Assembly: GCA_025463415.1 (NCBI GenBank)
Contig: JAOBWO010000267.1
Span: 1 to 38,945 of the forward strand
DNA from: Acidimicrobiales bacterium
Lineage (GTDB): Bacteria > Actinomycetota > Acidimicrobiia > Acidimicrobiales > Ilumatobacteraceae
Direction: 5' to 3'
DNA: 38,945 nucleotides
The notes under the pieces are model-generated. The model did not search any database. It saw only the letters and a program-made list of their open reading frames with translations, and was not told the origin of the DNA. Positions 1-38,945 of the stretch are shown in pieces. Each line of letters opens with the position of its first letter. Positions within the stretch are counted from its first letter, which is position 1. A program made the translations under genes and the position numbers.

Positions 1-970
1 CGGCCGGCGGGTAGCCGCGGCCCTTCTGGGTCATCACGTGCACGCAGATCGGGCCGTCGCTGGACAGCTCGACCGCGTTGCGCAGCGCGATCTCCAGCTC
101 TTCGATGTTGTGCCCGTCGACCGGACCCACGTAGCGCACGCCGAGGGCCTCGAAGAACGACGGCGGCTGGAGGAACTCGCGGACCGCCGCCTTGAACGCC
201 TCCATGCCCTTCTCCGCCTGAGGGCCGACCAGCGGCAGGTCGCGCAGGAAGCGCTCGATCCGGCGTTGGCGCCGGACGTAGGTGGGGTTGAGCCGGATGT
301 TGGTGAGGCTGTGGCTGAGCTTCTCGGTGATCCTTCCGGGCAGCGTTGCCGCTTCGGTCGGATCGGTCGGCACGACCTGTGGCAGGGGCATCGGTGAGGA
401 CGCCGCCGTGGTCAGGTTCGAGATCGTCGGTGCGTAGCTGCGCCCGTTGTCGTTGAGCACGACGATCACCCGCCGCTTGCTGTGGCCGATGTTGTTGAGC
501 GCCTCGTACGCCATCCCGCCGGTCATCGAGCCGTCACCGATCACCGCGACGATGTGCCGCCGATCGCCGTCGGCGCCGGCGTCGCGTGCGGTCGCCAGTC
601 CGTAGGCGTACGACAAGATCGTGCTGGCGTGGCTGTTCTCGACGAAGTCGTGCGGGCTCTCCTCGCGGCTGGGGTAGCCGGACAGCCCGTTGGCCTGGCG
701 AAGGTGCTCGAAGCTCTTGCGCCGGCCCGTCACGATCTTGTGGATGTAGGCCTGGTGACCGGTGTCCCAGAGGATCGCGTCGCGTGGCGATTCGAACACG
801 CGATGCAGGGCGAGGGTCAGTTCGACCGCGCCGAGGTTGGAGCCGAGATGTCCGCCGGTGTCGGCGACGGCCCTGACGACGAAATCACGGATCTCGCCGG
901 CCAGCTCGTCGAGTTCGGGGTAGGAGAGGATCCGGAGATCAGCCGGCTGGCTGATCGACTCAAGCGTCAT
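1..970 (-). CDS. dxs: 1-deoxy-D-xylulose-5-phosphate synthase (3' end cut by window edge)
   Basis: Condenses pyruvate with glyceraldehyde 3-phosphate, using thiamine diphosphate, as the first step of the MEP isoprenoid pathway in the cytosol. The visible 323 residues are the N-terminal half. A HLGSNLGAVELT segment lies near residue 41, the thiamine-diphosphate/Mg motif GDGSMTGG near 145-152 followed by NDNGRSYAP, and a GPVDGHN segment near the cut end. The family is usually about 620-640 residues, so roughly half is missing beyond base 1; this is a window limit, not a defect. The start is ATG at 970, and a TATCGT box at 981-986 on the same strand could give a transcript with only a few untranslated bases. 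The glycosyltransferase and PAP2 genes lie upstream on the same strand, 83 bp away. Confidence 0.95.
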   Translation of the reverse strand, partial: MTLESISQPADLRILSYPELDELAGEIRDFVVRAVADTGGHLGSNLGAVELTLALHRVFESPRDAILWDTGHQAYIHKIVTGRRKSFEHLRQANGLSGYPSREESPHDFVENSHASTILSYAYGLATARDAGADGDRRHIVAVIGDGSMTGGMAYEALNNIGHSKRRVIVVLNDNGRSYAPTISNLTTAASSPMPLPQVVPTDPTEAATLPGRITEKLSHSLTNIRLNPTYVRRQRRIERFLRDLPLVGPQAEKGMEAFKAAVREFLQPPSFFEALGVRYVGPVDGHNIEELEIALRNAVELSSDGPICVHVMTQKGRGYPPA

Positions 971-1053
971 AACAGAGTCGACGATACCGCTCCGACGAGG
1001 CGCGTTGGTAGTCGCCTGCGGCGGATGCGGCCGGTCGGCGCCGACTGCCGCGC

Positions 1054-2631
1054 CTACGGCGTGCAGGGTGACAGCAAGCGGATGCCGTCGATGGAATCGA
1101 TCTGGCAGTAGCCCTTCGCGACGAACGCAGCGATCGGGCTGGTGGCCAGGGGGTAGCGGTCGCCGCCGCGCACCGAGGCGATCGCGGCGTCGATGATGAG
1201 CGCCGGGCGGTTCTTCTCCAGATCAGCGAGGAGGTTCTCTGCCGCACCGGGCTGGGCGAGCACGTAGGCAGGGACACCCGGGCGCTTGGGGGTGACACCG
1301 GTGATGAAGCCGACGTGCGGATACCGGGTGGCCGGGTCGCGGTCGCTCATCCAGTAGATCTCCGGGGCCTGGCCCCAGACGAAGATCGTGTCGCCCGGCT
1401 TGGTGACGGCGTCGATCGCGCGCACCACATCGTCGACCTTGGGCAGGTCGTGGAACACCGTCGGCAGCAGCACCGTGACCATGCTGAACACCGCCGCGCC
1501 GGCCATCCACACCAGCCCGAAGCGGGCGACCTTGGCGCGCGCCGCCGAGAGCGGACCCTGCAACGAGAACGTCGCGGCCGTCATCGCCGGGGCGGCGAGC
1601 AGGACGAGCGGTGGCAGCAACTGGTTGAAGTAGTGGAGGATGAACCGCAGTCCGATGGCCGTCGCGAGCAGGCTGGCCACCAGCCAGACGGCGAGGTCGC
1701 GCGAGATCCAACGATCTCGCTCTCCCCGTTGCCACATGCCTTCCGGCCTGCGGCCCCACACGCGTCCCCACGTGACCGCGGCAAGGATGAGCAAGCCCAT
1801 CGTCAGCCCCGCGAAGGATCCGAGTTGTTCGAGCGTGATGATCGCGACCGTGCTGAGGTGGGTTCCGCTCAGGTACTTGTCACCACTGCCGGCGAACCAC
1901 GAGAAGGCGTTGCGCAGCCCGAACGGGGCGAGGCCGGCGGCCACCGTCCCTGCAGTCACCACGCCCGCCAGCGCCAGGTCGAGCACGCGTCGCGACCAGC
2001 GCGGCACGGTCACACCCGACCGTGCGCTGAGGCACTGCACCGCGAGCGGTGCGGCACCGAGCAGCATCGGCTGCTTGAACAGTCCCGCCAGCCCGAGCAT
2101 GACGGCCGCCGGCAGGATGCGCCGGCGCGCGCCGAGCACGAACGCGGCCACCGCCGGGAGCGTCGCCAGGAGCTCGAAGCCGACGGCGCGCGAGTCCTCG
2201 GCGGGCAGCACGGAGAACGCGACGATGCCGAGGACGGCGACGGCAACGGGCGAGACCGTCGGCCAACGTCGTCGCGCCTCGAACCCGAGGATCCACATCG
2301 CGACGACCGTGAGCGTCAGTGCCAGCCATCTGCCGGCGGTGAGCGTCCAGGCGCCGAAGATCGGCTCGAGCAGCCGGTAGACGGTGAACGCACCGGGCGG
2401 CTTGCGATCGACGGCGCTCGTGTACAACTGCGCACCGTGGCGCAGCATCCGTGCGACCGTGGCGATCGTCGCCTCGTCGCTGTTCAGCGCGGACTTGCGG
2501 ATCAACGCGGGGAAGTGCAGCACGAGCGCGACGACGACCGTGATCCCGATGTTGCGCGGCGTCAGCTGCGCGCGATGTGTGTCCGGCGTCGATGCAGCCG
2601 ACGCGGACGGGTCAGCCGACGAGGGCTGCAT
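1054..2631 (-). CDS. GT39-type (ArnT/PMT-like) integral membrane glycosyltransferase
   Basis: A 525-residue multi-pass membrane protein, probably transferring a sugar from a polyprenyl-phosphate donor on the outer face of the membrane. After a hydrophilic N-terminus of about 25 residues, the first hydrophobic segment is followed by LNSDEA in the first external loop, where GT-C enzymes keep their acidic catalytic/metal residues. A DRKPPG motif follows, as in GT39/PMT_2 proteins. Around ten more hydrophobic segments and a C-terminal soluble part follow. The start overlaps the end of the upstream PAP2 gene by 20 bp, so the two are probably co-translated. That pairing suggests a lipid-linked sugar step with phosphatase recycling, but donor and acceptor cannot be read from sequence. 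A 12-bp palindrome, GTCGGCGCCGAC (1034-1045), sits just after the stop. Confidence 0.75.
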   Translation of the reverse strand: MQPSSADPSASAASTPDTHRAQLTPRNIGITVVVALVLHFPALIRKSALNSDEATIATVARMLRHGAQLYTSAVDRKPPGAFTVYRLLEPIFGAWTLTAGRWLALTLTVVAMWILGFEARRRWPTVSPVAVAVLGIVAFSVLPAEDSRAVGFELLATLPAVAAFVLGARRRILPAAVMLGLAGLFKQPMLLGAAPLAVQCLSARSGVTVPRWSRRVLDLALAGVVTAGTVAAGLAPFGLRNAFSWFAGSGDKYLSGTHLSTVAIITLEQLGSFAGLTMGLLILAAVTWGRVWGRRPEGMWQRGERDRWISRDLAVWLVASLLATAIGLRFILHYFNQLLPPLVLLAAPAMTAATFSLQGPLSAARAKVARFGLVWMAGAAVFSMVTVLLPTVFHDLPKVDDVVRAIDAVTKPGDTIFVWGQAPEIYWMSDRDPATRYPHVGFITGVTPKRPGVPAYVLAQPGAAENLLADLEKNRPALIIDAAIASVRGGDRYPLATSPIAAFVAKGYCQIDSIDGIRLLSPCTP

Positions 2632-3505
2632 CGTCGACCGCTGCGGTCGGTTCGGGAGCGTCGCGGTGGGTGGTCAGCCGTTCGAGCCCGACCCCGATCA
2701 GATAGCCCGCGCCGACGATCACCAGACCACCGGCCGCATCGATGATGTAGTGGTTCGCGGTTGCGACGATCGCGGTGAGGGTCAGGATCGGGTACAGCAC
2801 GGCCAGCACCTTGGTTCGCCGACGCTTGGCGAACCGGAGCAGCACGAGCGTGCACCACGTGCTCCAGCCGATGTGGAGGCTGGGCATCGCCGCGTACTGG
2901 TTGGAGACGCTGTCGAGCTTCTTCGAATCGAAGTTCCAGAGCCCTCCGACCTCGCGCAGCGTGTCGACGAACTTGTAGTCCGGTTCGTGCAGTGCGACAG
3001 CCAGATCGCCGCCGCCGTATCGGTAGCAGATCGTGTGCTCCGTGCCGGGGCCGCAGTCGTGCGCGAACGCGTTGAACAACCGCGGCGGCATCAACGGGAA
3101 CAGCATGAACCCGATCAGCGCCAGCACCGTCGTGGCCATCAGCGTGGTCCGCCACCGTCCGAACGATTCAGGGCGGGTGACGAACAGCCAGATCAGGATC
3201 CCGAGCGTGACGGCGAAGTGGGCGGTGCCGTAGAAGATGTTGAAGAACTTGATCAACGGCGTGCCGAGGAACCAGCGCTGCACGGTCTGCTCGTGGAACA
3301 GCCCGATCGCCTTCTCGAGGTTGATGATGTCGACCGCGTTGTGGAACGCGTGGCGCGGCTCGTCGCCGATCTGCACGTTCGCCGAGCCGAACTGGTTCCG
3401 GACCAACGTGTACACGAGGTAGATCGCGCCGATGACGGCGATCTCGCGGAGCCACGGAACGGCGGTGCGCAGCTTCGAGGTTTGGTTCTCGATTGGCGCA
3501 GACAC
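2612..3505 (-). CDS. PAP2-superfamily membrane phosphatase (inositol-phosphotransferase/PAP2_3-like)
   Basis: 297-residue membrane protein with about six hydrophobic segments. The PAP2 signature is clear in its C-terminal half: MPSLHIGWSTW (PSLH with the proton-donor His) and, about 50 residues later, ATANHYIIDAAGG, carrying the second catalytic His and Asp. A conserved PLMPPR segment precedes them. The family removes phosphate from, or transfers head groups onto, lipid or polyprenyl phosphates at the membrane. GTG at 3505 is chosen as start because a TAGAGT box (3514-3519) ends 8 nt before it, a leaderless arrangement. It overlaps the downstream glycosyltransferase gene. The substrate is unknown. 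Confidence 0.8.
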   Translation of the reverse strand: MSAPIENQTSKLRTAVPWLREIAVIGAIYLVYTLVRNQFGSANVQIGDEPRHAFHNAVDIINLEKAIGLFHEQTVQRWFLGTPLIKFFNIFYGTAHFAVTLGILIWLFVTRPESFGRWRTTLMATTVLALIGFMLFPLMPPRLFNAFAHDCGPGTEHTICYRYGGGDLAVALHEPDYKFVDTLREVGGLWNFDSKKLDSVSNQYAAMPSLHIGWSTWCTLVLLRFAKRRRTKVLAVLYPILTLTAIVATANHYIIDAAGGLVIVGAGYLIGVGLERLTTHRDAPEPTAAVDDAALVG

Positions 3506-3513
3506 GAACCACG

Positions 3514-3519
3514 ACTCTA
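3514..3519 (-). promoter_or_regulatory. -10 box TAGAGT for the PAP2 gene (leaderless pattern)
   Basis: TAGAGT read on the minus strand, 8 nt before GTG 3505, with no Shine-Dalgarno sequence between them. Confidence 0.5.
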
Positions 3520-3593
3520 GGTCGTCGCCCTCGCCGTCACAGATCGAGGCTCGGGTCGATCATGCGACTCGAGCAGGCTTCAGGTCCGTCGCG

Positions 3594-3977
3594 TCAGACC
3601 GTCTTGCCCATGAACCGTTCGACGTCGACCATGACGCGGGTGACCTTGCCGGCGGCGACGAGGCCGCGATTGTCGTGGACCGACACGGCGAACGTCAGCC
3701 GGCGGCCCTCGATGTGCTTGAGGAACGCCTCCGCTGTCACCTCGTGCCCGACCGCGGTCGGCTGCAGGTGATCGACCTGCACGCGCATCCCGACGGTGGT
3801 GACACCTTCCGGTAGGCGCTCGCCGACCGCAGCGATCGCGGCGCGTTCGCACAGTTCGATCACGCACGGAGTCGCGAACACCGGCACGGAGCCGGTGCCG
3901 TGGGAGATCGCCGTGTCGGCCTCGGCGACGGTGGCCCGTGCCTCACCGCGCAGACCGACTTCGACCGCGTTCGCCAT
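3594..3977 (-). CDS. Thioesterase-like hotdog-fold protein (FlK type)
   Basis: 127 residues, resembling the fluoroacetyl-CoA-thioesterase-like hotdog family. Visible markers are HGTGSVPVFATPCVIELCERAA near the N-terminus (substrate-binding helix with Glu), a central TTVGMRVQVDHLQPTAVGHEV strand region and ..FAVSVHDNRGLVAAGKVTRVMVDVERF at the end. Members hydrolyse small acyl-CoA thioesters or clear toxic acyl-CoAs, but the substrate here is not deducible. The frame stays open upstream; ATG 3977 is chosen because homologues start there and because TAACCT (3985-3990) lies exactly 7 nt before it. The gene is divergent from tldD, with about 115 bp between starts. Confidence 0.75.
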   Translation of the reverse strand: MANAVEVGLRGEARATVAEADTAISHGTGSVPVFATPCVIELCERAAIAAVGERLPEGVTTVGMRVQVDHLQPTAVGHEVTAEAFLKHIEGRRLTFAVSVHDNRGLVAAGKVTRVMVDVERFMGKTV

Positions 3978-3984
3978 GCGGCTG

Positions 3985-3990
3985 AGGTTA
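3985..3990 (-). promoter_or_regulatory. -10 box TAACCT for the thioesterase gene (leaderless pattern)
   Basis: TAACCT on the minus strand, 7 nt before ATG 3977; no ribosome-binding site is seen. Confidence 0.5.
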
Positions 3991-4081
3991 GCCACGTCAC
4001 GGTGCCAGAACGGCTTCTGCCGACGGAGGCGTGTCGACGGATCGGTCGTCAGGGCCACTGCTGCCACGAAGCAGGTCTCGT

Positions 4082-4087
4082 TAGCAT
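4082..4087 (+). promoter_or_regulatory. -10 box TAGCAT for tldD (leaderless pattern)
   Basis: TAGCAT lies 7 nt before GTG 4095. The alternative ATG at 4086 overlaps the box, so it could not be on a transcript made from it. Confidence 0.5.
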
Positions 4088-4094
4088 GAGATCC

Positions 4095-5486
4095 GTGATC
4101 GAACAGGACGTGTTGGAACGAGTGCTCGGAACCGCGTTGCGTGCCGGCGGTGATTTCGCGGAGGTGTACGCCGAGGACAAGTCGTCGACGTCGGCCGGGC
4201 TCGACGACGGCAAGGTCGAGCAGGTCACCAGCGGTCGCGATCGCGGAGCCGGCATCCGCGTCGTGCGTGGGGAGACCACCGGGTTCGCCTACACGGCCGA
4301 CCTGTCCGAGAAGGGTTTGCGGGCTGCGGCGGAAGCCGCCGGCGCAGTCGCAGCACAGGGCGGCGGCGGCACCCGCACCGTGGGCCTCACCCGGCAGGCA
4401 CCGCATCCGGTCAACGTCGTCGAGGTCTACCCCGACACCGTCAGCAAGTCCGCCAAGGTCGCGCTGCTGCAGCGCATCGATGATGCCGCGCGATCCGCGG
4501 GTGCTGCCATCGGTCAGGTGTCCGCCGGCTACGGCGACAGCCGCAAGCGGATCATCGTCGCCAACAGCGATGGCCTGCTGGCGGAGGACGAGCAGGTTCG
4601 TCACCTCCTCCGCATCAGCGTCGTCGCCAATGGCGACGCAGGCATGCAGACCGGCTTCGAATCACTGGGCCACACGATCGGGTTCGAGGTCTTCGATGCC
4701 AACGACGTCGAAGAGCTCGCTCGCCGCGCTGCGCAGCAGGCCATCACCAAGCTCCGCGCCCGTCCGGCGCCGAGCGGCTCGATCCCCGTCGTGATCAAAG
4801 CGGGCAGCGGCGGAGTGCTCTTCCACGAGGCCTGCGGGCACGGCCTCGAGGCGGACCTCGTCGGCAAGAACGCCAGCGTGTACGCCGGCAAGGTCGGTCA
4901 GCAGGTGGCCTCGCCGCTCGTCACGCTCGTCGACGACGGCACGATGGCCGGCGAGTGGGGCGCGATCGGCATCGACGACGAGGGCCATCCCAGCCAGTAC
5001 AACGAGCTGATCAAGGACGGCGTGCTCACCGACTACATGTGGGACCACCTCCGTGCACGCAAGGAGGGTCATGCGCACAGCGGCAACGGCCGCCGGCAGA
5101 GCTACATGCACCTGCCGATGGTGCGGATGACCAACACCTACGTGCTCAACGGCACCGAGACGCCGGAGGACATCATCCGCAACACGCCGAACGGTGTGTA
5201 CGTGGCCAAGCTCGGTGGCGGCAGCGTGAACACCGCGTCGGGCGACTTCGTGTTCGGCATGACGGAGGCGTACCTGATCGAGAACGGCGAGATCACCGAG
5301 CCGCTCCGCGAGGGCAACCTGATCGGCAACGGCCCGCAGGTGCTGCGCGACATCGAGGCACTCGGCAACGACTTCGCGATGGGCAACCCCGGCACATGCG
5401 GCAAGGACGGCCAGGGCGTCCCCGTCGGCGATGGCCAGCCGACCCTGCGGGTCAAGACGATGACGATCGGTGGCACGGCCGCGTGA
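4095..5486 (+). CDS. tldD: TldD, metalloprotease subunit of the TldD/TldE complex
   Basis: Catalytic subunit of the TldD/TldE (PmbA) heterodimer, a cytosolic zinc protease that trims unfolded peptides and in some bacteria matures peptide antibiotics. The zinc motif HEACGHGLEAD (HExxxH) is at about residues 244-254. The C-terminal half has the family segments NGRRQSYMHLPMVRMTNTY, GGGSVNTASGDF and the closing VGDGQPTLRV. Length (463 residues) is normal. I chose GTG 4095 because a TAGCAT box sits 7 nt upstream; ATG 4086, three codons earlier, is the conventional alternative. The stop overlaps the next gene's GTG start (GTGA at 5483-5486), so the two are translationally coupled. Confidence 0.93.
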   Translation: MIEQDVLERVLGTALRAGGDFAEVYAEDKSSTSAGLDDGKVEQVTSGRDRGAGIRVVRGETTGFAYTADLSEKGLRAAAEAAGAVAAQGGGGTRTVGLTRQAPHPVNVVEVYPDTVSKSAKVALLQRIDDAARSAGAAIGQVSAGYGDSRKRIIVANSDGLLAEDEQVRHLLRISVVANGDAGMQTGFESLGHTIGFEVFDANDVEELARRAAQQAITKLRARPAPSGSIPVVIKAGSGGVLFHEACGHGLEADLVGKNASVYAGKVGQQVASPLVTLVDDGTMAGEWGAIGIDDEGHPSQYNELIKDGVLTDYMWDHLRARKEGHAHSGNGRRQSYMHLPMVRMTNTYVLNGTETPEDIIRNTPNGVYVAKLGGGSVNTASGDFVFGMTEAYLIENGEITEPLREGNLIGNGPQVLRDIEALGNDFAMGNPGTCGKDGQGVPVGDGQPTLRVKTMTIGGTAA

Positions 5487-6844
5487 GCACGATCAAGGAG
5501 ATCGCGCCGGAGCTGCAGGCGATCGCCGATCGCGTCATCGCCCAGGCCGGCAAGGGCGAGCAGATCGAGGCCTACGTTGCACGTGGGCGGGAGACGGACA
5601 TCCGGATCTACGAGGGCGAGGTCGAGCACTTCGTCAGCGCGCAGAGCGAAGGCATCGGCATCCGCGTCATCCGCGAGGGTCGAACGGGCTTCGCCTACGC
5701 CGGCACGCTCGACGACGACGCGATCGCCTCGGTCCTCGCCGACGCCCGCGACAACGTCGCCTTCGGCACGCCCGACGAGTGGGCGGGACTGGCCGAGGCC
5801 GATGGCGTGCCGGTGGTCGCTCAGGAGCTGTGGAGCGACGCGCTGGCCGCCTATGCGACAGACGGCAAGATCGAACTGGCCAAGGAGCTGGAGCGCCTGA
5901 CCCGCGGCGCGGACTCACGGGTGCGGGTCGACGACGCCAACTACAGCGACGCGTCCGGCGAAGCCGCCGTCGCGTCGACGAGCGGGATCCGGGTGAGTGG
6001 CCGCGAGAACGGTTGCTACTGCTCGGTCAGCACGCTGGCGGATGACGGCGACGAGACCCAGACCGGTTTCGGGTTCGCCGTCGGCCGTTCGCCGCAGGAG
6101 TTCGATCTCGCCAAGGCGGCTCGCGAGGCCGCTGATCGCGCGACGCGACTGCTCGGGGCGGTCAAGCCGCCGTCGAAGAAGATCACCGTCGTGCTCGATC
6201 CGTATGTGACTGCGCAGTTCCTCGGTGTGCTCAGCAGTGCGCTGAACGGCGAGAACGTCGCCAAGGGCCGCAGCCTGTTCGCCAACCGCGTCGGGGAATC
6301 TGTTGCCTCGCCGCTGTTCACGCTCGTCGACGATCCCACCAACCCCAAGGCCTACACGGCCACCGACATCGATGGCGAAGGGTTGGCCGCGCGACGCAAC
6401 GCATTGATCGACGGCGGCGTGTTGCAGGGGTTCGTCCACTCCTCCTACAGCGCCCGCCGGGCCGGCACGAAGAGCACCGGCAATGCGGTGCGCGGCGGGT
6501 TCGAGGGCACGCCGGGCGTCGGCTGCCTGGCCATGCAGCTGCAGCCCGGGACCCGCTCGCAGGCCGAGCTGATCGCTGACGTCGACGACGGCGTCCTGAT
6601 CCAGAGCGTGCAGGGTCTGCACAGTGGGGTCAACGCGATCAGCGGCGACTTCTCCACGGGCGCTTCGGGCCTGCTGATCAGCAACGGTCAGCTCGGCGGG
6701 CCGGTGCGCGAGTTCACGATCGCCTCGACGCTGCAGCGGATGCTGCACGACATCGTCGAGGTCGGCGGCGACGTCGACTGGCTGCCGATGCGGGCCGCAG
6801 GTGTCAGCCTCGTGATCCGCGACCTGACGATGAGCGGCGCGTAG
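5483..6844 (+). CDS. pmbA: TldE/PmbA, non-catalytic partner of TldD
   Basis: 453-residue PmbA/TldE protein. It resembles TldD in outline (N-terminal YVARGRETDIRIYEGEVEHF and GIRVIREGRTGFAYAGTLDDD, C-terminal GVNAISGDFSTGASGLLISNGQLGGPVREFTIA) but lacks the HExxxH zinc motif, as expected for the partner that shapes the substrate channel. The GTG start overlaps the tldD stop by four bases, so equal production of both subunits is likely. The gene ends 9 nt before the oxygenase gene, which probably belongs to the same transcript. Confidence 0.92.
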   Translation: MSTIKEIAPELQAIADRVIAQAGKGEQIEAYVARGRETDIRIYEGEVEHFVSAQSEGIGIRVIREGRTGFAYAGTLDDDAIASVLADARDNVAFGTPDEWAGLAEADGVPVVAQELWSDALAAYATDGKIELAKELERLTRGADSRVRVDDANYSDASGEAAVASTSGIRVSGRENGCYCSVSTLADDGDETQTGFGFAVGRSPQEFDLAKAAREAADRATRLLGAVKPPSKKITVVLDPYVTAQFLGVLSSALNGENVAKGRSLFANRVGESVASPLFTLVDDPTNPKAYTATDIDGEGLAARRNALIDGGVLQGFVHSSYSARRAGTKSTGNAVRGGFEGTPGVGCLAMQLQPGTRSQAELIADVDDGVLIQSVQGLHSGVNAISGDFSTGASGLLISNGQLGGPVREFTIASTLQRMLHDIVEVGGDVDWLPMRAAGVSLVIRDLTMSGA

Positions 6845-6853
6845 GCGAACGTC

Positions 6854-7786
6854 GTGCTCGTCCCGGTGATCGATCTCGCTGGTGAGGCCGATGTGGTCGC
6901 CGAGCAGATCGGCAGCGCGTGCCGGCACATCGGCTTCTTCCAGGTCCTCAACCACGGCGTGCCGGCGGCGGTCAGCGATGGTGCCTGGGCGGCGAGCCGG
7001 GACTTCTTCGACGAACCACTCGAGGTGCGTCAGGCGGTCGCCGTCCCGTACAGCGGGTACCCCTACGGCTACATCGGGTTCGAGGTCGAATCGCTCGCGG
7101 CCTCACTGGAGCACGCGACCCCGCCGGACCGCAAGCACACCTACTCCTTCGGTCCGCTCGATCGACCTCGCGTGGCGCCGACCGACCCGGACGAGATCTG
7201 GGTGCGCTCTCCGAGCCGCTGGCCGGCAGCGCCCTCCGGCTTCCGACCGGCGCTGGAGACCTACTACCTCGCGATGTCCGCGCTGGCCGCCGAGCTGCTC
7301 GGTCACATGGCCGTCGCGCTCGGACTGGACCGCACCTACTTCGAGCCGATGATCGACCATCACGTCAGCGCACTGCGCTGCCTCGACTACCCGGCGCTCG
7401 ACGTTCCGCCCCTGCCTGGCCAGCTGCGCGCCGGCGCGCACACCGACTACGGCACGCTGACGATCTTGCGCACCGCGCCCGGCAGCACGGGCCTGCAGAC
7501 CCAGGATGCGTCAGGTGCGTGGACGCCGATCGACGCGGCCGCGGACGGGTTCGTCGTCAACCTCGGCGACAGCCTCGCGCAGTGGACGAACGATCGCTGG
7601 CGCTCGACGATGCATCGGGTCGTCGAGCCGCCGGATGCCGCCCGACGCACCTCGCTCGCGTTCTTCCACAACGCGAACTGGGACGCACGCATCGAGTGCC
7701 TGCCCGGCCTCGGCACACCGAAGCACGAACCGGTGCTCGCGGGTCGCCACCTGATGAACAAGTTCCAACGCACCGTCGGTGCGTGA
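6854..7786 (+). CDS. Isopenicillin-N-synthase-like Fe(II)/2-oxoglutarate oxygenase
   Basis: 310 residues of the plant/bacterial IPNS-like dioxygenase family: an N-terminal DIOX_N part (VPVIDL..., GFFQVLNHGVP) and a C-terminal jelly roll. The iron ligands are H196 and D198 in AHTDYGTLTIL and H254 in STMHRV; R265 and S267 in RRTSLAFFHN form the RxS motif that binds the 2-oxoglutarate carboxylate. All catalytic residues are present, so it should be active, probably hydroxylating or desaturating a small molecule; the substrate is not evident. GTG 6854 is 9 nt after the pmbA stop. The pairing with TldD/TldE is noted, but no precursor-peptide gene is seen nearby. A strong hairpin follows the stop. 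Confidence 0.85.
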   Translation: MLVPVIDLAGEADVVAEQIGSACRHIGFFQVLNHGVPAAVSDGAWAASRDFFDEPLEVRQAVAVPYSGYPYGYIGFEVESLAASLEHATPPDRKHTYSFGPLDRPRVAPTDPDEIWVRSPSRWPAAPSGFRPALETYYLAMSALAAELLGHMAVALGLDRTYFEPMIDHHVSALRCLDYPALDVPPLPGQLRAGAHTDYGTLTILRTAPGSTGLQTQDASGAWTPIDAAADGFVVNLGDSLAQWTNDRWRSTMHRVVEPPDAARRTSLAFFHNANWDARIECLPGLGTPKHEPVLAGRHLMNKFQRTVGA

Positions 7787-7795
7787 AACGAGCAC

Positions 7796-7833
7796 CGGCC
7801 GGCGGGCCGCCCCGAAGAGCGGCCCGCCGGCCG
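7796..7833. terminator. Strong GC hairpin between convergent genes
   Basis: Perfect 15-bp stem (7796-7810 with 7819-7833) around an 8-nt loop, midway in the 71-bp gap between the oxygenase stop (7786) and the lipoprotein stop (7858). It has no T-tract. Its position fits bidirectional termination for the two convergent transcripts. Confidence 0.75.
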
Positions 7834-7857
7834 ATGGCTGTCCGTTGGTGCCCGAGA

Positions 7858-8277
7858 TCAGGGGGCGCTGGTGATGCAGGTCGAGACCTGCGCGCCCAGC
7901 ACCTCGCCGGACGAGCTCAGCGTCGGCTGACCGTCGGGGCCGGCATCGTTGATGAGCTTGACATCGGCGTCGCTGAGCTGATTGACGATGTTGATGAAGC
8001 AGGCCGGGTCGAGGACGGCGCCGGCCGCAGCGGCGCTGGCGATGCCGGAGGTGACCGCCTGGGCGCGTGCCGCATCGAGGCCGGACAGGTCGACGCTGCC
8101 GGCAGTGGCGGCGCCGGTCGTGGCAGCAGTGCTGTCTGCGGTGGAGGCGCCGGTGGAGGCGTCGGAGCTGACCGCGGTGGCGGCCGTGGTGGTGGGGGTG
8201 GACTTGGAGTCGCTGCTGCACGAGGCCGCTGCGAACAGCAGGCCCACTGCCATGGTGGTGGTCATGAAACGCTTCAT
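7858..8277 (-). CDS. Small secreted lipoprotein, paralogue of the one at 8910-9332
   Basis: 139 residues. The signal peptide MKRFMTTTMAVGLLFAAASC ends in a lipobox with the lipidated Cys at residue 20; a Ser/Thr/Ala-rich linker of about 45 residues follows. The roughly 75-residue C-terminal domain carries CFINIVNQLSDADVKLINDA and ends in a second Cys, so a disulfide is likely outside the cell. It shares with the gene at 8910-9332 the SDADxKLIxDA core, both cysteines and a near-identical signal peptide; otherwise I do not recognise the family. The leader has a purine-rich site (GGAAAAGAG) and an upstream hairpin, unlike the leaderless genes nearby. Function unknown. Confidence 0.75.
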   Translation of the reverse strand: MKRFMTTTMAVGLLFAAASCSSDSKSTPTTTAATAVSSDASTGASTADSTAATTGAATAGSVDLSGLDAARAQAVTSGIASAAAAGAVLDPACFINIVNQLSDADVKLINDAGPDGQPTLSSSGEVLGAQVSTCITSAP

Positions 8278-8284
8278 ACATTGC

Positions 8285-8337
8285 TCTTTTCCGTCGTCAG
8301 GACCGATGGTCCTGGTTGTTCACGGCGGCTCACCATA
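8285..8337 (-). promoter_or_regulatory. Promoter, leader hairpin and RBS of the first lipoprotein gene
   Basis: On the minus strand a TATGGT box (8332-8337) is followed by a 7-bp perfect stem with a 3-nt loop (8298-8314) and then a GGAAAAGAG ribosome site shortly before ATG 8277. The hairpin could be an mRNA stabiliser or a protein-binding site. Confidence 0.4.
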
Positions 8338-8398
8338 GTCGGGGGTGCCCCGCGCCGGTCGGCGCCCGGATGTGCCACATGTCTGCCACGATGGTGCG

Positions 8399-8899
8399 GT
8401 GAACGTGCTGCTCGTCGCCGACACGCACCTCGCTGCGGACCACGCGAGCCGGCTGATCGAGACCCTCGGCCCGCTGCTGGCGGACGCGGACGAGATCGTC
8501 CACGCGGGCGACATCACCCATGGCGACGTCCTGCACGCGCTCGAGGTGTACGCGCCCGTGCACGCTGTGCTCGGCAACAACGACCGCGGGATGACGTTGC
8601 CCGAGCGGCTCCTCGTCGACATCGGCGGGTGCTCGATCGGCGTGGTGCACGACAGCGGTCCGGTCAGTGGTCGGGCAGCGCGACTGAGGCGTTGGTTCCC
8701 CGATGCCGACGTGGTCGTGTTCGGTCACTCGCACCTGCCGGGGCACGAGGTCGACCGCCGCGTGCGCGATGGTCACGAACAACATCAGATCAATCCCGGT
8801 TCGGCCATCCAGCGCCGTCGGGCGCCACGCCGGACTGCCGCGGTGGTCGAGATCGAGGCCGGGGCTGTGCTGGCGGTGCGCCACGTTCCGTTGACCTGA
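8399..8899 (+). CDS. YfcE/MJ0936-family metallophosphoesterase
   Basis: 166-residue calcineurin-like phosphoesterase with all metal-binding motifs in order: DTHL near the N-terminus, GDITHG, GNND, a GVVHDSG segment and GHSHLPG, followed by INPGSA. Small members of this family hydrolyse phosphodiesters in the cytosol with two divalent metals; the physiological substrate is usually unknown. GTG 8399 is preferred over an in-frame start 18 codons upstream because the DTHL strand then begins at the usual distance from the N-terminus. It sits between two paralogous lipoprotein genes and converges with the second, leaving a gap of only 10 bp. Confidence 0.88.
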   Translation: MNVLLVADTHLAADHASRLIETLGPLLADADEIVHAGDITHGDVLHALEVYAPVHAVLGNNDRGMTLPERLLVDIGGCSIGVVHDSGPVSGRAARLRRWFPDADVVVFGHSHLPGHEVDRRVRDGHEQHQINPGSAIQRRRAPRRTAAVVEIEAGAVLAVRHVPLT

Positions 8900-8909
8900 G
8901 GACTGCGGC

Positions 8910-9332
8910 TCAACCCAGCGTGGTCGAGGTCTTCGAGGTGGTGGACGTGCCGATCGTCGTCGTCGGCGCCGGGCCGGGCTTGACGCAGTGCTGCACCGCG
9001 GCTGCGAGGGTCGAGCCCTGTGCGCTCAGGATCGGCTCCGCGTTCGGCGCGGTCGCCGCGTGCGTGTTCGCGTCGTCGATCAGCTTCGCGTCGGCGTCGC
9101 TGAACTGGGCGGCCACCGACACCAGGCAGCCGTAGTCCATGTTCACACCCCGCGCGACGGCCGCAGCATCGGTGATCTTGAGGACCCGCTCCTGCAGCGA
9201 GGTCAGCGTGGCTGCATCCGCGGGCGGGTACGACAGCACCGGCGTCGGGGCGGTGTCCGAGGAGTTGCCGCTGCACGATGCCGCGGCGAACAGCAACCCG
9301 ATCGTCAGCGAACCCGACATCCATCTCTTCAC
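8910..9332 (-). CDS. Small secreted lipoprotein, paralogue of the one at 7858-8277
   Basis: 140 residues. The frame is open far upstream, but the start is fixed by comparison with the paralogue: VKRWMSGSLTIGLLFAAASC aligns end to end with MKRFMTTTMAVGLLFAAASC, placing the start at GTG 9332 and the lipidated Cys at residue 20 in both. The exported domain has CLVSVAAQFSDADAKLIDDA, a later LSAQGSTLAAAVQHC and a Thr/Ser-rich C-terminal tail absent from the paralogue. The two conserved cysteines suggest a disulfide. The pair looks like an old tandem duplication later separated by, or arranged around, the metallophosphoesterase gene. No function can be assigned. Confidence 0.72.
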   Translation of the reverse strand: MKRWMSGSLTIGLLFAAASCSGNSSDTAPTPVLSYPPADAATLTSLQERVLKITDAAAVARGVNMDYGCLVSVAAQFSDADAKLIDDANTHAATAPNAEPILSAQGSTLAAAVQHCVKPGPAPTTTIGTSTTSKTSTTLG

Positions 9333-9388
9333 GTGTGCAGCTTTCTGTCGTTCCCGGCGGCGCACCAAGGTACCGGCCAGGTCCGGCT

Positions 9389-10198
9389 TCATCGCAGCGC
9401 CTCGCCGATCCGACGGACGCGGAGCCCGAGTCCATTCGCCACCGAGCTGTCGAGGACGATGCGCGCCGGGCGGGTCATCCCGGATGCGGCGAGCGTCTCG
9501 GTGCGCAGCCGGTTCGGGTTCATGCCCAGCCAGTTGGCGACGGCGACCGCGAGCTCGGCTCGGCTCAGCACCTCCGGTCCCGCGATGTGGATCGGTCCGT
9601 TGACTTCGGGCATGGCCGCGAGCTGGGCCACGGCCGCGGCGATGTCGGCTGCGTGGGCCGGGCACCGGAACTCGTCGGTGAAGAACGTCGGCGTGGTCTC
9701 GCCGCGCAACGCGCGTTGCACCTCGATCTGCAGCGGCGCCAGGAACTCGGTCGCGTACATCAGCGAGGTGCGCACGATCGCTGCCGCGGGGTTGATGGCA
9801 CGGACCGCCTGCTCGGCCTCCGCCTTCATCCGTCCGTACTCGGTGATCGCGAACGGCTCGTCGCGCTCGGTGTAGGGCGCAGGCCGACCGGCGAACACGA
9901 CGTCGGTCGACAGGTGCACGAGCCGTGCGCCGCACGCGGTGGCCGCCTCGGCGATGTTGCGGCTGCCGTCGACGATCACCCGCCGATCGTCCTTGCGGTA
10001 CGCCAGGTGCACCACCACCGCCGGCTTCCATTCCGTGATCATGTCGAGCACGGCGTCGCGCCGGCAGATGTCGAGCGAGTGCGAGCCCGGAGCCACGATG
10101 TTCCACGTCGCCGCCTGCGGGCTGCGTTGCAGATGGCGACCGAGGAGACCGCCGGCGCCGGTGATGAACGTCAACTTCGCCCGCCGTCCCAGTGCCAC
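9389..10198 (-). CDS. RmlD-like NAD(P)-dependent sugar-nucleotide reductase
   Basis: 269-residue extended short-chain dehydrogenase. The N-terminal Rossmann motif is TGAGGLLGRHL; a DICRRDAVLDMITEWKPAVVVHLA segment matches RmlD (dTDP-4-dehydrorhamnose reductase) proteins; the catalytic Tyr/Lys pair appears in YGRMKAEAE, preceded by HLSTDVVFAG. It likely reduces an NDP-keto-sugar for cell-surface glycans, but the true substrate is uncertain because no rmlABC genes are near. GTG 10198 is used as start; no clear ribosome site or TANNNT box precedes it. It is divergent from the PHP gene, with 48 bp between starts. Confidence 0.75.
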   Translation of the reverse strand: MALGRRAKLTFITGAGGLLGRHLQRSPQAATWNIVAPGSHSLDICRRDAVLDMITEWKPAVVVHLAYRKDDRRVIVDGSRNIAEAATACGARLVHLSTDVVFAGRPAPYTERDEPFAITEYGRMKAEAEQAVRAINPAAAIVRTSLMYATEFLAPLQIEVQRALRGETTPTFFTDEFRCPAHAADIAAAVAQLAAMPEVNGPIHIAGPEVLSRAELAVAVANWLGMNPNRLRTETLAASGMTRPARIVLDSSVANGLGLRVRRIGEALR

Positions 10199-10232
10199 GC
10201 GCTGATGTTGCCACGTGCCGAGACCGCCCGGG

Positions 10233-10238
10233 TACCGT
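10233..10238 (+). promoter_or_regulatory. -10 box TACCGT for the PHP gene (leaderless pattern)
   Basis: TACCGT lies 8 nt before ATG 10247 with no ribosome site between. Confidence 0.5.
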
Positions 10239-10246
10239 GAGCATCC

Positions 10247-10972
10247 ATGGTCGATCCGGTCTGCGCCCCCGACCCGGCCTCTGTGGCGAGGCACCCGCAC
10301 CTCGCTGCAGTGGTTCCCGCCGGGTGGGTCCGGGTCGACATGCACAGCCACACGATGTGGAGCGGCGATTCGACGACGACGCCGGAGGAGATCGTGGCCG
10401 CGGTGATCGCGACCGGGATCGACGTGCTGTGCATCACCGACCACAACGCGATCGCGGGAGCCGTCGAACTGGCCGCGATCCTGCCGTGCAGGGTGGTGAT
10501 CGGCGAGGAGTTGAAGACGCACGCCGGCGAGATCATCGGGCTGTTTCTCGACGAGCGGGTGCCGATCGGCGTGCAGCCGGCGGAGGCAGCCGAGCGGATA
10601 CGCGACCAGGGCGGGCTCGTCTACATCCCGCACCCCTTCGATCCCATGCGCCGCAACCTCGCCGAGCCTGCGATGCGCGCGTTGGCCGAAGCCGGTCTGG
10701 TCGATGCGATCGAGGTGATCAACGCGAAGACATCGCTGCCGTCGTTGAACCGGCGCGCAGCCGAGTTCGCGGCTGAGTTCGACCTCGCCGCCGGGGCGGG
10801 CAGCGATGCCCACGTGCCGCTCGCGCTCGGGGCCGCGTACGTCGAGATGCCCGACTTCGACGGCGCGGCCGACTTCCTGGCCAAGCTGCGCCTCGGTCGC
10901 CCCATCGGTCACCACTGGGACCAAGCCCGTCCGTGGTCGCCCCGGATCGTCCCCAGCACCCGGATCCTCTGA
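10247..10972 (+). CDS. PHP-domain phosphoesterase
   Basis: 241 residues. The PHP metal ligands are seen in DMHSHTMWSGDS (HxH), CITDHNA, GEELKTHAGEIIGLF, PHPFDP and the final GSDAH. Stand-alone PHP proteins of this size hydrolyse phosphate mono- or diesters such as nucleoside 3',5'-bisphosphates or histidinol phosphate, using two or three metal ions; the closest type is the YciV/TrpH-like group, but this is not certain. ATG 10247 lies 8 nt after a TACCGT box. It converges on the SAF gene with a 39-bp gap in which I see no terminator. Confidence 0.85.
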   Translation: MVDPVCAPDPASVARHPHLAAVVPAGWVRVDMHSHTMWSGDSTTTPEEIVAAVIATGIDVLCITDHNAIAGAVELAAILPCRVVIGEELKTHAGEIIGLFLDERVPIGVQPAEAAERIRDQGGLVYIPHPFDPMRRNLAEPAMRALAEAGLVDAIEVINAKTSLPSLNRRAAEFAAEFDLAAGAGSDAHVPLALGAAYVEMPDFDGAADFLAKLRLGRPIGHHWDQARPWSPRIVPSTRIL

Positions 10973-11011
10973 CCTCCGACATCCGATGGCCTGTGCTCAG
11001 GGGGCGTCGTA

Positions 11012-11617
11012 TTACGGGCCAGGTGCCGGCGCAGCGCCGGTGCTGAGCGCGACGACCGCGTTGCGCTCGTTGGCCGCTGCTGCGACGGTCGGGGCATCGG
11101 CGAGCGGCACGGCGATGACGACGTCGGTGGCACCGACCTCGACGATGACGGCCGAGCCGGCGATCGCGATGCCTCCGCCGAGTACGGCGGCCGAGTCGCC
11201 CACGGTGAACAGGCCGGGGTTGGCGACGTCAGTGATGTCGATCGCCAACCAGCCATCGGGGATCAGTGCCTGCGGTCCGGTCGAGTCGACGACGTCATCG
11301 CCGACCACGATCTCACCCCGACGGATCCGCTGCGTCGCCGTCGCTTGGGCGGGCACGGCGGCCAGTGCCGACTCCGGGACGAGGGCCTGAGGTACCTCAC
11401 GCGGCTCGACGGCGCCGGCGACGGGATCGCCCGCGACCAGGTCCTTCGTCGCGACGTAGACCGTGGTGGAGTGGCCCCAGGCATCGCGCTCGCGTCGAAC
11501 TCCGGCGAGACCCGACGCGACCGAGCCACCGACGCCGAGCGCGAGGATCCCCACGAGCACCCACCGGATCCACGGCCGCCGAGCCAATTGCATGCGAACG
11601 TTCGCCAACAGCCGCAT
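11012..11617 (-). CDS. Membrane-anchored SAF-domain protein (CpaB-like)
   Basis: 201 residues: a short cytosolic N-terminus, one membrane segment (about residues 17-38) and an external SAF domain beginning VYVATKDLVAGDPV, followed by RIRRGEIVVGDDVV. The family resembles CpaB/FlgA/RcpC proteins that help assemble pilus or flagellar parts, but no pilus genes are present. In many actinobacteria a protein of this kind sits beside the FmdB-like and galU genes, so it probably belongs to that envelope block. ATG 11617 follows a good AGAGGGG ribosome site, unlike its leaderless neighbours. The gene is 88 bp downstream of the FmdB-like gene on the same strand. Confidence 0.75.
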   Translation of the reverse strand: MRLLANVRMQLARRPWIRWVLVGILALGVGGSVASGLAGVRRERDAWGHSTTVYVATKDLVAGDPVAGAVEPREVPQALVPESALAAVPAQATATQRIRRGEIVVGDDVVDSTGPQALIPDGWLAIDITDVANPGLFTVGDSAAVLGGGIAIAGSAVIVEVGATDVVIAVPLADAPTVAAAANERNAVVALSTGAAPAPGP

Positions 11618-11705
11618 CGCGCGACCCCTCTCGTGTGCTGCCGAACCGGCAGGGAGACGTTGGGGGAAGGCGGTGGGGAAAGGTGTCGACGAGCCGTTGG
11701 CGAGG

Positions 11706-12095
11706 TCAGTCGCTGCTGGCGGCCTTGGCCGGCGCGGCGGCCGGTGTGCTGGTGCTCGACGACGACTCGCCCGACGAGGGCTTGGCCGATGACGACTTGG
11801 CCGGCGTGTCGCTGCTGGACGACGAGCTGTCGGAGGACGACGAGCTGCTGGACGCGTCGCCGGAGGCCGAGCCGGCAGCGGTGGACGAGCCGGACGTGCT
11901 GGAACCTCCGCGGCTGTCGGTCTTGTAGAAACCGCCACCCTTGAAGGACACGCCGACGGGGAGGAAGACCTTCTTGACCGGCATCGTCTCGCCGCTGGCG
12001 GGGTGCACTGCCTCGGTGAGCGCATCGTCGCTGAAGGCCTGCTGGACTTCGATCGTCTCACCGGTGTCGATGAACTTGTAGACGTAAGTGGGCAT
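11706..12095 (-). CDS. FmdB/Ruc-like small protein without zinc-ribbon cysteines
   Basis: 129 residues. Residues 1-60 match the FmdB family (MPTYVYKF, QAFSDDALTE, VGVSFKGGGFYKTDSR); the rest is a low-complexity Ser-rich tail. Mycobacterial Rv0991c (Ruc, a redox-regulated chaperone) has the same layout, with a CxxC...CxxC zinc ribbon and a disordered Ser-rich tail, and is encoded in the same place next to galU. Here the positions expected to be Cys (8, 11, 29, 32) are Phe, Thr, Ala and Pro, and the whole protein has no Cys, so zinc binding and thiol switching are impossible. It is divergent from galU with 76 bp between starts. A TATCGT box (12143-12148) and a purine stretch (GGAGAG) precede the start. 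Confidence 0.8.
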   Translation of the reverse strand: MPTYVYKFIDTGETIEVQQAFSDDALTEAVHPASGETMPVKKVFLPVGVSFKGGGFYKTDSRGGSSTSGSSTAAGSASGDASSSSSSSDSSSSSSDTPAKSSSAKPSSGESSSSTSTPAAAPAKAASSD

Positions 12096-12157
12096 GTCCT
12101 GGTCTCTCCGACGGCGCAAGCACTCGACGTTTGCGAGCGCCAACGATAGCGGCTTTG

Positions 12158-12163
12158 TAGGCT
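12158..12163 (+). promoter_or_regulatory. -10 box TAGGCT for galU (leaderless pattern)
   Basis: TAGGCT ends 8 nt before ATG 12172; no ribosome site is visible. Confidence 0.5.
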
Positions 12164-12171
12164 GGCGACCC

Positions 12172-13056
12172 ATGCGAGTACGTACGGCCGTCATCCCCGC
12201 CGCCGGCCTCGGCACCCGGTTCCTGCCGGCCACCAAGGCCGTTCCCAAAGAGCTCCTCCCGATCATCGATGTGCCCGCATTGCAGCTGGTCATCGACGAA
12301 GCCGTCGGGGCCGGCATCGATCACGTCGTCATCGTCAACAGCCGCAGCAAGCCGTCGATCGAGGCATACTTCGCCGATTCACCTACCGTCATCGAGAAGT
12401 TGATCTCCAGCGGCCGGGCCGAGATGGCCGAGCGGCTGCAGGCGATCGGGCGCGACGTGCGGATCAGCTTCGCCTACCAGGACGATCCCCGCGGCCTCGG
12501 TCATGCGGTCGGCTGCGCTCGCGACGCGGTCGGCGACGAGCCCTTCGCCGTGCTGCTGCCCGACGAGTTGATGGGCACGAGCGAGCTCCTCGCCGCGATG
12601 TGCGAGGTGTGCGTGTCCACCGGCGGCAGCGTGGTGGGGCTGAAGCGGGTCCCGCTCGAGGACGTCAGCGCGTACGGCGTGATCACACCCCGCGGCGAGA
12701 TCGATGCCGACGGCGTGATCGCGATCGCCGACCTCGTCGAGAAGCCTGCCGTGGCCGACGCGCCGAGCGACCTGATCATCATCGGCCGGTACGTGCTGAC
12801 GCCGGATGTGTTCGACGCGATCGCCGAGCTGCGCCCCGGCGCCGGCGGCGAGCTGCAGCTCACGGATGCGTTGCGGGTCCAGGCCGCCTCGCGGCCATTC
12901 CACGGCGTGCTCCGCGACGTGCGCCGGTTCGACACCGGGAACCCGATCGGCTGGCTGGGCGCCGTCGTCGAGATCGCGCTCGAGCACCCGACCTACGGCC
13001 CGGGCATCCGCGCCGAGCTGGAGCGCCTGCTCGGCAACGGAGCGCCTCCGCGCTAA
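12172..13056 (+). CDS. galU: UTP-glucose-1-phosphate uridylyltransferase
   Basis: Makes UDP-glucose from UTP and glucose 1-phosphate for envelope glycans and glycolipids. The 294-residue protein has the nucleotidyltransferase signature IPAAGLGTRFLPATKAVPKELLPI at the N-terminus, then FAYQDDPRGLGHAV, LLPDEL (metal-binding Asp), LVEKP and GRYVLTPDVF, all typical of GalU. Length is normal. In many actinobacteria a 5-formyltetrahydrofolate cyclo-ligase gene lies between the FmdB-like gene and galU; it is absent here. The stop overlaps the convergent glycolipid-binding gene by 4 bp (13053-13056). Confidence 0.95.
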   Translation: MRVRTAVIPAAGLGTRFLPATKAVPKELLPIIDVPALQLVIDEAVGAGIDHVVIVNSRSKPSIEAYFADSPTVIEKLISSGRAEMAERLQAIGRDVRISFAYQDDPRGLGHAVGCARDAVGDEPFAVLLPDELMGTSELLAAMCEVCVSTGGSVVGLKRVPLEDVSAYGVITPRGEIDADGVIAIADLVEKPAVADAPSDLIIIGRYVLTPDVFDAIAELRPGAGGELQLTDALRVQAASRPFHGVLRDVRRFDTGNPIGWLGAVVEIALEHPTYGPGIRAELERLLGNGAPPR

Positions 13057-13673
13057 CGGACCCGGCGGAACAGCGTCGGGTAGTCGCGCACGAGGCCGTG
13101 CTCGTCGACGTCGAACTCCTGGGCCCAACCGGTGGAGAGTTGTTGAAACCTCCAGTGGTGCTCGCCGATGCGCGTGTAGCGCTGGCGATCGGGGCGGACG
13201 TCGAGGGTCTCGACGTCGACGTACGCAACGGTGATGTCGGCCGAGTCCCCGACGTGCAGCGGGAGGCGGCGGATCGGCAGCGTGTTGGTGAAGGGGGTGC
13301 ACGCGAGGTCGAGGTCGATGCAGCCGTCGAGCTCGGGCCGATGTGCGCCGTTCATCTCACCCCACCGGCCATGACCATCGGTGCCGAGCCACAGGTCGGG
13401 GTCGTCCATGTCTCGGAACAGCAGGAACTGGCGCACTTGCCACGTCGGCGAGATCCTCAGGATGTAGTGGATCTGCTCGCGTCCGACGACGCCCGACGCC
13501 GTCCAGGCCTCGTTCTCCCACGTGATCGTGAGCTCCTCCGTGACGTCATGGCTCGACTCGTCATCGCTCGACTCGTCATCGCTCGACTCGTGCACGTTCG
13601 AGTCGGCATCCCAAGGCGTCCAGCGCGCGACGTGGCCGTCGGAAGAGAACGATGGGTAGCTCGGCGCGACCAT
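13053..13673 (-). CDS. Putative glycolipid-binding family protein with acidic repeat insert
   Basis: 206 residues. The family signature is the C-terminal half: DLDLACTPFTNTLPIRRLPL, DITVAYVDVETLDVRPDRQR and the closing GLVRDYPTLFRRV, as in the Pseudomonas-type putative glycolipid-binding proteins; the biochemical role of the family is poorly established. The start ATG 13673 gives the usual short ARWTPWD beginning. Residues around 28-41 form an acidic Ser/Asp/Glu stretch made by a 15-bp tandem DNA repeat (13551-13590) that typical members lack. It is divergent from moeA with 51 bp between starts and convergent with galU. Confidence 0.72.
   Translation of the reverse strand: MVAPSYPSFSSDGHVARWTPWDADSNVHESSDDESSDDESSHDVTEELTITWENEAWTASGVVGREQIHYILRISPTWQVRQFLLFRDMDDPDLWLGTDGHGRWGEMNGAHRPELDGCIDLDLACTPFTNTLPIRRLPLHVGDSADITVAYVDVETLDVRPDRQRYTRIGEHHWRFQQLSTGWAQEFDVDEHGLVRDYPTLFRRVR
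13551..13590. repeat. 15-bp tandem repeat inside the glycolipid-binding gene
   Basis: The unit GCTCGACTCGTCATC occurs perfectly at 13551-13565 and 13566-13580, with a third partial copy (first 11 bases) from 13581. It is in frame and encodes repeated Asp-Glu-Ser-Ser-Asp on the minus strand. Confidence 0.9.
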
Positions 13674-13712
13674 GTGTCGAGTCTCGCAGACGATCCCGAA
13701 GATCGCAGCCGG

Positions 13713-13718
13713 TACCGT
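13713..13718 (+). promoter_or_regulatory. -10 box TACCGT for moeA (leaderless pattern)
   Basis: TACCGT ends 6 nt before ATG 13725. Confidence 0.45.
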
Positions 13719-13724
13719 GCACGC

Positions 13725-14960
13725 ATGGACCGGTTGCGCGTCTCGATCGTCGAAGCCCGCGAGCTCGTGTTGGCCGAGTGCCCTCGGCTCGCGCCGGTGA
13801 CGGTCGAGCTCGCCGACGCGATCGGCCGCGTGCTGGCGGTGGACATCGTCTCCCCGGAAGACGTGCCGCCGTTCGCGAACAGCGCGCTCGACGGCTACGC
13901 GGTGCTGGCCGCAGATGTGGCGACGGTCCCCGTCGAGTTGCCGGTGGTCGCGGAGATCGCTGCCGGTGCGGCGGCAGACCGCCCCCTCGCACCGGGCGAG
14001 GCGATCCGGATCATGACGGGCGCTCCCGTGCCGGCCGGGGCGGATGCGATCGTGCTCGTCGAGCGCACCGAGCGCCTGGATGGCGGTGCACGCGTCCGCA
14101 TCCACGAGACCGTCCGCTCCGGTCAGGCCGTACGCGGCGCGGGCGACGACATCGCCGTCGGCAGCACGGTGTTCACGGCTGGCACGGTGGTGCGGCCTGC
14201 AGTCGCCGGCGTGCTGGCCAGCGTCAACGCACGGTCGTTCCCGGCAGTCCCTGCGGCACGCGTTGCCGTGCTCTCCACGGGCGACGAGCTGATCGACGAC
14301 GGCAGTCCGCTCGGGCCGGGCCAGATCCGCGAGAGCAACAAGACGATGCTGCTCGCACTCGTCGCCGAGACCGGCGCCACGGCCGTCGACTTCGGCGTCA
14401 TCCGAGACGACGAAGCCGCGCTCGAAGTCGCGCTGCGCGCGGCCACCGACACCTGCGACATCGTGATCACCAGCGGCGGCGTCAGCATGGGCGACTATGA
14501 CGTGGTCAAGGCCGTGTTGTCGCGCATCGCCGAGATGACCTGGCTGGAGATCGCGATCAAGCCGGCCAAGCCCTTCGCGTTCGGACGTTTGCGCCGCGCC
14601 GACGGCCGGCCGGTGCCCATCCTCGGATTGCCGGGCAACCCGGTGTCGTCGCTGGTCAGCTTCGAGCTCCTCGCCCGCCCGGCGCTCCGTCAGATGATGG
14701 GCCACACCGAGCCGCTGCTCCGCCAGAGCATCGTCGCGGTCGCCGACACCCCGCTGCGCCGTTCCACCGACGGCAAGGTGCACTACCAGCGGCTGCACGG
14801 CGGGTTCGGCGCGGACGGCCGGTACCACGTCAGCGCGGGCGGGCCGCAAGGCAGCCATCAGCTGGCGGCCTCCGCCGTGGCGAACGCGCTGGCCGAGCTG
14901 CCCGACGGCGACGGCGTGGCGGCAGGCTCCGACGTGCTCGTCTACCTGCTCTCCTCCTGA
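13725..14960 (+). CDS. moeA: Molybdopterin molybdotransferase MoeA, possibly the gephyrin-like Glp
   Basis: MoeA inserts molybdate into adenylated molybdopterin. The 411 residues contain, in order, VPPFANSALDGYAV, MTGAPVPAGADAIV, VLSTGDELI, ITSGGVSMGDYDVVK, KPAKPFAFG and GLPGNPVSSLVSFEL, covering all MoeA domains at normal length. It lies between galU and, further down, a SepX/GlpR-like membrane protein. This is the order in which corynebacterial Glp, a MoeA-like protein that binds FtsZ and the membrane receptor GlpR, is encoded, so a division role is possible. Here moaA follows 18 bp downstream and moaC is close, which also supports ordinary cofactor synthesis. Sequence alone does not separate the two roles. 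Confidence 0.9.
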   Translation: MDRLRVSIVEARELVLAECPRLAPVTVELADAIGRVLAVDIVSPEDVPPFANSALDGYAVLAADVATVPVELPVVAEIAAGAAADRPLAPGEAIRIMTGAPVPAGADAIVLVERTERLDGGARVRIHETVRSGQAVRGAGDDIAVGSTVFTAGTVVRPAVAGVLASVNARSFPAVPAARVAVLSTGDELIDDGSPLGPGQIRESNKTMLLALVAETGATAVDFGVIRDDEAALEVALRAATDTCDIVITSGGVSMGDYDVVKAVLSRIAEMTWLEIAIKPAKPFAFGRLRRADGRPVPILGLPGNPVSSLVSFELLARPALRQMMGHTEPLLRQSIVAVADTPLRRSTDGKVHYQRLHGGFGADGRYHVSAGGPQGSHQLAASAVANALAELPDGDGVAAGSDVLVYLLSS

Positions 14961-14966
14961 GCGGCG

Positions 14967-14972
14967 TAGCCT
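14967..14972 (+). promoter_or_regulatory. -10 box TAGCCT for moaA (leaderless pattern)
   Basis: TAGCCT ends 6 nt before ATG 14979, within the 18-bp moeA-moaA gap. It would allow separate transcription of moaA. Confidence 0.4.
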
Positions 14973-14978
14973 GACCTG

Positions 14979-15998
14979 ATGGATCTCGTCGATCCCTTCG
15001 GGCGCACAATTCGAGACCTTCGCATCTCCGTCACTGACCGGTGCAACTTTCGCTGCACCTACTGCATGCCCGAGGAGGGGATGAAGTGGCTGCCGCGCAC
15101 CGACGTCCTCACGTTCGAGGAGATGGAACGGCTGGCGCGGATCTTCGTCGAACGGTTCGAGGTCGACGGTCTCCGCCTGACAGGTGGCGAGCCGACGGTG
15201 CGCGCCCACCTGCCTGTCCTGGTCCGCAAGCTCGCCCAGCTGCGTGTTCCCGCCACATCGGCCTCGCCGCACGCCGGCAGGAAGCCCGATCTGTCGATCA
15301 CCACCAACGGTTCGTCGTTCCGCCTCCTCGCCCACGAGCTGCGCGACGCCGGCCTGGACCGCGTCAACATCAGCCTCGACACGCTGCAGCGCGAGAAGTT
15401 CCAGCGGATGACCCGTCGTGACGAGCTGGAGCGTGTGCTCGACGGCATCGAGGCCGCGAAGGAAGCCGGCTTCTCGCCGGTGAAGATCAACGCGGTCATC
15501 GAGCGCGGCACCAACGACGACGAGATCGTCGATCTCGCCAGGTTCGGCCGAGAGCACGATGTCGAGGTCCGGTTCATCGAGTTCATGCCGCTCGATGCCT
15601 CGGGTCACTGGATCAACGACAGCGTCGTCACCCAGGATGAGATCGTCGAGAAGATCCATGCGGTGCACCCGATCGAGCAGATGCCGGCGCGGGGCACAGC
15701 TCCGGCGGACCGGTGGCGCTACCTCGACGGCGCGGGCACGATCGGGATCATCCCCACGATCAGCCATCCGTTCTGCGGCGACTGCGATCGCGTCCGTCTC
15801 ACGGCCGACGGCAACTTCCGCACCTGTCTCTTCGCCACCGACGAGTTCGGCTTGCTGCCGATGATGCGTCGGGGCGGCAGCGACGACGACCTCGCCGCAG
15901 AGATCCAACGTGCGGTCGGCACGAAGTGGGCCGGCCACCAGATCAACCAGGTCAACTTCATCCGCCCGAGCCGCTCGATGAGCCAGATCGGCGGCTGA
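14979..15998 (+). CDS. moaA: GTP 3',8-cyclase (radical SAM) MoaA
   Basis: First step of molybdenum-cofactor synthesis, converting GTP to 3',8-cyclo-GTP. The 339-residue protein has the radical-SAM cluster CNFRCTYC (C22, C26, C29), a TGGEPTVR segment, ISLDTL, and the C-terminal cluster FCGDCDRVRLTADGNFRTCLF. It ends in the Gly-Gly needed for activity. The Cys and Gly-Gly features are all intact. Four bases separate its stop from the next ORF, so it is probably in one transcript with the secreted protein and moaC. Confidence 0.95.
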   Translation: MDLVDPFGRTIRDLRISVTDRCNFRCTYCMPEEGMKWLPRTDVLTFEEMERLARIFVERFEVDGLRLTGGEPTVRAHLPVLVRKLAQLRVPATSASPHAGRKPDLSITTNGSSFRLLAHELRDAGLDRVNISLDTLQREKFQRMTRRDELERVLDGIEAAKEAGFSPVKINAVIERGTNDDEIVDLARFGREHDVEVRFIEFMPLDASGHWINDSVVTQDEIVEKIHAVHPIEQMPARGTAPADRWRYLDGAGTIGIIPTISHPFCGDCDRVRLTADGNFRTCLFATDEFGLLPMMRRGGSDDDLAAEIQRAVGTKWAGHQINQVNFIRPSRSMSQIGG

Positions 15999-16002
15999 CC
16001 GC

Positions 16003-17010
16003 ATGCGCCGTGCAGCCCGCGCCGCTGGTTTCGCCGGCGCCGTGGTGGTGCTCGGCGGCGCTGCTGTCGCCGCGCTCGCGGCACCCTCCCTCACCGCCAT
16101 CTCCACGGCTGCGATGGTGAGCGCACAGGCCCAGCGGGTCACCCCGCCGACGTCGTCGGGTACGTCACCCACGCTCGGGGGCTGCGCGATGTACCCGCCG
16201 GACAACCCGTGGAACATGCGCGTCGACTCGCTGCCGTTGCGGGCGGGCTCCGCCCAGACCATCGCGAAGATCCTGTCGATCGGCAACACCACGCTCCACC
16301 CGGACTTCGGAGAGAACCCGGACTACGGCATTCCGTACGTCGTGGTCCCCGCGACCCAGCCACCGGTGCCGATCGTCTTCCGCGGCAACGGCGCCGACGA
16401 GAGCGATCCTGGCCCGTACCCCGTCCCGCCCGACGCTCCCGTCGAAGGTGGCGGCATCGGCGATGCACACGTGCTCGTCCTCCAGCAGGGCAGCTGTCGG
16501 CTGTACGAGCTCGACGAAGCCGTGCGCCAGGGCGCGGGCTGGCTCGCCAGCTGGGGAGCCGAGTTCGATCTGACCTCCAACGCGCTCCGTCCGCTGGGCT
16601 GGACCAGTGCCGACGCTGCGGGGCTGCCGATCCTGCTCGGACTCGTGCGCTACGACGAGGTCGCGGCCGGTCACATCGACCACGCGATCCGCGTCACGTT
16701 CTCCCAGACGCAACGCGCGTACATCCTCCCGGCCACGCATGTCGCCTCCAGCCGCACCGATCCGACGCTGCCGCCGATGGGCCTTCGGCTGCGACTCACG
16801 GCTGGCTACGACCTCAGTGGCCTGCACGGGCAGGCACTGGTGATCGCCACGGCGATGAAGCGGTATGGGCTGATCGTGGCGGACAACGGCAGCAACTGGT
16901 ACTTCCAGGGTGCCCCCAGCACGGGTTGGAACGACGACGACCTCAACCAGCTCAAGGGCATTCCCGGATCAGCGTTCGAGGTCGTCGACACGGGTCCGAC
17001 GCGCGGCTGA
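16003..17010 (+). CDS. Conserved secreted protein of unknown function
   Basis: 335 residues with an N-terminal signal/anchor (about residues 8-27, Ala/Val/Gly-rich). The mature part starts with CAMYPPDNPWNMRVD and contains LHPDFG, YGIPYVVV, DESDPGPYPVP, FDLTSNALRPLGWTSADAAG, LPILLGLVRYDEVAAGHIDHAIR, and near the end YGLIVADNGSNWYFQGAP. These blocks are characteristic of a widespread exported family seen in actinobacteria and other soil bacteria, without an established function. His, Asp and aromatic residues in these blocks could form a carbohydrate-binding or hydrolytic site, but that is a guess. It is wedged 4 bp after moaA and 64 bp before moaC, an unusual interruption of the moa genes. 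Confidence 0.72.
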   Translation: MRRAARAAGFAGAVVVLGGAAVAALAAPSLTAISTAAMVSAQAQRVTPPTSSGTSPTLGGCAMYPPDNPWNMRVDSLPLRAGSAQTIAKILSIGNTTLHPDFGENPDYGIPYVVVPATQPPVPIVFRGNGADESDPGPYPVPPDAPVEGGGIGDAHVLVLQQGSCRLYELDEAVRQGAGWLASWGAEFDLTSNALRPLGWTSADAAGLPILLGLVRYDEVAAGHIDHAIRVTFSQTQRAYILPATHVASSRTDPTLPPMGLRLRLTAGYDLSGLHGQALVIATAMKRYGLIVADNGSNWYFQGAPSTGWNDDDLNQLKGIPGSAFEVVDTGPTRG

Positions 17011-17059
17011 GACGCGTCCGTCACAGCGAGGGTGCACCAAGCGCGGCACCGGAGGTCAC

Positions 17060-17065
17060 TACGCT
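17060..17065 (+). promoter_or_regulatory. -10 box TACGCT for moaC
   Basis: TACGCT lies 9 nt before ATG 17075, slightly longer than the 6-8 nt of neighbouring genes. Confidence 0.4.
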
Positions 17066-17074
17066 GTCCGACGG

Positions 17075-17590
17075 ATGTCTGATCTCTCCTTCACCCACCT
17101 CGACCCCATGGGTCGGGCACGCATGGTCGATGTCACGCCGAAGGAGCCGACGCATCGCCGTGCGGTCGCCCGGTGCATCGTCTCCATGCAGCCCGAGACC
17201 ACCGCTGCCGTTGCGAATCGCGAGGTGAAGAAGGGCGACGTCCTCGCCGTCGCCCGTGTCGCCGGCATCCAGGCCGCGAAGCGGACCTCCGACGTGATCC
17301 CGCTGTGCCACCCGTTGCTGGTTGGTTCCGTGTCGATCAACTTCGAGATCGGCGACGACCACATCGCGATCGAAGCCCAGGTCGACACGGTGGATCGCAC
17401 CGGTGTCGAGATGGAAGCACTGCATGCGTGTTCGGTGGCCGCGCTGACGATCTACGACATGTGCAAGTCGGCCGACAAGGGCATGGTCATCGGCGAGCTG
17501 GCCTTGTGGGAGAAGACCGGTGGCCGATCAGGGGTGTACCGCAGGGGTGGCGACGTTGCTGCTACCGTGACGAATGTTGTACAATCGTAA
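17075..17590 (+). CDS. moaC: Cyclic pyranopterin monophosphate synthase MoaC
   Basis: Second enzyme of molybdenum-cofactor synthesis, rearranging 3',8-cyclo-GTP to cyclic pyranopterin monophosphate. The 171-residue protein has SFTHLDPMGRARMVDVTPKE, KRTSDVIPLCHPLL (catalytic region), GVEMEALHACSVAALTIYDMCK and ADKGMVI, all standard; the catalytic Lys and Asp lie in the KSADKG segment. The reading frame ends with TAA at 17588-17590, overlapping the ATG of a possible 34-codon ORF by one base (TAATG). Confidence 0.95.
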   Translation: MSDLSFTHLDPMGRARMVDVTPKEPTHRRAVARCIVSMQPETTAAVANREVKKGDVLAVARVAGIQAAKRTSDVIPLCHPLLVGSVSINFEIGDDHIAIEAQVDTVDRTGVEMEALHACSVAALTIYDMCKSADKGMVIGELALWEKTGGRSGVYRRGGDVAATVTNVVQS

Positions 17591-17601
17591 TGTTATTACG
17601 A
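17556..17601 (+). promoter_or_regulatory. Sigma-70-type promoter with inverted repeat upstream of the SepX/GlpR-like gene
   Basis: TTGCTG (17556-17561), an 18-bp spacer and TACAAT (17580-17585) form a good -35/-10 pair. The -10 overlaps an 8-bp palindrome TTGTACAA (17577-17584). It is followed at once by a perfect inverted repeat, TCGTAAT-GTT-ATTACGA (17585-17601), placed where the transcript would start. The segment is AT-rich compared with its surroundings. This looks like a repressor operator, although the left part is also the end of moaC coding sequence. Confidence 0.5.
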
Positions 17602-17694
17602 ACTCGTAACCACCCGATCGGGTGCGGTGACGACCTCGCAATGCCTCTTCTCATCATGACCAACACCTCTCTCACGACAAGCGGTGAACAGTGA
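17590..17694 (+). CDS. Possible 34-codon ORF linking moaC to the SepX/GlpR-like gene
   Basis: The ATG at 17590 shares its first base with the moaC stop (TAATG). The ORF's TGA (17692-17694) overlaps the GTG start of the next gene (GTGA). Overlaps at both ends are typical of translationally coupled operon genes, and the next gene has no ribosome site of its own. The peptide begins MLLRTRNHPIGCG and has a short hydrophobic PLLIM stretch; it resembles nothing I know. It could be a real small protein, a leader whose translation opens the downstream start, or chance. Internal ATGs at 17641 and 17656 are alternatives. Confidence 0.35.
   Translation: MLLRTRNHPIGCGDDLAMPLLIMTNTSLTTSGEQ
17611..17624. 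repeat. 14-bp palindrome in the moaC-SepX junction
   Basis: CACCCGATCGGGTG is its own reverse complement. It lies 10 bp after the operator-like inverted repeat and could be a second protein-binding site or an mRNA hairpin in the leader. Confidence 0.6.
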
Positions 17695-18308
17695 CCAAGA
17701 TTGTTCTTCTCGCAGTAGCAGCCGCATGGGCGGCCGTCCTGCTCCCTCCGCTCTTGCGCAACCGCAGCGAGAACCGCCCGGGAAGTTCGGTCTCCGACTT
17801 CAACCGGCAGCTGTCCAGCCTCCAGCGTTCGGTCCCCACCCGCGGCATGGCCCCGATGCGTGCAATGGGTCGCCCGCTGGCACAGTCGCCGCTCGCTCGC
17901 CCGGCCGCTGCGGGTCGTCCGGGGCAGATGCATCGCACCCTTTCGGTTGCCTCCTCACAGCATCGTGAGCAGTCGTCGGCGCCCGTGGTGCACCGCACCC
18001 ACGGCGAGCCCGGCACGTCGCGCAGCCACGACGCCACGTCCGGTCAGCACCGCCAGGCGATGGTGCACCGCACGGTGAGCAGCCGTCAGGAGATCAAGCG
18101 GCGCCGCACGAACATCGTGTTCTTCCTGCTGATGCTCACGGTCGGCTCGCTGTTCCTCGCCGCCACCACACACGCCAACGCGATGATGTACACGTTCGCT
18201 CTGTCGTTCCTGTCGCTGTGCGGGTACTGCTACAAGTTGGTTCAAGTTCGCCAGCTGGAGCAGCAGAACAGCGCCTATTCCGAGAACCAGTGGTTCCGCG
18301 CCGCCTGA
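17691..18308 (+). CDS. SepX/GlpR-like actinobacterial membrane protein (divisome candidate)
   Basis: 205 residues: an N-terminal hydrophobic helix (about 4-20), then LPPLLRNRSENRPGSSVSDF, a long basic Pro/Ser/His-rich linker (about 35-140) that is probably disordered and cytosolic, an RRRRTN-type stop and two closely spaced membrane segments (about 143-180) before a charged tail. This layout, and the WAAVLLPPLL..ENRP beginning, match actinobacterial SepX/GlpR proteins that recruit division factors. The position downstream of galU and moeA agrees: GlpR is the membrane receptor of the MoeA-like Glp. The GTG start has no Shine-Dalgarno but overlaps the stop of an upstream small ORF. The assignment rests on layout and gene order; divergence is high. 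Confidence 0.6.
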   Translation: MTKIVLLAVAAAWAAVLLPPLLRNRSENRPGSSVSDFNRQLSSLQRSVPTRGMAPMRAMGRPLAQSPLARPAAAGRPGQMHRTLSVASSQHREQSSAPVVHRTHGEPGTSRSHDATSGQHRQAMVHRTVSSRQEIKRRRTNIVFFLLMLTVGSLFLAATTHANAMMYTFALSFLSLCGYCYKLVQVRQLEQQNSAYSENQWFRAA

Positions 18309-18343
18309 TCGATTTCTCGCCCGGTATCGCCGACCCCCACCGC

Positions 18344-18349
18344 TAGGCT
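18344..18349 (+). promoter_or_regulatory. -10 box TAGGCT for the tRNA
   Basis: TAGGCT lies 16 nt before the first base of the tRNA, a suitable distance for a short 5' leader removed by RNase P. Confidence 0.4.
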
Positions 18350-18365
18350 GGCGTCCGCATTCCTC

Positions 18366-18438
18366 GGGGGTGTAGCTCAGTTGGTAGAGCGCGACTATCG
18401 CACAGTCGAGGCCAGGGGTTCGATTCCCCTCACCTCCA
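18366..18438 (+). tRNA. tRNA-Ala (anticodon CGC)
   Basis: 73-nt cloverleaf. The acceptor stem GGGGGTG pairs with CACCTCC and contains the G3:U70 pair that identifies alanine tRNAs. The D arm is GCTC-AGTTGGTA-GAGC, the anticodon stem CGACT/AGTCG encloses the loop ATCGCAC (anticodon CGC, codon GCG), the variable loop is AGGCC and the T arm is AGGGG-TTCGATT-CCCCT. The discriminator is A; the following bases are CCC, so the 3' CCA is not encoded and must be added by the nucleotidyltransferase. CGC reads a codon heavily used in GC-rich genomes. Confidence 0.95.
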
Positions 18439-18470
18439 CCCGAAGCCCACAGCACGCAGTCGCACCGATC

Positions 18471-18500
18471 AGGACCGCATCCGCCCGGCGGAGCGGTCCT
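18471..18500 (+). terminator. Hairpin downstream of tRNA-Ala
   Basis: AGGACCGC (18471-18478) pairs with GCGGTCCT (18493-18500); TCCG/CGGA pairs inside, with one bulged A. It begins 33 nt after the tRNA and probably ends its transcript. There is no strong T-tract. Confidence 0.6.
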
Positions 18501-18597
18501 GTTGCGTTCTCCGAATCGGACCCGTCGGGAGTCGATCGCAGTGCCCGATCTGTGTACGCCAACGTGTCGCTGAGGGCAGATCGGCGTACGCGGAAGC

Positions 18598-18611
18598 GTG
18601 TTGGCCAACAC
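18598..18611. repeat. 14-bp perfect palindrome
   Basis: GTGTTGGCCAACAC is its own reverse complement, in the gap between the tRNA and the M23 gene and just beyond the M23 terminator hairpin. It may add to termination or be a protein site. Confidence 0.6.
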
Positions 18612-18614
18612 ACC

Positions 18615-18639
18615 GCGTGACCGGATCGACCAGTCACGC
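18615..18639 (-). terminator. Hairpin just after the first M23 gene
   Basis: GCGTGAC (18615-18621) pairs with GTCACGC (18633-18639), with an inner GG/CC pair, 2 nt after the stop codon of the minus-strand M23 gene. No clear T-tract is seen. Confidence 0.55.
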
Positions 18640-18641
18640 AC

Positions 18642-19472
18642 TCATGTGCGGTCGAGCGTGCAGCCGGCGGGAATCGTCAGTAGGGGAACGGGATCGACCA
18701 CGCCGTGCTGGGCGCCGGCGGGGTGCACCTCGAAGTGGAGGTGGTAGTTGCCCGGGCCTGCGTCGCCGGTGTCGCCGACGTAGCCGATGATCTGGCCGCG
18801 GCTGACAGCCGAGCCGTTCCGGAGACCGGGCGCGAACCGGTCGAGGTGCGCGTACATGTAGTACGTCTTACCCGTGAGCGCGTTCAGACGCCAGGAGTTG
18901 CCGGAGAGGGTGACGGCCGTCGAGCCCGAGCCGTTGTCGACGACCTGGTTGCTGAGCGTGCCGTCGATCACCGCGTACACCGCCTGGTTGGGAGTGGCCT
19001 GGATCGTGTCCCACCGGTAGTAGCCGAGGATGTCGGTGCCTTCGTGGGTCCGTCCGCCGGAGCGTGGATCGCCGAAGTTGTTGAGCAGTTCGCACGCAGG
19101 CTTTTGCGGAACGCACGGCCCTTCGGGGATGACCTCGATCGGGAAGAACAAGCCGGTCGTCGGCAGGCTCGTGGTGCTCGTCGAGGTGGTGGTGGTGGTG
19201 CTCGTCGTGGTGGTGGTGCTCGTCGAGGCGGCGACCGTGACGGTCGTTGCGGTGGTGCTCGTCGCTGCGGCGCAGTTGCCGAGCGAGATCGGGATCGTCG
19301 TGGTGGTGGCCGACAGCCGCACTGCGGGGAGAACCGCCTGCGCGGGTCCGCCGACGACGATGAGCGAGTCGCTGCCGACATCCGCCGCTGCCGGACCGAC
19401 GAGCTCGAACGCGCCGATGCACGTGCCCACCACCAGCGCGACGACGGCGCACCTCACCTGCCCGCGGTTCAT
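18642..19472 (-). CDS. Secreted M23-family peptidase-like protein with Thr-rich linker
   Basis: 276 residues. An N-terminal signal sequence (about residues 8-33) is followed by a region rich in Thr/Ser (about 75-105), probably a wall-spanning linker. The C-terminal M23 domain has NFGDPRSGGRTHEGTD (zinc His and Asp), YMYAHLDRF and GNYHLHFEVHP (HxH), so the lysostaphin-type metal site is complete and peptidoglycan cleavage is plausible. ATG 19472 is preferred to an ATG 11 codons upstream because a TAGCGT box ends 8 nt before it. A paralogue without the Thr-rich linker is at 23314-23946. The gene is divergent from the PaiB-like gene. Confidence 0.85.
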   Translation of the reverse strand: MNRGQVRCAVVALVVGTCIGAFELVGPAAADVGSDSLIVVGGPAQAVLPAVRLSATTTTIPISLGNCAAATSTTATTVTVAASTSTTTTTSTTTTTSTSTTSLPTTGLFFPIEVIPEGPCVPQKPACELLNNFGDPRSGGRTHEGTDILGYYRWDTIQATPNQAVYAVIDGTLSNQVVDNGSGSTAVTLSGNSWRLNALTGKTYYMYAHLDRFAPGLRNGSAVSRGQIIGYVGDTGDAGPGNYHLHFEVHPAGAQHGVVDPVPLLTIPAGCTLDRT

Positions 19473-19480
19473 GTGCGGGC

Positions 19481-19486
19481 ACGCTA
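19481..19486 (-). promoter_or_regulatory. -10 box TAGCGT for the first M23 gene (leaderless pattern)
   Basis: TAGCGT on the minus strand ends 8 nt before ATG 19472 and decides the start. Confidence 0.5.
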
Positions 19487-19545
19487 CCGGCGGCATCGGG
19501 TCCACCCATCCCGCTGCCCAGCGGGCACGCCGCGCGTGCCCTGCG

Positions 19546-19551
19546 TAGCAT
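19546..19551 (+). promoter_or_regulatory. -10 box TAGCAT for the PaiB-like gene (leaderless pattern)
   Basis: TAGCAT ends 7 nt before GTG 19559. Confidence 0.5.
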
Positions 19552-19558
19552 CACGCTC

Positions 19559-20206
19559 GTGTACCTCCCACAGCACTTCGCAGTCGACGACGTCGACGTG
19601 CTGCACGACGCAATCGACGCGGCCGGTCCGGCCCATCTCGTCACCCTCAACCGCACCGCGGACGGACAACGCACCATCGAGTCCAGCGTCGTCCCGCTGC
19701 TCCTCGACCGCGCCTCGAACCGACTCGTCGGCCACCTCGCCCGAGCCAACCATCAGTGGCGCGATGTCGACGGCGAGGTGGACGCGGTGGCGATCTTCAG
19801 CGGACCGAACGCGTACGTCTCGCCGAGCTTCTATCCGTCGAAGCGCGAGACCGGCCGGGTCGTGCCGACGTGGAACTACGAGGTCGTCCACGCCGCCGGG
19901 AGGCTCGTGGTGCACGACGACGTCGACTGGGTCGTGGACCTCGTGACCCGTCTGACCGAGCGGCACGAGGCCGGACGCGAGCAGCCGTGGTCGGTCACCG
20001 ACACGCCGGAGGGCTACATCGAGAACACGGCGCGCAGCATCGTCGGGATCGAGCTGCAGATCACCCGGCTCGAGGGCAAGCACAAGCTCAGCCAGAACCG
20101 GTCCGTGGCCGATGTCGACGGCACCATCGCTGGCCTCATCGACGGCACGCCCGATGAACGTGCGGTGGCGGCAGCGATGCAGCGTGCCCGGACGTCAGCC
20201 GGCTGA
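19559..20206 (+). CDS. PaiB-family FMN-binding protein
   Basis: 215 residues with the PaiB signatures: the MYLPQHF opening, ESSVVPLLLD, GHLARANHQWR, YVSPSFYPSKRETGRVVPTWNYEVVHAAG and VGIELQITRLEGKHKLSQNR. The fold is the split-barrel flavin-binding type. Bacillus PaiB was described as a negative regulator of protease and sporulation genes; most relatives are probably flavin enzymes, so regulation is uncertain. GTG 19559 is 7 nt after a TAGCAT box. Its last 12 bases overlap the end of the convergent YdeP-type gene. Confidence 0.88.
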   Translation: MYLPQHFAVDDVDVLHDAIDAAGPAHLVTLNRTADGQRTIESSVVPLLLDRASNRLVGHLARANHQWRDVDGEVDAVAIFSGPNAYVSPSFYPSKRETGRVVPTWNYEVVHAAGRLVVHDDVDWVVDLVTRLTERHEAGREQPWSVTDTPEGYIENTARSIVGIELQITRLEGKHKLSQNRSVADVDGTIAGLIDGTPDERAVAAAMQRARTSAG

Positions 20207-22450
20207 GCGGACCAGCTGCACCGGGACCGACTTGTAGGTCGGCGTGCCGGCCTCGCCGGTGCTGTGCAGCGGCACGAGCACGTTCGTCTCGGGGAAGTAG
20301 GCGGCGCAGCAGCCCGCCGAGATCTCGTAGCTGACGACGCGGAACCGTGGCGCCGTACGGACCTCGCCGGCTGCATCGGTGGAGACGAGATCGACCGTGT
20401 CGCCATCCGACAGGCCGAGCGCGACGATGTCCTGCGAGCTGACGAACACGACACGGCGACCGCCGTGGATGCCGCGATAGCGATCGTCGAGACCATAGAT
20501 CGTGGTGTTGTACTGATCGTGGCTGCGCAACGTCTGCAGCAGCAGCGTGCCAGGCTCGGCGCTCACGAAGGTGAGCGGGTTGAGGGTGAGGTTGGCCTTG
20601 CCCGATGCCGTGTGGAACTCACGACGATCGCGTGGGGCGTGCGGCAGCGTGAACCCGCCGGGGTGCTGGATCTTGGTGTTGAAGTCGGCGAAGTCCGGCA
20701 GCACCCGACCGATCGCGTCGCGGATCGAATCGTGGTCCGCTCCCAAGCGGTCCCAATCGGCGTTGCTGGCCTCGGGTCGCAGCGTGGCCGCGGCGAGTCG
20801 GCTGACGATCTGCACCTCGCTGAGCAGGTGCTTCGACGCAGGTTCGAGGCCACCCCTCGAGGCGTGGACGACGCCCATCGAGTCCTCGACGGTGACCATT
20901 TGCTCCGCGCCGTCGACGACGTGGCGCTCCGTACGGCCCATCGTCGGCAGGATCAGCGCTTCGTCCCCGGTGATCACGTGCGAGGCGTTGAGCTTGGTCG
21001 AGATGTGGACGGTGAGGCGGCAGGTCTCCAGCGCACGATGTGACGCCGTCGTGTCCGGTGTGGCGGACGCGAAGTTGCCACCCATTCCGATGAACACCTT
21101 GACCTTGCCGTCGATCATCCCCTGGATGGTCTCGACGGTGTCGAAGCCGTGGTGTCGTGGTGGCTCGAACGCGAACTCGTGGGCCAGCGAATCGAGGAAC
21201 GCATCACTGGGCTTCTCGTAGATCCCCATCGTGCGGTCGCCCTGCACGTTCGAGTGGCCGCGCACCGGGCAGACGCCGGCGCCGGGGCGGCCGATGTTGC
21301 CGCGCAGCAGCAAGAAGTTGACGACCTCGCGGATCGTGGCCACCGAGTTGGCGTGCTGGGTGAGGCCCATCGCCCAGCACACGATGATGCTCGTGGATGC
21401 CCGGACGCGCGCGGCGAACGCTTCGGCGACGTCGCGGTCGAAGCCCGTGGCCGCTGCGTACTCGTCCCAGTCGAACGTCGCCGCGCCGTCGGCGAAGGCG
21501 TCGAAGCCGGCCGTGAACTCGTCGATGAAGGCACGGTCGATGTCGCCCGTGGTGACGAGGAGGTGGTTGACCGCCTTGAAGAACGCGAGGTCGCCGTTGA
21601 CCCTGATCTGCAGGTAGTCGTCGGCCAACGCAGTGCCATTCCCGATGATGCCGCCGGCCTTCTGCGGGTTCTTGAACCGCAGCAGCCCGGCTTCCTGGAT
21701 GGGGTTGATCGCGACGATCGCAGCGCCGTGCCCCTTGGCCTGCTCGAGCGCGGACAGCATCCGTGGGTGGTTGGTGCCGGGGTTCTGCCCGACGACGACG
21801 ATCAGGTCCGCGCGGTCGAAGTCGCTGATGTGCACGGAGCCCTTGCCGATGCCGATCGTCTGGCTCAACGCCATCCCACTGGACTCGTGGCACATGTTCG
21901 AGCAATCGGGCAGGTTGTTCGTGCCGAACGAGCGTGCGAACAGTTGGTAGAGGAACGCAGCCTCGTTGCTCGTGCGGCCCGACGTGTAGAAGGCGGCCTC
22001 GTCGGGCGAGTCGAGCTCGCGGAGCCGGCGACCGATGAGCTCGAACGCGTCATCCCACGAGACCGGTGCGTAGTGGGTGGCTCCCGATGCCTTGTACATC
22101 GGTTCGGTGAGCCGGCCCTGCTTGCCCAGCCAGAACTCTTCGCGCTCGCGCAGCTCGGCCACCGAGTGCTCGGCGAAGAACGCGCGCGTCACCCGCTCCG
22201 TGGTGGCTTCCTCGGCAACAGCCTTGACGCCGTTCTCGCAGAACTCGGCGACGTGCGGCTTGTCGGGTTCGGGCCACGCGCACCCCGGGCAGTCGAACCC
22301 GGTGGGCTGGTTGAGGATCCGCAGCGTCGACAACGTGCGACGAAGGCCCATCTGGCCGATGCCGGACTGCATCGACTTCACGACTGCGGGCGTGCCGGCC
22401 GCCCATCGCTTCGATGCTTCGATCGTGCCGGAGAAGTCCTCGGTGGTCAC
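20195..22450 (-). CDS. FdhF/YdeP-family molybdopterin oxidoreductase
   Basis: 751-residue member of the formate-dehydrogenase-like YdeP group. The N-terminus has GFDCPGCAWPEPDKPH, typical of this group, and the molybdopterin domains follow: YTSGRTSNEAAFLYQLFARSFGTNNLPDCSNMCHESS, VVGQNPGTNHPRML, FIGMGGNFASATPD, and a C-terminal molybdopterin dinucleotide-binding part (LLQTLRSHDQYNTTIYG, LGLSDGD). Substrate and electron partner are unknown; YdeP has been linked to acid resistance in E. coli. It needs the bis-MGD cofactor, whose early steps are encoded at 13.7-17.6 kb. GTG 22450 lies 6 nt after TAAGCT. Confidence 0.88.
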   Translation of the reverse strand: MTTEDFSGTIEASKRWAAGTPAVVKSMQSGIGQMGLRRTLSTLRILNQPTGFDCPGCAWPEPDKPHVAEFCENGVKAVAEEATTERVTRAFFAEHSVAELREREEFWLGKQGRLTEPMYKASGATHYAPVSWDDAFELIGRRLRELDSPDEAAFYTSGRTSNEAAFLYQLFARSFGTNNLPDCSNMCHESSGMALSQTIGIGKGSVHISDFDRADLIVVVGQNPGTNHPRMLSALEQAKGHGAAIVAINPIQEAGLLRFKNPQKAGGIIGNGTALADDYLQIRVNGDLAFFKAVNHLLVTTGDIDRAFIDEFTAGFDAFADGAATFDWDEYAAATGFDRDVAEAFAARVRASTSIIVCWAMGLTQHANSVATIREVVNFLLLRGNIGRPGAGVCPVRGHSNVQGDRTMGIYEKPSDAFLDSLAHEFAFEPPRHHGFDTVETIQGMIDGKVKVFIGMGGNFASATPDTTASHRALETCRLTVHISTKLNASHVITGDEALILPTMGRTERHVVDGAEQMVTVEDSMGVVHASRGGLEPASKHLLSEVQIVSRLAAATLRPEASNADWDRLGADHDSIRDAIGRVLPDFADFNTKIQHPGGFTLPHAPRDRREFHTASGKANLTLNPLTFVSAEPGTLLLQTLRSHDQYNTTIYGLDDRYRGIHGGRRVVFVSSQDIVALGLSDGDTVDLVSTDAAGEVRTAPRFRVVSYEISAGCCAAYFPETNVLVPLHSTGEAGTPTYKSVPVQLVRSAG

Positions 22451-22456
22451 GCGTGC

Positions 22457-22462
22457 AGCTTA
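22457..22462 (-). promoter_or_regulatory. -10 box TAAGCT for the YdeP-type gene (leaderless pattern)
   Basis: TAAGCT on the minus strand ends 6 nt before GTG 22450. Confidence 0.45.
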
Positions 22463-22470
22463 CGGGCGGG

Positions 22471-22538
22471 CATCTCAGCTCGTCGGTCGTGGAACTCGGG
22501 CCGACGCGTCGACATCTAAGCTCGTCGGCCGTGGAGCT
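22471..22538 (+). repeat. Duplicated 26-bp promoter/start segment
   Basis: Two 26-bp direct copies (22471-22496 and 22513-22538) differ at three positions and are 42 bp apart, so both GTG codons (22489 and 22531) are in one frame. The second copy keeps TAAGCT; the first has TCAGCT, losing the key A of a -10 box. Confidence 0.8.
22517..22522 (+). promoter_or_regulatory. -10 box TAAGCT for the GNAT-like gene (leaderless pattern)
   Basis: TAAGCT ends 8 nt before GTG 22531, inside the second copy of the 26-bp duplication. Confidence 0.5.
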
Positions 22539-23283
22539 GCGTTTGCACACCTTGGCGGAGCGCCCTGAGCTCGAAGCGTCGGCCGACCAGATGCCCACGA
22601 CGTGGGAGGAGTTCATGACCCACGATCTCTGCGCCGGCTTCTACTTCAGCGGCCTCGACCGGTTTGCCGAGCACGTGATCTACGGCGTCAGCGACGAGGC
22701 ACCTGACGTCGTCATCGCCAAGGCCTTCAGCATCCCCTTCGTGCTCGAGCCGAGCGGCCGCGGATCGGAGCTGCCGATGGACGGCTGGGATCGGGTGGTC
22801 CTCTGGGGTTGCGCCGACCATGCCGCCGGCCGCGAACCGAACATCGTGTCGGCGATCGAGATCTCCGTCCATCGCGACTGGCAGGGCTACCACCTCAGCC
22901 GGCAGATGGTGATCGCGATGCGCAACAACGTCGCCCGTCTCGGGTTCGAGCGGTTGGTCGCGCCGGTGCGACCGAACGGCAAGCACCGCGAGCCGGACAC
23001 GCCAATGACGGAGTACGCGTTCCGCACCCGAGACGACGGACTGCCGTACGACGACTGGCTGCGCGTGCACGTCCGTCTCGGTGCGCGGATCCTCCAGGTG
23101 GCGCCGACGTCGATGGCGATCACCGGTTCGCTCGCCGAATGGCGTGAGTGGACCGGCATGGCGTTCGACACGACCGGCCGGCTCCACGTGCCTGGCGCGC
23201 TGTCGCCGGTTCGCGTGGACGTCGAGCACGACAACGCGGTGTACATCGAGCCGAACGTGTGGGTCGAGCACCGGCTCGGGTGA
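22531..23283 (+). CDS. GNAT-like acetyltransferase-fold protein
   Basis: 250 residues. The central SVHRDWQGYHLSRQMVIAMRNNVARLGFERLVAPVRPNGK resembles the acyl-CoA-binding strand-helix of GNAT proteins. Later blocks are PDTPMTEYAFRTRDDGLPYDDWLRVHVRLGARILQVAP, SMAITGSLAEWREWTGM and EPNVWVEHRL, which recur in an uncharacterised actinobacterial GNAT-like group. The classic RxxGxG/A loop is not evident, so acetyl-CoA binding is uncertain. The start is GTG 22531, 8 nt after TAAGCT; an upstream in-frame GTG at 22489 belongs to a degenerate duplicate of the same start region. The gene is divergent from the YdeP-type gene. Confidence 0.68.
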   Translation: MELRLHTLAERPELEASADQMPTTWEEFMTHDLCAGFYFSGLDRFAEHVIYGVSDEAPDVVIAKAFSIPFVLEPSGRGSELPMDGWDRVVLWGCADHAAGREPNIVSAIEISVHRDWQGYHLSRQMVIAMRNNVARLGFERLVAPVRPNGKHREPDTPMTEYAFRTRDDGLPYDDWLRVHVRLGARILQVAPTSMAITGSLAEWREWTGMAFDTTGRLHVPGALSPVRVDVEHDNAVYIEPNVWVEHRLG

Positions 23284-23313
23284 CACGCCGAGCGCCCTCG
23301 CCGCGGGACCTGG

Positions 23314-23946
23314 CTAGCTGACGGTGCAGCCCGCAGGGATCGTCAACACGGTGAGGGCATTCACTGCCGCTCCACCGTTCGGGTGCACCTCGAAGTGGAG
23401 GTGGTAGTTGCCGGGCCCTGGATCGCCGGTGTCACCGACGTAGCCGATCACCTGTCCCTGGTGGACGAAGGAGCCGTTGGCGAGGCCGTCGGCGAAGTGC
23501 TCGAGGTGCATGAAGGCGTAGTACGTCTTCGATGTACCGGTGGCGTCGAGGTGCCACGAGTTGCCCGACAGCGTCGAGTCTGCGGTGCCGTTGATCACCT
23601 GGTGCGAGAGCGTGCCGTCGACGACTGCGTAGACCTCCTGGCCCTGGGTGGCCATCATGTCGGTGCCCTCGTGCGACCGGCCGCCCGAGCGCGGATCGCC
23701 GAAGTTGTCGAGGATCGCGCACCTCGGCGTCGTCTGCATCGGGAAGATCGGCCGGGAGACGTCGATGTTCAGCCGCTTGGCCTGACGCGTGGCCGCGGCG
23801 GGTTGGCCGACCGAGCCGGAGGCATCGAGCTGCGCTCCACCCGCAGCGGACGACGTCGCCACGCTGCTGACGGTCAGCGCACCCGCGAGGGCGAGGGCGA
23901 CGAGTGCCGCAGGGGGCACGCGGAAGAGGGGTCGGTTGTTCGACAT
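23314..23946 (-). CDS. Secreted M23-family peptidase-like protein, paralogue of 18642-19472
   Basis: 210 residues with a signal peptide (about residues 10-35) and no Thr-rich linker. The M23 domain has NFGDPRSGGRSHEGTD, YAFMHLEHF and GNYHLHFEVHPNGG, so all zinc ligands are present; the protein ends TIPAGCTVS, like the paralogue's TIPAGCTLDRT. A Cys shortly before the domain and this C-terminal Cys could form a disulfide. ATG 23946 follows an AAAGGG ribosome site at 7 nt, whereas the paralogue appears leaderless. It follows pepN by about 90 bp on the same strand but has its own candidate TAGGGT box. Confidence 0.85.
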   Translation of the reverse strand: MSNNRPLFRVPPAALVALALAGALTVSSVATSSAAGGAQLDASGSVGQPAAATRQAKRLNIDVSRPIFPMQTTPRCAILDNFGDPRSGGRSHEGTDMMATQGQEVYAVVDGTLSHQVINGTADSTLSGNSWHLDATGTSKTYYAFMHLEHFADGLANGSFVHQGQVIGYVGDTGDPGPGNYHLHFEVHPNGGAAVNALTVLTIPAGCTVS

Positions 23947-24036
23947 GACAGCACCCTTTGGATCTCGTCGATCCGTCCGCGGCGACGACCCTACCGGCGG
24001 TCGGCGGTGCGTGCCAGGCGCTGCGGGCGCCTTCAC

Positions 24037-26559
24037 TCAGCCGGCGAGGAGGTCCTTGGCGAAGGTGTCGGCCTCGCGGCTGCGCACCCCGGCGTTCACC
24101 CGCTGCCGCTCCAGCACCTGAGCGAGCATCATCGAGGACTGCTTGATCGGGTGCTCGGCGAAGAACCCCTGCACGTCAGCTACGGCCGTCTCGGTGTTGA
24201 GCGTCTTCACCGGATCGACCATGCGGATGATCGACGGGTTCGGAAACATCTCGTTGGCCGCGGTCCAGTTGGTGCGGACGATCTTCCAGGCCACCGCGCC
24301 GTGGGCACGGTTGGCGACGCAGCGCTGCAACAGGTACGGCGCGTTCTGCGTGCGGACCTCGCCGGAGAACGCGAACTCACACGTCTGGCGGATCAGGTCG
24401 GCGTCGTCGAAGTCGGCGAGCGCATACAGGTTGCGCAGCTGAGCCTGCGGGTTCTCGGCGGTGCGGAACCCGTCCGCGAACCGGTCCCAGTCCTGCTGAT
24501 CGCCGAACGCGGCGACGACGGTGGTGGCGGCGTCGACGAGCTCCGGATCCGTCGCAGCGAGATCACCGGCCAGGATCACTCGGCAGCGTTCGCGAGCCTC
24601 GACGTTGCCGCCGCTGACCGCGCTGGTGGTCACCAGGAGGCCGCGCAGCGTCGACGCCAGGTCGTCCTCGCCCTCAACGGGTTCCCAGCCCAACGATGCC
24701 AGCGCCGGAGCGACGAGTGCATCGACGCGCGCCATGAACGGGACGCGTGCCTCTCCGTCGAGCAAACGGCTGAGCCGGCCGAGCGATGCCGTGACCGCCT
24801 GCCACACCGCCAGCTCGCGCTCACCGGAGAAGCCCTCGAGGAACGACAGCAGCGCGGTCGCCGAGAGGCGGCCGGCGACGAACGCCGCGCTCGCATCATC
24901 GACGAGGTTGTAGCGTTCGACGGTGTTCAGCGTCGCCAGCGCGTCGGCTCCGAGGCGGCTGCGCAAGGTGTCGTCGTAGGCGACGCGGTAGAAGCCGTGA
25001 CCGCCGGCGTTGACGACGATCGCGTCGTCGGTGTGGACGTCGATCGACGCGTCCGAACCGTCGAGCAGGATCGTGTGGGTCTCGGCACCGACGCGAATGC
25101 TGACCGGGATGATGAACAGCGTCGCATCGATCGGTTCCTCACCGAAGCCGAAGCGCTCCTGGCGCAGCAGCAGCTCGCCGCCGACGAGCGACGCCGAGAC
25201 CAGCGGATAGCCCGCCTGCCAGATCCAGCTGTCCATCAGGTCGCGCACCGGCTCGTTGCCGCCATCCGCGCGAGTGATGGCCTCGATCGCGTCCCACAGG
25301 TCCGATGTCTCCGTGTTCGCGTAGCTGTGCGTGCGGAGGTAGTTGTTGACGCCCTGACGGAAGCGCTCCTCGCCGAGGTACTGCTGCAACATGCGCAGCA
25401 GCGCGCCGCCCTTCTGGTAGGTCAACACGTCGAACATGCCCTCGCACTCCGATGGCGCGCGCACGGGGAACTCGACGGTGCGCGTGGCGGCCAGCGAGTC
25501 GACCTCGAACGCCGCGGAGCGCTCCAGGCTGAAGCTGGTCCAGCGCTTCCAATCGGGGCGGAAGGCCTCGACGGCCATCACCTCCATGAAGGTCGCGAAC
25601 GCCTCGTTGAGCCAGATCCCGTTCCACCACCGCATGGTCACGAGGTCACCGAACCACATGTGGGCCAGCTCGTGGCTGACCACGTCGGCCACGTTCTGCT
25701 GATCGAACTGCGTGCTGGTCTCGGGGTCGACGAGCAGCAGCGACTCCCGGTAGGTGATGCAACCGAGGTTCTCCATCGCGCCGGCAGCGAAGTCCGGCAG
25801 GGCGACCATGTCCAGCTTCTGGGCGGGATACGCGATGCCGTAGTACTCCTGGAACCACGCCAGGCTGGCAGCGCCCACGTCGAGCCCGAACTGGGTCAGG
25901 TGGCCCTTGCCGGGGACGTGCACGAGCCGCATCGGCGTGCCCCCGACATCGATCGGCTCGGTGGCTTCGAGGCGGCCCACGATGACGGACACGAGGTACG
26001 TGCTCATCACCATCGTGTCGGCGAAGGTCACGGCAGTGCGTCCATTGGCCTGGGTCGCCCGACCGATCTCGGGGCCGTTCGAGACGGCCATCATTGCGTC
26101 GTCGACGACCAGCGTGATGCCGAACGAGGCCTTGAGGTCCGGCTCGTCGAAGCACGGAAAGCCGCGTCGGCAGTCGGTGGCCTGCATCTGCGAGCACGCA
26201 ATGACGTGCTCGACGCCGGCGTCGTCGCGGTAAGTGCTGCGGTAGAAGCCACGCAGGCGGTCGTTGAGCGTGCCGAGGAAGGTGATCGCGATCTCGATCG
26301 AACCCGGAGCGACTGCGGCGTGGATGAACAGCCGCTCGGTGCCCTCGTCGAGGGTGAAGTTCGCGGCACGGCCATCGACCGTGACGGACTCGATCTCGAG
26401 CTCGATCGCGTTGAGCACGATCTGCTCGGCGGCCTCGACGACGTCGGCGGCGATCGTCACGCTGCCGCTGAACGTGGCGGCAGCCAGCTCGGGCTCGAGG
26501 GTGACCGTGTAGTGACGGGGGAGCACCGCGCGGGGGAGTCGGTAGGGATCGAGGTCCAT
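24037..26559 (-). CDS. pepN: Aminopeptidase N (M1 family)
   Basis: 840-residue zinc aminopeptidase that removes N-terminal residues from peptides in the cytosol. The exopeptidase motif GAMEN is at about 260-264, the zinc motif HELAHMW at about 296-302 and the third ligand Glu in WLNEAFATFME about 19 residues later. The C-terminal half is the ERAP1-like helical domain. Length is usual for actinobacterial PepN. ATG 26559 lies 6 nt after TAGGCT and is divergent from the adenosine-kinase-like gene. Confidence 0.95.
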   Translation of the reverse strand: MDLDPYRLPRAVLPRHYTVTLEPELAAATFSGSVTIAADVVEAAEQIVLNAIELEIESVTVDGRAANFTLDEGTERLFIHAAVAPGSIEIAITFLGTLNDRLRGFYRSTYRDDAGVEHVIACSQMQATDCRRGFPCFDEPDLKASFGITLVVDDAMMAVSNGPEIGRATQANGRTAVTFADTMVMSTYLVSVIVGRLEATEPIDVGGTPMRLVHVPGKGHLTQFGLDVGAASLAWFQEYYGIAYPAQKLDMVALPDFAAGAMENLGCITYRESLLLVDPETSTQFDQQNVADVVSHELAHMWFGDLVTMRWWNGIWLNEAFATFMEVMAVEAFRPDWKRWTSFSLERSAAFEVDSLAATRTVEFPVRAPSECEGMFDVLTYQKGGALLRMLQQYLGEERFRQGVNNYLRTHSYANTETSDLWDAIEAITRADGGNEPVRDLMDSWIWQAGYPLVSASLVGGELLLRQERFGFGEEPIDATLFIIPVSIRVGAETHTILLDGSDASIDVHTDDAIVVNAGGHGFYRVAYDDTLRSRLGADALATLNTVERYNLVDDASAAFVAGRLSATALLSFLEGFSGERELAVWQAVTASLGRLSRLLDGEARVPFMARVDALVAPALASLGWEPVEGEDDLASTLRGLLVTTSAVSGGNVEARERCRVILAGDLAATDPELVDAATTVVAAFGDQQDWDRFADGFRTAENPQAQLRNLYALADFDDADLIRQTCEFAFSGEVRTQNAPYLLQRCVANRAHGAVAWKIVRTNWTAANEMFPNPSIIRMVDPVKTLNTETAVADVQGFFAEHPIKQSSMMLAQVLERQRVNAGVRSREADTFAKDLLAG

Positions 26560-26565
26560 CTTCCG

Positions 26566-26571
26566 AGCCTA
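26566..26571 (-). promoter_or_regulatory. -10 box TAGGCT for pepN (leaderless pattern)
   Basis: TAGGCT on the minus strand ends 6 nt before ATG 26559. Confidence 0.5.
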
Positions 26572-26627
26572 GTTGGCAGGGGTTCCGGGCCGGAGAGCGG
26601 CTCTGCGTCAGCAACGGTTGCGTCCGC

Positions 26628-26633
26628 TAGCGT
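26628..26633 (+). promoter_or_regulatory. -10 box TAGCGT for the PfkB kinase gene (leaderless pattern)
   Basis: TAGCGT ends 8 nt before GTG 26642. Confidence 0.5.
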
Positions 26634-26641
26634 CAACCCAC

Positions 26642-27661
26642 GTGCCAGACGCAACCCGAGAGCCCGAGTTCGATGTGGCCGAGTCCGCTGTGGCCGAGTT
26701 CGATGTCGTCGGCATCGGCAACGCGCTGGTCGATGTCATCGCCCACGCAGACGAAGCGTTCATCGCTCGGGAGTCACTGGTCAAGGGCTCGATGACGCTC
26801 ATCGAGACCGAGCGCGCGGTGTCGCTGTACAGGTCGCTCGGATCGGCCGTCGAGATGAGTGGCGGCTCGGCGGCGAACACGATGTGTGGCGTCGCCTCCT
26901 TCGGCGGGCGCGCCGCGTACATCGGCAAGGTGTGTGACGACGAGCTCGGTCAGGTCTTCGGTCACGACCTCCGTGCCGTGGGCATCACGTTCCGCCCGGG
27001 CGCTCCGGAGGCGGACACGCCGACAGGCCGTTGCATCATCGTTGTCACGCCCGATGCGGAGCGGACGATGAACACCTACCTCGGTGTGTCGTCGCTGCTG
27101 TGCCCGCCCGACATCGATGCAGCCACTGTCGCGGCCGGCAAGGTGCTCTACATGGAGGGCTACCTGTACGACCGGCCCGCGGCGAAGGAAGCGTTCCGTG
27201 CGGCCGCACGCATCGCCCACGCGCACGGTCGGGAGGTGTCGCTGACCCTGAGCGACGCATTCTGCGTCGACCGCCACCGCGACGACTTCCGGGGCCTCGT
27301 CGCCGACGAAGTCGACATCCTGTTCGGCAACGAAGACGAGCTCACCTCTCTCTACGAGGTCGACGACTTCGATACAGCCGTCGCTGCTGTGCGGCGTGAC
27401 TGCGCCCTCGCCGTCATCACCCGCGGCGCCAGCGGCTCCGTCATCGTCACCGGTGACGGTGTCATCACGGTCCCGGCAGAAGCCGTCCATCGTGTGCTCG
27501 ACACCACGGGTGCAGGAGACCTCTTCGCGTCTGGGTTCCTGTACGGCTACACCAACGGCATGTCGCTGCCGGAGTGCGGTCGACTCGGCTCCGTCGCCGC
27601 TGCCGAGGTGATCTCCCACGTCGGCGCCCGACCGCTCGTCGAGCTCCACAAGCTGGCGTGA
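26642..27661 (+). CDS. PfkB-family carbohydrate/nucleoside kinase, adenosine-kinase-like
   Basis: 339 residues. The ribokinase-fold marks are VVGIGNALVDVIAHAD, GGSAANTMCGVASFGGRAAYIGKVCDDELG and the C-terminal anion-hole motif DTTGAGDLFASGFLYG with the catalytic Asp. Within PfkB proteins, the GGSAANT and CDDELGQVF segments are those of adenosine-kinase-like members, and the location in a nucleoside salvage region agrees; sugar specificity is the alternative. The first 17 residues are an unusual extension in which FDV/AVAEFDV is nearly repeated. The stop shares one base with the mutase start (TGATG at 27659-27663). Confidence 0.85.
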   Translation: MPDATREPEFDVAESAVAEFDVVGIGNALVDVIAHADEAFIARESLVKGSMTLIETERAVSLYRSLGSAVEMSGGSAANTMCGVASFGGRAAYIGKVCDDELGQVFGHDLRAVGITFRPGAPEADTPTGRCIIVVTPDAERTMNTYLGVSSLLCPPDIDAATVAAGKVLYMEGYLYDRPAAKEAFRAAARIAHAHGREVSLTLSDAFCVDRHRDDFRGLVADEVDILFGNEDELTSLYEVDDFDTAVAAVRRDCALAVITRGASGSVIVTGDGVITVPAEAVHRVLDTTGAGDLFASGFLYGYTNGMSLPECGRLGSVAAAEVISHVGARPLVELHKLA

Positions 27662-29259
27662 TGGAGCCGGTGTCGTCGGTTGCCCGGGCGTGGCTCGCTG
27701 CGGAGCCGGACGACGACGTCCGCATCGAACTGGCGCGGTTGATCGACGGTCCACAGGACGTGCTCGCGGCACGGTTCGAGGGGCGTCTGCAGTTCGGCAC
27801 CGCCGGCCTGCGCGGTGAGATGGGTGCCGGCCCGCTGCGGATGAACCGACTCGTCGTTCGCCAGGCCGCCGCCGGCCTCGGCCGGTACGTGCTCGACCAC
27901 TGGAGCGACGCCGCCGAGCGAGGGATCATCATCGGCTTCGATGCGCGCCGCAAGAGCAACGACTTCGCGATGGACACGGCGCGGGTGCTGGCGGACATGG
28001 GCGTGCGTGCGCTGCTGCTGCCGTCGGCGCTGCCGACCCCGGTGCTGGCCTGGAACATCCTCGAGCACGACGCAGTCGCCGGCGTCGTCGTGACCGCGAG
28101 CCACAACCCGCCAGCGGACAACGGCTACAAGGTGTTCCTCGGCGACAGCGCGCAGATCGTGCCGCCGCACGACATCGGCATCGCCGCGTGCATCGACATG
28201 TTCGACCCCTGCACGGTGCCACTCGCGCCGAGTGATCATCCGCTCATCGTCCGCCTCGACGGAACGCCTCTGGAGCGGTACCTCGCCTCGGTCCCGGCTG
28301 CTCGGTTGCGTCCCGAGCTCCCCGGTGTGCCCGTCGCCTACACCGCGATGCACGGCGTCGGTGGCGCCACCTTGGCGGCTGCGTTCGAGCGCGCCGGATT
28401 GCCCGCTCCGTTCGTCGTGGCGGAGCAGCAGGAACCGGACGGCACGTTCCCGACGGTGTCCTTCCCGAACCCGGAGGAGCCCGGCGCGATGGATCTGCTC
28501 CTCGCCCGTGCCGCGGAGACGGGAGCGTTGCTGGCCATCGCCAACGATCCCGATGCCGATCGGCTCGGTGCCGCGATCCCGACTCCGGCCACGGCCACCG
28601 AGCCCGGTGGCTGGCGGCGCCTGACCGGTGACGAGATCGGTTGGCTGCTCGGCGATCACATCCTCCGCCACACCAGTGGTGACGATCGCCTCGTCGTCAC
28701 CACGCTCGTGTCCTCGTCGTTGCTCGGCCGGCTGGCGGCAGCGCACGGCGTGCACTTCGCGGAGACCTACACGGGGTTCAAGTGGATCGGGCGCACCGCA
28801 CTCGATCACCCCGACCTCCGCTTCGTGTTCGGCTACGAGCAGGCACTCGGCTACCTCGTGTGCCGGCAGCCGCTCGACAAGGACGGCATCACGGCCGCCG
28901 TGCTGCTGTCCGAGGTCGCTGCGCTCGCGGCGTTCGAAGGCGTCACCCTGCAGGATCGGCTCGACGATCTCGCCGTACGCTTCGGCCGCCACGTCACGGC
29001 CGAGCTGTCGATCCGCCTGGATCCCGTCGACGCCGCAGCGAAGGTCGCCGCGATGCGCGCCACCCCACCGACCGAGGTCGTCGGTTGGCCGGTCACCGGC
29101 GTGGAGTGGTACGAAGAAGCCGGCCTGCTGCGCCTCTGGCTCGACGACGTCCGCCTGCAGATCCGCCCGAGTGGCACCGAGCCCAAGGTCAAGCTCTACG
29201 GGGAAGCGATCGGCTCCGACCCCGCGCCGCTCCTCCAAGCCCTCGCCCACCTCCTCTGA
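27661..29259 (+). CDS. Phosphosugar mutase (PmmB-type, likely phosphopentomutase/phosphoglucomutase)
   Basis: 532-residue alpha-D-phosphohexomutase superfamily enzyme. The active-site phosphoserine is in TASHNP (S147), the metal loop is DPDADR (about 296), the sugar-binding loop is GYEQALGY and the phosphate site is RPSGTEPKVKLY. All four are intact. The long form with N-terminal FGTAGLRGEMGAGP is the PmmB/PGM2-like group; in mycobacteria pmmB sits close to upp, add and deoA, which favours a ribose-phosphate or deoxyribose-phosphate role over mannose. It is coupled to the kinase gene by a one-base overlap. Its stop is followed without gap by a copy of the 67-bp repeat end. Confidence 0.88.
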   Translation: MEPVSSVARAWLAAEPDDDVRIELARLIDGPQDVLAARFEGRLQFGTAGLRGEMGAGPLRMNRLVVRQAAAGLGRYVLDHWSDAAERGIIIGFDARRKSNDFAMDTARVLADMGVRALLLPSALPTPVLAWNILEHDAVAGVVVTASHNPPADNGYKVFLGDSAQIVPPHDIGIAACIDMFDPCTVPLAPSDHPLIVRLDGTPLERYLASVPAARLRPELPGVPVAYTAMHGVGGATLAAAFERAGLPAPFVVAEQQEPDGTFPTVSFPNPEEPGAMDLLLARAAETGALLAIANDPDADRLGAAIPTPATATEPGGWRRLTGDEIGWLLGDHILRHTSGDDRLVVTTLVSSSLLGRLAAAHGVHFAETYTGFKWIGRTALDHPDLRFVFGYEQALGYLVCRQPLDKDGITAAVLLSEVAALAAFEGVTLQDRLDDLAVRFGRHVTAELSIRLDPVDAAAKVAAMRATPPTEVVGWPVTGVEWYEEAGLLRLWLDDVRLQIRPSGTEPKVKLYGEAIGSDPAPLLQALAHLL

Positions 29260-29293
29260 CCCCGCGGTTCCGCGCACCCCGCGGTTCCGCGCA
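29260..29293. repeat. Tandem 17-bp duplication at the outer end of repeat copy A
   Basis: CCCCGCGGTTCCGCGCA is present twice head to tail (29260-29276 and 29277-29293), starting at the first base after the mutase stop. It is the conserved outer end of the 67-bp repeat family. Confidence 0.9.
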
Positions 29294-29343
29294 AGGTCCG
29301 GCCCCCTACACGGCCGTCTTTCCTGCGAACTCTTGCAAGCGCG
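29277..29343 (-). repeat. 67-bp dispersed repeat, copy A
   Basis: Read on the minus strand it starts CGCGCTTGCA and ends TGCGCGGAACCGCGGGG. It aligns without gaps to copies B (30301-30367) and C (31063-31129); by hand count it is identical to C at 51 of 67 positions. The first 24 and last 17 positions are conserved; the middle varies. It overlaps the last 12 codons of the nuclease-like gene. Confidence 0.85.
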
Positions 29344-30256
29344 AACGCATGCGGTGGATGTTCACGACCTGGCGACCGCACGATGTGAGGTCGCGCAGCT
29401 CCAGCTCGTCGAAGCGAAGGATCCGCCAGCCGATCTCGTCGCACGCCCGGTCGCGCCTGCTGTCCTTCCGGGCTCGTTGGTCTCCACTGTGCCACCACGT
29501 CGCACCGGGCTCGAGGCCGAGCCGGACGCTGGGCCACGCAGCATCGAGGTGGATGGTCTCCCCATTGAGCAGCGTCAACGGGAACTGTCGGTCAGGGTCG
29601 GGTAGCCCGAGCTCGACGACCTTCGCGATGAGGTCGATCTCCAGGCTGCTCTGCGCAGGACGCGGACGTTCGATCGCCTTCTCCAGCCACCGCTCGAGCC
29701 GTGTGACGCCGCTGCGGCCCTGCCGTCGCACTGCGTGCAGGTACACGTCCGCCTCGGCGGGAGTGATCAGGCGCTTGAGCCACATCTGCTCCGCGATCTT
29801 CTCCAGTCGTACGTCGCTGGTGGTTGCCGCGCATCGGAACAACGCTCGAAGGGGCGACGCGACGATGCGGCCGTCGGCGAGCTCGCGCCGATCGGACACC
29901 ATGCGCCAGGAACTGCGGGTCGAACGTGCCCAGCTCGGCAGCTTCGGGTCACGGCCGTCCGGCACCATCACCTCGAGCACCGTCGCGGGAACGCACGTCA
30001 CCCCGTACTGGCGCGCCGCCGTCATTCCCGACACGAACCCTGAGGCACCGGCGTAGAGGCTGAGGGCCATCACTCGCGACTCCACGGTCTCGGGCATTCC
30101 GACCAGCCGCTTGACCTTGGGGAGCTCGAGCTGGAAGAGACCGATGTCGACGGCGCGCTTCAACTGGCGTTGGCTGAGATGTTCGAGCAGCTGCTTGTTC
30201 GACGCGATGCCGAGCTGGCGTCCGAACAGGTGGAGCATCGCCGGTGAGAGGATCAT
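29306..30256 (-). CDS. AbiEi-like winged-helix plus DUF559/Vsr-like nuclease-domain protein
   Basis: 316 residues. The N-terminal part resembles the winged-helix/AbiEi-antitoxin-like region of actinobacterial proteins annotated as type IV toxin-antitoxin or DUF559. The C-terminal part, QFPLTLLNGETIHLDAAWPSVRLGLEPGATWWH and later IGWRILRFDELEL, matches the DUF559/very-short-patch-repair endonuclease fold, with Asp, Glu and His in the expected order. Activity is unproven. It is flanked by inverted copies of a 67-bp repeat, and its C-terminus RLQEFAGKTAV is encoded within copy A. It sits between the salvage genes for a phosphosugar mutase and upp, unrelated in function, so it looks like an inserted unit. 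Start ATG 30256 has only a weak ribosome site. Confidence 0.65.
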   Translation of the reverse strand: MILSPAMLHLFGRQLGIASNKQLLEHLSQRQLKRAVDIGLFQLELPKVKRLVGMPETVESRVMALSLYAGASGFVSGMTAARQYGVTCVPATVLEVMVPDGRDPKLPSWARSTRSSWRMVSDRRELADGRIVASPLRALFRCAATTSDVRLEKIAEQMWLKRLITPAEADVYLHAVRRQGRSGVTRLERWLEKAIERPRPAQSSLEIDLIAKVVELGLPDPDRQFPLTLLNGETIHLDAAWPSVRLGLEPGATWWHSGDQRARKDSRRDRACDEIGWRILRFDELELRDLTSCGRQVVNIHRMRSRLQEFAGKTAV

Positions 30257-30300
30257 GCTCCACTGAGTGCTGTGAGCCGGCCAGAACGGAAAACGCGGAT

Positions 30301-30367
30301 CGCGCTTGCAGAAGTTTGCAGGAAAGGATGCGCTCTGAGGGGCTGGAAGTTGCTCGGAACCGCGAGG
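30301..30367 (+). repeat. 67-bp dispersed repeat, copy B
   Basis: Starts CGCGCTTGCA and ends TGCTCGGAACCGCGAGG. It matches copy C at 55 of 67 positions without gaps (hand count). It lies 9 bp beyond the upp stop and points opposite to copy A, so A and B flank the nuclease gene as inverted repeats. One frame reads RLQKFAGKDAL then a stop, close to the nuclease C-terminus RLQEFAGKTAV. Confidence 0.85.
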
Positions 30368-30376
30368 GGAGAATGG

Positions 30377-31009
30377 TCAGGCGGCGCCGAACTGGCGGTC
30401 GCCGGCGTCGCCGAGGCCGGGGACGATGTACGCGTTCTCGTTGAGCCGTTCGTCGATGGAGGCGGTGTAGATGATCAGGTCGAGGTCGGTGGTGCGGAGG
30501 AAGTCGAGGCCTTCGGGCGCGGCCAGGGCGCAGACGACGATGATCGGCCCGGTCGCACCGGCGTCCACCAGCAGGCGGCACGTGTGGGCCAGCGAGCCGC
30601 CGGTGGCGAGCATCGGATCGAGCACGATGCAGACCCGGTTCTCGAACGATTCCGGCAGCTTGTTGACGTACGGCTTCGGCTCGAAGGTCTCCTCGTCGCG
30701 ACTGATCCCGATGAAGCCAACGTCTGCCGTCGGGAGCAGGACCTGCGCGGCGTTGAGGAATCCGAGTCCGGCGCGCAGGACCGGCACCACGATCGGCTGG
30801 GTGGACAGCACTCGGCCGGTGGTCTCTTGGATCGGCGTCCGCACGGACACCTCATGGGTCGGCAGGTTCCGGGTCGCTTCGACGATGAGCAGCGTTCCGA
30901 TCCGCTCCAGCTCCTGGCGGAACACGTTGTTCGGCGTCGCTTCGTCGCGAACCTTGGTGAGTGACGCGGCGGCCAGGGGGTGTTCGACGAGGTGGACGGC
31001 GACGGGCAT
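30377..31009 (-). CDS. upp: Uracil phosphoribosyltransferase
   Basis: Converts uracil and PRPP to UMP in pyrimidine salvage. The 210-residue protein has VPVLRAGLGFLNA, ISRDEETFEPKPYVNKLPE, the PRPP loop VCIVLDPMLATGGSLAHT and the C-terminal uracil-binding YIVPGLGDAGDRQFG, all normal. Start ATG 31009; a CAAGAT hexamer just upstream is only a weak -10 candidate. The gene is flanked by two direct copies (B and C) of the 67-bp repeat, neither of which interrupts the coding region. Confidence 0.96.
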   Translation of the reverse strand: MPVAVHLVEHPLAAASLTKVRDEATPNNVFRQELERIGTLLIVEATRNLPTHEVSVRTPIQETTGRVLSTQPIVVPVLRAGLGFLNAAQVLLPTADVGFIGISRDEETFEPKPYVNKLPESFENRVCIVLDPMLATGGSLAHTCRLLVDAGATGPIIVVCALAAPEGLDFLRTTDLDLIIYTASIDERLNENAYIVPGLGDAGDRQFGAA

Positions 31010-31062
31010 CCGCTCATCTTGCCAGGTCGTCGCGTTTGGTCCGAAAGGGCCGCCGAACCGGC

Positions 31063-31129
31063 CGCGCTTGCAGAAGTTCGCAGGAAGAAGCGCGCCCTGG
31101 GGGGCTTGGAGTTGCGCGGAACCGCGGGG
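31063..31129 (+). repeat. 67-bp dispersed repeat, copy C
   Basis: Starts CGCGCTTGCA and ends TGCGCGGAACCGCGGGG. It lies between the upp start and the add stop, ending 12 bp from that stop, in the same orientation as copy B. Confidence 0.85.
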
Positions 31130-31141
31130 TGGTGAGGGTTC

Positions 31142-32218
31142 TCAGATGCCGAGGGTGTGCTCGGCACGGAGGAGGGCATAGCGCGGCTTGATCAGGCCGT
31201 TGATGATCCGCAGGCGCTCCGGGAACGGTGCGAACGCGCTCTTCATCGCGTTGACCGTGAGCCACTCCATGTCCTCGAGGCCCCACCCGAACGCCTCGTT
31301 GAGCTCGATCATCTCGTGCGACATCGACGTCGCGCTCATCAGCCGGTTGTCGGTGTTGACCGTGACCCGGAACCGCAGGCGGCGCAGCATGCCGATCGGG
31401 TGATCGGCGATGGACGCGCACACGCCGGTGCCGACGTTTGAGGTGGGGCACAGCTCCAGCGGGATCCGGCGGTCACGGATGTACGCGGCCAGGCGGCCGA
31501 GCGTCTCGTCCCCGCGGGAGCCGGTGATGTCGTCGACGATGCGCACGCCGTGGCCGAGTCGTTCGCCACCGCACCACTGCACGGCCTCCCAGATGGAGGG
31601 CAGGCCGAACGCTTCCCCCGCGTGGATCGTGGAGTGGAAGTTCTCGCGCTGCACGTGCTGGAACGCGTCGAGGTGACGTGTCGGTGGGTAGCCGGCCTCG
31701 GCGCCGGCGATGTCGAAGCCGACCACGCCGCGGTCGCGCCAGTTGACGGCCAGCTCGGCGATCGCCAGCGACCGCGCGGCGGTGCGCATCGCGGAGCAGA
31801 TCGCGTAGATGGTGAGGTCGGTGCCGGCCGAGCCGCGGGCGAAGCCGTCGAGCACGGCTTGGACGACCTCGTCGAGGGTGAGTCCGGCGTCGGTGTGCAG
31901 CTCGGGGGCGAACCGCACCTCGGCGTAGACGACCCCGTCGGCGGCGAGGTCGACCGCACACTCATAGGCCACGCGCTCGATCGCGTCGCGGTGCTGCATC
32001 ACGCCGCACGTGTGCGCGAACGTCTCGAGGTAGAGGACGAGGTCGTTGCGCTTGGCCCCGCGGTTGAACCAGCTGCTCAGCTCGGCGGCGTCGTGCGAGG
32101 GCAGCGCGGTGTAGCCGTACTCGTCGGCGAGCTCGATCACCGTCGACGCGCGCAGGCCGCCATCGAGGTGGTCGTGCAGCAGGGCCTTGGGGGCGCGCCG
32201 GATGAGGTCGTGGATCAC
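31142..32218 (-). CDS. add: Adenosine deaminase
   Basis: Deaminates adenosine or deoxyadenosine to inosine or deoxyinosine. The 358 residues have the metal motif LLHDHLDGG (H15, H17), [32 protein letters not shown] and VNTDNRLMS with the metal Asp. The GTG start at 32218 shares four bases with the stop of the upstream PhyH dioxygenase gene (GTGA), so the two are translated together. The context (nucleoside importer upstream, upp and mutase downstream) supports nucleoside catabolism or salvage. A 67-bp repeat follows the stop. Confidence 0.94.
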
Positions 32219-33099
32219 GCGGTGACCGCGGATCGGTCGAGCCGGCGCAACGGCAGTTCGGCCGAGCGCTGCAGCCAGTTCCACGCCGGGTACTCCGCCG
32301 CGGCCGAGATGCAGTGCAGCGAGTAGGCGTGGCGGCTGGTGGCCGAGCGGTTGACGTCGCTCCAGTGGGGGAGCAGCCCGTGGAGCACCACCATCGTGCC
32401 TGCCGAGACCTCCAGCGGGACGAGCTCGGCGGGCGCAGGCAGAGGCGCGGGGTCGAGGACCTCGAACTCCGTGCCCTCGGCGTCGGCGAACGACGGACCG
32501 CGTCGCTTGAAGACCTTGCGCAGGCTCGTGCGGTGACCGCCCGGTGCCGCCCACAGGCAACCGTTCTCGAGCGTGGCGTCCTCGATCGCGAACCAGAAGC
32601 CCGTGACCGTCATCGGATCGGTGTAGAGGAACGTCGCGTCCTGGTGGCAGCCGACCTCTCCGCCGATGTGCGGCTGCTTGAAGATGTACATGCTCTGCAG
32701 CGCGAGTGCGTCGGCGAGCCCGATGTCCGCTGCGATGCCGGCGAGATCCGCCGTGTAGCTGAACGACTCGAACGTGTCGTCGAGGTCGTGCATCGCGTGG
32801 CCGATCTTGTTGATCGACAGCGTCTTGTCCTGGCGGAGCGCGCCGGTGTCGTCGAAGGCCTCCTCTTCGAAGAAGCACCACGTACCGTTGGAGGACGCGA
32901 GGAACTCGCCATCACTGATCCGGTCCTGCTCGTTCGTCGTGAAGATCGAGCGGTGGTCGGTGGGCTCGAACGCCTCGACCATCTCGACCGCGCGCCGGCG
33001 GAGGTCGGCGCACGCCTGCGGCCCGGCGAGACCCTCGACCACGAGGAACCCGTCGGTGCGGTACCGGTCGATCTGCTCGTCGGACAGGACCTGAGACAT
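32215..33099 (-). CDS. PhyH-family Fe(II)/2-oxoglutarate dioxygenase coupled to add
   Basis: 294 residues of the phytanoyl-CoA-dioxygenase family. Iron ligands are H152 and D154 in [12 protein letters not shown] and H245 in LLPHWSDVN; the 2-oxoglutarate Arg is probably R256 in SRHAYSLH. All are intact, so an active hydroxylase is expected; the substrate is unknown. Its stop overlaps the adenosine deaminase start, an unusual coupling that hints at a nucleoside-related substrate, though chance clustering is possible. ATG 33099 is 7 nt after TACGGT, and that box overlaps the -10 of the divergent queF. Confidence 0.85.
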
Positions 33100-33106
33100 G
33101 TCAGCC

Positions 33107-33116
33107 ACCGTAGCCT
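33107..33116. promoter_or_regulatory. Overlapping divergent -10 boxes for the PhyH gene and queF
   Basis: In ACCGTAGCCT the minus strand reads TACGGT (33107-33112), 7 nt before ATG 33099, and the plus strand reads TAGCCT (33111-33116), 8 nt before ATG 33125. The two boxes share the central TA, so the polymerases should exclude each other. Confidence 0.5.
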
Positions 33117-33124
33117 TTGGGGGC

Positions 33125-33517
33125 ATGGAACTCACCGAGACCAGCCACCTCACGATCCTCGGCAACACGGTGCGGCATCCCGTCGAGCACGTCGAGGTCT
33201 TCGACGCTCCGGCGAACGTGTCGTCGGTCCGGTTCACCAACGACGAGCTGAACAGCATGTGCCCCGTCACCGAGCAGCCCGACCTCTCCCACGTCGTGAT
33301 CGAGTACGTGCCGGACGCGCTGTGCGTCGAGAGCAAGAGCCTCAAGCTGTACCTGTGGGGCTTTCGCGATCGTGCCGTGTTCGCCGAGGCGCTGGCGGCC
33401 GAGATCGCCGGCGAGATCATGCTCAGCGCTGCGCCGCACCGGGTCAAGGTGACGCTGACCCAACGCGCCCGCGGCGGCATCGAGGTCCAGGCGATCAGCG
33501 AGATCGAACGGGACTGA
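33125..33517 (+). CDS. queF: NADPH-dependent 7-cyano-7-deazaguanine reductase (short QueF)
   Basis: Reduces preQ0 to preQ1 in queuosine synthesis. The 130-residue unimodular form has SMCPVTEQPD with the nucleophilic C46 and D53, and the NADPH/substrate motif CVESKSLKLYLWGFRD (E69). Spacing from C46 matches Bacillus QueF (C55, D62, E97); the residue equivalent to His96 is Ala87, while E88 replaces E97 correctly. Other queuosine genes are not in the window. It is transcribed divergently from the PhyH-add pair through overlapping -10 boxes and is leaderless, so no preQ1 riboswitch can precede it. Confidence 0.85.
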   Translation: MELTETSHLTILGNTVRHPVEHVEVFDAPANVSSVRFTNDELNSMCPVTEQPDLSHVVIEYVPDALCVESKSLKLYLWGFRDRAVFAEALAAEIAGEIMLSAAPHRVKVTLTQRARGGIEVQAISEIERD

Positions 33518-33545
33518 GCACTCGACACAGTCGTCGGGGGGCGGC

Positions 33546-34799
33546 CTACTGGCTGTCGTACGCCTGCCCGGCCGCCCGAGGAGCGCGTGACCGTCCGACG
33601 AAGCCGGCGACGACGATGATCGTGGCCAGGTACGGCAGCATCTGCACGAACTCGCCGGGAATGCCGGTGTTGAGGAACGACAGCTTGGCCTCCATCGCGT
33701 CGAAGAAGCCGAACACGAGCGCACCGGCCAACGCGCCCGCCGGGCTCCATCGACCGACGATCACCACGGCCAACGCGATGAACCCACGTCCGTTGGTGAT
33801 GTTCTCGTTGAACCGGCCGACGTTTGCCGTCCACCACGAACCGCCGAACCCGGCGACGGCTCCGGCCGCGATCACGTTGCGATAGCGGAGCTGGTTGACG
33901 TTCACGCCCAGGGTGTCTGCGGCGCGTGGATGCTCGCCGATCGCCCGCGTGCGCAGGCCCCAGCGCGTCTTCGCGAAGGCCCACGCCAGGAAGGCCACCA
34001 ACGCGAACGCGATGTAGACGAAGATCGTCTGCTCGAAGAGGATCGGCCCGATGACCGGGATCGAGTGCAACCCCGGGATCTTCCACGGCACGAGTGTTCG
34101 GACCTGGTTGTACGCCTCGTCGACGGCCAGGATGCGGTTGCCGAGGAACGACGTGAGGCCGAGCACGAAGAAGTTGATGAAGAAGCCGACGATCACCTGG
34201 TCGACCTTGAACCGGATCGCCAGCCAGGCGAGGAACCAGGCGAACAGCGCGGCCACGACCATCGCTGCGCCGACGCCGACCCAGAAGTTGACGACCGAGC
34301 CGACGAGCGCCGAGGTGAACGCGCCGCTGAGCAGCAGACCCTCGATCGCGATGTTGACCACGCCCGAGCGCTCGCACATGATCCCGGCCATCGCGCCGAA
34401 GATCAGCGGTGCCGAGTAGGTGACGCCCTGCGACAACATGCCCACGAACGCGAAGCTGTTCGGCGCTGCAGCCCAGGCGAGCAGGGTGAAGATGAACACC
34501 ACCGCCACCGCCGCCAATGCCGCGGTCTGCCACTTGCCGAGGCCACGGGCCAGCTGCACGCCGCCCATGACGGCCAACGAGCCGGCGACCACCCAGGCCA
34601 GTGGCGTCGCAGCCACGCCGAACGAATGCCCACCACTCAGGTTGAACGTGGCCGTCCCTGCGTGGCTGGTGAGCCGCCACGCGGTGATCGCTGCGAGGAT
34701 GAGGTAGACGATGCCCAGGTTGCGCGAACGCTTGATCTGCTCCAGGGAGCGGCCGACCGCCAACTGCGCGTCGCGGTACACCTCGGTCGGTGTGCTCAT
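33546..34799 (-). CDS. Nucleoside ABC importer permease (NupQ/YufQ-like)
   Basis: 417-residue inner-membrane permease of the BMP/Nup (branched-chain-type) ABC family. About ten hydrophobic segments, with APLIFGAMAGIMCERSGVVNIAIEGLLLSGAF and the cytoplasmic coupling region RAIGEHPRAADTLGVNVNQLRYRN, are typical. The N-terminal extension with three helices is longer than in Bacillus homologues. ATG 34799 shares one base with the stop of the upstream permease (TGATG). It is the last gene of the transporter transcript and converges on queF with a 28-bp gap. Confidence 0.9.
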   Translation of the reverse strand: MSTPTEVYRDAQLAVGRSLEQIKRSRNLGIVYLILAAITAWRLTSHAGTATFNLSGGHSFGVAATPLAWVVAGSLAVMGGVQLARGLGKWQTAALAAVAVVFIFTLLAWAAAPNSFAFVGMLSQGVTYSAPLIFGAMAGIMCERSGVVNIAIEGLLLSGAFTSALVGSVVNFWVGVGAAMVVAALFAWFLAWLAIRFKVDQVIVGFFINFFVLGLTSFLGNRILAVDEAYNQVRTLVPWKIPGLHSIPVIGPILFEQTIFVYIAFALVAFLAWAFAKTRWGLRTRAIGEHPRAADTLGVNVNQLRYRNVIAAGAVAGFGGSWWTANVGRFNENITNGRGFIALAVVIVGRWSPAGALAGALVFGFFDAMEAKLSFLNTGIPGEFVQMLPYLATIIVVAGFVGRSRAPRAAGQAYDSQ

Positions 34800-35992
34800 C
34801 AGCCCCATCCCTTGAACAGCTGTGCGCCCTCTTCGCCGCCGGAGTCCTTGAGCCGCCAGATGATGCGGGTCAACGACGGGGCTGCGACGAACAGGACGAT
34901 GAGCGCCCGGATCACCAGGACGAGGTCGATGGGTACATGCACTTGCAACTGCATCTCCTGGCCACCCGCCTGCAGCGCGCCGAACAGCAGGGCTGCAGCC
35001 GTCGTGCCCCAGGGCGAGGATCGCCCGAGCAGCGCGACGGCGATCGCGTCGAAGCCGATGTTGCCGGCGAACGACGAGGTGGCGTGACCCTGGTTGATCC
35101 CGCCGAGGATCTCGCTGCCCCCGCCGAGGCCGGCGAACGCACCCGCGAGGAGCATGGCCCCGATGGTCAGCCGGCCGGGGTTCATGCCCGCGTACCGAGC
35201 CGCCTCGGGGTTGGCGCCGAGGGTGCGGAACTGGAAGCCGAGCTTGGACTTCTTGAGCAGCCACCACACGAAGACGGCGAGCGCGATCGCGATCACGAAG
35301 CCGAAGTGGGCGCGGAGATCGATGGACGAGCGGTGCAGGAAGCCGAACAGGAATGGCAGCCGAGCTGACTTGGCGACGTCGCGGGACACCGCGTCACTGC
35401 GGCCGTGCGCCTGGAACGCCGTCGTCTTGAGCAACCACAGCACGGCGAAGGAGGCGACGTAGTTGAGCATGATCGTGGTGATCACCTCGTGCGCTCCCGT
35501 GCGCGCCTTGAGGAGGCCGACCAGACCACCCCACAACCCGCCGGCGACGGCCGCTGCGGCCATGGCGAGGATGATGTGCGGCACCGCCGGGATGTCGATC
35601 GCGAAGCCGACCCACACCGCCGCCAAGCCGCCGGCGAACACCTGACCCGTCGCGCCGATGTTGAACAGGCCCGCTTTGAACGCAACGGCGACGCTGAGCC
35701 CGGCGAAGATCAGCGGCGTCGCGTAGGTGACCGTCTCGCTGAAGCCGCGCAGGCTGCCGAAGGCGCCCTTCGCCAGCGCGATGTAGGAGTCCTTCACGTT
35801 GGTGAGCATCCCGCCGACATCGCCGTGCTTGAGCTTGTCGAGGTCGGAGATCGCGATGATCAGCGCCGAGAGGATCAGTGCCGTGAGCAATGCCAGTGCG
35901 TTGAGGCGCACGCTGATCCAGCGATGCGGCCAGGGTGAGTGGCGAGGCTCGGCATCGGGCGCCGGCCTCGGAGACGCGATGGCCGCGGTCAC
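34799..35992 (-). CDS. Nucleoside ABC importer permease (NupP/YufP-like)
   Basis: 397 residues with about eight to ten membrane segments. Family marks are TPLIFAGLSVAVAFKAGLFNIGATGQVFAGG, the loop KARTGAHEVITTIMLNYVA and the coupling segment FQFRTLGANPEAARYAGMNPGRLT. It forms the translocation pore with the downstream permease. Its start overlaps the ATPase stop by four bases (ATGA, 35989-35992). Confidence 0.92.
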   Translation of the reverse strand: MTAAIASPRPAPDAEPRHSPWPHRWISVRLNALALLTALILSALIIAISDLDKLKHGDVGGMLTNVKDSYIALAKGAFGSLRGFSETVTYATPLIFAGLSVAVAFKAGLFNIGATGQVFAGGLAAVWVGFAIDIPAVPHIILAMAAAAVAGGLWGGLVGLLKARTGAHEVITTIMLNYVASFAVLWLLKTTAFQAHGRSDAVSRDVAKSARLPFLFGFLHRSSIDLRAHFGFVIAIALAVFVWWLLKKSKLGFQFRTLGANPEAARYAGMNPGRLTIGAMLLAGAFAGLGGGSEILGGINQGHATSSFAGNIGFDAIAVALLGRSSPWGTTAAALLFGALQAGGQEMQLQVHVPIDLVLVIRALIVLFVAAPSLTRIIWRLKDSGGEEGAQLFKGWG

Positions 35993-37506
35993 GAGATGTG
36001 TTCTCCTTTGGCCCCGGCCATGTACAGGCCGACATCGTTGTGGCTCGTCTCCGAGCGTTGCAGATCGGCGATGATGTCGCCGTCGAACATCACGAGGATG
36101 CGGTCCGACAGCGCCATGATCTCGTCCAGCTCGGTGCTGACGACGAGGACGGCGACGCCCTTGTCGCGGAGCTCGACGAGCCGCTGGTGGATGTACTCGA
36201 TCGAGCCGACGTCGACGCCGCGAGTGGGCTGGCTGGCGATCGCCAGCTTCAGCGGCCGGCTGATCTCGCGAGCGACGATCACCTTCTGCTGGTTGCCACC
36301 GGACAGCTTGCCGGTGGTGGTCTCGGTCGACGGCGTGCGGATGTCGAAGTCACGCACCAGGCGCTCGGCCTCGGTGCGCGCGCCCTCCCAGTTCATGTTC
36401 ACGCCCTTGCTCAACGGCGCCTCGTAGTAGCCGGTCAGGGCGAGGTTCTCGGTGATCGAGAAGCTGCTGACGAGACCGTCGCGCTGACGATCTTCGGGGA
36501 TGTGCGCGACGCCGCACCGGTGCCGATCGCGCGGGGTGAGGTGGGTGATGTCCGCGCCGTCGAGGGTGACCGTGCCGTCGATGGGTCGACGCAAGCCGAC
36601 GAGGGTCTCGACGAGCTCGCTCTGGCCGTTGCCCTGCACCCCGGCGATGCCAACGATCTCGCCGGCGCGCACCTCCAGGTTGACGTGGTTGACGAGCAGC
36701 CGGCCATCGGGATCCGTGACGGCGAGGTTGGAGACCTTCAGCATCGTCGTACTGCCCTCGGCCTCGGTCTTGGAGACGACCAGCTCGACCGGGCGGCCGA
36801 CCATCATCTCGGCGAGCTGGGCCGGTGTGGCGGTCTTCGGATCGGCCTCACCGACGGTCTTGCCTCGACGCAGCACGACGATCCGGTCGGCGATCCGACC
36901 CGCTTCTTTGAGCTTGTGGGTGATGAACACGACGCCGCGGCCGGCTGCGGTGAGGGTCTCGACGATGCGGAAGAAGTCCTCGATCTCCTGTGGCGTGAGC
37001 ACCGCCGTGGGCTCGTCGAACACGACCACCTTGGCGTCGCGGAACAGCACCTTGACGATCTCGATCCGCTGCTGGATGCCAACGGCAAGGGTCTCGGTGA
37101 GCGCGTCCGGATCGAGGTCGAGACCGAAGTCCCGGGACAGCTGAGCCACGCGCTTGCGCGCCGAGCGGCGGTTGATCCGGCCCAACGAGATCGTCGGCTC
37201 GACGCCGAGGATGACGTTGTCCGCGACCGAGAAGTTGGGCACCAGCATGAAGTGCTGATGGACCATGCCGATGCCGGCCTTGATGGCATCGCGCGGCGAC
37301 GCGAAGTGCACCGTCTCGCCGTCGATCAGGATCTCGCCCTCGTCGGCCCGGTAGAGGCCGTAGAGGATGTTCATCAATGTGCTCTTGCCGGCACCGTTCT
37401 CGCCGAGCAGTGCCAGGACCTCGCCGCCGCGCACGGTCAGGTTCACGTTGTCGTTCGCCACCACCCCCGGGAAGCGCTTCGTGATGCCCCGCAGCTCGAG
37501 TTCCAT
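35989..37506 (-). CDS. Nucleoside ABC importer ATPase with two nucleotide-binding domains (NupO/YufO-like)
   Basis: 505 residues with two ABC domains in tandem. Domain 1 has the Walker A GENGAGKS (35-42), signature-type LAVGIQQRIEI and Walker B VVVFDEPTAVL. Domain 2 has the degenerate Walker A GVQGNGQSEL seen in sugar/nucleoside importers and the signature LSGGNQQKV, followed by LAIASQPTRGVDVG. So only one site is fully canonical, as is normal for the group. A GAAAGGGG ribosome site lies 4 nt before ATG 37506. A terminator separates it from the binding-protein gene. Confidence 0.94.
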   Translation of the reverse strand: MELELRGITKRFPGVVANDNVNLTVRGGEVLALLGENGAGKSTLMNILYGLYRADEGEILIDGETVHFASPRDAIKAGIGMVHQHFMLVPNFSVADNVILGVEPTISLGRINRRSARKRVAQLSRDFGLDLDPDALTETLAVGIQQRIEIVKVLFRDAKVVVFDEPTAVLTPQEIEDFFRIVETLTAAGRGVVFITHKLKEAGRIADRIVVLRRGKTVGEADPKTATPAQLAEMMVGRPVELVVSKTEAEGSTTMLKVSNLAVTDPDGRLLVNHVNLEVRAGEIVGIAGVQGNGQSELVETLVGLRRPIDGTVTLDGADITHLTPRDRHRCGVAHIPEDRQRDGLVSSFSITENLALTGYYEAPLSKGVNMNWEGARTEAERLVRDFDIRTPSTETTTGKLSGGNQQKVIVAREISRPLKLAIASQPTRGVDVGSIEYIHQRLVELRDKGVAVLVVSTELDEIMALSDRILVMFDGDIIADLQRSETSHNDVGLYMAGAKGEHIS

Positions 37507-37570
37507 TGAGCCCCTTTCGAGTGGCGACGGCAGAGGACGGACAATACGCCATCCTCAGCGTTGGCAACGG

Positions 37571-37606
37571 AAAAAGCGAGGAGGGGTCCCGCAGGACCCC
37601 TCCTCG
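37571..37606 (-). terminator. Rho-independent terminator between binding protein and ATPase genes
   Basis: 13-bp perfect stem, CGAGGAGGGGTCC (37577-37589) with its complement (37594-37606) and a 4-nt loop, followed on the minus strand by CTTTTT. It lies 51 bp after the binding-protein stop. Partial read-through would give more binding protein than transporter. Confidence 0.85.
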
Positions 37607-37657
37607 TTTCGAGACCAGCCGGATCACCCGGCAGGCATCAACTTCGTGTGGTCGAGA

Positions 37658-38914
37658 TCAGCTCTCGACGGACTTGATCTTGCCCGAGATGAGGTCGGCC
37701 TGGATCTGGGTCAGCTCGTCCTTCAGCGCCTGCGGGACCTTCGAGTCGAAGTCGTGGAAGTCCGCCAGGCCGACGCCCTCGTTCTCGAGTGTGCCGAGGT
37801 AGGACGCGCCGGGCTTGCCCGTGTTGACGACGTTGGTGATGGTGTCCAGCACCGCGTTGTCGACGTGCTTGAGCACCGAGGTGAGGTAGACAGCGGCATC
37901 CTGCGGGTTCGACACGAACTGGTCCGTGTCGACGCCGATCACCGAGATCTTGCCGCTCGACGTGGCGTACGCCGCCGTGCCGAGACCGACGCCACCGGCG
38001 ACCGGGAAGACGATGTCCGCACCCTCGTCGGCGAAGCCCCGGGCGAGCGACGTGCCCTTGTCGAGGCTGGTGAAGTCACCGGCGAACGAACCGGTCTTGC
38101 CGTCCCAACCGAGCACCTTGACCGACGTCGACTTCTGGGCGTTGTAGTAGTTCACACCGTTCAAGAAGCCGGTCATGAAGATGTCCACCGGCGGGATGTC
38201 GATGCCGCCGTAGGTGGCGACGGTGCCGGTCTTGGTCATGCCTGCGGCCAGGTAGCCGGCCATGAACGACGGGTCAGCCGTGTTGAACAGCAGCGGGCGG
38301 ACGTTGGGCAGTGCCACGTCGTCGCTGAAGTCGTCGGGCGTGCCGTTGTTGTCCATCGCGGCCGAGTCGATGATCGCGAACTGCTGGTCGGGGTTGGCCT
38401 TCGCGGCAGTCGCGGTGGCGCTGTCGAGGTTGAAGCCGACCGTGATGATGACCGAGCAGTCCTTCGACAGGAAGCTCTGGATGTTCGGGGCGTAGTCCGC
38501 GTCGGTCTTCGACTCGAGCAGGTCGCCCTTGGTGCCGAGGGTCGACGTGGCCGTTTGGACGCCCGCGTAGGCGGACTGGTTGAAGCCCTTGTCGTCCACG
38601 CCGCCGGTGTCGGTGACTTCGCACGCGGTGACGGTGGCCGGATCGAGCGAACTGCCGGTGGCGGCTTCGCTGCCGGCCGTGCTGCCGTCGGTGGAAGCAG
38701 CGGTGCTGCCATCCGTCGATGCTGCGGTGCTGTCGCCGGTGGTGGTCTCGGCGGTGCTGGCGGCAGTTGTGTCCACGGTGCTGCCAGCCGTCGTCGGGGC
38801 CGTTGTGGCCTTGGTGGTGGCGGTCGATTTCGAATCGCTGCCACAGGCCGCGGCCGTGAGGCCGAGGACCGTGGTGATTGTGAGCGCGCTGAGCATCTTG
38901 TTGCTCTTCCGCAT
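37658..38914 (-). CDS. BMP-family nucleoside-binding lipoprotein
   Basis: 418-residue substrate-binding lipoprotein of the Med/BMP (NupN) type, the extracellular receptor of the importer encoded next to it. The signal peptide ends LGLTAAAC with lipidated Cys at 24; a Thr/Ser/Ala-rich linker of about 65 residues contains near-perfect STDGSTAA repeats. The BMP domain has VTDTGGVDDKGFNQSAYAGV, a VGFNLDSATATAAKANPDQQFAIID segment and VIGVDTDQF. A strong AAGGGGG ribosome site precedes ATG 38914. The gene is followed by a terminator, giving it a separate high-level transcript. Confidence 0.93.
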   Translation of the reverse strand: MRKSNKMLSALTITTVLGLTAAACGSDSKSTATTKATTAPTTAGSTVDTTAASTAETTTGDSTAASTDGSTAASTDGSTAGSEAATGSSLDPATVTACEVTDTGGVDDKGFNQSAYAGVQTATSTLGTKGDLLESKTDADYAPNIQSFLSKDCSVIITVGFNLDSATATAAKANPDQQFAIIDSAAMDNNGTPDDFSDDVALPNVRPLLFNTADPSFMAGYLAAGMTKTGTVATYGGIDIPPVDIFMTGFLNGVNYYNAQKSTSVKVLGWDGKTGSFAGDFTSLDKGTSLARGFADEGADIVFPVAGGVGLGTAAYATSSGKISVIGVDTDQFVSNPQDAAVYLTSVLKHVDNAVLDTITNVVNTGKPGASYLGTLENEGVGLADFHDFDSKVPQALKDELTQIQADLISGKIKSVES

Positions 38915-38945
38915 TGCTCCCCCTTATGTGTGGATAGTTGCCCGG

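Follow-up and report, generated by a model that had tools for sequence, protein, structure and literature searches.

Within the window, i.e. the whole stretch of 38,945 nucleotides that was analysed, an open reading frame at 11706..12095 on the minus strand encodes an FmdB/Ruc-type protein of 129 residues plus the stop, recognised from its translation and its relatives. The N-terminal part of the product, MPTYVYKFIDTGETIEVQQAFSDDALTEAVHPASGETMPVKKVFLPVGVSFKGGGFYKTDSR, includes a conserved core of 62 residues (11910..12095, minus strand; defined by alignment and by the AlphaFold2 model), which represents a former zinc ribbon, and is followed by a Ser-rich tail of low complexity (11709..11909, minus strand) that is presumed to be disordered from its composition. 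The translation contains no Cys. The galU gene, encoding UTP-glucose-1-phosphate uridylyltransferase, is placed divergently at 12172..13056 on the plus strand and starts 76 bp from the Cys-free gene; a galU link is presumably also a feature of mycobacterial Ruc. Downstream and co-directional is a gene for a SAF/CpaB-like membrane-anchored protein (11012..11617, minus strand; identity judged from sequence), which is often kept beside the Cys-free gene in relatives. A link of Ruc to chaperone genes is reported from other phyla; in this near flank no chaperone gene adjoining the Cys-free gene was recognised, the neighbours being galU and the SAF-like gene. The conserved core, the Ser-rich tail and the galU linkage that the initial annotation had described were all found. 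In one relative (L088:3001-3831) the FmdB frame continues into the SAF-like gene as one frame of 277 aa, either a real fusion or an assembly indel, and its single Cys lies far downstream of the core, within the apparent read-through into the next gene. A second copy of the start of the Cys-free gene, truncated at a contig end (L139, G005:C625:5-55), has its own divergent galU and is possibly an assembly duplication.

The assignment of the protein to FmdB/Ruc holds. Its best matches in their respective libraries are PF09723 (Zn_ribbon_8) and TIGR02605 (CxxC_CxxC_SSSS), both spanning most of the core, but the scores, 16.6 and 19.3 bits, lie below the curated cut-offs of 34.4 and 31.3 bits, respectively. 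Such scores are expected because the Cys columns are gone; the two CxxC knuckles of the FmdB zinc ribbon are absent from this protein and family-wide. Across the whole core the protein can be aligned with relatives in the order's other families, with which it shares the motifs PTY.Y, Q.F and KVF..VG..FKG.GFYKTD, and the divergent galU is found in both groups (101 of the 116 Cys-free loci and 17 of the 22 Cys-bearing loci). Several galU-linked FmdB proteins of the order (family f71, L310-L313 and L335) share V5, VQQSFTD and KVFTPVGVTFKG with the Cys-free proteins; in contrast to these, they retain four Cys, arranged as CxxC and either CxxC or CxC. The core of L310 (family f71), MPTYVYKCLECAQQFDVQQSFTDPTLTESTCPSCGTTRPVRKVF, is equal in length to the Cys-free cores, with a mean identity of 62% and a maximum of 68%. 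Homology and shared descent with the FmdB proteins are clear at the sequence level from three things: the alignment of the core, the common galU, and a relative whose core has four Cys and the same length.

Since its length is equal, the L310 core can be aligned with the Cys-free cores without gaps, and from this alignment the zinc ligands were replaced as C8F, C11T/S, C31H and C34S/T/D. In the gene at 11706-12095 the four former ligand sites are occupied by F8, T11, H31 and S34. The initial annotation had cited positions 8, 11, 29 and 32 and reported Phe, Thr, Ala and Pro; the residues are as stated and the first two sites are right, but the other two are displaced by two residues from the homologous positions, H31 and S34, due to the shorter canonical Cys spacing. 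Among the Cys-free copies, F8 is present in 115 of 115 and H31 in 114 of 115, V5 is invariant, and site 11 is occupied by Thr or Ser. An alternative metal site was considered, H31 being nearly invariant; nonetheless, site 31 is Asn in one copy (L137) and F8 is not a possible ligand, therefore no credible four-ligand site was seen.

The loss of Cys had been presented as a peculiarity of one gene; instead, it is common to the Ilumatobacteraceae. All the intact core copies read in this family (115 of 115, representing 93 distinct DNA sequences) are Cys-free, and the gene is present in 35 of its 37 genomes, the two without a match being incomplete (63% and 89%). In a species-level collection the best 80 loci are all Cys-free in the core, and the record of Ilumatobacter nonamiensis YM16-303 (L095) carries this form. 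Outside the family, no Cys-free FmdB was found among the matches read, which cover only part of the weaker ones, in samples of the order (347 genomes), the class (198) and the phylum (297), with the proviso that the order and phylum searches could miss a loss that arose independently in a core of very different sequence. In the order search the scores drop from 124 bits in the Ilumatobacteraceae to 102 bits for the four-Cys proteins of family f71; among the phylum genomes the drop is to 70 bits. No previous report of a Cys-free FmdB/Ruc protein was found in the open-access literature. In a tree of GalU proteins, a single branch (support 100/100) separates the Cys-free group from the remainder, and the distribution fits a single loss on the branch leading to the Ilumatobacteraceae; this is a single-gene tree with only a midpoint root, and the sister family is not settled by it.

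Elsewhere in the order the orthologues keep their Cys ligands, mostly with a divergent galU, and variation in the ligands is also seen. Ligands of the type CxxC plus HxH are found in L314, L317 and L341 (family f17 and a relative), in which the second Cys pair is replaced by a DHxH motif, possibly forming a C2H2 ligand set, and many FmdB proteins of the class show CxxC plus HxxC. In family f29 (L258, L324, L326-L329) the first knuckle is CxxT and the longer second knuckle has two Cys, i.e. a partial loss. The Cys-free form was not found in any viral contig, although relatives of the Cys form are encoded in at least 561 viral stretches; many viral contigs (L170-L249) carry short four-Cys FmdB proteins that often end right after GFYKTDN without a Ser-rich tail.

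The median dN/dS of the Cys-free core is 0.17 (pairs of the same length with 0.2<dS<1.5); judged by this ratio, the core is under purifying selection, in agreement with the initial view that the gene is not decaying. AlphaFold2, run with an alignment of 66 rows of Cys-free sequences and without metal, predicts a confident beta core in the absence of zinc, with strands at residues 3-8, 14-18, 28-30 and 37-44 and a block pLDDT of 90-93 over residues 1-40. A Cys4 control from viral contigs showed an equal strand order with a pLDDT of about 80, the two alignments being so unlike in depth and diversity that these values are no measure of relative stability. As AlphaFold2 frequently builds zinc ribbons with no zinc present, the model is no proof of stability either. 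A Foldseek search with the model gave no match at E<=0.001; the RNA-polymerase-binding protein RbpA occupied the top rows at E 0.19 and was not counted as evidence. The search of solved structures with a Cys-bearing orthologue returned only weak matches to ribosomal L32, zinc-finger and rubredoxin proteins (best E 0.047).

Holdase activity and assistance of DnaKJE are characteristic of Ruc as a redox-regulated chaperone. In Mycobacterium tuberculosis, the four Cys of Ruc (Rv0991c) bind one zinc and the zinc form is inactive; oxidation brings about the release of zinc and activation, the disordered tail is needed for chaperone activity, and the variants C8S,C11S and C29S,C32S carry no zinc and show activity in the reduced state (PMC7448276). 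The initial statement that chaperone activity depends on zinc-bound cysteines was in consequence imprecise, given that it is the zinc-bound protein that is inactive and the reduced Cys-to-Ser variants that are active. Its suggestion that the protein may work without a redox switch agrees with our results: the zinc-binding, oxidisable Cys switch of Ruc is absent, with no Cys and an invariant Phe at a former ligand, and since all four Cys are lost, any work of the protein in the Ilumatobacteraceae could not be controlled by it. The Ser-rich hydrophilic tail of the Ruc type, presumed disordered, is present, with a median length of 57 residues in the Cys-free group and 63.5 in the Cys-bearing group and a similar composition in both.

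Given that zinc-free Cys-to-Ser Ruc is constitutively active, by analogy the natural Cys-free form looks switch-less. We regard as evenly balanced the proposal that this protein is the Ilumatobacteraceae orthologue of galU-linked Ruc, with its ligands replaced, a metal-independent core and no zinc-release switch, and always available. Along the stem of this family, the zinc ligands would have been substituted (C8F, C11T/S, C31H, C34S/T/D) and the beta core would have become independent of metal, probably by means of hydrophobic packing (invariant V5, Y6 and F8) together with an HPxxG turn that is conserved. The KKVFxPVGVxFKGxGFYKTD stretch and the Ser-rich tail have been kept, and for that reason the work on partners or clients was most likely kept as well, in a protein that is always available. 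The end state would be a Ruc without the switch in which oxidation triggers the release of zinc; we infer that it does not bind zinc and has a chaperone-type function with a constitutive, redox-insensitive activity.

The activity of Ruc tracks the loss of the zinc-held state, so that a core which folds stably in the absence of zinc might just as well resemble the inactive form; moreover, FmdB proteins may have roles beyond that of the one chaperone tested. The main rival is a stably folded protein that is not a chaperone, whose core has a different, conserved role in binding (e.g. to partners in transcription, the membrane or the cell envelope) and in which zinc was purely structural and replaceable by hydrophobic packing. 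We consider this somewhat doubtful, albeit worth serious attention. In line with it, the core and the KVFxPVGVxFKGxGFYKTD motif are highly conserved in both the Cys-free and the Cys-bearing groups, the predicted fold is strong, the neighbours are galU and a SAF-like gene and not chaperones, and changes of ligand also occur in other members of the order and class (C29H, CxxC plus HxH, CxxT). However, the Ser-rich tail, whose counterpart in Ruc is needed for chaperone activity (PMC7448276), has been retained with little change in length or composition, and the fold search gave no match at E<=0.001 that would point to a partner. A switch-less Ruc is the most economical reading, in a choice that sequence cannot decide.

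The initial annotation had pointed out that a second, Cys-containing FmdB gene would count against its finding. Such a gene is present in the source genome (L001, G000:C186:6279-6506, minus strand), and its product, MPLYDFRCKTCDDTFEV...GGGCGSACGCHH, shows a CxxC...C arrangement and the Cys-rich C-terminus GGGCGSACGCHH. This FmdB2 (pattern MPLYxFRCxxCD...GGGCGxxCGCHH) is not linked to the Cys-free gene and is widespread in the order, including 24 of the 37 Ilumatobacteraceae genomes. It could be proposed from this presence that FmdB2 took over the redox role and left the Cys-free copy as a drifting remnant, which we consider very improbable: the Cys-free gene is under purifying selection with invariant new residues, FmdB2 also occurs in families of the order whose Ruc keeps Cys4, and it was not found in several near-complete Ilumatobacteraceae genomes, including the single-contig G020. 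Being a distinct paralogue that co-occurs with Cys4 Ruc and is missing in some genomes, FmdB2 does not refute the loss, nor is it a simple explanation for it, and the finding stands. Although the source genome is fragmented (482 contigs, estimated 76% complete), an assembly, binning or sequencing artefact has practically no probability and, together with chance and decay, is excluded by the dN/dS value and by family-wide recurrence, every intact core copy being Cys-free and the identical core type appearing in dozens of independent assemblies, among them L095 and the single-contig genomes G020 and G027.

For lineages that lack Hsp33, Ruc is the proposed redox chaperone. Hsp33 is rare where Ruc dominates (PMC7448276); it was found in none of the 61 genomes that we searched. 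We put forward, tentatively and by analogy, that a whole family may carry a natural, constitutively active and redox-blind Ruc, its ribbon re-stabilised by hydrophobic packing, with no Hsp33 found; evolution would have made permanent the condition that arises in M. tuberculosis Ruc when its Cys are mutated to Ser. A protein whose switch was erased and that is still under selection represents a natural experiment, in which the work of core and tail can be separated from that of zinc and thiols, and it raises the question of whether redox sensing is the conserved job of Ruc in the first place. This experiment is open to testing, since there are named strains of Ilumatobacter.

The Cys-free protein and Ruc (Rv0991c) both have a small N-terminal core of like layout and a hydrophilic tail, but the thiol switch and the Cys4 zinc site are present only in Ruc. 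The laboratory Cys-to-Ser variants are alike in the loss of Cys, and differ from the natural form in that the latter has F8 and H31 fixed. C-minus ribosomal proteins are zinc ribbons without Cys ligands. The Topo_C_Rpt repeats of topoisomerase IA are likewise described as zinc ribbons that lost their Cys ligands (PMC9369019). All of these are ribbon-type domains that occur without zinc ligands; the Cys-free FmdB protein differs from them in that the site lost was also a reported regulatory redox switch.
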